DNA from: an uncultured Moraxellaceae bacterium
GTDB lineage: Bacteria; Pseudomonadota; Gammaproteobacteria; Pseudomonadales; Moraxellaceae
DNA length: 37,988 nucleotides
Direction: 5' to 3'
Assembly (NCBI GenBank): GCA_913057715.1
Contig: CAJXOR010000012.1
Coordinates: 1 to 37,988 of the forward strand
This document shows, piece after piece, positions 1-37,988 of this stretch; the stretch's first letter is position 1, and every line of letters starts with the position of its first letter. The notes under the pieces were generated by a model. That model was not told where the DNA came from and did no database searches. It worked only from the letters and a program-made list of their open reading frames with translations. The translations under genes and the position numbers were made by a program.

Positions 1-37
1 CTCTTCGTCGGCAGCGTCAGATGTGTATAAGAGACAG
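1..37 (+). other. Nextera Read 1 adapter (non-genomic)
   Basis: Bases 5-18 read TCGTCGGCAGCGTC and 19-37 are the Tn5 mosaic end AGATGTGTATAAGAGACAG, which together form the Illumina Nextera Read 1 adapter. The four bases before it are probably the end of an i5 index. This is library DNA left on the contig. The ATG inside it would give a following gene the false N-terminus MCIRDR. Confidence 0.98.
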
Positions 38-2576
38 GCATTTGGCTACCCGTAAAGTGAGTACCGACAAACTAGAGGGCATATCACCACTGTTGGATCA
101 AGCCGGGATTACGGAGTTGCCTCTTGCCAATATGGCGGTTTTAGATGGCATAGCGCTATCGGTTAGCCAAGGCAAACAACATGGTGACATTTGCGCTAAC
201 ACCCTTTGGGGGGAGATGGCTTGGCAGCTGTTGGGCGAGCCAGGATATGCCCTAGTTGTCGCTAGTGATCGTGATGGGACGGCGCCGGGTAAAGATGTAC
301 TGATAGATCTACTCAAAAAAGCGGCACCTTGTGTGGTGCTAATTGACGAACTACAAAAATTTATCAGCGACTTAAAACCAGGAAGCCAACTCAATGCTGG
401 TACTTTTGAGGCGAACCTTAAGTTCGTACAAGCTTTAACAGAGGCTTTTAAAAGCGTACCAAACGCAATCTTGCTAGCGTCGCTGCCGGAGTCTGAGGCA
501 GAAGTGGGCGATTCTTTTGGTCAGAAAACCTTAGTCGCGTTAGAAAAGCACTTTGGACGTGTTGAGTCTGTTTGGAAGCCCGTCGCAACCGAAGAGGCCT
601 TTGAGATTGTTCGCAGACGCTTGTTTGAATTTGAGGGTGATCGCGCGCAAGTTGAGGGTATCAGTCGTCAGTTCTGTGATTTTTATCGGCAAAATGCACA
701 ATATTTCCCAACCGAAACACAATCAAATCAATACTTCGAGCGGCTGTGTGCATCTTACCCTATCCACCCTGAAATTTTTGATCGCCTCTATGAGGATTGG
801 TCAACGCTGGATAAGTTCCAGCGAACACGAGGGGTGCTTCAGTATATGGCGGTGATCATTCACCGGTTATGGAACGACAACAATCAAGATGCCTTGATTA
901 TGCCTGGCTCAATACCTCTAGATGACAGCTTGGTGCGTAACAAAAGCATTCACTATCTACCGCAGGGTTGGGAGCCAGTGCTTGAGCGTGAGGTAGATGG
1001 CGATCGCTCTGAACCTCATCGAATCGATGGTGAGGATACGCGCTTTGGAAGTGTGCAGGCGGCACATCGGGCCATGCGTACGATTTTTTTGGGCAGTGCT
1101 GCCAGTACAAGCGGTGATTTTAATAGAGGGATTCAGGTTGAGAGAGTGTTACTCGGCACTGTTCAGCCTGGGCAAACCGTGGGCGTGTTTGAAGATGTAC
1201 TAAAGCGGCTTCGTGACCGATTGCACTATTTGTACTCTGAACAGGATCGCTTTTGGTTGGACACAAAGCCGAACTTGCGCCGCGAGATGCAAAGCCGAAA
1301 ACAAAATATTGACAAGACAGCGCTGTATGCCGAGCTAAAGCGACGAGTAACAAGCGCTTTTGCTGGACGTTCAGTCTTTGCGGGCGTTCATGTATTTACT
1401 GAATCTGTTGATGTGCCGGACGACTATGGTTCTGGTCCAAGACTGGTGATCTTGTCGCCTGATGAGAGTTACACGAAAGCCGATGGTAGTAGCGCAACAG
1501 TGGTGGCCGAGAAAATATTGAATCATCGTGGTGATCAGCCGCGGCAAAAGCGCAACCGCTTAATTTTCTTCGCTGCTGATACCGACGTGGTGGGGCGTTT
1601 GTATGATGCTGGCCGAACTTATTTGTCTTGGCGTGAGATCGTTAGCGATATTGATGAGGGAAAATTAAATCTTGATCTCTTTCAGGCAGGTAATGCAAAA
1701 AAGTACACGATCGCTGCTGAAAAAAATATTAATCAATTGGTTCGTGAGGCTTACAAGTGGATTGTTTGCCCAGGGCAGCCAAAAGCGACAGATAGTAAAG
1801 TGGATTGGGAGGTGGTTTCGGTTTCAAATAACGCACCTAATTTATTAAAAGAAATCGAGAGTAGATTGAGTGAGGAGGAGTGGATAACTTCTGAATGGTC
1901 TCCAATTCACTTAAAGAACTTACTGTCTCAGTGGTATTTAAAAGATGGCGTTCAAGATGTCAGTGCTCTTAAGGTTTATCAAGATACCTGTCACTACTTG
2001 TATTTACCCAGATTAATCAGTGATCAGGTTTATCGGACTGCTGTTGGGCAAGGGCTGAATAGCGAAGACTTTTTTGGTTATGCATCGGGTAAAGATGGAG
2101 ATCGGTATCTGGGTTTTTGTTTTGGGGGTGGCGGCATACCATTAATTGATGAGGCGTGTGTCTTAATTGAAAAAGACGTGGCAGCAGAGTATCGAGAGAA
2201 AACCAAACCTTTGCCAATAACAGACTCTGATATAAAGCCAACGAGTGGTAATCCGGTGCCACCTTATGTACCTGGCGGTTCGCCGGTGACCCCACCGCAG
2301 CCTATCACTGGAGGAGTAGATACATCAAAGATCCAAACTGCCCTTAAAAAACAGTTCTACGGCAATATTGATCTCGATCCAGTAAAGGCAAAAATAGATT
2401 TTGCTACCATAGTTGATGAAGTGGTAGAGCAGTTCACTGCAAAGCTGGGTGTTGAGGTGTCTATATCGGTAGAAATCCGAGCGGAATCTAAAGATGGTTT
2501 TGACGAATCGCTACAGCGGACGATCAAAGAGAACTGCAATGTGTTGCGGTTTGGTAGTTCTGAATTTGAGGAGTGA
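38..2576 (+). CDS. DUF499 ATPase, 5'-truncated by the contig end
   Basis: This is the C-terminal 840 or so residues of a large P-loop ATPase of the DUF499 family. A Walker B-like segment, VVLIDE, is encoded near 333-350. It is followed by a sensor-like ASLPES segment. The C-terminus has a proline-rich linker and then an end domain (FYGNIDLDP near 2355, DGFDESLQRTIKEN near 2493) that I recognise from this family. Family members are usually about 1000 residues or more and carry Walker A further upstream; here that part is missing because the contig ends. The apparent ATG at 21 lies in adapter and must not be used as the start. Proteins of this family occur in multigene defence loci with DUF1156 methyltransferases, DUF3780 proteins and helicases. 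None of those partners is visible here, so the defence role is inferred. The gene looks AT-richer than the rest of the window, which suggests transfer. It converges with the next gene, 143 bases away. Confidence 0.85.
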
Positions 2577-2719
2577 TCATTAGGTGTGTTTTCTAATGTG
2601 CAGGGTTTAAGAATCAGTTGTCTTGCTTAAGCCACAGCTAAGTTAAGGTTATTGAATTTGCGATGCGTTCAGTTTCTTAACTATTGATAAAATTTTACTC
2701 AAGCATGTCTTTAGGGGCT

Positions 2720-4294
2720 TTACTCAGGTGCATGCGACCTAGTGCTCAAACTCTCGAGCACCTCTGGCACCCCCTCCACGATATCCCCCGCAATAAGCCC
2801 CGCCCCAAAACCGCGACCACTCGCCGCGTGCACCCAGCTCGCGGTTTGGGCCGCTTGATAAGCGCGCGCCCCGCGCGCCATGATCCCTGCAATCAAACCG
2901 GTGAGCACATCCCCGGCTCCGGCAGTTGCCAGCCACGGCGCAGCGTCCTCATAAACTGCGGCGTGCACACTTAGCTGCCCATATTGTTGCCCATAGTGAT
3001 CCCCGATCACCGTGTCTGCGCCTTTGAGCAGCACCGTGCAGCCCGCACGCTTGGTCGCTGCCAGCACGGCGTCTGCTTTTGAGTAGGCGGGACCAGTACT
3101 CGCGGCTTTTTCTAACTTTTCGGCTATATCAGGGAACAACCGCGCAAACTCACCAAAGTGCGGGGTGAGTACGCAGCGCGGGTGCAAGAGCGAAAACAGC
3201 TCCTTTGGATCGCCGCCAGCATCCGCACTAAAACTGGTCAGTGCGTCAGCATCCAGCACCACCGAGCGCGGCTCAGCCAGACCCAGCACCGTCCGCACTT
3301 TTTCGCGCGTGACCTCGCCAACGCCTAAAGCAGGCCCGAGCGCGATCGCGCCCATGCGCGTGTCACTTAAGGCCGCCTCAAGATCACTTACCGAGTCCAC
3401 GCTTTGCAGCATCACCTCGGTCAATTGGCAGGCATTTTCCAGTAAGGCTGCGCGGGGCGTTAGCAAGGTCACGAGCCCCGCACCGACCCTAAGCGCGGCG
3501 CGAGCTGACAGGCGCGCGGCTCCGGTTGAGCCTGAGTCGCCGCCTAAAACCACGGCGTGGCCGTAGCCGTACTTGTGGCCTGTGCGCTTGGCCAGATCAA
3601 AGGTAGGCGCGGTGATCCGCTGCATGAGCGCGGTTTTTTGCTCTGCCTCGCCGATCGTAAGATCCAGCCCGATATCGGCGACCACCAGCTCACCGCACAT
3701 CTTGGATCCCTCAGCCAAGTAGTGTCCGCGCTTGGCGGTGTCAAACGTCACGGTGAGATCCGCCTGCACGCAGTTGTCTCCGATCACCCGTCCCGAGTCA
3801 CTGCACAATCCGCTGGGCAAATCGACCGCGACCATAAATCCATGACCAGCTAGGGTGCTTAATGGCAAATCCACCGGCCGCGATAACCCTGTGCCAAACA
3901 GCGCGTCGATGACTAGCTCGGCCTCTGGCAAGTGCTCAAACGACTCAGCGGTCAGCTTTTGAAGCTCACCAAGCTCAAGCCAGCGTTCAAGATTCACTCT
4001 TGCGTCGCCTGCCACTTTTTCTTCTTCGCCCAGTAAAAACAGGCTCACCGACCAACCCTCAAGCGTTAGCAGCCGCGCGATCACAAATCCGTCCCCGCCA
4101 TTGTTCCCTGGGCCACAAAGCACCAAAGCACGGCGGGCGGGACTTGCGCGCGTGGTGTCTGATGGTGGGCATTTGGCTAGTACGGCGCTGACCACGGCCC
4201 CTCCTGTGCGCTCCATCGCCTGAAGGCTTGAGACTCCGCGGGCAAAAGCGGTTTTTTCTAAGCGTTGCATCTGGGCGGCGGTGACGAGATTCAT
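2720..4294 (-). CDS. nnr: bifunctional NAD(P)HX epimerase / ADP-dependent dehydratase
   Basis: This is a metabolite-repair enzyme. It epimerises and then dehydrates the damaged hydrated cofactors NADHX and NADPHX in the cytosol, restoring NAD(P)H. The YjeF N-terminal epimerase domain spans about residues 1-215, with the signature GPGNNGGDG at 61-69. The C-terminal carbohydrate-kinase-like dehydratase domain spans about 225-515. It shows GYGHAVVLGG, DADALTSF, LTPHFGEF, LLKGADTVI and the nucleotide-binding GAGDVLTG near the end, whose Asp is the expected catalytic residue. At 524 residues it is close to the usual fused length, and both halves look intact. It starts at an ATG with no strong ribosome-binding site. 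It is read alone, divergent from the lipase gene and convergent with the DUF499 gene. The usual neighbours queG and tsaE are absent. One copy of the dispersed GGGCATTT motif lies inside the gene at 4165-4178. Confidence 0.95.
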   Translation of the reverse strand: MNLVTAAQMQRLEKTAFARGVSSLQAMERTGGAVVSAVLAKCPPSDTTRASPARRALVLCGPGNNGGDGFVIARLLTLEGWSVSLFLLGEEEKVAGDARVNLERWLELGELQKLTAESFEHLPEAELVIDALFGTGLSRPVDLPLSTLAGHGFMVAVDLPSGLCSDSGRVIGDNCVQADLTVTFDTAKRGHYLAEGSKMCGELVVADIGLDLTIGEAEQKTALMQRITAPTFDLAKRTGHKYGYGHAVVLGGDSGSTGAARLSARAALRVGAGLVTLLTPRAALLENACQLTEVMLQSVDSVSDLEAALSDTRMGAIALGPALGVGEVTREKVRTVLGLAEPRSVVLDADALTSFSADAGGDPKELFSLLHPRCVLTPHFGEFARLFPDIAEKLEKAASTGPAYSKADAVLAATKRAGCTVLLKGADTVIGDHYGQQYGQLSVHAAVYEDAAPWLATAGAGDVLTGLIAGIMARGARAYQAAQTASWVHAASGRGFGAGLIAGDIVEGVPEVLESLSTRSHAPE

Positions 4295-4431
4295 GGTTGC
4301 TGCGCTGAAGGTTCAGAGCTTTTAGGGTAAGGCGCAGGCGGCGCGCGCTGTGTAGGGTTTTGTTTAGCGAACACTTTTGCCAAGGAATCGCGGCGAGTTT
4401 TTGGCTAGTCTTTGGCAAAACAAACTGACAA

Positions 4432-5895
4432 ATGCCCATGAATCACGCTCCTCAAACGCATAAAGCCCCGCTTTTTAAGTCCGCCTGCGCGCTGCTGGTG
4501 GCAAGTTTTGGCAGTTTAACTGCCGCTGCTGCGCCGATAGAAGCAGGCAGCTGCAAACTGGCTTACCCCATCGTGATGTCGCACCACTGGGGCACCAAGG
4601 CGATCTGCAGCGAAACCGATGAGGAAGGAGTCAACGCCGGCGTGACTTCGGAAGTTTGCGAGGCCACCCAGCAGGCGAAGTACTGCCGGGGCTGGAGCGC
4701 TGATGTCGATGATCCAAGTGATATGGATTGCACCGGCGGGTGGGGCGTGCCTAAAGCGGAGCTGGATCTGCCGCCAAGAGATTACAACGTACAGGACCCC
4801 AATCTGGTGCGTGATCTGAGCAGCAACCAGCGCTACTACAGCCCAGAAATCATCAAAGCGCTTGAGGCTTGTGGCAATCAGGTGTTTTTATCTGACAAGC
4901 CCGCCTTTGCTGGTTACCGAGATCGGGCGATCTCACTCAAAGCCACGGTTAAGCAGGCGCTCAAAGAAACCGGCGCTCAAAAAGTGGTGATCTTTGGGCA
5001 CTCACAGGGCTCCCAAGACGCCCGCTACTTGATCGGCGCGCTACCGCTGGACGAAACAGGGAATGGCGATAAAGTAAGCGGCAGGCTCATGGGCGAACAA
5101 ATCGCGGCTCTAGTGAGCACCGCCGGTGAACCCTTTGGCGCTGAGGCGGCAGGTTTGGGGCTAAAAGCACTGTATGCCACCAACAAACTGACCGGCAGCG
5201 GCTGGTTAGATATGCAAAGTGATCCACTGCTCAAATCGGCGGGGCGTGCGGCGTTTGATCAGAGCTTTTGGAAGCTGGGCAGTTATGACGCCCAAACACA
5301 AAAGCCTCTGTTTGAGATTAGCCCGCTTGGCGAGCCCTACTATGTGATCAGCGCGGCCGACAAAGCTCCGCTTAGCTTCACCCAGCGCTACATGGCTTAC
5401 TTGCGATCCATGACAGAGCTCTCCCCCAGCTACATGCGCGGTGAGTCAGGCGGTTGGGGCTGGAGTGATCTGCTGAGAATTTTACAAATTCAGCCGGGCT
5501 TTGCTTCAGAGGTGCCGCCAGCGGTTGAGGCAGCCAGCCCGACTCGATACATAAGCTACGCCGCCAAGGTCAACAACTGGAGCGATCGCTGGGGGAGCGC
5601 AGCGACGCACCGCTTGATTTCGCTAACTGGCGGCGCGAACGACGGTTACGTGAGTGTGGACTCGCAGCGATTTGATCGCTTGCCCTTTGAGGCGGAGCAC
5701 GTGCACACGCTAAGCGGACAGGGCAGTGGTTATCACCATATGTTTTTCACCGGAGAAAACCCGATTTATGGCCCGCTGGCTGCGGCTGATCAAGACCCTG
5801 CCTACCCCGGCGGATCAGCTGATTTTTATGTGCAGGCTGCGCGTGATTTGGTGGCGCGCGGGTTTGGTGCCAGCACAGTGGCTGTCAATAAGTGA
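4432..5895 (+). CDS. secreted triacylglycerol lipase-like alpha/beta hydrolase
   Basis: This predicted exported hydrolase probably acts on lipid esters outside the cell or in the periplasm. An N-terminal signal peptide covers about residues 1-34, with a hydrophobic stretch from about 17 and cleavage near AAAA. The mature part opens with YPIVMSHHWGT, the oxyanion-strand region of bacterial lipases. The nucleophile elbow is GHSQG at 189-193, giving Ser191. NDG at 403-405 offers Asp404, and HH at 435-436 offers the histidine of the triad. Several cysteines (C41, C59, C76, C85, C100, C147) could form disulfides in the exported protein. Two start codons are possible: ATG at 4432, or ATG at 4438, which lacks the MP dipeptide. 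Neither has a clear ribosome-binding site. It is a single gene divergent from nnr. The family placement (lipase family I-like) is by motif only, and the substrate is unknown. Confidence 0.8.
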   Translation: MPMNHAPQTHKAPLFKSACALLVASFGSLTAAAAPIEAGSCKLAYPIVMSHHWGTKAICSETDEEGVNAGVTSEVCEATQQAKYCRGWSADVDDPSDMDCTGGWGVPKAELDLPPRDYNVQDPNLVRDLSSNQRYYSPEIIKALEACGNQVFLSDKPAFAGYRDRAISLKATVKQALKETGAQKVVIFGHSQGSQDARYLIGALPLDETGNGDKVSGRLMGEQIAALVSTAGEPFGAEAAGLGLKALYATNKLTGSGWLDMQSDPLLKSAGRAAFDQSFWKLGSYDAQTQKPLFEISPLGEPYYVISAADKAPLSFTQRYMAYLRSMTELSPSYMRGESGGWGWSDLLRILQIQPGFASEVPPAVEAASPTRYISYAAKVNNWSDRWGSAATHRLISLTGGANDGYVSVDSQRFDRLPFEAEHVHTLSGQGSGYHHMFFTGENPIYGPLAAADQDPAYPGGSADFYVQAARDLVARGFGASTVAVNK

Positions 5896-5932
5896 GTCAA
5901 TCAGTGAGTGAGCCAGCGAGTCAATCAGTGAG
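5894..5932 (+). repeat. short direct repeat after the lipase stop
   Basis: GAGTCAATCAGTGAG occurs at 5894-5908 and again at 5918-5932, a 24-base period with one full unit and a partial second. It begins at the lipase stop codon. This is probably replication slippage, with no function suggested. Confidence 0.8.
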
Positions 5933-5972
5933 GTTTGGCTTGAGCGCTTTTGAGTTTGTGCTTAGGAGGGTG

Positions 5973-6368
5973 TTAACGATCACTCCACACCGCAAACTCA
6001 TGCCCGCTGGGCTCACATAAGTGAAAGCGCCTGCCGCCGGGGAAAGCAAAAGCGTCTTTGACGATCTGCCCGCCGGCGCTTAGGGTCTGCGCTTGGCTTT
6101 GCTTAAGACCTTGTGAGTAGAAGATCAGTAAGACCGGCAGCAAGCCCAAACCCTGAGCAGTACCTTGATCGTCCTCGCTCGCATGCGATGTAAGCTCATA
6201 AAGCCCTAGGGTGACCCCGCCGCAAACCGTATCTAGGTAAGCGCCGCCGCCGTATGCGGTGAACTCAAGCTCAAAGACTTGCTCAAAAAATGCCCGCGTC
6301 GCTGCCAGATCGCGGACACCAAATTCGGCCGCGTTGATGGTGTGGTGCTGGTTTGTCGCGTCAGTCAT
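5973..6368 (-). CDS. VOC-fold (glyoxalase/bleomycin-resistance family) protein
   Basis: This is a 131-residue single-domain protein of the vicinal oxygen chelate fold. It opens after a short polar lead with HTINAAEFGVRDLAATRAFFEQ, the typical first beta-alpha unit. It ends with GRRFHLCEPSGHEFAVWSD, the second metal-side strand seen in glyoxalase and dioxygenase relatives. The open frame extends upstream to 6434, but the ATG at 6366-6368 is preferred because AGGA lies nine bases before it on the minus strand and the extra 22 residues do not look like part of the fold. It stands alone between the lipase and a membrane-protein gene on the same strand, so co-transcription with the latter is possible but about 230 bases separate them. 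The substrate cannot be told from sequence. Confidence 0.75.
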   Translation of the reverse strand: MTDATNQHHTINAAEFGVRDLAATRAFFEQVFELEFTAYGGGAYLDTVCGGVTLGLYELTSHASEDDQGTAQGLGLLPVLLIFYSQGLKQSQAQTLSAGGQIVKDAFAFPGGRRFHLCEPSGHEFAVWSDR

Positions 6369-6580
6369 ACGGGGTTGTCCTATTGAGGTGAGCGGGCTTT
6401 GCAGGTGAGCTTGAGCGTCTGTTATGCGAACCACTGCAATCAGGCATTTACTATGGGCGCTTCTAAACAGGACACTTTTAATCTAAACACTGGGTTTAAG
6501 CAGGCTCAGTTTCGGTCTCACCCGTTCACTCAGCCTGAGCGGCCAGCGCACCGCTGGGTCACCGCGAGTGGCTGGATGGG

Positions 6581-6597
6581 GAGGCATTTTGCTGATC
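6581..6597 (+). repeat. dispersed GGGCATTTTGC-type motif, variant copy
   Basis: GAGGCATTTTGCTGATC has one mismatch in the core of the dispersed motif. It lies immediately 3' of the membrane-protein gene, and its right half matches the copy at 33479-33496 exactly. Confidence 0.5.
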
Positions 6598-7650
6598 CTA
6601 GTCGTCAATTGAAGATTGGCGGTTTTCGAGCAGATCGCGCAGCTCAGCCGGAAGCCGGCGGTGCAACTGATCGGTGAGGCGCGCTGAGTTTTTCGACCAC
6701 CAAATCCCGACATAGATGATCAGCACTCCAAGGCCAGTCAGCGCCATGGGGAACAGCCAGCTGCTGGCAAACACTTCAAAGGCCAGGTAGCTCAAAAAGC
6801 TGGTGACCGCTATCGCGCCGAAAACCACCAAGGTGCGGCGCACGAGCAGCGCGCCCAGTCCCATGCTGATCAGACCAGCGCCGCCAAACAGTAGTTTGCC
6901 CAGATCCATGCCCCAAACCAGCGAGCCAAACCCGCCCCAAAAAGCAAGGGAACCGGCAAGGTAGAGCCAAAACGCATAATCCTGGCTGGAGCGCGTGCGC
7001 AGATCAATCCACAGCGCGATCAGCAAGGTGATCAGACCGGTGCACAGCGACACGGTGTCGGCAAGCCCCCAGTCGATGCTACCTGATCCGATGATCAGCG
7101 CGGTGAGATCCATCGATAGGTACCACAGGGTGACGGCGATCGGCATCATGATAAAAGGGTAGCGGTAGCGCCAGATCATGAGCGCCCCTGCGGCCAGCGT
7201 GCCAAGTTCCATGATCAACCAGTGCCAGCGGATGTAGCGGTGAAAGTCTTGATACTGGCTACCCTCGGGCCAAAAACCCAGCCACTTCTGCGCGCCAAAG
7301 ATCGCCAGCGGCACCAGTGTCAGTACAAACGCGGCCATGATCCCCGCGGGTATAGGTAAATCACGCGCGCGAAACACATGCAGCAGGGTAAGGCCTGCAA
7401 ACCCGTACACGAGGCTAAGTAGCAGCACACCCAGACCGCCAAACAGCGCCCAGCTGGTTCCCATAAAGATACTCATCGAGCTGATCGCAAGCAGCCCGCC
7501 GAAGTAGTAGAGCAGGTTGGTGAAGTTAAATTTGGCGGTCTGTGTGTCGTCCTCTTGCCCAATAAAGTAGGGCAGCAGCTGCTCTAACTGATCGGCCGTG
7601 ATCACGCCGTCACTGGTGGCTTGCTCAAGCCCTGATTTGACCCGCTGCAC
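6598..7650 (-). CDS. DUF2157-like polytopic membrane protein
   Basis: This is an integral inner-membrane protein of unknown function. A soluble N-terminal helical segment of about 45 residues (ITADQLEQLLPYF) is followed by about ten hydrophobic segments to near the end, then a charged tail. This matches the layout of DUF2157 predicted membrane proteins. The frame is open to 7782, but the upstream part is basic and low in quality. The GTG at 7648-7650 has AGGGAG seven bases upstream on the minus strand, so I take that start, giving 350 residues. It lies between a VOC protein and the SDR operon, all on the minus strand, with a hairpin between it and the SDR gene. The family call rests on layout and is tentative. 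Confidence 0.7.
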   Translation of the reverse strand: MQRVKSGLEQATSDGVITADQLEQLLPYFIGQEDDTQTAKFNFTNLLYYFGGLLAISSMSIFMGTSWALFGGLGVLLLSLVYGFAGLTLLHVFRARDLPIPAGIMAAFVLTLVPLAIFGAQKWLGFWPEGSQYQDFHRYIRWHWLIMELGTLAAGALMIWRYRYPFIMMPIAVTLWYLSMDLTALIIGSGSIDWGLADTVSLCTGLITLLIALWIDLRTRSSQDYAFWLYLAGSLAFWGGFGSLVWGMDLGKLLFGGAGLISMGLGALLVRRTLVVFGAIAVTSFLSYLAFEVFASSWLFPMALTGLGVLIIYVGIWWSKNSARLTDQLHRRLPAELRDLLENRQSSIDD

Positions 7651-7853
7651 AGCGAACTCCCTGTTATTTATAGAGCATAGACTAGCCTGATTCGGTGGTC
7701 TGCGCCTTATTTTTGGATTAAGGGGTGTTTTTGATGAGCTTTTGAGACAAATGTCATGGCTGCTGGACACAGCTCGAAGCAAGCATTGTGCTCATAAGTG
7801 GCTACGTGTGCCTGGGTTCTTTAAGACGCTAGCGCGGGCCGGTGTTGGCTATG

Positions 7854-7866
7854 GTGGGCATTTTGC
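7854..7866 (+). repeat. dispersed motif copy GTGGGCATTTTGC
   Basis: This copy matches the consensus over all 13 positions and lies in the gap between the SDR operon's end and the membrane-protein gene. Confidence 0.7.
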
Positions 7867-7871
7867 CCTGC

Positions 7872-7902
7872 TAAAGCCACCCCCAATCGGAGGTGGTTTT
7901 GG
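7872..7902 (-). terminator. possible terminator of the SDR operon
   Basis: AAAGCCACC and GGTGGTTTT form a hairpin arm pair with one G-U wobble around a short C/A-rich loop, 33 bases past the stop of the last SDR gene. Short T runs lie on both strands, so it could work weakly in either direction. Confidence 0.5.
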
Positions 7903-7935
7903 TTGATTTGGCTTAAGGCCGGAGCTTGTTGCTCG

Positions 7936-8778
7936 TCACTTGTTGCGGCTCAGCATCTTGAGCACTCGTACTTGTATCCACTGAAAACCTGAAGGCATGA
8001 GACGCGACATGATGTCGAACAGATAAGCATCGGGTCCGATCAACACGCGGCGACGGTTTTTAAGCACGCCTTTTAAGATCGCCTTGGCGGCCGACTCAGG
8101 GGTGGTGATGAAACTGCGCTCGTACTGGGCGCTGGCTTCCTCAGGCGTGACCCCGAGTGCTTCAGCGACACTGCTCGATTGGCGCGCTGAGGCGGCGACG
8201 TTGGTTTTGATTCCGCCTGGGTGGATCGAGGTGGCGCTCACACAGCTTTTGCTGAACTCTAGCTCTTGTCTGAGGGCTTCAGTAAAGCCGCGCACCGCAA
8301 ACTTGGTGGTGTTGTAGCCACTCATGAGAGGCTGGGCAGCCAGTCCAAACACGCTTGATATGTTGATGATATGACCGTCGCCCGAGCTCTCAAGGTGCGG
8401 CAAAAAGGCTTTGGTGCCGTAGATCACGCCCCATAGGTTAATATCGATGATCCAGCGATAATCCTCTAGGCTCAGCGCAGCGACGGTGCCTGACAGCGCG
8501 ACGCCGGCATTGTTAAAGATCAGGTTGACCGCACCAAAGTGCGCGACAACCTCGTCCGCCCAAGCATAAACCGATGTTTCTTCGGCGACATTTAGCACGG
8601 TCGTTAATACCTTGACGCCGGAGGTGGCCAAGAGCGCACGCGTTTGCTCAAGTCCCGCCCCGCTGATGTCAGCTAGTGCCAAGTGACAGCCCTCGGCTGC
8701 CAGCGCTAGCGCCAGTGCCCGACCGATACCTGAACCTGCGCCAGTGATGGCGGCGATCTTGCCTGTAAATTGCTTCAT
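7936..8778 (-). CDS. SDR family NAD(P)-dependent dehydrogenase, operon 3' end
   Basis: This is a classical short-chain dehydrogenase/reductase of 280 residues. The cofactor motif TGAGSGIG lies at 13-20. NNAG follows near 90, and the catalytic Ser sits within INISSVFG. YNTTK supplies the Tyr and Lys of the catalytic set, and the PGG loop follows. The C-terminal 40 residues (FDIMSRLMPSGFQWIQVRVLKMLS) form an amphipathic or hydrophobic tail that could associate with membrane, as in SDRs acting on lipid substrates. Its ATG overlaps the stop codon of the preceding SDR gene (ATGA at 8775-8778), so the two are translationally coupled. It is the last gene of the GMC-SDR operon. The reaction is probably oxidation or reduction of a hydroxyl or keto lipid, but the substrate is inferred from neighbours only. 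Confidence 0.9.
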   Translation of the reverse strand: MKQFTGKIAAITGAGSGIGRALALALAAEGCHLALADISGAGLEQTRALLATSGVKVLTTVLNVAEETSVYAWADEVVAHFGAVNLIFNNAGVALSGTVAALSLEDYRWIIDINLWGVIYGTKAFLPHLESSGDGHIINISSVFGLAAQPLMSGYNTTKFAVRGFTEALRQELEFSKSCVSATSIHPGGIKTNVAASARQSSSVAEALGVTPEEASAQYERSFITTPESAAKAILKGVLKNRRRVLIGPDAYLFDIMSRLMPSGFQWIQVRVLKMLSRNK

Positions 8779-9590
8779 GCGGATTCTCTGTTTTTGGTTT
8801 TTGCTGATTTGATCTTGGCGTGCGCCATCATCCGGCTGATGGTGGGGAAGTGGCGCAGGCCAAATGCCATGAGTTTGGACTGCGCACCGGGGATGATGAT
8901 CAGCTCCGAGCTCTGCATGCCCCTCAATATACCAGCGGTGATATCCTCTAAACTCATCTTGGGGATCATGAGTACATGGGCGCGGTTCTCTGGCGTACGG
9001 GTTTGATCCAGCGCATCGACCATGGGTGAGTCAAACTCCGGAGGACAAGCCACCTGGATGCCCACGCCCATGGGTTTTAGCTCAAAGCTGAGCGCTTCGG
9101 TCAATCCGATCAGGGCGTGCTTGGAGCTGCAATAGGCCGCGTAGCCAAAGACTCCGGTGAGGCCAGCGATCGAAGCGACATTTAACACCCGACCTTGGCG
9201 AGCTTTAAGGCTTGGCAAGGCTGCACGTATCGAGGACAAGGTGCCAAAAAAGTTGATGTCCATAGTGCTGCGAAAGTCCTCAAGGCCTAAATCTTCAAAA
9301 TAGCCTTCACGCAAGATACCGGCGGAGTTAATCAGTAGATCGACGCCGCCAAAGCGGTCAATCACTTGGATTAACTGCTGTTCAGCTTCGGGCTGCATGA
9401 TGTCGATCGAGCGCACCTCAACCTCAACCTCAGCGCCAGGTGCTGTCGCTTGGATGTCGATTTTGGCTTGCTCGAGTTTTTGAAGATCCCGAGCAATCAG
9501 CAGCAGTCGGTTACCCGGCGCCAAGGACTTGGCGAGGCTAAGTCCTAAGCCGGAGGAGCCGCCGGTGATGAGTATGTTTTGATTTTTCAT
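8775..9590 (-). CDS. SDR family oxidoreductase, 3-ketodihydrosphingosine-reductase-like
   Basis: This 271-residue classical SDR has the cofactor motif TGGSSGLG at 9-16 and NSAG for the adenine pocket. Its catalytic segment runs NVASIAGLTG to YCSSK. After the active site comes VACPPEFDSPMV, which recalls the YPPDTDTPG loop of 3-ketodihydrosphingosine reductases. The C-terminal helix and basic tail resemble that group too. I therefore place it near KDSR-type SDRs, which reduce long-chain 3-keto bases or related 3-keto lipids. This is a similarity judgement, not proof of sphingolipid chemistry, and no serine palmitoyltransferase gene is visible. It is coupled to the next SDR by a four-base overlap and follows a 47-codon ORF by 20 bases. 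Confidence 0.85.
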   Translation of the reverse strand: MKNQNILITGGSSGLGLSLAKSLAPGNRLLLIARDLQKLEQAKIDIQATAPGAEVEVEVRSIDIMQPEAEQQLIQVIDRFGGVDLLINSAGILREGYFEDLGLEDFRSTMDINFFGTLSSIRAALPSLKARQGRVLNVASIAGLTGVFGYAAYCSSKHALIGLTEALSFELKPMGVGIQVACPPEFDSPMVDALDQTRTPENRAHVLMIPKMSLEDITAGILRGMQSSELIIIPGAQSKLMAFGLRHFPTISRMMAHAKIKSAKTKNRESA

Positions 9591-9610
9591 GCGTTTCTCT
9601 TAAATTGGTT

Positions 9611-9754
9611 TTAATCGGGGTTTTTAAGACTTGGGCTTGGCTCCTCGAGCGGGATAAAGTCGCCACTCTGCTTCGCCAGTGCTTGAGCAATACCCGCTGT
9701 ATCAACCCTGAACGCCCTGTCCACCCCGGTATCTTGCTCGTCTGAGCTTTTCAT
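9611..9754 (-). CDS. small hypothetical protein (47 aa) inside the GMC-SDR operon
   Basis: This is an open frame of 47 codons starting at an ATG (9752-9754) and ending TAA at 9611-9613. It fills most of the 213-base gap between the GXWXG/DUF4334-like gene and the first SDR, with 49 bases before it and 20 after it. The product is acidic and soluble, with no signal peptide or membrane segment, and has a central GIAQALAKQSGDFIPL stretch that could form a helix. The ribosome-binding site is weak (AAGAAG about three bases from the ATG). I do not recognise the family. Its position, strand and close fit into the operon are the support; it could instead be leftover non-coding sequence. Confidence 0.5.
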   Translation of the reverse strand: MKSSDEQDTGVDRAFRVDTAGIAQALAKQSGDFIPLEEPSPSLKNPD

Positions 9755-9803
9755 AGCTTCTTACGCTTTTATGGGCATGATGGGCCGTGGCCCAATTGAT
9801 CCG

Positions 9804-10268
9804 TTAGGCTGCGATACCAGGATGATCGGGGGCGTGATGCAGGATAAACATCGTCTTAATCGAGCGCATGCCAATCACATCAAAGTGACTCATGCCAAGG
9901 ATGGTCTGATCATCCAACCAACGAAACTCATCAGTGCAGTGACGCCACATAAAGGGCGCCTCTGGGCCGTAAGTGGCAGCAAGACCCTGTTTGCCATCGA
10001 TGCGTGAGGGGCGGATCGAGAGATCCATACGCGGACCAGAAACCACTCGGTTTGATCGGGTAATTAAGTTCAGTGCATGAGTGCCCATGAACTGTTTGCC
10101 TTTCCAGCCGGGTAAGCCTGTCACGCGCAAAAAAAGCCACTTAAAAGGGACCAAAAACCTGTGCCCAGGTAGTTCAGGTTGATAAATTCCGCTCAGCGAC
10201 TCAACAGGGGTTAGTTTGTTAAATAAATCAATCAATGATTGGGTTGAGCGCAGGTTATAGCCGGGCAT
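9804..10268 (-). CDS. GXWXG/DUF4334-like protein
   Basis: This 154-residue cytosolic protein of unknown function has motifs in an order that recalls the GXWXG plus DUF4334 pair. GIYQPELPGHRF takes the place of the GxWxG segment, then GWKGKQF appears, and a C-terminal FRWLDDQTILGMSHFD corresponds to the DUF4334 end. The frame includes a GTG six bases upstream, but the ATG at 10266-10268 is preferred because AAGGAG lies five bases before it while the GTG overlaps that site. It begins nine bases after the GMC oxidoreductase stop, so the two are surely co-transcribed. Proteins of this type often sit beside lipid or steroid oxidation genes; a binding role for a lipid intermediate is conceivable but unproven. 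Confidence 0.6.
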   Translation of the reverse strand: MPGYNLRSTQSLIDLFNKLTPVESLSGIYQPELPGHRFLVPFKWLFLRVTGLPGWKGKQFMGTHALNLITRSNRVVSGPRMDLSIRPSRIDGKQGLAATYGPEAPFMWRHCTDEFRWLDDQTILGMSHFDVIGMRSIKTMFILHHAPDHPGIAA

Positions 10269-10277
10269 GGTCACTCC

Positions 10278-11876
10278 TTAATGGTCGTACATGTGGGTTG
10301 GTTTTGTTGGTTGAAGCGCGGCAAATCGCTCAGCCATCGCAGTGATGGTCAGACTGGGGTTTACCCCAATGTTACCCGGGATGCTTGACCCATCGACCAC
10401 GAACAAATCTGGGTAGCCATGCACCTCATGGTTGGTGTCGATAACGCCCTCAACTGACGTATGTCCCATGGGAGAACCGCTCAATATGTGTGCGGTGGTC
10501 GATAACCCGCCAATCGACTCTGACACCATGTTCATGGCCTTGCCGCCACTGTGTTTGGCAAAGTCCCGGGTCAGCTGATTGGCAATCGGCAAGTAGGTCG
10601 GCGCTTCATGACCGGGATTTTGGCGGCTGACTAATACCGGCTTAAAGGGTGACCACCAGCGCTTGCGATACTCAATCCCGATGTGGTTGTCCAGATCCTG
10701 CATGACGGTAAAGGCAGTGATGCGCTTATCCCAATCACGCGCAAACCAGTTGCTCAGCATGAGTACGGGTGAAGCTAACATGAGCGCCACGGTTTTGAGG
10801 GCGCGTCGGATAGGCTGCTCATCATCCACCATCGGTCCCATGTACATGCGCATGAATCGATAACCTCGATCAAAGCGGTTTTGGGTCGCGTGGGTGTAAT
10901 CATCTGGGTAAAAATCAGTTGATATGGCCGTCCCGTCGCTGACATCGACCCCTTTGGGGTGAAGTACTGCGGTGATCGCCTCCGAGTTGGTTCTCACCAG
11001 TTGACCTAACGTGGCTGAAATCTCAGGCAAGGTTTGATAAAAGTCGCGGTTCTTATAGAGTAGCTCCAGAGTGCCGACGACACCGGCGCTTAGGATCAGT
11101 TTCTTGGTGGTCAGTACCTGTTTGGGCTTGCCTGAGATTGCATCTACCAAGGTGACTCGGTAGCCACCGCCACTCAGCGGCTCTATCTTGTCGGCTTTAC
11201 GTTCAGCCAGAATCTGAACCCCTTGCTGTTCAGCCAAGTACAAGTAGTTTTGGTATAGGGCATTTTTTGATCCGGTGGGGCAACCCGTCAAACACCCGCC
11301 GCAGTAAATACAGCCCTCACGCTCAGGCCCCTGACCGTCAAAATAAGGATCGGGGACGGTGACTCCGGGTGTGCCAAAAAAGACCGCATTTGGCACCGAG
11401 CCAAAGGTATCGGCAGCGCCTAGACTCTCTGCCGTTTGCTTGAGATATTGATCTTGAGTGGTTTGACGTGGGTTGGTCTGTACGCCGAGCATCTGGCGGG
11501 CGGTCACAAAATGCGGCGCCAGCTCGGCTTTTAAATTTAGGCCAAGCTTTTTTAAGTGCGGATCCAGATAAAAAAACGGCTTGGGCTCCAGCATGACGGC
11601 ACCCCAAACTATACTGCCACCGCCCACGCCCACCCCGCCAACTATGGCCACATGACGAAAGACGTGCTGCACAAAGTAGCCTTTGAGGCCGAGCTTGGGC
11701 ATCCAAATCAGTTTGCTTAGGCTCTTTTTCCCAGCCTCTATCTCGGCGCGTCCGATACGCCTGCCCTGCTCGACGACGGCAACTTTCCAGCCCTTTTCGC
11801 GAAGCCGGAGGGCTGATACAGATCCACCAAATCCTGAGCCGATGATCAGGTAATCAACATCGGTTTCTTGTGACAT
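10278..11876 (-). CDS. GMC family oxidoreductase with a four-cysteine motif
   Basis: This is a flavoprotein oxidase or dehydrogenase of 532 residues, likely oxidising an alcohol of a lipid, sterol or long-chain compound. The FAD-binding GSGFGGS lies at 13-19. GGVGVGGGSIVWG near 80-92 is the second flavin contact. The C-terminal part has GSPMGHTS, HGYPDLFVVDGSSIPGN and GVNPSLTITAMAER, the conserved end of GMC and cholesterol-oxidase-like enzymes. CIYCGGCLTGC at 189-199 (C189, C192, C195, C199) is a CxxCxxCxxxC set seen in a subset of this family and could bind an Fe-S cluster. It is the first gene of a minus-strand operon and starts 138 bases from the divergent TetR gene, with a near-palindromic operator between them, so TetR control is likely. 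Confidence 0.9.
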   Translation of the reverse strand: MSQETDVDYLIIGSGFGGSVSALRLREKGWKVAVVEQGRRIGRAEIEAGKKSLSKLIWMPKLGLKGYFVQHVFRHVAIVGGVGVGGGSIVWGAVMLEPKPFFYLDPHLKKLGLNLKAELAPHFVTARQMLGVQTNPRQTTQDQYLKQTAESLGAADTFGSVPNAVFFGTPGVTVPDPYFDGQGPEREGCIYCGGCLTGCPTGSKNALYQNYLYLAEQQGVQILAERKADKIEPLSGGGYRVTLVDAISGKPKQVLTTKKLILSAGVVGTLELLYKNRDFYQTLPEISATLGQLVRTNSEAITAVLHPKGVDVSDGTAISTDFYPDDYTHATQNRFDRGYRFMRMYMGPMVDDEQPIRRALKTVALMLASPVLMLSNWFARDWDKRITAFTVMQDLDNHIGIEYRKRWWSPFKPVLVSRQNPGHEAPTYLPIANQLTRDFAKHSGGKAMNMVSESIGGLSTTAHILSGSPMGHTSVEGVIDTNHEVHGYPDLFVVDGSSIPGNIGVNPSLTITAMAERFAALQPTKPTHMYDH

Positions 11877-11961
11877 CTTTGCTATCCGTCCTATGGGTTA
11901 TTTCAGATCCTTATGTGCTACGGTTCGCAAATTTAGAGGCGCGATCCAAAACGATACACTA

Positions 11962-11991
11962 GTGTAATATATCATGCATGTTATATTGCAC
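11962..11991. promoter_or_regulatory. 30-bp near-palindromic operator between tetR and the GMC operon
   Basis: The left half GTGTAATATATCATG and the right half CATGTTATATTGCAC pair at 13 of 15 positions around a central ATGCAT. It lies 23 bases before the TetR ATG and 85 bases before the GMC start, in an otherwise AT-rich stretch. This is the expected geometry for a TetR-family operator that controls both directions. Confidence 0.8.
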
Positions 11992-12014
11992 CATCAGTTT
12001 TTCATCAAGTTTCT

Positions 12015-12689
12015 ATGCAGACATCAACTCCGCCTAAAACCAAAGCGCGTAAACCGGGTCGTCCTCGAGCGAACGAGCCGCAGGGCGAGGAGTTGAAAGA
12101 AGGAATCATTGATGCGGCATCAAGGGTATACGGCGACGTCGGTTACAGCGCTGCCACGGTTGAGATGTTGTCTCAAGCTGGTGGGGTGTCCAGAGCCTTG
12201 TTTTATCGCCTGTTCAAGGACAAACATGAGGTGATTGATTTGGTGGTCACGAAGGCCAACGATCAACTGCGCACTGCCATGATGGCGGCGCTTATCCCGG
12301 GCATGGATCAGATCAATTTGGTTAAGACGATGATCGGGGTGTATTTTGAGTGGTGCGAGGCGCAAGGGCAGGTGGCCGCCGCGATCTATCATGAGTTTCA
12401 CAACCCGGATTCACCAGCGGCCATGCGCCGCGATCAGCTGGTGGCTGAAATCGCACAAATCTGGCGACTGATCGCGCAGCAGCAGGGCGAAAAACCTCTT
12501 AAGCCCTTTATGATTGATACCTTGGTGCGGGCGATCGAGCACGCTGGCAGCAGCGCTTACTGCCCATCGCCAAAACCGCCGGAGCAGATCGCGATGTATC
12601 GAGCGGTGGCTGAACGAGTGTTGCTGGCGTCGATTGCCAAACCCGGTGAGTACGATCGTATTCCCAGTTTGGATGGGGTGGTTGAGTAA
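12015..12689 (+). CDS. TetR/AcrR family transcriptional regulator
   Basis: This 224-residue one-component repressor opens with a basic, proline-rich tail (KARKPGRPRANEP). The TetR DNA-binding domain covers about residues 25-75: IIDAASRVYGDVGYSAATVEMLSQAGGVSRALFYRLFKDKHEV, with the helix-turn-helix in the second half. The remaining residues form the helical ligand-binding and dimer domain, which I cannot assign to a ligand. It is divergent from the GMC-SDR operon, with a 30-bp near-palindrome between them. The simplest reading is autorepression plus repression of that operon until a lipid or alcohol ligand binds. The start ATG has only a weak ribosome-binding site. It converges with the small lipoprotein gene. 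Confidence 0.92.
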   Translation: MQTSTPPKTKARKPGRPRANEPQGEELKEGIIDAASRVYGDVGYSAATVEMLSQAGGVSRALFYRLFKDKHEVIDLVVTKANDQLRTAMMAALIPGMDQINLVKTMIGVYFEWCEAQGQVAAAIYHEFHNPDSPAAMRRDQLVAEIAQIWRLIAQQQGEKPLKPFMIDTLVRAIEHAGSSAYCPSPKPPEQIAMYRAVAERVLLASIAKPGEYDRIPSLDGVVE

Positions 12690-12804
12690 AGCCTCAAAGC
12701 CGTATGCACTAAAATGTCATAAATTCAGGCGAAACACTTTAAAAAGCTTACCCTTTGGCTGAGTTCATCCAGACAAAACCGGCTAGATCGGGGCGGCTAT
12801 TCAG

Positions 12805-13194
12805 CTATGACTCAAGCTTGGTGTAAACCCACCCTTGGGAGGCGAGGCACGTGTTCACGTAAGCGCTGCGCTGGGATTGGTTGATATCAAAACGGGTAGT
12901 TTCAGGTACTCGTTCCTCGCGCTGGCAGACACCCTTTTCGGCAGGAGTATCTCGGGTAGCTGCGGTGGTGCAAACATAGTCGACCGTCTGAGTCCGGTAA
13001 CTAGTGCGGGTATCGAGCGTGATCGGGTAAAGGTCAAGCGCCCGCTCATCGCAGCCCAGTTTCGCGCTCGCAAGCTGGCTGGGCGTGCCGCCCGGCTTGA
13101 CCCAAGTGTACTGACTCATGCAGGCACTGAGTAACAGGCAAGTATGGATCAGGGCCGTGGCAAACAGGCCGGGTGAGGTGAGTTTGGGTGTCAT
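12805..13194 (-). CDS. small predicted lipoprotein
   Basis: This exported protein of 129 residues is probably anchored in the outer or inner membrane by a lipid. After a short lead, the hydrophobic stretch LFATALIHTCLLLSAC ends in the lipobox LLSAC, so cleavage would leave Cys at the mature N-terminus. The mature part contains WVKPGGT, then CDERAL, CTTAA, CQREE and, near the end, NTCLASQGWVYTK. The last segment resembles the end of many small lipoproteins with the pattern CLxxxGW. The frame is open to a TTG at 13209, but the ATG at 13194 gives a normal signal peptide. Function is unknown. It converges with tetR and is about 150 bases from the FMN reductase terminator. Confidence 0.7.
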   Translation of the reverse strand: MTPKLTSPGLFATALIHTCLLLSACMSQYTWVKPGGTPSQLASAKLGCDERALDLYPITLDTRTSYRTQTVDYVCTTAATRDTPAEKGVCQREERVPETTRFDINQSQRSAYVNTCLASQGWVYTKLES

Positions 13195-13299
13195 GGGATC
13201 AGCTGGCAAGTCGATAGAGATCTAGGTTTACCAGTTTGGCTCAAGCTTAGGCAAGTGTTAATCGGCTAAGCGTCAACCGATCGGCCAAAACTGCTCGAT

Positions 13300-13324
13300 A
13301 AAAAAAGCCGGTAGTTAACCGGCT
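13300..13324 (-). terminator. Rho-independent terminator of the FMN reductase gene
   Basis: AGCCGGT and ACCGGCT form a 7-bp stem around a five-base loop. On the minus strand the stem is followed by a run of seven T. It lies 22 bases past the stop of the FMN reductase gene. Confidence 0.88.
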
Positions 13325-13345
13325 GATCCATAAAGAGTGCTCAGC

Positions 13346-13900
13346 TCAATCCTCAAGCACGTCTTTTAAGGACTGCAGCTCCGATCTGAGCTCTGCCGCC
13401 AAATCCTCATCCACCAATTTGCCTTCATCGGTATCAAAGGCATCACCGAAGTTAGGCACCGAGAGCTGACCGACAAGCTTGGCATCAAAAAACACCGCCG
13501 AACCTGCGGCGGCCGATAACACGGAGCTGGCGCCGCCCTTGCCCGGTGAAGCAGACAACGCAACTTTAGGTTTGCCCTGGAACACTTTGCCGTTTAGGCG
13601 AGACGCCCAATCAAAGACATTTTTGTAGGCGACCGTGTAGTGCCCGTTGTGCTCGGCATAAGAGATGATCAGCGCATCAGACTCACCGATCTTATCCAAA
13701 AAAGCTTGCGCAAGTTTCGGAACCCCGTGCTCCTGTTCGTAGTCGATGCTGTACAGCGGCATCTCGTAGTCGTTTAGGTCGATCACCTCGATGTTGCAAT
13801 CGGGCATCAGCTCGTCATGAAACACTTCAGCGGCGTGGGTCGCGAGCGCCTTGTTGATGGAGGTTTTTGAATTGCTGGCGCCAAAAGCTAAGATATTCAT
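13346..13900 (-). CDS. NADPH-dependent FMN reductase family protein
   Basis: This 184-residue flavodoxin-fold reductase is predicted to use NAD(P)H and FMN to reduce quinones, azo compounds, chromate or similar electrophiles in the cytosol. The N-terminal GASNSKTSINKALA is the FMN phosphate loop of this family. Then come DLNDYEMPLY and SDALIISYAEHNGHYTVAYKNVFDWASR, which carries the conserved pattern before the second flavin loop. KPKVALSASPGKGGASSVL follows as the third loop. The length agrees with the ChrR/YieF-type group. It is a single gene with its own terminator just after the stop. The ribosome-binding site is AGAG about eight bases before the ATG. Confidence 0.88.
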   Translation of the reverse strand: MNILAFGASNSKTSINKALATHAAEVFHDELMPDCNIEVIDLNDYEMPLYSIDYEQEHGVPKLAQAFLDKIGESDALIISYAEHNGHYTVAYKNVFDWASRLNGKVFQGKPKVALSASPGKGGASSVLSAAAGSAVFFDAKLVGQLSVPNFGDAFDTDEGKLVDEDLAAELRSELQSLKDVLED

Positions 13901-14256
13901 GGGTTGTCTCTGATCAGGTTTTGCAAAATGTAACCCATAAAAAGCTAAGTGTGGGTGTCGTGCTTAGGTACTTATGTTGGGTGGCGGTTACTCATCAGAA
14001 ATTAAAGGATGGGTGGCCATCCACTTAATGGTTACTGAGCAGATGACTTCCTTATGCAAATGCCCACGTGATCGGTGTTCACCAGTCTGGTGGCTGCTTG
14101 TTCGGATCTGACCAAAGTTAGCCTTGATCGGCGCTCACGTTGGAGAGAGCTGGGTCTCGTGTGGATGAGGCCGAGATTTGATGGTTAGTCGAGTTTTGAA
14201 GGGTCGAGCTTTAAAGACGTAACTTTTGACGAACACTTCTAAGGGAGTTAAAAGCC
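13901..14256. other. non-coding gap between piuC 3' end and FMN reductase 5' end
   Basis: This stretch must hold the FMN reductase promoter. I see no convincing gene. Small symmetric elements are GGATGG...CCATCC near 14007-14022 and CACCAG-T-CTGGTG at 14080-14092. One dispersed motif copy lies at 14056-14067. No strong terminator for piuC is visible. Confidence 0.6.
14056..14067 (-). repeat. dispersed motif copy (GTGGGCATTTGC)
   Basis: On the minus strand it reads GTGGGCATTTGC, with three T instead of four. It is intergenic. Confidence 0.6.
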
Positions 14257-14937
14257 CTAAGCGCTCGCCCAGCGCCGCAGCAGGTTGTGATACAGGCGCA
14301 CCAGATTCTCCACCTCACCTTGACTATCAACATGAGCGCTTAGCGACTGTATCGATTGATCAAGCTCATGCAGCATGGTGCGCGCTGAGTCATCGGACAC
14401 TGAGCTTTGGATCCAAGTCACCGCCGCCACTCGCGTGCCATGCGTGACCGGCGTCACTTGGTGCAGGGAGCTTGAAGGGTAGAGCACTAGGTGACCTTTG
14501 GGCAGTTTCACCGACTGTGCTCCAAAAGCGGTCTCGATCTGCAGCTCACCGCCCTCATACTCATCGGGGTCGTTTAAAAACAGGGTGCCAGATATGTCGC
14601 TTCTGAGGTCCAGTCCCAGCTCGGGGTGGTGCATGAGCGCGGCGTCGACGTGCAGGCCATAGTGACCACCGCCCGTGTAGCGGTTGAACATCGGTGGCCA
14701 GATCTTTTGCGCCAGCGTCGCACTGACAAACTGCGGGTGCTCACCAAAGCGCGCGAGCAGTCGGTTGGAGAGCTGCAAACCCAGTGGGTCACTGCGCTCG
14801 ACTTGCTGGTTTTGTTTGACCTTAACCGAGCGTGAGCCTGCGGACTGTGCTCCATCGACCCAGTTGGCTTGAGTTAGGTCACTACAAAGGTCACGGACCT
14901 CAGCTGGTGTGAGCAGATCCTCGATGATCGTGAGCAT
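14257..14937 (-). CDS. piuC: PKHD-type Fe(II)/2-oxoglutarate hydroxylase, PiuC/YbiX family
   Basis: This 226-residue dioxygenase of the YbiX/PiuC group is encoded next to catecholate siderophore receptors in many proteobacteria. The iron triad is visible: HVD at 96-98 gives His96 and Asp98, and SSLHQVTPV gives His159. Arg169 in HGTR is the 2-oxoglutarate anchor. The surrounding GGGHYGLHVD and YEGGEL segments are typical. Length matches the family. GGAG lies eight bases before the ATG. It follows the TonB-dependent receptor by 104 bases, but a strong hairpin with a T tract lies in that gap, so it is reached by read-through or its own promoter. The natural substrate is not established; a role in processing the siderophore or its receptor function is presumed from the pairing. 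Confidence 0.93.
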   Translation of the reverse strand: MLTIIEDLLTPAEVRDLCSDLTQANWVDGAQSAGSRSVKVKQNQQVERSDPLGLQLSNRLLARFGEHPQFVSATLAQKIWPPMFNRYTGGGHYGLHVDAALMHHPELGLDLRSDISGTLFLNDPDEYEGGELQIETAFGAQSVKLPKGHLVLYPSSSLHQVTPVTHGTRVAAVTWIQSSVSDDSARTMLHELDQSIQSLSAHVDSQGEVENLVRLYHNLLRRWASA

Positions 14938-14977
14938 AAATTGGGCTCCATTTTGCTAATTTAAGATACCGATACCC

Positions 14978-15009
14978 AAAAAACCCCGCACCCTCGAAGG
15001 GTAGCGGGG
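14978..15009 (-). terminator. terminator between the siderophore receptor and piuC
   Basis: CCCCGC plus ACCCT pair with AGGGT plus GCGGGG, with one bulged base and a three-base loop. Six T follow on the minus strand. It lies 31 bases past the receptor stop and 40 before the piuC start, so it should lower piuC expression relative to the receptor. Confidence 0.9.
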
Positions 15010-15040
15010 CAAGGCCAAGGTCGGCCTCAAAGCTCGTCAG

Positions 15041-17413
15041 TTAGAATTTTGCGCTCATGGTCCAGGTTAGGCGGCGCTCGTCGCCTTTATAGAGGAAGTG
15101 CCCGCTGCGGTAGCCGGCTAAGTAATAGTCCTCGTTGGTTAAGTTGGTGAGGTTCACGCGAGTTGAGACACTCGGGGTGATTTGGTAGCTGGCAAAGGTG
15201 TCAAATGTCCAGTAGTCCGGCACCTCATAGGTGTACTCGCCAATCTCGGTGTTGTAGCTTGCTGCATCGTCGGGTTGACCGGCGAACAGGCTGCTTTTAT
15301 AGGTGGCAGCTCCCCCGAAGCTCAAACGGTCGGTGAGTGCGAAGCTCAGCTGACCACTGGCTTGGTTGTCGGCAAAGTTGCTCAGGCGACGGCCGATTTT
15401 ATCGGCGTCGTTTGAATCGGTGACTTCAGAGTCCATGAAGGCGGCACCGATTTGTCCCGATAAGCGCGGCGTGATGTTACCCGCCAGACCCACCTCGATA
15501 CCGCGAACACGGTTAGCACCGGTGTTTAGGCTTCCGCCTGAGGCGTAGCCGTCCCCTGCTGACTCAAACACATCGTCTTTGTCGATTTGAAAAGCAGCAG
15601 CCGTGAGCAGCAGTTTCTCGTTAAACAGCTCTTGCTTGACCCCAATCTCATAGCTGCTCGTGCGCTCTGGGCTACCGTCACCAATCTCAGTGCCGTCTGC
15701 GACGCAGATCCCGCCGTAGCCACAGCTACCGCCTAAATCAGACTCACCGCCGTTGATGTTGGTGGCGGTGCCCCAGTTGGCGTAGACGTAGGTCTCCTCA
15801 AAAGGCTTAGCACTTAGACCAGCATGACCGTTCCACAGGTTTTCCGTGTAAGCATAGTCAGTGTCGGTGCCGTCTCTACCAGTGACTTTGTTTTCATAGT
15901 CCACCGAGTCCAAGCGCACACCGCCATGCACAGATAACCAGTCGGTGAGTTTGACTGTGTCGTTTAGGTAGGCTGAGATCGTTTGTACTTGCCACTGGCT
16001 GTCGAGATCGCCTTTAGAGATGCTGCGCTGCAGCACATTGTGGATGTCATCGGTGATCAGATTGCGGTTCTCATCGGTAATACAGTACGCGGGGCTTGGG
16101 CCACCGCGGCCATTTGCCACGCAGTTGGTCGTGCCCTGATCAGTGATGTTATAAGTCCCGTTGTCGACGGAGAGGTTTGAGAACTCTGCGCCCACCACCA
16201 GCTCATGATTCAAACCGAGCAAATTGGTGTCGATCAAGGCATTTAGTTGATCGACATAGTACTCAACCTCCTGATAACCCTGGTGAGTGCTCAGCGTCAG
16301 CGGATCATAGGTGCCGGCATCCGGATCGAAGGCGCCGCCGCGCAGGCCGGTGAGCACATAGCCGTTGTTGGTTTTACCAAAGCGGGCGGCGTTACTGAGG
16401 GTGATGCTGTCGCTCAAGCGGTGCACAAGGCGCGCGGTAACCGTGTTGACCTCGGTGTTCAAGAAGTCGCCGCGCTGGGTGTAGTTGGGCGCGCCGTCCC
16501 ACGGGCCGTCCCTGACCACGTCGCCTGCAGCGTTTCGCGTGACCGCTGGTGTGTAGCTACCCAGATCTGGCGTGTCTTCAGCGTCTAAGTGGTAGTAGTC
16601 GAGGGTCAAATCGGTTTTGTCGCTCAGGCCAAACTTACCTGAGATCGCCGCGCCCAAGCGCTTGCGATCAGAAAACCCGCGATCGGGCACTTCCTCAGTG
16701 CCGAGCAGCAAGTTCACCCGAACTGCGGCGTCCTCGCTCAGCACCACGTTTGAGTCGGTGGTGACACGGCCATAGTTGTCAGTGCCGACGCTCAAATCGA
16801 CTTGGTTAAAGTCATAGTCGGTGCTGGCTTGTTTGGTGACCGAGTTAACTGCGCCGCCAGTTGAGCCGCGTCCGGCAAAGGTTGAGCTGGGGCCTTTGGT
16901 GATCTCGATTTGATCCACCGCAAAGGTTTCCCGCGTGGTCATGCCAGGGTCGCGTAGCCCATCGACAAACACGTCGCTCCTCGCTTCGTGACCACGGATA
17001 ATATAGCGATCACCAAACGCGTTGCCATTTTCCCCGGTGCCGACGGTGATCCCTGGTTGGTTGTCGAGCACATCGCGCAGATCGCTTGCACCTGAGTTTT
17101 CCAGCTGAGTTTCGGTGATCACCTCGATTGTCGCGGGGGTCTCGGACAGGGGTTGCAAGCGGCGTGCGTCGCCTGAGAACTTGGCTTTATAGGGCGCGCC
17201 GGCCTCGGCATATGGGTTCACGTCGGCGCTGGCGTCTGCGATCTGCAGGGTGTCGAGCGTGACTTCGTTAGGTTCTGTGGTCTCGGCTGCCTGCACGGTT
17301 GGGGATAGGCAGGCCAGTCCCGCCGCCAGGGTGGCGCTCGCCTTAAAGCGGTTTTTACTGAGTGTGGCCGGTCGCTTTATGCGTACGGGCTTGAGGGTGT
17401 TTTGGTTGCTCAT
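15041..17413 (-). CDS. TonB-dependent siderophore receptor, Fiu/PiuA-like
   Basis: This outer-membrane ligand-gated channel of 790 residues imports ferric siderophores. A long signal peptide ends near residue 42 (SPTVQA). A TonB-box-like segment, NEVTLDTLQI, follows. The plug domain shows SETPATIEVITETQL, IRGHEARSDVFVDGLRD, DQIEITKGPSSTFAGRGSTGGAVN and similar signatures. The rest is a beta-barrel ending in aromatic Phe (TMSAKF), as outer-membrane porin-like proteins do. Pairing with piuC suggests the Fiu/PiuA group that takes catecholate or monomeric catechol siderophores; this is inference from context. AAGGAGG lies well placed before the ATG. It is 57 bases after tonB and is the fourth gene of an operon behind a Fur box. 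Two inner cysteine pairs (NCVANGRGGPSPAYC, CGYGGIC) lie in barrel loops. Confidence 0.93.
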   Translation of the reverse strand: MSNQNTLKPVRIKRPATLSKNRFKASATLAAGLACLSPTVQAAETTEPNEVTLDTLQIADASADVNPYAEAGAPYKAKFSGDARRLQPLSETPATIEVITETQLENSGASDLRDVLDNQPGITVGTGENGNAFGDRYIIRGHEARSDVFVDGLRDPGMTTRETFAVDQIEITKGPSSTFAGRGSTGGAVNSVTKQASTDYDFNQVDLSVGTDNYGRVTTDSNVVLSEDAAVRVNLLLGTEEVPDRGFSDRKRLGAAISGKFGLSDKTDLTLDYYHLDAEDTPDLGSYTPAVTRNAAGDVVRDGPWDGAPNYTQRGDFLNTEVNTVTARLVHRLSDSITLSNAARFGKTNNGYVLTGLRGGAFDPDAGTYDPLTLSTHQGYQEVEYYVDQLNALIDTNLLGLNHELVVGAEFSNLSVDNGTYNITDQGTTNCVANGRGGPSPAYCITDENRNLITDDIHNVLQRSISKGDLDSQWQVQTISAYLNDTVKLTDWLSVHGGVRLDSVDYENKVTGRDGTDTDYAYTENLWNGHAGLSAKPFEETYVYANWGTATNINGGESDLGGSCGYGGICVADGTEIGDGSPERTSSYEIGVKQELFNEKLLLTAAAFQIDKDDVFESAGDGYASGGSLNTGANRVRGIEVGLAGNITPRLSGQIGAAFMDSEVTDSNDADKIGRRLSNFADNQASGQLSFALTDRLSFGGAATYKSSLFAGQPDDAASYNTEIGEYTYEVPDYWTFDTFASYQITPSVSTRVNLTNLTNEDYYLAGYRSGHFLYKGDERRLTWTMSAKF

Positions 17414-17470
17414 GGTGCCCTCCTTTTATAAGTAAAATGACAACGGTGGATAAATCGAGTTAGCTTGAGT

Positions 17471-18508
17471 TCAGCGCGTCTGCAGCTGATAGTTAATCGG
17501 CAGCGAGATGCTGACGGGCTCTTGGCTCATGTCAGCTGGCATGGGCGGCAGGGGGCTAACCCGCGCAAGCAGTTTTAGGGTTTCGTCATCGAGCAGGGCG
17601 TGACCGCTACTGGTTTTGATGCTTGAGGCGCTGATCACTCCGTTTGGCTCGACGGTAAATCGCACCGTGACCATGCCGGTCAGCTGCTGCTTTTTGGCGG
17701 CAGCAGAGTAGGACTTGTGGCGGTTTAGGTGGGCGCTGATCATGGCGTAGTAGTTTTGCGTGGCCTTTTTGGCTGCCTTAGCGCTGGCGGGGGTTTGTGT
17801 TTTGGCTTGTGAGGAAGATGCTGTTGTTGAAGGTGCAGTTGAAGAGCCCTTGGTCTGAATGCTTGGAGCGCTTGATGATGCACTGTTGCTGGTTGCCGCT
17901 TTGGTTGCCGTGCTCTGCGTTGTATTGGCGGATTTGTTAGCCGGTGCAGCTTTCGAGCTTAGAGTTGAGGAGTCCGTAACGAGCTCAGAGCGGGTCACTT
18001 GCTGGGTTGCTGGGTTTTTGATCGGTTCAGATACAGCAGTTTCTGCGGTTTTTACCACGGTGTTTTCGACAGTTTTTGGCGCGGGGCGGCTCACCGGTTC
18101 CGGTTCCACCTGGGGTTTGGGCTGGGGCTGAGGTCGGGTTCGGGGAGCTCTATCAGGTGTCGCTGCGGTTTTGGTTGCTAACGGGCTAGGCTCATACGCG
18201 TCTTGTGGTTGCAGCTGTTGGGGCTTTTGTAGACTTCGGGCGGATAGGCTGGTTTGAAACTGTGGCTCCTGCTGGGGTTCGCTCGCCTGCGTGCTGGCGG
18301 CTGAAGCAGAGTCAGAAGCACTTTGCGTGGCCAATTGCACGGTGATCACGGTCTCAGGCTCTGTTTCGGGCGATTTGTCATCGACTAGCAGTAGTGCTCC
18401 GCCAGCGCTGTGCAGGGCGACTGCCGCAAGTAACCCCAAGCTCCAGCGTTTGCCACTGGGGCTCATGCCTTGCCGAGTCAGTCGCTCAGGTTTTGCGAGA
18501 TCGCTCAC
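17471..18508 (-). CDS. tonB: energy transducer TonB
   Basis: This protein spans the periplasm and carries proton-motive energy from ExbB-ExbD to outer-membrane receptors. One N-terminal transmembrane helix lies at about 23-42 (SLGLLAAVALHSAGGALLLV). A long Pro/Gln/Glu-rich region follows to about 150 and a Ser/Ala/Thr-rich part to about 245. The globular C-terminal domain follows with GMVTVRFTVEPNGVI, SSGHALLDDETL and PLPPMP. At 345 residues it is longer than the E. coli protein because of the low-complexity linker. The start is a GTG directly after the exbD stop codon, with GAGGG seven bases before it inside exbD. This tight junction implies translational coupling. The nearby receptor suggests a dedicated TonB system for that siderophore, though it could serve others. 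Confidence 0.93.
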   Translation of the reverse strand: MSDLAKPERLTRQGMSPSGKRWSLGLLAAVALHSAGGALLLVDDKSPETEPETVITVQLATQSASDSASAASTQASEPQQEPQFQTSLSARSLQKPQQLQPQDAYEPSPLATKTAATPDRAPRTRPQPQPKPQVEPEPVSRPAPKTVENTVVKTAETAVSEPIKNPATQQVTRSELVTDSSTLSSKAAPANKSANTTQSTATKAATSNSASSSAPSIQTKGSSTAPSTTASSSQAKTQTPASAKAAKKATQNYYAMISAHLNRHKSYSAAAKKQQLTGMVTVRFTVEPNGVISASSIKTSSGHALLDDETLKLLARVSPLPPMPADMSQEPVSISLPINYQLQTR

Positions 18509-19057
18509 CTAGATTCCCTCGCTACCAGAAGATGCAGAGGTTTGATTGATCGAAGCAGTAGCAAGCTCACCGCTTGCCTGAGTCTTTGGCGGGGTACTGG
18601 TACCAGCACCGCCATCAACTCCGATCAGACCAATTTGAGTGTAACCAGCAGCGCTCAGCATATTCATGGCGCCCATGACCTGCTCGTAAGCCAAGGTTTT
18701 ATCGGCACGGATTTGCAAGCGGGTATTTGGCTGGACCGGCGCTCCGTCAGCGTTTGGGGTTGAGGCAGTCTGAGCACTAATCGCGTCTATGCGCGGGATA
18801 ACCTGATCTTTTTCTACCAAGGTATCATTGATATACCATAGGTCATTTTCGGTGATCCATAGCGTGATCGGTTGCTCTGGCGTCTGCGCTCCCGCCGACA
18901 AACTGGGCAGATCAACTGGCATCTGGCGGGTGGCTAGAGGAGCGGCCACCATAAAGATAATTAGCAAAACCAGCATGACATCGATAAACGGAGTGACATT
19001 TATCTCATGTTTTAAGGGCAGCGCAGTGCTTTGGCGAGAGGGTAGCTTGAGTGACAT
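18509..19057 (-). CDS. exbD: biopolymer transporter ExbD
   Basis: This is a subunit of the inner-membrane proton channel that drives TonB. The N-terminal cytosolic lead ends in EINVTPFIDVMLVLLIIFMV, which includes the single transmembrane helix and the essential membrane Asp. The periplasmic domain follows with LPSLSAGAQTPEQPITLWI, RLQIRADKTLAYEQVM and GYTQIGLIGV. It is 182 residues long, somewhat longer than the usual 140 because of a Ser/Thr-rich C-terminal tail after residue 145 and a small insertion near 95-110. It begins one base after the exbB stop and ends directly against the GTG of tonB. Confidence 0.95.
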   Translation of the reverse strand: MSLKLPSRQSTALPLKHEINVTPFIDVMLVLLIIFMVAAPLATRQMPVDLPSLSAGAQTPEQPITLWITENDLWYINDTLVEKDQVIPRIDAISAQTASTPNADGAPVQPNTRLQIRADKTLAYEQVMGAMNMLSAAGYTQIGLIGVDGGAGTSTPPKTQASGELATASINQTSASSGSEGI

Positions 19058-19058
19058 G

Positions 19059-19859
19059 CTACTGCCCCGACGCTTTTGCTTCTGAGTGAGAGGGTTTTAG
19101 GGGAGCAGATGGGGCGCAGTTCTGCGCGCTCAAAAAGCGAGACACTAAGCGCAGTACCGCTGCCGAATCCAGGCTTTGATCTTCCATAAAACTTTGCACG
19201 CGCAGGGTCAGCTGGTTGTAGATCACTACAGCGGGGATCGCAGCCACTAAGCCCATGGCGGTGGCGAGCAGCGCCTCGGCAATCCCCGGAGCCACCACAG
19301 CGAGGCTCGTGGTCTGACTTTGCGCGATGCCGATAAAGGCGTTCATGATCCCCCAGACGGTGCCAAACAAGCCCACAAAAGGTGCAACCGAACCGATACT
19401 GGCGAGCAGTCCGATCTGGCTACTCAGCTGACGACTTCGGGTAGCTTCAAGATCACTTAAGCGCGAAACCAGGCGCTCTTTGACCCCTTCCGCGTCGCTC
19501 AACATCCCCACCGAGTCGCTCAGCTCAGCCTGAGCGGCAATTAAACTTGGGTGGTTTTCAAGTTCCGGATCACTGATTGCCCCAAGGAATTCAGGGTGAG
19601 TGAGCAGCCTGTTTAGCAGTTGTTTTTGCGCTCGCCGCTCAGCGCGAATCTGCAGTGCTTTGGCCACAAACACACACCAGCAAAGGATCGAGGCGAGCAG
19701 CAAGCTAATCAACACTGCCTTCACAACCCAGTCAGCCTGCCAAAACATGTCTTGAACAGACAGCGCCTCTGCTGCCTGAGCTTGCAGCGGGAGGAAGGCA
19801 CCTGCGCTTGCTAGCAGGCTTAAGCGCCCTAGATTAAAACGTTTGAAAAATGTCTTCAT
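19059..19859 (-). CDS. exbB: TonB-system energizer ExbB
   Basis: This inner-membrane proton-channel subunit works with ExbD and TonB. An N-terminal signal-like segment (RLSLLASAGAFLPLQAQAAEAL) precedes the first membrane helix (VVKAVLISLLLASILCWCVFVA), as in the longer Pseudomonas-type ExbB. The two later helices lie in SSQIGLLASIGSVAPFVGLFGTVWGIM and in LLATAMGLVAAIPAVVIYN, both with the conserved Gly/Thr pattern of the MotA/TolQ/ExbB family. The frame is open to a TTG at 19868, but the ATG at 19857-19859 is preferred. The ribosome-binding site is weak in both cases. It heads the exbB-exbD-tonB-receptor operon, with a Fur box about 65-85 bases upstream. Confidence 0.93.
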   Translation of the reverse strand: MKTFFKRFNLGRLSLLASAGAFLPLQAQAAEALSVQDMFWQADWVVKAVLISLLLASILCWCVFVAKALQIRAERRAQKQLLNRLLTHPEFLGAISDPELENHPSLIAAQAELSDSVGMLSDAEGVKERLVSRLSDLEATRSRQLSSQIGLLASIGSVAPFVGLFGTVWGIMNAFIGIAQSQTTSLAVVAPGIAEALLATAMGLVAAIPAVVIYNQLTLRVQSFMEDQSLDSAAVLRLVSRFLSAQNCAPSAPLKPSHSEAKASGQ

Positions 19860-19924
19860 GTTCACCAATCCGCGAAAGTTGATCGATACAGCTCATGGCC
19901 GCTATCTATTTTGCGAATTGTAGT

Positions 19925-19943
19925 GATAACGAGAACGATTATC
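19925..19943 (-). promoter_or_regulatory. Fur box upstream of exbB
   Basis: GATAACGAGAACGATTATC matches the 19-base Fur consensus GATAATGATAATCATTATC at 15 positions. It sits where the exbB promoter should be, so the operon is expected to be repressed by Fur with iron. Confidence 0.85.
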
Positions 19944-20498
19944 AATAAAGAATTTACATTAGGTTAAAGGTTTTTGAAGATCGCCTGAGTTTCCACTTCG
20001 TGCGGGAGAGGTTGGACGTCAGGCGGTGACTGACTTTTGGGGTGATTTGCGGTTTCTGTTTTGAACTGAAAGATGGCGTGGGATGGGTGTTTTAGATCGG
20101 TGAGCCTTAAGTGGCTTGGGAGTCGGTGCTTGTGGCTGCGTGGAACTCAGTAACACGGTGGGTTGAGATAGTTTGGGAGTATTTATCTGGAGATTAACAA
20201 GCGGCGGTATAAAACGGCGGCTCTAAAAATCAATCGCTTTGCCGTTCATCCTAAGGTTGTGTGGATAAATCATTATGTGATCAACAAAGCTCACAGTTTG
20301 CAAAGCTTGTGATAGGCCCTAGCACAGTGGGGTTTACCTAAAATCCGACTAGCCAGCGCACTAAGGCCGCTCAACCGAGGCGTGTATAACGCTAAGCCCG
20401 AACCAACAACTCCTCAAGCGCTTAATTGGACCCCACGCTCAAACCTTGGTTTTCAGTCAGCTAGGCAGTCATTTTACCTAATACTTCGCTACCAGCTC
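19944..20498. other. long non-coding gap between exbB and metR
   Basis: No convincing gene or RNA is seen. A direct CGGCGG repeat surrounds TATAAAA near 20203-20222. CAAAGCT occurs twice near 20286-20310. One exact DnaA-box nonamer is present at 20260-20268 (minus strand TTATCCACA), without others near it. There is no good terminator for metR. Confidence 0.5.
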
Positions 20499-21404
20499 TC
20501 AGTCAATCAGAAAGTTGCCGGTATCCTGAGACTTGGCAACCTCGATAAACCGACTCAAGTGGGGTAGCTCGCGCTCGCTGCTCCGCACACCTAGGTGGAT
20601 CTGCTTGTGGATACCTGCTCTGCCGAGCGACAGCGCGCGGATCGGCAGGCTCTGGGCATGACGCGTCGCCAACCACTTGGGCAAAGTGGCGACGCCGCGG
20701 TTAGAGGCGACCATGTGCAGGATCATCTCGGTGGCCTCAAGCGTCTTGTGGCTTTTGGGCTGCTGCCGGGCGGGGGTTAAAAATTGCGCAAAGATATCGA
20801 GTCGCTCGCTTGCCACCGGATAGGTGTAGAGCACTTGGTCACGCAGCTCCTCTGGCATCACTAAATTCTTTGTAGCCAGCGGATTTTGGTTACTCACGAT
20901 CAGTACCTGCTCATAAGCAAAAACCGGCTCAAAAGTGACACCGAACGTGAGCACCGGATCGGGGGTGACCAGAATGTCGATCTCGTGGTTGAACAGCGCT
21001 GCCATGCCGCCAAACTGAAAGCGCTGTTTGACATCAACCTCTAGCCCCGGCCGCTGCTGCATAAAGGGGTCAATCACCCCGAGCAGCCACTGATAACAAG
21101 GGTGACACTCCATGCCGATATTGAGACGCCCAAGCTCGCCGCGCGCATGTTCCAGCAAGCGCCGATCCAGCCGTTCGAGTTGCGGCAGCAGGCGCTTGGC
21201 TTCTTTGAGCAGATAGTTGCCCGCTGGGGTGAGTTTGAGCTTGCGCCCCTCTTTGACCCAGAGCGCGCCGCCCATCTGCTGCTGCAGTTTGCTGATCTTG
21301 TGGCTGAGCGCCGACTGAGTCAGGTGTAGCGCTTCGCCTGCCTTGGTTAGAGAGCCGTGTCTGTCGATCTGATCCAAGATACTTAAGTGGCTTCGCTCGA
21401 TCAT
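20499..21404 (-). CDS. metR: LysR-family regulator MetR
   Basis: This 301-residue LysR-type regulator activates methionine biosynthesis genes with homocysteine as co-effector. The N-terminal winged helix-turn-helix is at about 1-60 (GSLTKAGEALHLTQSALSHKISKLQ). The effector domain shows LNIGMECHPCYQWLLGVIDPF, which is characteristic of MetR, and DILVTPDPV later. Length is normal. It is divergent from metE, the typical arrangement, and both promoters share the gap that holds MetR-like sites. The ATG at 21402-21404 has no ribosome-binding site of its own at good spacing. AGGAGAA instead sits before an upstream six-codon frame whose TGA overlaps this ATG, so metR translation may depend on that leader. 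Confidence 0.95.
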   Translation of the reverse strand: MIERSHLSILDQIDRHGSLTKAGEALHLTQSALSHKISKLQQQMGGALWVKEGRKLKLTPAGNYLLKEAKRLLPQLERLDRRLLEHARGELGRLNIGMECHPCYQWLLGVIDPFMQQRPGLEVDVKQRFQFGGMAALFNHEIDILVTPDPVLTFGVTFEPVFAYEQVLIVSNQNPLATKNLVMPEELRDQVLYTYPVASERLDIFAQFLTPARQQPKSHKTLEATEMILHMVASNRGVATLPKWLATRHAQSLPIRALSLGRAGIHKQIHLGVRSSERELPHLSRFIEVAKSQDTGNFLID

Positions 21405-21421
21405 ACCATTCGCTCGATCAT
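21401..21421 (-). promoter_or_regulatory. six-codon upstream ORF coupled to metR
   Basis: An ATG at 21419-21421 lies seven bases after AGGAGAA on the minus strand. It encodes MIERMV, then TGA overlapping the metR ATG as ATGA. The 12 bases ATGATCGAGCGA occur at both starts, 17 bases apart, so a small duplication seems to have created the leader. Confidence 0.6.
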
Positions 21422-21550
21422 CTACCGGTTCTCCTCAAATGTCATGGTTGGATAGTTAAACCAGGTTTCACCATCCGCTTTTTGCTAGCGATGAAAAGTC
21501 GCAAACCAAGTCAGTGCATCTAGTCACTCCACCTAGGCTCAGATTAAATC

Positions 21551-21593
21551 ATGAATAATTCTCATATAAGCGTGAGTTTATACCATTATTCAT
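21551..21593. promoter_or_regulatory. MetR-like binding sites between metR and metE
   Basis: ATGAATAAT at 21551-21559 and ATTATTCAT at 21585-21593 form a perfect 9-base inverted repeat. TGAATAATTCTCA at 21552-21564 matches the MetR consensus TGAA-N5-TTCA at seven of eight fixed bases. The location, 63 or more bases before metE, fits activation of metE. Confidence 0.65.
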
Positions 21594-21655
21594 CATGAGT
21601 GGTTTCCCCTAAAGTGCTCGGCAACGTTAATTGAAAAAGCTCAAAGGAAACCACC

Positions 21656-24130
21656 ATGGCCAAGCTTCACAATCTGGGTTTTGCGCGCATCGGCCCAAAC
21701 CGCGAACTTAAATTTGCACTTGAGGACTATTGGGGCGGACGCAGTACGGCTGACCAGCTCTTAAGCAGGGCTCGCACTCTCAGGCTGCAAAATTTGGGCG
21801 CGCAGCAGAAACTAAACCTAGTGCCGGTTGGCGATGCCTCGCTCTACGATCACGTGTTAGATATGAGCGTGACCTTGGGCAATCTGCCTAAGCGCGCCCA
21901 AAGCTTGGAGGCTAGCGATCTGGATCGCTACTTTTGTGCGGCACGCGGCCGCTCAGCGCTAGCCGCTGCTACAGATAAGACAGCAGAGTCGGGCGCTCAA
22001 TCCTGCTGTCCTAAGCACGATCACCCCCAGCCCGAAGCACGGGAGTCTGTGCAAGGCTCAGATAGCAGTTCAGATCACAGCTCGGCTCAAGAGATACAAG
22101 CGGCGCAGATGACCAAGTGGTTCGACACTAACTACCACTACCTTGTGCCTGAGTTTTCAAACGAGTGCCATTTTTCACTCAATTCAGGGCGTCTGCTGAC
22201 TCAGTTGGCTGAAGCGCAAGCAACCGGAGCCAAAGCAAAGCCGGTGATCCTGGGACCGATAAGCTACCTGTGTTTGGGTAAATCCAAAGACGACATTAAC
22301 CCGCTAGGCTTACTGCCGCGCTTACTGACGGTCTATGCCGAGCTCTTAAGCGAATTGCACGCGGCGGGCGCTGAGTGGGTGCAGGTCGATGAGCCGGTGT
22401 TGGTGACTGAACTTGAGCCTGAGTGGCGTCAGGCGTATGAGCGTGCCTACCATGCACTGCAGGGAACCGGCGTAAAATTGCTCTTAACCACCTACTTTGG
22501 GGAGTTGGCAGAAAACTTGAAGCTGGCGCTGGATCTGCCGGTCGCAGGCCTGCATATCGATGCAACCCACAGCCGCCGTGAGATCACCGCCGCCATCGAC
22601 TGGTTACCCGAAAACAAAGTGCTCTCCCTTGGGGTGATCAGCGGACGAGAGGTCTGGAAGGCGGATCTGACTTCCTTGCTTGATTGGCTTGAGCCAATCG
22701 CGGAGAAACTAGGGGATCGGTTGTGGCTGGCACCTTCGTGCTCACTCTTGCATGTGCCGGTGGATCTTACCGCTGAACATACCAACGGTGATGCCGATCA
22801 ACAGGGTGCTCGATTTATACCCAATTTAAAACCAGCGTCTGGCATAGATCCTGAAGTGCTGCGCTGGCTGAGCTTTGGTCAGCAGAAGATTGAAGAGTTA
22901 AGCCTGCTTGGCCAAGCGCTGAACCAAGGCCGAGACAGCGTGGAGGCTGAACTTCGCACCAATCAGCAGGACTGTGAGGCTCGCCGGTCGTCCACCAAAG
23001 TTCACAATCCTGAGGTGAAGGCACGCGTCGCTCAGATCACCCCGGAGCACGCCCAGCGCAACAGCCCATACGCGCTTCGCAGCAAAATCCAACAGGGTCG
23101 ATTGAATTTGCCCCTGTATCCGACCACGACCATTGGGTCATTTCCACAAACAGCTGAGATTCGTAAGGCACGGCTAGATTATAAAAAGGGGCGGATCGGT
23201 TTTGAAGCCTACCAAGAGTTGATGCAGGAGCAGATTTCCCAAGCGGTGGCTTATCAAACCGAGCTGGGACTCGATGTGCTGGTTCACGGGGAAGCCGAGC
23301 GCAACGACATGGTCGAGTACTTTGGCGAGCAGCTCAGCGGTTTTGTAATCAGTCAGTTTGGTTGGGTGCAGTCCTACGGATCGCGATGCGTGAAGCCGCC
23401 GATCCTGTTTGGTGATGTGTCGCGGCCTGCTGCCATGACGGTGGCGTGGAGCCAGTTTGCCCAGTCGCTCACCGATCAGCCTATGAAGGGTATGTTGACC
23501 GGTCCGGTGACGATCCTGAACTGGTCGTTTGTGCGTGACGATCAAACGCGAGCTGAGAGCTGCATGCAGATTGCGCTGGCGATCCGCGACGAAGTGCTGG
23601 ATCTTGAGGCGGCAGGTCTGCCAATCATCCAGATCGATGAGGCAGCTCTGCGCGAGGGATTGCCGCTCAAGCGCCGCGAGTGGCAGGCGTATTTGGATTG
23701 GGCGATCCGCTGTTTTCGTATCGCGGCGAGCGGTGCGGCTGACACCACTCAGATCCACACTCATATGTGTTACTCAGAGTTTGGCGACATCATGGAGTCG
23801 ATCGCGCGCATGGACGCTGACGTGATCACGATTGAAACCTCGCGCTCGGACATGCAGCTGCTGGGCGTCTTTGAGCGCTTTGATTATCCCAGCGCGATCG
23901 GTCCCGGAGTCTATGACATCCACTCCCCGAACCAGCCGAGCATCGATCACATTGTGGGTCTGATGCAAAAAGCAGCCAAGCGCATCGACCCTGAGCGGCT
24001 CTGGGTCAACCCTGACTGCGGGCTGAAAACCCGCCAGTGGCCTGAGGTGTTGGGCGCGCTTGGGCACATGGTGGCGGCAGCTCAAACTTTGCGCGAGCAA
24101 GCAATTAGTCGTAAAGAGCTAACCGCTTAG
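21656..24130 (+). CDS. metE: cobalamin-independent methionine synthase
   Basis: MetE transfers the methyl group of 5-methyltetrahydropteroyl-triglutamate to homocysteine, making methionine without vitamin B12. The N-terminal half has [19 protein letters not shown] and later [14 protein letters not shown]. The C-terminal catalytic half begins at [10 protein letters not shown] and holds [42 protein letters not shown] (His and Cys zinc ligands) and NPDCGLKTR (third ligand). At 824 residues it is about 70 longer than the E. coli enzyme. Most of the excess is a polar insert at about 103-148, containing [11 protein letters not shown] and Ser/Asp runs; a smaller one lies near 376-392. Both sit in the N-terminal half and leave the active site intact. 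AAGGAAA precedes the ATG. It is divergent from metR, and its 3' end is duplicated further downstream. Confidence 0.97.
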
Positions 24131-24232
24131 CAAAATGCCCACGCTAGCTGTAATCCCTTGAGGTTTATGCGCAGCGCGGTTAGTTGGCTTATTAGGAATC
24201 TTCCCGCGAGTACATAGTTAAGTGCTCGCGGG
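24074..24232 (+). repeat. metE 3' end plus terminator stem, copy 1 of a direct repeat
   Basis: These 159 bases align without gaps to 25656-25814, with 13 mismatches by my count (about 92% identity). It covers the last 18 codons of metE, the dispersed motif and a hairpin at 24203-24232 (CCCGCGAG / CTCGCGGG). Unlike copy 2, the hairpin is followed by CTTATCG rather than a T tract. Confidence 0.93.
24129..24142 (-). repeat. dispersed motif copy overlapping the metE stop
   Basis: On the minus strand it reads GTGGGCATTTTGCT, the full consensus. It begins inside the metE stop codon. Confidence 0.7.
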
Positions 24233-24446
24233 CTTATCGTTACTCGCAGCTATAAAACCATCGCTCGGACTTAGCCAAAGCTGCGTTGATCAAGTTTTGC
24301 CCTAGGCAGATGAACCCGCTTATGTTTGAGCAAGGTGATCAAGGGGCGAAAAAGCCTTTAGCTAAGCTCTTCTTAAAGCCAGCTCTAAGGAGCACATGAA
24401 GGATGGCTTATAAGCGCACGGTCTTAAGCTGAGTCAAAACCAGCTT

Positions 24447-24504
24447 GATCAGATCTCAGATCTGAGATCTTTGTTCAGAGGCTAAAGCGATCAGCAGATC
24501 GATC
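24447..24504. promoter_or_regulatory. GATC cluster with a perfect 20-bp palindrome
   Basis: AGATCTCAGATCTGAGATCT at 24451-24470 is a perfect palindrome with three GATC sites. Four more GATC sites lie at 24447, 24489, 24497 and 24501, giving seven in 58 bases. It is in the leader of the transporter gene, 158-215 bases before its start. A Dam-sensitive or dimer-protein operator is possible; this is inference. Confidence 0.55.
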
Positions 24505-24620
24505 GTGATTTTTGCACTTGAGTGGGGTGGTTTATACTTTGAATACGTTAAGATTCAGCACCCTGATCAGCGTGCTAAATCAGAGTTTTTAATACAAATC
24601 TGCTGTCATCCACTTACCTA

Positions 24621-24640
24621 AGCGTGCTTATAATCACGCT
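24621..24640 (+). promoter_or_regulatory. -10 element inside a small inverted repeat before the transporter gene
   Basis: AGCGTG and CACGCT flank a TATAAT at 24629-24634, 28 bases before the start codon. No good -35 hexamer is seen at 17 bases. A second candidate -10, TATACT, lies near 24533. The rest of the 24233-24661 gap holds the GATC cluster and no gene. Confidence 0.5.
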
Positions 24641-24661
24641 GTTTGCCGCTGAGAAATCACC

Positions 24662-25600
24662 TTGAATACCGAAGAAAAAGACTTAGAAAAGGAGATGCGT
24701 ATCGCTGAGAAGCGATCGGTTGATCCTGATGACCAGCTTCATGATGCCCCAGCCAAAGGGGAAGTCATTAGCGACTATTTTTCCTTCAACGAGATCTTCG
24801 CCCGTATCTTATCAACGGCTGACCATGAGCTGAACGCCTCCAATCGTTACTTGATTTGGAGCGGCTTGGCTGCTGGTTTTGCCTTAGGACTGACATTTTT
24901 AGCCCGCGTGACTTTCACCGAAGCGTCTGGAGAAGCTGAGCCACTGCTTCTGGGTAACTTGCTCTACCCGGTAGGATTTTTGATTATTGTGCTAGGGCGC
25001 TATCAGTTATTTACTGAAAACACGCTGACGCCAGTGGTGCTGGTACTGACTCGGCTGGCCTCAGTCGTGAACACCCTCAGACTTTGGGTGATCGTGTTGA
25101 TCACCAATCTGGTGGGTGCGGTGGGAGTGGCAATCCTCATATCGAGTTTTGAGGTACTCACGCCTGAGCAGCAGCTCGTGGCGATTGAGATGGGACAAAA
25201 GGCGGCTGCAGAATCTTGGTTTGACTTGTTTTCCCGAGCGCTTTTTGCCGGGTGGATCGTGGCGTCTATGGTGTGGTTAGTTCATGCGGCTCGCGACACC
25301 ATCTCACGGATATTTATCATTTATATCTTGATGTATTTTGTGGGTGTGGCTCACCTCTACCATATCGTGACCTCCTCAGTTGAGGTGTTCTATCTGGCTC
25401 TAGAGCTAAGCTCGGTTGATATGCTGCCTTTGTTTAGCTCGTTTGTGCTTCCGGTGCTACTCGGCAACACCATCGGCGGGGTGTTTTTTGTGGCCTTGCT
25501 AAACTACGCCTTATTTGCCGAGCATGAAGACTCTGAGCTATTTAAGACTTACGGTGAAAAGCTGTGCTGGCGCGACTGGGTTTTCGGCAAGCGCTCTTAG
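24662..25600 (+). CDS. formate/nitrite transporter family membrane protein, YfdC-like
   Basis: This inner-membrane channel of the FNT family has 312 residues. A polar, charged N-terminal region of about 45 residues precedes six hydrophobic helices. Family features include WSGLAAGFALGLTF (first helix), LLYPVGFLIIVLGRYQLFTENTLTPV (the FTEN segment typical of FNT), a second half with ALFAGWIVASMVWL, then VAHLYHIV and VLLGNTIGGVFFVALLNY. The long charged N-terminus and overall length match YfdC-type members rather than FocA or NirC, and the transported anion is unknown. The start is the TTG at 24662. An ATG 11 codons later abuts AAGGAG with no spacing and is less likely. The gene is bracketed by two copies of the metE 3' end, suggesting insertion beside metE. 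Confidence 0.88.
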   Translation: MNTEEKDLEKEMRIAEKRSVDPDDQLHDAPAKGEVISDYFSFNEIFARILSTADHELNASNRYLIWSGLAAGFALGLTFLARVTFTEASGEAEPLLLGNLLYPVGFLIIVLGRYQLFTENTLTPVVLVLTRLASVVNTLRLWVIVLITNLVGAVGVAILISSFEVLTPEQQLVAIEMGQKAAAESWFDLFSRALFAGWIVASMVWLVHAARDTISRIFIIYILMYFVGVAHLYHIVTSSVEVFYLALELSSVDMLPLFSSFVLPVLLGNTIGGVFFVALLNYALFAEHEDSELFKTYGEKLCWRDWVFGKRS

Positions 25601-25655
25601 TGGCATCTTTAATCGCCTAGATGCGCGATTGAGCAGGCGCCAAGCCCAGTTGTTA

Positions 25656-25814
25656 GCGGCAGCTCAAACTTTGCGCGAGCAAGCAATTAGTCGTAAGGAG
25701 CTAACCGCTTAGCAAAATGCCCTCGCTAGCCGTGATCCCTTAAGGTTTCTGCGCAGCGCGGTTAGTTGGCTTAGTAGGAATCTGCCCGCGAGTGCTTGGA
25801 TGAGTGCTCGCGGG
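25656..25814 (+). pseudogene. metE 3'-end remnant, copy 2 of the direct repeat
   Basis: This is the second copy of the 159-base segment at 24074-24232. It still encodes [18 protein letters not shown] and a stop identical in protein to the metE end, but with no metE upstream. It starts 55 bases after the transporter stop. The mismatches are spread along the segment and concentrated in the hairpin loop, while the stem arms are unchanged. Confidence 0.9.
25711..25724 (-). repeat. dispersed motif copy in the metE remnant
   Basis: On the minus strand it reads GAGGGCATTTTGCT, one base from consensus. It is the duplicate of the copy at 24129-24142. Confidence 0.65.
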
Positions 25815-25820
25815 TTTTTA
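25785..25820 (+). terminator. Rho-independent terminator after the transporter gene
   Basis: CCCGCGAG and CTCGCGGG form an 8-bp stem around a 14-base loop, followed by TTTTTATTTT. It is the intact version of the metE terminator. The 85 bases beyond, up to glpK's stop, hold only a small AGCATC/GATGCT hairpin. Confidence 0.92.
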
Positions 25821-25906
25821 TTTTAAAACTAAACATTGAGAGCGTCGCAGCATCTAATCTTTGATGCTCCAAAAGCTACGTTAATTATTGCACCGCAGAC
25901 ATTTGC

Positions 25907-27394
25907 CTAACTCGATCTCACCCGACCCACCGCGTCCTGCCAACCCTCATAAAGGCTGCCCCTGAGTTCTTCATCCATGAGCGGCTCAAAGCTCTGCTCC
26001 GAGCGCCACAGCCCAGCGATAGCGTCAAGCGACTCATAAACGCCAAGTTGCAGCCCAGCCAAGAGCGCCGCACCCAGCGCCGTGGTTTCCACCCCTGCCG
26101 GACGATCCACGCTCACGTGCAGCAGGTCACTTAAAAACTGCACAAACCAGTCGTTTGCCGCCATGCCGCCGTCGATCCGAAGCTTGGAGAGCGGGGCATC
26201 GCAGTCCGCCTGCATCGCCTCAGACAAGTCACGGCTCTGGTAGGCGACCGACTGCAAACCCGCACTGACGATATCGGCGATCGAGGTGCTGCGGGTGATC
26301 CCGAACATCGCGCCGCGCGCGTCAGGATCCCAGTGCGGCGCGCCCAAACCCGTAAAAGCAGGCACCAAGTACACTCCGTGATCCATGCCAACCTGCTGGG
26401 CGATCGCTTCGGTTTCGCAGGCTGACTCGATCAGTTTGAGTCCGTCGCGCAGCCACTGCACAGTCGCCCCCGCGATAAAGATACTGCCCTCTAGCGCATA
26501 GGTGGTTTTGCCCTTGAGGCGGTAAGCTACTGTGGTGAGAAGCCGGTTTTGTGAAGTGACCGGCTCATCCCCAGTGTTCAGGATCATAAAGCAGCCCGTC
26601 CCATAGGTGCTCTTGATCATGCCCGGCGTAAAGCACGCCTGTCCGATCAACGCGGCCTGTTGATCACCCGCCATGCCAGCAACCGGCACGCTTGCGCCAA
26701 ACACACCCGCGTCGGTCAAACCAAAGTCGGCGGCGCAGTCACAAACCTCAGGCAGTAGCGCCTCAGGCACGCCAAACACCTCAAGCAGCTCGGCATCCCA
26801 GCTTTGGGTGTGGATGTTAAACAAACAGGTCCGCGCCGCGTTGGTGGCGTCTGTCTTGTGAGACTTGCCGCCAGTTAAGCGCCACAGCAAAAAGGTGTCT
26901 ACGGTGCCAAATGCCAACTCGCCCGCTTCAGCTTTTGCCCGCGCTCCCTCCACGTTATCCAGCACCCAGCCGATCTTGGTGGCGCTGAAGTAGGGATCGA
27001 GCCTCAGGCCTGTTTTGGCCTGAACCTGATCCTCTAAACCGGCTTCTTTAAGTGTCACGCAGGTTGCGCTGGTGCGCCGATCCTGCCACACGATCGCCGG
27101 ATAAACCGGTTTATCCGTTTCGCGGTCCCACAGGATCGTGGTTTCACGCTGATTGGTGATGCCGATACCGGTCAGCTGATTCGCCTCGATCCCCGCGTCT
27201 TTAAGCGCCAGCTTGCAGACTTCTAAAGTCAGCGCCCAGATCTCATCGGGGTCGTGCTCCACCCAACCGCTCTTGGGATATGACTGGGTGATCTCGCGCT
27301 GCGACTGACCCAAAGCGCGCGCCTCCCGCCCAAACACAATCGCGCGCGTGCTGGTGGTGCCCTGATCAATCGAGAGCAGGTAAGTTTGGGTCAT
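25907..27394 (-). CDS. glpK: glycerol kinase
   Basis: GlpK phosphorylates glycerol to glycerol 3-phosphate with ATP in the cytosol. The N-terminal [16 protein letters not shown] is the phosphate-binding loop of the FGGY kinase family. Other conserved segments are [65 protein letters not shown] and [18 protein letters not shown]. The frame is open to 27466, but the ATG at 27392-27394 is the start: AAGGA lies eight bases before it, and it gives 495 residues, the normal length. There is no glpF or glpD beside it, so it stands apart from the usual glycerol operon. The diacylglycerol-kinase-like gene upstream on the same strand may be functionally related through lipid turnover, but the gap is 137 bases. 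Confidence 0.97.
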
Positions 27395-27444
27395 GAGCTC
27401 ATCCTTAAGCATTTGCCGTAAGCTTACCCTGAGCAGCCCTGCGG

Positions 27445-27457
27445 GTAAAATGCCCCC
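27445..27457 (-). repeat. dispersed motif copy upstream of glpK
   Basis: On the minus strand it reads GGGGGCATTTTAC, lacking the final GC. It lies 50 bases upstream of the glpK ATG. Confidence 0.55.
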
Positions 27458-27531
27458 TGTCGACACTTTTGACCGGGTTCTGGTTCGGCGGATTAGCGGG
27501 AGTATCTATCGCTGACATTTCACGCAAAAAT

Positions 27532-28425
27532 TTAGGGCACCATTACCCGTATCGCCTGCGTCGCAGAGGTAATCTCAAGCGGCAAAAAACCCACCGCATC
27601 GCCGTCCGCCTGCACCGGTTCAGGGTGCGCGCTTGGGTTCAGATCGCGGATCGTAACCGAGGTTGCCCTCAGTTCGTGTACGCCAGGGGTGCGAGCAAAT
27701 ACACCATAGGGCAGTACCAGCAGACGCAGCATAAACCCCAGCTGACTGATGCCCGAAAGCGTCATGACTTGGAGGCTTGAGCTTGAGAGATCGGCGTGCT
27801 CGGAGAGCTTATAGGAGCCGCCGTAAAAGCGGCCGTTACAGACCATGACCGAGTCGGCCAAAAGCGTTTGTCCGTCCGCGATCACCTCATATTGCTTGGA
27901 GCCGATCAGTTTTAGGTGGCGCAGCATCGCGAGCACATAAGCCACTTTGCCCCAGTTTTTTTTGATCTTCAGGTTTACCCCGCTGACCACCCAAGCGTCA
28001 AAGCCGACCCCAGCCATGAGCATGAAGCGGCGGCCATTTATCTGCGCGGGGTAGATGGGTTTTAGCTTGCCGCCGTGGATCGTGCGGGCGGCAAAGCGGG
28101 AGCTAAATTTGATCCCCAGTTCACGCGCCAGCACGTTGGTGGTGCCGGTCGGTATGATCGCAAGCCGGTACTCATCTCCTCCGCGCTCGCTTAGTCCGTT
28201 GACCACCTCGCCGATCAACCCGTCTCCGCCCGCAGCCGCCACGATGTCGAGCACTCCTTCAAACTCCCGCAAGTAACGCGTTGCGTCCCCTGCGCTTTGA
28301 GTAGCGTAGTAGCTTACTCCGTAGCCCAGTTTTTTGAGACGATTGGCGGTGCGCTTGACCATGAGGCTTGATCCGTCGCCGCCTGAGATCGGGTTATGGA
28401 TGATCAATATGTGAGGCATAGGCAT
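27532..28425 (-). CDS. diacylglycerol kinase family lipid kinase
   Basis: This is a soluble lipid kinase of the DagK/YegS/sphingosine-kinase catalytic family, about 297 residues. The N-terminal ILIIHNPISGG is the first nucleotide-contact strand. AAGGDGLIGEVVNGL holds the GGDG signature for ATP binding. IPTGTTNVLARELG corresponds to the PxGTxNxxA motif. MAGVGFDAWVV then opens the C-terminal beta-sandwich domain, and VQADGDAVGFLPLEI near the end gives the typical DGE/D-like segment. It probably phosphorylates a diacylglycerol or related lipid. The start could be either of two ATGs six bases apart (28425 or 28419); the ribosome-binding site is weak. It lies between glpK and the MOSC gene on the same strand. 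Confidence 0.88.
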   Translation of the reverse strand: MPMPHILIIHNPISGGDGSSLMVKRTANRLKKLGYGVSYYATQSAGDATRYLREFEGVLDIVAAAGGDGLIGEVVNGLSERGGDEYRLAIIPTGTTNVLARELGIKFSSRFAARTIHGGKLKPIYPAQINGRRFMLMAGVGFDAWVVSGVNLKIKKNWGKVAYVLAMLRHLKLIGSKQYEVIADGQTLLADSVMVCNGRFYGGSYKLSEHADLSSSSLQVMTLSGISQLGFMLRLLVLPYGVFARTPGVHELRATSVTIRDLNPSAHPEPVQADGDAVGFLPLEITSATQAIRVMVP

Positions 28426-28673
28426 GGGCAGGCTCAAAGCGTTTGCGCCATAGTATGAAGCAGCGTAGCAGCAGCTGCTTGGAGTTTTCTGGGCGTGCTG
28501 TGTTCAATCGTGGTGCTTTGAGTTATAAAATGCTCACTCCTCGAGACGTAAACTTAAATCTGAGATCGCATCTATCTGGTGAGATTTAAGCAGCTCGGGT
28601 CTAAACAGGCTGATAAATTTTATGGGGATATCGGCACTCAATCAGTAGATGCTTGATACCACAGCTTACCGTC

Positions 28674-29642
28674 TTAGCGCTTGAGCACCCGATCCATCGC
28701 CTCAAGCAGGCGCTGGCTAAGCGCGTCTTTAAGCTGATCGGATCGCTGCTTGAGTTGACTGATCAGGGGACTGATTTGCTCAGGCGCCCACTCGACGGTA
28801 TCGCCCACTTGGATCTGGCCGCCACTGATCACGGTGAGATTGACGCCAAAGTAGCGATCGGTATGGGCATCGAGTGTTTTGATCACCAGCGGGTCTTTCA
28901 CCAGTCCCACTTGAGGCTGAGCAGGCATGGAGCAGCGCACGGTTTTAGACTCAACCTTAAGCACCACTTGATCACCGATATAGAGTTTGCCGCCGAGCCA
29001 GTGTGTGTCATCGAAGGCATTTGACTTCAAGCTTTCAATCACCAAATTAGGGCGAAAGCGCTCGGCACAAAAGTCCCCCTGAGGCTCAAGCTTTTTAAGC
29101 TCATCCAGGCTTGAGGTGGTGATCAGGTGCAGCGGGTAGCAGTCCTGATAGCGGCCAAGGGGCGTGGTCAGCACCGAGAGCTGCGCAAGCAGCGGCCAGC
29201 TGAGCGAAGAGAGACTCGGGAGCTTGGTTGAGCCGAACTTGCGGCGCATGTCCTGCGCACCGCTGAGGCTACCTTGCAAGTAGTGGCGCCAGTGACTGGC
29301 GGGTTGCAGCGGCCACAGCGTGACCGGTTTGCCCAGTGTTTTACTCAGCTGCTTGTTGATCTGTTTGTCTTTGGAGGTAAGCTTAGCGCCGTCAGGTAGG
29401 GTGATCTCAACTTCAGGTATGCGGCTTGTACTCGGCTCGCTCAAGAACTTGGCTGAGAAGTTCAGCAGCTTAGGAAAAGTTCTCACGAGGGCATTTTCCC
29501 CGCGCTCCTCAAGACGCACTATCCACAGACGATCGCCGATCACGCCAGCTTGTGCGATGCCCGCCTGCTCAAGCGCCTCGCCCTGCATGGATTTGACAGG
29601 GTAGCGGTGCAAGGACTGGATCACGCCAACCGGTTTTTTCAT
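28674..29642 (-). CDS. MOSC domain protein with N-terminal beta-barrel (YcbX/mARC-like)
   Basis: This 322-residue protein is of the molybdenum-cofactor sulfurase C-terminal (MOSC) type. The N-terminal barrel domain begins GVIQSLHRYPVKSMQGEAL and continues with GVIGDRLWIV, as in YcbX and mARC. The MOSC domain starts near residue 160. It shows FCAERFRPNLVIE, then KTVRCSMPAQP with the conserved Cys that binds molybdenum cofactor, then RYFGVNLTVISGGQIQVGDTVEW. The last 45 residues form a charged helix not usual in YcbX, which instead has a ferredoxin domain that is absent here. Such enzymes reduce N-hydroxylated compounds. It is a single gene, with only a weak ribosome-binding site. One dispersed motif copy lies inside it at 29487-29499. 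Confidence 0.88.
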   Translation of the reverse strand: MKKPVGVIQSLHRYPVKSMQGEALEQAGIAQAGVIGDRLWIVRLEERGENALVRTFPKLLNFSAKFLSEPSTSRIPEVEITLPDGAKLTSKDKQINKQLSKTLGKPVTLWPLQPASHWRHYLQGSLSGAQDMRRKFGSTKLPSLSSLSWPLLAQLSVLTTPLGRYQDCYPLHLITTSSLDELKKLEPQGDFCAERFRPNLVIESLKSNAFDDTHWLGGKLYIGDQVVLKVESKTVRCSMPAQPQVGLVKDPLVIKTLDAHTDRYFGVNLTVISGGQIQVGDTVEWAPEQISPLISQLKQRSDQLKDALSQRLLEAMDRVLKR

Positions 29643-29711
29643 GACAGGCTCAACTGAGTTTTTTAAAGCTTAGCCTGCCCGGGCGGTCTGGGCAACTGAC
29701 TTAAGTGAATC

Positions 29712-29724
29712 ACAAAATGCCCAC
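29712..29724 (-). repeat. dispersed motif copy before fmt
   Basis: On the minus strand it reads GTGGGCATTTTGT. It lies in the 275-base gap between the MOSC gene and fmt, about 70 bases from the MOSC start. Confidence 0.65.
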
Positions 29725-29917
29725 CTTTGCCGCGCTCGTCGCTAGGCTCAAGTGAGCTTTTACTAACCACACTGGTGCAGGTTCTGCGGCCAGCTGACTT
29801 TATTGGTTTAGCTGGATTTACAGCGACCGGACGATTAGCAGGAGCTGATCAGATCCGATCGGCCCGCCGGGTCATCTACGCGTATAATGCTTAACTTTAG
29901 TTAGCCTAAGAGTCCCT

Positions 29918-30925
29918 ATGCGTGTGATCTTTGCCGGAAGTCCTGAATTTGCTGCAGTCAGCTTAAAGGCGCTGATTGGAGCAAGGGATCGGCTTGGGAC
30001 CCAGCTTGTCGCGGTTTACTCCCAGCCGGATCGCAAGGCGGGACGGGGGCAAAAACTGACGCCGACACCGGTTAAAGCGCTGGCGCTTGAACACGGGTTG
30101 CCGGTGCACACTCCGCTAAACTTCAAATCAGACGCCGAGGGTGACGCGGCTTTTGAGGTTTTATCTGAATTGCAGCCTGATCTGATCATCGTTGCGGCGT
30201 ATGGGCTGATCTTGCCTCAGCGGGTGCTGGATCTGCCTCGTTTGGGCTGTGTGAATCTGCACGCTTCGCTCTTGCCGCGCTGGCGCGGCGCGGCGCCAAT
30301 CCACCGCGCGGTGCTGGCTGGAGACACTCAGACCGGCATCACCCTCATGCAGATGGCGCTAGGCTTAGACACCGGCGACATGCTCGCCAAATCCACTGTT
30401 CCGATCACGGCTGACACTCACACGCCCGATCTGCACGACGCGCTGGCTGAGTCGGCGGCTGAGCTGTTAATTGATTCGTTGCCTGATCTTGAAGCACTGC
30501 AGGCAAAGGCCGAGCCGCAAGATGAGACTCAAGCCAATTACGCGCACAAACTCACTAAAGAAGAAGGTTTGGTTGACTGGAGTCAACCTGCCGAGCAGGT
30601 CGACCGGCAGATTCGCGGGTTGGCGGGTTGGCCGGTGGCTTATAGCGACCTGCAGATCAGTGACTTGCAGGCGAGCGATGCCGATAGCTCTGCTAAATCT
30701 GGTGGTGATCAGCCAGTGAGGGTGCGCTTGCACCGATCTCTACTTAGCTCAGTTGTTAGTGATCTGCCGGCAGGCACGATCTTGTCCGGGGGCGCCGAAG
30801 CGGTGCAGGTAGCTGCCGGTGACGGCGGAGTGGTTGAGCTGCACAAATTACAGCTGCCCGGCAAAAAGGCGCTTAGCGCAGCGGAGCTGCAAAGCGGGCG
30901 CGCACTAAAGGGACAATTTTTATGA
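29918..30925 (+). CDS. fmt: methionyl-tRNA formyltransferase
   Basis: Fmt adds a formyl group from 10-formyltetrahydrofolate to Met-tRNA of the initiator type, needed for translation initiation. The catalytic domain opens RVIFAGSPEFAAVSLKAL. It has the tetrahydrofolate-site stretch LPRWRGAAPIHRAVLAGD, followed by TGITLMQM and GLDTGDML. The C-terminal tRNA-binding OB-fold domain begins near NYAHKLTKEEGLVDW. At 335 residues it is about 20 longer than E. coli Fmt, from a polar insert at about 243-267 (SDLQASDADSSAKS) in the linker region of the OB domain. A TATAAT at 29883-29888 is a likely -10. The def gene usually found upstream is absent. It overlaps rsmB by four bases (ATGA). Confidence 0.97.
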   Translation: MRVIFAGSPEFAAVSLKALIGARDRLGTQLVAVYSQPDRKAGRGQKLTPTPVKALALEHGLPVHTPLNFKSDAEGDAAFEVLSELQPDLIIVAAYGLILPQRVLDLPRLGCVNLHASLLPRWRGAAPIHRAVLAGDTQTGITLMQMALGLDTGDMLAKSTVPITADTHTPDLHDALAESAAELLIDSLPDLEALQAKAEPQDETQANYAHKLTKEEGLVDWSQPAEQVDRQIRGLAGWPVAYSDLQISDLQASDADSSAKSGGDQPVRVRLHRSLLSSVVSDLPAGTILSGGAEAVQVAAGDGGVVELHKLQLPGKKALSAAELQSGRALKGQFL

Positions 30926-32469
30926 GCACTTCTGACAACTCCGACAACTCCGACAGCCGCCGATCAGCCTCTACTAAAAGCTCAAATCAATCGTCAGTAA
31001 GCAGCAGCGCTCGCCCCAGCAAGTCATCTCAAGGCGGCTCATCAAATCACCCGCCGCAAAACAGACGCGGTAGCGCAAATAAGCCGCACGCGGCTAACTC
31101 GGTTGATGCTCCGGCGCAGTCTCTTAGCGCGGCGCACAAACCCACCAACGCCCGCGAGGCAGCGCTGAGCGCTCTGATCCGCGTGCAACAAGGTGAGTCA
31201 TTGGCGTGGTTTTTTGACGCCCTCTTGGCAAGCCTCCCCCCAAGTGACAAAGGGTTGGCACATGAACTCACTTACGGCACGCTGCGCCAGTGGTTTGCGC
31301 TTGAGCGCATATCTAGTCGCCTGACCCGCAAAAACATCGATGCGCCAGAGCCTGAGGTGATGGCTGCGATCCACTTGGGGCTTTACCAACTGCTCGCGCT
31401 TGCCACCGCTGAGCATGCGGCGATCTTTGATACGGTCGAGGCGATGAAGGCGCTGGGCCTCGGCCGTGCCACCGGATTTGTTAATGCGGTGCTTCGAACA
31501 GCCCAGCGCAAACAAGTCGCACTGGCAAAAAAACTGCCCATGCACCACAGCTTGCCCAACTGGCTTGCCAAGCAGCTCAAAGCCGATTGGCCGGATCAGT
31601 ACGATCAGTTGGGTCAGGCCCTGCGATCCGCGGCACCCGTGTTCGTGCGCACCGCTCCAGGGTTTGAGTTGATTGAGCTGGACGAGGAGCTGACCGCCGA
31701 GCTGACCCCGATCGCTGAGCACTGCTACCTCGCCAGCTCAAAGGTTCGTGAGCTACTCAGTGCAAGCGATCAGATCCGCGTGCAGGACCGCCACGCGCAG
31801 ATCGCTGCTAACCTGTTTGCGACAGGTGAGCACTTAAGTGTGCTCGACGCTTGCGCCGCTCCCGGCGGCAAAGCGGTGCACCTGCTTGATCGCCTGACCC
31901 CTAAGCTACTGGTCGCGGTCGACTTTGAGGAGTCGCGTATGCCGCGTCTTGAGGCCGCGCTGAACCGGCATCCGCTGGCTGGTCATACACAGATCTTGTG
32001 TAAAAATGCCGTGCTGATTCATGCGCAAACCCAAGGCGCTGTTAGTGATTCAGGACAGATTGGTTTTGATCGGATCTTGTTAGATGCACCCTGTACCGCC
32101 ACCGGCGTGATCCGCCGTCACCCCGATATCGGGCTGCTCAGGCAACCTGGGGACGTGATCGCCACCGCCCAGTTGCAACTGCGCTTGCTCACCCATCTGT
32201 GGACTCAGCTGGCTGCTGGCGGGGAGTTGGTTTACGCCACCTGCTCGCTTTTAAACACGGAAAATGCCGACATCATCCAGCAGTTTCTAATCGATCAGCC
32301 CGAAGCGAGCTTAGCGGGCACCCAAGTTGTCTTGGAGCGCGCCGGTAACTTGATCGATCCCACGCTTAGCGCGGCCGTCGATACTGGGTTTGGGGTGCAG
32401 CTCTTACCGCTGGATACGAACTCAGGCGACGGGTTTTTCTACGCGCTGCTGCAAAAACCGCTCAGCTAA
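30922..32469 (+). CDS. rsmB: 16S rRNA m5C967 methyltransferase RsmB
   Basis: RsmB methylates C967 of 16S rRNA using S-adenosylmethionine. The N-terminal RNA-binding domain, related to NusB, starts near residue 74 (NAREAALSALIRVQQG). The methyltransferase domain holds DACAAPGGKAVHLLD (cofactor motif), DRILLDAPCTATGVIRRHPDI with one of the two catalytic cysteines, and VYATCSLLNTEN with the other. Residues 1-70 are an extra low-complexity tail rich in Ser, Asn and Arg that the E. coli protein lacks, making this one 515 residues instead of about 430. The ATG overlaps the fmt stop, so translation is coupled to fmt; the tail is in frame from that ATG, and no better internal start is evident. Confidence 0.95.
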   Translation: MSTSDNSDNSDSRRSASTKSSNQSSVSSSARPSKSSQGGSSNHPPQNRRGSANKPHAANSVDAPAQSLSAAHKPTNAREAALSALIRVQQGESLAWFFDALLASLPPSDKGLAHELTYGTLRQWFALERISSRLTRKNIDAPEPEVMAAIHLGLYQLLALATAEHAAIFDTVEAMKALGLGRATGFVNAVLRTAQRKQVALAKKLPMHHSLPNWLAKQLKADWPDQYDQLGQALRSAAPVFVRTAPGFELIELDEELTAELTPIAEHCYLASSKVRELLSASDQIRVQDRHAQIAANLFATGEHLSVLDACAAPGGKAVHLLDRLTPKLLVAVDFEESRMPRLEAALNRHPLAGHTQILCKNAVLIHAQTQGAVSDSGQIGFDRILLDAPCTATGVIRRHPDIGLLRQPGDVIATAQLQLRLLTHLWTQLAAGGELVYATCSLLNTENADIIQQFLIDQPEASLAGTQVVLERAGNLIDPTLSAAVDTGFGVQLLPLDTNSGDGFFYALLQKPLS

Positions 32470-32511
32470 ACACCGCTTGGGTCGAGTTGATTGACGCTGT
32501 GGTTTGTCGTT

Positions 32512-32536
32512 GCAGCTAGCTCCACCGGCTAGCTGC
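32512..32536 (+). terminator. hairpin after rsmB
   Basis: GCAGCTAGC and GCTAGCTGC form a perfect 9-bp stem around a seven-base loop, 43 bases past the rsmB stop. There is no T tract after it, so it may act as an mRNA 3'-end stabiliser or a Rho-assisted terminator. Confidence 0.6.
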
Positions 32537-32835
32537 GCGTGCGCTCGGGCACCACTTAACGCCTTTTAGCCCTTGTTTAATCGCACTCACTTGACCCCAA
32601 ATTTGTCTGGTGAAAATTAGCTATTGGCTACCTGCCACTTAAAACTCATGCGTAAAACCAGCCATCTAAACTTAACCAATTTAAGATACTATGTAGATCA
32701 TATAAAGTAGCTCTTATCAATTTATCCATAAAATCTATCTTTGGTGATAGAAAAGATCTGGCTCATGCTTTGGGTTAATTTCGTTAATCCTCTCACTATT
32801 AATTAAAAAACCGAAACAGATAAGGAAAAATGACC
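32537..32835. other. AT-rich leader of the small membrane-protein gene
   Basis: The stretch becomes AT-rich after about 32640 and must hold the promoter. TATAAA near 32701 and several TTAATTAA-like runs are present, but no clear -35/-10 pair can be chosen. I see no gene or stable RNA. Confidence 0.4.
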
Positions 32836-33186
32836 ATGGGAAACACCAATCACACGCCAGATCACTTAAGCACCGAAGAATTTGATCAAAACCAAGATAA
32901 AAACCACAATTCAACGACCAGCTCTAAGCAACCCTCAGCTCAACTGACCGCATCGATGAACAAAGAGCTCGTCATGCTGGAGCTGCTGACATTTCCAGTG
33001 ACCTTGATCGTGATGGGTTGGCTGTTCCTAAAATTCTCTGAGGGCACTGACTTTACGGGTATCCACCCGCTGCTCAGCATCAACCCCACCACCAACGCGA
33101 TTGCGGTGATAGCGTTGCTGGTCATCATCGGCAAGGCGGTGATGAGCTTTAAGATTCGCCAAAAGTACCGCCGATTACAACAGTAA
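32836..33186 (+). CDS. small two-helix membrane protein, unknown function
   Basis: This 116-residue protein has a polar, Asn/Gln/Ser/Thr-rich N-terminal region of about 45 residues. Two hydrophobic helices follow: LLTFPVTLIVMGWLFLKF and AIAVIALLVIIGKAVMSF, separated by a short polar loop (SEGTDFTGIHPLLSINPTT). The tail is basic (KIRQKYRRLQQ) and should lie in the cytosol by the positive-inside rule. Two ATGs lie six bases apart. The second, at 32836, is preferred because AAGGA is nine bases before it, while the first is only three away. No family is recognised. It stands alone with an AT-rich upstream region. Confidence 0.7.
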   Translation: MGNTNHTPDHLSTEEFDQNQDKNHNSTTSSKQPSAQLTASMNKELVMLELLTFPVTLIVMGWLFLKFSEGTDFTGIHPLLSINPTTNAIAVIALLVIIGKAVMSFKIRQKYRRLQQ

Positions 33187-33676
33187 GCGTAAAGCAGGGG
33201 CGCACTTGTGCCTCATGGGTTTAGGCTTGTCGAGTTTGCTTAGTCGATACGCGCCTTGGCTACAAGCTTTGCGCCTGCACCAAGCTTGAGGGGGATTGCG
33301 CGAACCAGTTCAGCCAAACAGCTCAACTAAAGCAGCGGGCTTAATCACTAAAGGTTTTATCGTTTTGCTGAGTACATGACTCGAAGATCTCGTCAGTACC
33401 ATGATGATAAAACCCGGATTAACCCCTGATAAAGTTCAGTCACTGGATAAAATCATCGCGGATTGATGGGCAAAAACAGGGGGCATTTTGCTGATCGTAA
33501 AAACCGGCTAGTCGCACTAATTTGGCGCAAAAAAACAGTGTGTTAACTGCAGAGACAAGCTTTGTAGAGCTTTGTGCCAAGCGCTTTAAATCCGCGCAAA
33601 AGTCGCTATAATCGCCGACCCCATGTAAGTTCAACCAAGCCCAAAACGAAGCGTTTTAGGGGCCCAGAGGCCGTCT
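33187..33676. other. non-coding gap with promoter and leader hairpin of the transglutaminase gene
   Basis: TTTAAA at 33585-33590 and TATAAT at 33607-33612, spaced 16 bases, form a likely promoter with a GC-rich discriminator. At 33639-33663 a hairpin (CCC-AAAACG, loop AAG, CGTTTT-A-GGG) lies in the resulting leader, just before AGAGG and the ATG at 33677. A dispersed motif copy lies at 33479-33496. No gene is evident in the rest. Confidence 0.55.
33479..33496 (+). repeat. dispersed motif copy GGGGGCATTTTGCTGATC
   Basis: This strong copy shares the GCTGATC extension with the variant at 6581-6597. It is intergenic. Confidence 0.7.
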
Positions 33677-34573
33677 ATGTCTGACACGCAAACCCAACTG
33701 TCCAATCCTGGCGTGATACGCGACGCCGTGACCCACAATACCGAAACTGACTCGATCGGGATTCGGATCTGTGCTGAGCTTGAGTACAGCTTTGAGAGCG
33801 AGTCGGACGTGTTGCTCGCGGTTGAGGCGATGCCGATGTATGACCAGCATCTGATTAAAGATAAGCTTTTAGTGAACGGGACTGAGTCGCTGCACCCACT
33901 TCCTCAAGCGGACGGCGTGGGGCAGCGGACATTTTTCACCGGCCACGACACGGTACTCGTCGAGTACCACGCCGATTTGATCATCGAGCGGCCCGAAGTC
34001 GACTTCAGTTTGTTGACTGCGGCGCCAGCTGGCCACTTTGCTAACGCGGTGGTCAACTACGTGTTTCCGAGTCGCTATTGTGAGTCGGACAAGCTGTATA
34101 CCTTTGTGCAGGATCAGTTTAGTCACCTAAGTGGGGGAGTGTTGGTTCAGGCGATGGCCGATTGGATCTTTGACAACTTCACTTACGAGCCGGGCGCATC
34201 GAGTGGGACTACCACGGCGATCGAGAGTTTTGTGACCCGGCGCGGCGTCTGCCGTGATTACGCTCACGTGCTGATCGCCTTTTGCCGCGCCGCGATGATC
34301 CCAGCGCGCATGGTGTCCGCTTATGCGCTGCACTTAGAGCCGCAGGATTTTCACGCGGTGGTTGAGGTGTGGCTGGCAAACGGGGTGAACGAGCAAGGCC
34401 GTGCAATTGGCAGCTGGTACTTAGTTGATGCCACCCGCCTTGCGCCGACCTCAGGTATGGCGCGGATCGCGGTAGGACGTGACGCCACCGACATCAGTTT
34501 CATGACCATCTTTGGTCAGGCCAGCATGATCCGCCAGAGCGTGTCGGTGAAGGAGCTCAACCGCGAGGACTGA
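33677..34573 (+). CDS. transglutaminase-like family protein
   Basis: This 298-residue cytosolic protein has the transglutaminase-like cysteine-protease fold. An N-terminal beta-domain of about 130 residues precedes the catalytic part. The triad is visible: Cys192 in TRRGVCRDYAHV, His226 in DFHAVVEVWL and Asp251 in WYLVDATRLAP. Bacterial proteins of this layout are thought to act as proteases or amidases, but their substrates are mostly unknown. There is no signal peptide. AGAGG lies six bases before the ATG, and a leader hairpin lies just before it. A terminator built from two inverted copies of the dispersed motif follows the stop codon by 22 bases. It is a single gene. Confidence 0.9.
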   Translation: MSDTQTQLSNPGVIRDAVTHNTETDSIGIRICAELEYSFESESDVLLAVEAMPMYDQHLIKDKLLVNGTESLHPLPQADGVGQRTFFTGHDTVLVEYHADLIIERPEVDFSLLTAAPAGHFANAVVNYVFPSRYCESDKLYTFVQDQFSHLSGGVLVQAMADWIFDNFTYEPGASSGTTTAIESFVTRRGVCRDYAHVLIAFCRAAMIPARMVSAYALHLEPQDFHAVVEVWLANGVNEQGRAIGSWYLVDATRLAPTSGMARIAVGRDATDISFMTIFGQASMIRQSVSVKELNRED

Positions 34574-34595
34574 GTGTTAGCGACTGTTCTAAAGC

Positions 34596-34645
34596 AAAAT
34601 GCCCACTCTCGTTGCCGCTCGCGGTGTTCCAAAGTGGACATTTTT
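34596..34645 (+). terminator. terminator formed by an inverted pair of the dispersed motif
   Basis: AAAATGCCCACT at 34596-34607 and AGTGGACATTTT at 34633-34644 pair at 11 of 12 positions. An inner CCGC/GCGG stem and a T run at the end complete the terminator. It follows the transglutaminase gene. The left arm, with GC before it (34594-34607), is a full-consensus motif copy. Confidence 0.8.
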
Positions 34646-34753
34646 ATACTTAAAGCCAGGGCTCACAGCTAAGCCTTGCTAGATCGCCACCTGCTCATGC
34701 CCACTTGCTCATAGCCACCAAAAAACCAACTAATCCTCAGTCATCGAACCAGC

Positions 34754-35584
34754 TCACGAATCAAAGTCAGCCGCGCTGTGGCGCTCAGGAACCCTCAGTG
34801 CTTTATCGCCCCATGTTTTGTTGACCCGAACCGCGCGCTTAGCGGCTGGCCGCGCGTTGATCTGACCTGCCCAGCGCAGCACGTGACGGTAGTTATCGAC
34901 CTGCAAAAACTCAGCCGCTTCATACAGCTCACCCAGTACCAGCGCGCCGTACCACGGCCAGATCGCCATATCAGCAATCGAGTACTCACTGCCTGCGATG
35001 AATTCGTGTTCGCTTAAGTGTTGATCGAGTAGATCCAGCTGGCGCTTGACCTCCATGGTGTAGCGGTCGATGGGGTACTCAAACTTCTCAGGCGCATAAG
35101 CGTAGAAGTGGCCAAAGCCGCCGCCCAGAAAAGGCGCGGCGCCAATGCCCCAAAACAACCAATTGATGCAAGCCGCTTTGGCAGTGGGTTCTTTAGGAAC
35201 AAATGCCGAAAATTTGGTGCTTAACTGCAGCAGTATCGAGCCCGACTCAAACAGGGGCTGCGCCGGATTCACCGATCGATCCAGCAGCGCGGGGATCTTG
35301 GAGTTGGGATTGATCGCCACAAAGTCGCTGCCAAACTGCTCGCCGCTCGATATGTCGATTGGCCAGGCGTCATACTCAGCGTCAATACCGGCTTCAAGTA
35401 ATTCCTCAAGCAACAAAATCACTTTTACGCCGTTTGGCGTGGCCAGTGAGTAGAGCTGAAGTGGGTGCTCGCCGATGGGCAAAGAGTGCTCAAAGCGCTC
35501 GCCAGCAGTGGGGCGATTGATTTCGGCAAACTTGCCGCCGTTTGAGACTGACTGCCAGACGCGGGGTGGGGTGTAATCGCTCAT
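34754..35584 (-). CDS. yghU: glutathione S-transferase family protein, YghU-like
   Basis: YghU-type proteins are Nu-class glutathione transferases with disulfide-bond reductase activity in the cytosol. This 276-residue protein has the long N-terminal extension (TPPRVWQ, FAEINRPTAGERFE) typical of the class. The thioredoxin-like domain follows, with LYSLATPNGVKVILLLEELLEAG, NPNSKIPALLD and LFESGSILLQLS for glutathione contact. The all-helical domain has NWLFWGIGAAPFLGGGFGHFY and AGSEYSIADMAIWPWYGALV, where SIADM is the N-capping signature. AAGGA lies eight bases before the ATG. It is a single gene, and the region between it and the transglutaminase gene holds only that gene's terminator. Confidence 0.93.
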   Translation of the reverse strand: MSDYTPPRVWQSVSNGGKFAEINRPTAGERFEHSLPIGEHPLQLYSLATPNGVKVILLLEELLEAGIDAEYDAWPIDISSGEQFGSDFVAINPNSKIPALLDRSVNPAQPLFESGSILLQLSTKFSAFVPKEPTAKAACINWLFWGIGAAPFLGGGFGHFYAYAPEKFEYPIDRYTMEVKRQLDLLDQHLSEHEFIAGSEYSIADMAIWPWYGALVLGELYEAAEFLQVDNYRHVLRWAGQINARPAAKRAVRVNKTWGDKALRVPERHSAADFDS

Positions 35585-35740
35585 GTTGGATTCCTTGTGT
35601 TGATTGCTGACTGGATCATGGCTGTATCATCGATTGAGTGATGCGTGATTAAAGCTGTCGATCAGCCAGCTGCTCTGATTGCTGATTGATATAAAGCTCA
35701 CAAATGTCTGCTGCCACGCTTTAGCGATCGATCTGCCAGC

Positions 35741-35755
35741 GGGGGCATTTGGCTA
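35741..35755 (+). repeat. dispersed motif copy GGGGGCATTTGGCTA
   Basis: This copy has three T and a GG in place of TTTTG. It shares GGGCATTTGGCTA with the coding copy at 4165-4178. It is intergenic, next to a terminator. Confidence 0.55.
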
Positions 35756-35762
35756 AAAAACC

Positions 35763-35786
35763 AAAAACCGCCTAAAGAGGCGGTTT
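35763..35786 (-). terminator. Rho-independent terminator of the YeaQ-family gene
   Basis: AAACCGCC and GGCGGTTT form an 8-bp stem with a six-base loop. On the minus strand the T run extends beyond the stem. It lies 18 bases past the stop of the small membrane-protein gene. Confidence 0.88.
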
Positions 35787-35803
35787 GGTTTCGATTTAAC
35801 CGA

Positions 35804-36061
35804 TCACGCTTTATTCATCTGCTTGCGGATAAACTCAGCAATCACCAGCAAGATGATCGCGCCGATGACCCCAACAATCAGCTGAGTCACGATACCGCCA
35901 GCGCCGATACCCAGCGCGACTGCGAGCCACCCGCCAAGTAGCGCCCCACCGATACCGAGCAAGATGGTAAAGATCCAGCCCATGGAGTCGTTGCCCGGCT
36001 TAATTGCTCTAGCTAAAAGACCGATGATGAGGCCTGCGATGATCGTTCCGATGATACTCAT
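35804..36061 (-). CDS. GlsB/YeaQ/YmgE family stress-response membrane protein
   Basis: This 85-residue inner-membrane protein of the transglycosylase-associated family is almost all hydrophobic, with three helices. It opens IIGTIIAGLIIGLLARAIKPG, the conserved family start. Then comes GWIFTILLGIGGALLGGWLA and the last helix IVGVIGAIILLVIAEFI, ending in a basic tail. The Gly-rich helices and the RAIKPG loop are the diagnostic features. Length is typical. GGGAG lies just before the ATG. It is transcribed alone with its own terminator. Members are often induced by stationary phase or acid stress; the molecular function is not known. Confidence 0.93.
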   Translation of the reverse strand: MSIIGTIIAGLIIGLLARAIKPGNDSMGWIFTILLGIGGALLGGWLAVALGIGAGGIVTQLIVGVIGAIILLVIAEFIRKQMNKA

Positions 36062-36188
36062 ATGCTGCTCCCTGATTGAGATAATTAGTTGACTTGCCTA
36101 CCCACCCAATCTATCGAAAACCGAGCTCACTTTAGATGAGACTCCTTAGGTAGATGTGTAACAGTCAACTGATTGTGCAGGGCTTGAG

Positions 36189-37481
36189 TTACTGACTCGG
36201 CAGTTTGTTAATCTGCGCAGGCACCATGCGGTAGCTTTGTCCACTGCGCTGCAGCGTGCCTAAGCCGGGATAGGGAAAGTGGATGCTGGCTATGGTCGAG
36301 CCAACATCACTTTCATGCTTAAAGTCACCCAAGCGCGTCACCACCGCTTGCACGGGGCTCATGTCATACTTGATCGTGGTGGTCGGGTAGGCAAGTTGCA
36401 CGTCTTTGACATGCGCCATATCACCGGTCACAAATACACGTTTGCCGCCGCGCTCGATCGCGTAGCTGCTGTGACCCGGCGTGTGACCCACGGTCTTGAC
36501 CGCCTCGATACCAGCTTGGAAAACTTGATTGTGCTCAAAGGTGGTTAAGCGATTAGCGGCAACATAAGGGGCAAATGCCTTGATAGCCGTGTCTGAAGTG
36601 GGGCGTAGTTCAGCTTTTTTCTTGGTTGATTTACCATCCAGTGGGTCATCTCCTGCCCAAAAATCAAACTCCTCAGCACTGATGTACACCGTGGCGTTAG
36701 GATAAGCCGCTGCGCCTGCCTCAGTGATGAGTCCACAGATGTGATCGGAGTGGGCGTGAGTGATCATGATCTTGTCGATATCGGCAGGTGTGAAACCGGC
36801 TGCTTGCAGCCCAGTGGTGAGCTTACCTTCCTCGCCGCGGCAGCTACCCAGAGCGGTATCAAACATGATCTGCTCAGCCCCAGTGTCAAGAACAAACACG
36901 GTGAGTGAACCGGGGAATTTGCCATCTACTGCGTGCGCGTCGGTGAGTTTGCCAAGCGTGCGCTTGCCTATGGTTTTGAGTAGATCTGGCGCGTAGGAGT
37001 GCGGGCGATCTTGTATCGCGTACAGGTTCCAATCACCCATGGGCAGAATCACCGGCGCCTGATCCAAGCTGATTGCCCGATCACCAGTTTTGATGAAGCC
37101 GCTGGTGGGCGAGCTGTAGTAAAAATCAGGGTTGGCGCGAGCGCGTGCCAACTCGTTTGGCTCGCTGCTGCTTTGAGGCGCGCGTTGATTGAGCGCACTG
37201 CTCACTTGATTGATGGTGCCTGGCACACTCAGCGCCACTCCGCCTTGTCCCTTTTTAAAAACAGCCTGACCGGCAGTTTGCGGGGGCAGTGCTTGATCGG
37301 CAGGCGCTGTCACCAACGCTTGAGACTTAGCAACTTTAGTTTCGCTGCGCACTTTGTCAAACATGGTGTCAGTTAAGTTGCCAACGTTGGGTCCTTTAGC
37401 ATGGGCGATGGGGCTAAAAGCCGCAGCGCAGAAGAGAGCGGCAGTGGTGGTTAGGACAAAGGATTTGTTCGCAGGGTTCAT
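36189..37481 (-). CDS. exported metallo-beta-lactamase-fold hydrolase
   Basis: This 430-residue exported enzyme has a binuclear metal site. The signal peptide ends near SPIAHA (residues 1-28 from the chosen start). A long linker of about 85 residues, rich in Ala, Gln and Ser, follows (QALPPQTAGQ, SALNQRAPQSSS) and is unusual. The hydrolase domain has THAHSDHICG, the HxHxDH metal motif, then HTPGHSSYAIE, GDMAH and a late SIHFPYPG His. These give the usual ligands of the MBL superfamily. The frame is open to a TTG at 37511, but the ATG at 37479-37481 gives a proper signal peptide. The substrate could be a lactone, phosphodiester or other ester; nothing around it decides. It is a single gene. 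Confidence 0.88.
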   Translation of the reverse strand: MNPANKSFVLTTTAALFCAAAFSPIAHAKGPNVGNLTDTMFDKVRSETKVAKSQALVTAPADQALPPQTAGQAVFKKGQGGVALSVPGTINQVSSALNQRAPQSSSEPNELARARANPDFYYSSPTSGFIKTGDRAISLDQAPVILPMGDWNLYAIQDRPHSYAPDLLKTIGKRTLGKLTDAHAVDGKFPGSLTVFVLDTGAEQIMFDTALGSCRGEEGKLTTGLQAAGFTPADIDKIMITHAHSDHICGLITEAGAAAYPNATVYISAEEFDFWAGDDPLDGKSTKKKAELRPTSDTAIKAFAPYVAANRLTTFEHNQVFQAGIEAVKTVGHTPGHSSYAIERGGKRVFVTGDMAHVKDVQLAYPTTTIKYDMSPVQAVVTRLGDFKHESDVGSTIASIHFPYPGLGTLQRSGQSYRMVPAQINKLPSQ

Positions 37482-37812
37482 GGCAGTCTGGTTTATGACA
37501 AATGTCCCCAATTAAACAAGACTTCCGCCATCAAGTTGATATCTGTTTACCAAAGAGCTACAGCAAAGCACGGCGCGGCTTTGATAGCGCTGAACTCGTG
37601 TGGGATCGATAACGGAGCAAGTAGCTAATTGGTGAATCTGTTTTTAATCAAGATGAACGATTTTATCGGTAACTTAGCGGCCTAATCAAAGAAGTTGATC
37701 AGTGGGGCGCTGCCATTTTTATCGGCAGCGCGGTTTTATGGATGGGCTAACTGATCGCCGCTATCGCTAAGTAGTTGCGCTCGCCTAGACCTAGGGCGGT
37801 TTTGCGTGATCG
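37482..37812. other. non-coding gap before the mpl 3' end
   Basis: It contains the promoter region of the MBL gene and a strong hairpin at 37707-37731 (GCGCTGCC / GGCAGCGC, loop of nine bases) followed on the plus strand by GGTTTT. The T tract is on the plus strand only, while both neighbouring genes are on the minus strand, so its role as an mpl terminator is unclear. Confidence 0.5.
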
Positions 37813-37941
37813 TTAACTCAGTCGCTCAATCAAGCGCTGGTGAAGTCCACCAAAGGCGCCATTTGACATGATGACGATCACATCCCCCGAAGCGGCCTGA
37901 TCACTTAGGTGATCCAGGATCTCATCGACCGTGTTGTAGAC
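37813..37941 (-). CDS. mpl: UDP-MurNAc:tripeptide ligase Mpl, C-terminal fragment
   Basis: This is the last 42 codons plus TAA of a gene cut by the contig end. The fragment reads VDEILDHLSDQAASGDVIVI, then MSNGAFGGLHQRLIERLS. The MSNG-FGG-H segment is the recognisable end of Mpl. Mpl links the recycled murein tripeptide to UDP-N-acetylmuramate in cell-wall recycling, and the intact protein is about 450 residues. Only the final helix-strand-helix part is present, so the call rests on that signature. No start codon or upstream region is available. Confidence 0.82.
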   Translation of the reverse strand, partial: VYNTVDEILDHLSDQAASGDVIVIMSNGAFGGLHQRLIERLS

Positions 37942-37988
37942 CTGTCTCTTATACACATCTCCGAGCCCACGAGACTAGGCATGATCTC
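37942..37988 (+). other. Nextera i7-side adapter (non-genomic)
   Basis: CTGTCTCTTATACACATCT is at 37942-37960, the Tn5 mosaic end in reverse. CCGAGCCCACGAGAC follows, then TAGGCATG (which matches the Nextera i7 index N706) and ATCTC of the flow-cell adapter. This is library DNA, not genome. Confidence 0.98.

Follow-up and report, generated by a model that had tools for sequence, protein, structure and literature searches.

Direct repeat of the metE 3' end on both sides of a formate/nitrite transporter family gene in an uncultured Moraxellaceae bacterium

The window, that is, the whole stretch of DNA that was analysed, is 37,988 nucleotides long and represents one contig (C12) of the 2.23-Mb draft genome, in 131 contigs, of an uncultured Moraxellaceae bacterium. 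A search of the draft for 16S rRNA gave no match. The locus described here carries metE, a gene of the formate/nitrite transporter family (FNT) and glpK, together with two copies of the metE 3' end, in the following order:

21656..24130, forward strand: metE (cobalamin-independent methionine synthase), above the cut-offs of NCBIfam NF003556 and TIGR01371.
24074..24235, forward strand: repeat copy 1, comprising the final 18 codons of metE with their stop, a 3' untranslated stretch and a terminator hairpin.
24203..24232, forward strand: terminator-like hairpin in copy 1, with 11 pairs and a weak T tract.
24236..24661, forward strand: FNT leader, non-coding, 45% G+C, with a promoter-like site at 24511-24538.
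24662..25600, forward strand: FNT gene, TTG start, assigned by Pfam PF01226 and the tree.
25656..25817, forward strand: repeat copy 2, the tail of metE with a terminator but no gene body, starting 55 bp past FNT.
25784..25815, forward strand: terminator-like hairpin in copy 2, with 14 pairs and a strong T tract.
25907..27466 (longest open frame), reverse strand: glpK (glycerol kinase), above the cut-off of NCBIfam TIGR01311.

The metE reading frame is complete, with 824 open codons, and passes the NCBIfam cut-offs; the genome search gave one metE match in the organism's own genome. metE and FNT lie on the same strand and glpK is convergent with both. About 1.4 kb separates the repeat copies, and FNT is the sole gene there. 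The leader frames tested ahead of FNT gave no family match, and no RNA family was found in 21300-27600 up to E 1.

The metE 3' end flanks the insert as a direct repeat. In an ungapped comparison, and in BLAST of the window against itself, 24074-24235 and 25656-25817 differ at 14 of 162 aligned bp (E 7e-61, 91.4% identity); BLAST gave no further direct repeat within the window at E ≤ 0.01. The preliminary description had set slightly shorter limits, 24074-24232 and 25656-25814, with 13 mismatches in 159 bases, and exactly 13 were counted. When the repeat is started at 24069 (24069-24235), 16 mismatches are present in 167 bp. Each copy consists of the 3' coding end of metE (18 codons and stop), approximately 70 bp of 3' untranslated sequence and the terminator hairpin. 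Copy 2 was also correctly described as encoding the C-terminal residues and stop of metE with no gene body, its 18 codons showing one synonymous change. No third copy was found, a 181-bp query having matched only these two places in the 2.23-Mb draft genome. A DNA-level outgroup for the repeat was not found, as the non-coding part matched only the window's own loci among 193 (E ≤ 0.01).

In both copies the terminator scan lists a hairpin: 11 pairs followed by the weak tail CTTATCGTTA in copy 1, and 14 pairs followed by the strong tail TTTTATTTTA in copy 2. On folding, the terminator stem is present in both (copy 1: z -2.28, 3 of 200 shuffles folding as well; copy 2: z -1.61, 13 of 200). The T tract had been reported as kept in copy 2 and lost from copy 1; it is indeed kept in copy 2, but in copy 1 it is weakened rather than absent. 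Copy 2 had accordingly been taken for the original metE end. The geometry agrees with this, since it is copy 2 that lies towards glpK; the T tract is no proof, because copy 1 still has a stem and a weak tail. Copy 2 is probably the present terminator of FNT.

One transporter gene had been placed in a segment of about 1.4 kb between direct repeats, and this gene is confirmed as a member of Pfam PF01226 (Form_Nir_trans), matched over residues 44-282 with E 4e-50 and 171 bits against a gathering score of 34.6. The protein resembles the FNT family (FocA, NirC and relatives) in this domain and in its sequence matches to solved family members (best E 2e-12). It differs from FocA and NirC themselves, failing the NCBIfam equivalogs for FocA (67.1 against a cut-off of 290.1 bits) and NirC (27.3 against 293 bits), scoring far under the TIGR00790 fnt cut-off, and grouping in the tree with haloarchaeal proteins and those of a distant family of the same phylum (f90). 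Two further FNT paralogues are present in the organism's own genome.

In the host family, a relative of the FNT protein was found at E ≤ 0.001 in 162 of 348 genomes (own included); besides the gene itself, identity reaches 31-35% in the best long matches and 39% in two short fragments. At the level of the order, 21 of 390 genomes (own included) pass 1e-35, the best other match being 38% identical. At a threshold of 1e-45 the class gave 3 of 369 genomes (own included), the other two having 40 and 43% identity, and the phylum 2 of 398 (own included), of which the second, at 65%, belongs to f90. Within f90 the gene was found in 5 of 121 genomes, at 62-66% identity. We guess that f90 may be Rhodobacteraceae. 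The neighbours of FNT in the f90 loci are presumably pyruvate dehydrogenase-like genes, with an enolase-like gene in one locus; none of these neighbours matched the other proteins of the window. Plasmids gave 114 FNT protein matches, the best three of them from haloarchaea (47.6-49.5%), and among the phage matches listed (10 of 14) identity did not exceed 32.6%. No match was obtained in viral contigs with FNT, nor in a search with a 26-base repeat pattern.

In a maximum-likelihood tree of 34 rows, hand-picked from the search matches and with long branches elsewhere in the tree, the FNT of the window is the sister of the f90 rows (96/99), with the haloarchaea next (90/95, not starred). The G+C content of FNT is 0.502 and that of the leader 0.446, against 0.509-0.611 in 25 other open frames of more than 150 codons; the low value of FNT gives weak support to a foreign origin. 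Codon usage and third-position G+C of FNT are unremarkable, several genes of the window being as low or lower. In the window's first open frame the G+C content is 0.466. Judged by the tree and the identities, which differ from the host relationships, FNT looks horizontally acquired.

The neighbourhood of metE was compared in other genomes; from the genus itself, the search covered this genome alone. A metE match at E ≤ 0.001 was present in 37 of 58 genomes (own included), many of these matches being short or distant (~25% identity). The loci examined, excluding that of the window, numbered 104 (24 from the genome search and 80 from named genome contigs). A strong metE match is present in 98, and the DNA behind it extends for at least 1.4 kb in 82, at least 5 kb in 61 and less than 0.5 kb in 9. 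A relative of metR was found in 83 of the 104 (E ≤ 1e-5). At the same threshold neither FNT nor glpK was found beside metE in any of the 104. The adjacency of metE and FNT is therefore not ancestral in the loci examined. No genome searched has metE followed by FNT, so the donor proposed below is unseen.

The mismatches between the two copies are unevenly placed. By class they amount to 1 of 57 coding positions (a synonymous change in a Lys codon), 1 of 22 in the terminator stem, 4 of 8 in the loop and 8 of 75 at other non-coding positions. With 14 mismatches in all and classes drawn after the data had been seen, Fisher's test gave p 0.015 for coding (1/57) against unpaired non-coding positions (12/83) and p 0.011 for stem against loop; the first version of the test, which compared coding positions with the whole set of 102 non-coding bases as far as 24232, had p 0.033. 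The p value of the coding test depends on the chosen start of the repeat, because a start at 24069 gives 3/62 against 12/102 and p 0.17. The coding differences expected are 5.1 if copy 2 had always been a free tail and 2.0 if both copies had been under metE selection; with one difference seen, the likelihood ratio is approximately 9 for selection on both copies against a free tail. The longest identical run is 41 bp, a length which arises in 20% of random placements. The pattern speaks, modestly, for divergence of the copies while both were functional metE ends, whether in separate lineages or as a pair of full copies, before the present arrangement came about. Gene conversion of the coding part would yield the same mismatch pattern.

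The repeat is best explained as the scar of one past homology-anchored insertion which brought in a diverged metE end together with FNT, a reading held with belief and doubt in equal balance. The incoming DNA, a linear or circularised piece, would have carried a metE 3' end approximately 14% diverged at unconstrained sites, followed by FNT. Its metE end would have exchanged with the resident metE end by homologous recombination, and closure could have come about through the same crossover (single-crossover, Campbell-type) or through an illegitimate join just past FNT. The product would have the order of an intact metE with the incoming terminator, FNT, the resident metE tail with its terminator, and glpK. 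We infer the donor, the crossover, the direction and the order of events. Recombination with a related metE region was one of two origins offered in the preliminary description and is the one favoured over tandem duplication because of the mismatch pattern and the foreign affinity of FNT. The homology ends 3 bases past the terminator stem, as expected for orthologous metE ends with different downstream neighbours.

The other origin offered, a tandem duplication within the lineage (of metE or the metE end, plus FNT) with later deletion of the second metE body and the second FNT, stands as the main rival, possible and rather doubtful. It requires no unseen metE donor, and two long-lived full metE copies would also explain the constraint on both repeat copies; yet duplication of the tail alone predicts about five coding differences where one was seen, at least two events are needed after the arrival of FNT, and the right edge of the homology at the terminator would be a coincidence. 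Elsewhere in the genome the 1.4-kb segment had no match longer than 46 bp; the lack of a second segment speaks neither for nor against such a duplication.

An unlikely reading is that the locus is the remnant of an integrative element which used the metE 3' end as its attachment site, carried a replacement end, had FNT as cargo and has lost its integrase. Its attraction is an anatomy near that of e14 at icd of Escherichia coli K-12, where the duplicated gene end is 165 bp long with 12 exchanges and an intact frame in the part of PMC11148124 drawn upon here, compared with 162 bp and 14 at metE. Against it, a Pfam scan of the window's 29 open frames with 100 or more codons recognised neither an integrase nor a transposase (6 frames had no match), and the 1.4-kb insert gave FNT alone. 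The lack of a family match in the leader frames tested tells in the same direction, as does the absence of any DNA match to the locus in phages; among the plasmid DNA matches listed (10 of 34 records), only the metE end matched. That two strain variants were joined by the assembly is highly improbable: the draft is in 131 contigs, with untrimmed Nextera adapter sequence at contig ends, but within the window the adapter core is confined to the two ends, and no overlap is apparent that could cause a false join, because the DNA ahead of copy 2 does not clearly resemble the part of metE that precedes the repeat.

An insertion scar with a duplicated gene end, as favoured here for metE, is of a known and fairly ordinary kind. 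The closest precedent is again e14, for which the portion of PMC11148124 consulted describes 165 bp of duplicated gene end with 12 nucleotide differences and two conservative residue changes. As at metE, the 3' end of a host gene lies on both sides of the insert, the copies differ by about 7% at icd, and the frame is kept (PMC11148124). The same portion presents e14 as a prophage that has a putative integrase gene, and the icd duplication as all coding (54 residues), whereas the metE insert has 1.4 kb, one transporter gene and no mobile gene found, and its duplication has 57 bp of coding sequence, the rest being 3' untranslated sequence and terminator. The insert has a foreign affinity, seen in the FNT tree and identities, as is expected of DNA brought in by homology-facilitated illegitimate recombination (HFIR) or by single-crossover integration.

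Moraxellaceae include one of the HFIR species. HFIR is on record for three competent species, the insertions and deletions averaging approximately 1 kb (PMC3240628). It resembles single-crossover integration, and the event proposed at metE, in bringing in foreign DNA through one homologous anchor, with inserts of approximately 1 kb on average. In HFIR the opposite end is closed by an illegitimate join at microhomology. The products, as far as the part of PMC3240628 used here describes them, generally have a deletion of similar size and no duplication, in contrast to the 162-bp duplication at metE, which is what the presumed single crossover leaves. The duplication would thus fit single-crossover integration better than HFIR.

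The site lies between convergent genes, where an insertion harms little. Exchange between the repeats, over the 41 identical bp, could delete FNT while metE stays intact. FNT might further be a removable single-gene cassette, gained and lost in the population without mobile-element machinery, which we regard as quite improbable; if true, metE would retain a working end and a terminator after each loss of FNT. The contrast of conserved coding and stem sites with diverged loop and spacer sites offers a way to ask whether such copies diverged before or after they were joined. Read as the scar of a homology-anchored insertion, the locus would be a small, legible record of the acquisition of a single gene, without a recognisable integrase, beside a core gene.

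The MetE protein of the window (gene at 21656-24130) carries about 40 additional residues, at approximately residues 102-146, including the motifs CC and HDH. When the genomes were searched with MetE, the alignments of its relatives stopped at this segment and restarted nearly gapless. In the non-coding leader of the formate/nitrite transporter (FNT) gene, a minus-strand self-match revealed a perfect 20-base palindrome at 24451-24470, possibly an operator or a hairpin. The draft genome G000, to which the window belongs, contains two other FNT-family paralogues, both of which fall in branches other than that of the window FNT in the 34-row tree:

G000:C2:30109-30810, FNT-family paralogue (locus L041), 34% identity to the window FNT
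G000:C19:22883-23635, FNT-family paralogue (locus L045), 29% identity to the window FNT

A search of the whole G000 draft gave no match to 16S rRNA, although the completeness of the draft is listed as 95%. Nextera transposon-end adapter sequence is present at both ends of the window (1-37 and 37942-37988) and in two loci on other G000 contigs (L176:16276-16294 and L185:2725-2743), left untrimmed in the assembly. The first open frame of the window begins within this sequence:

21-2576, open frame with matches to PADLOC HmaC and Pfam DUF499

The G+C content of this frame is low (0.466). It matches the PADLOC model HmaC (AAA+ ATPase) over model positions 97-941 of 941 with 1284 bits, and also Pfam DUF499, and is a candidate anti-phage defence gene, truncated by the contig end.
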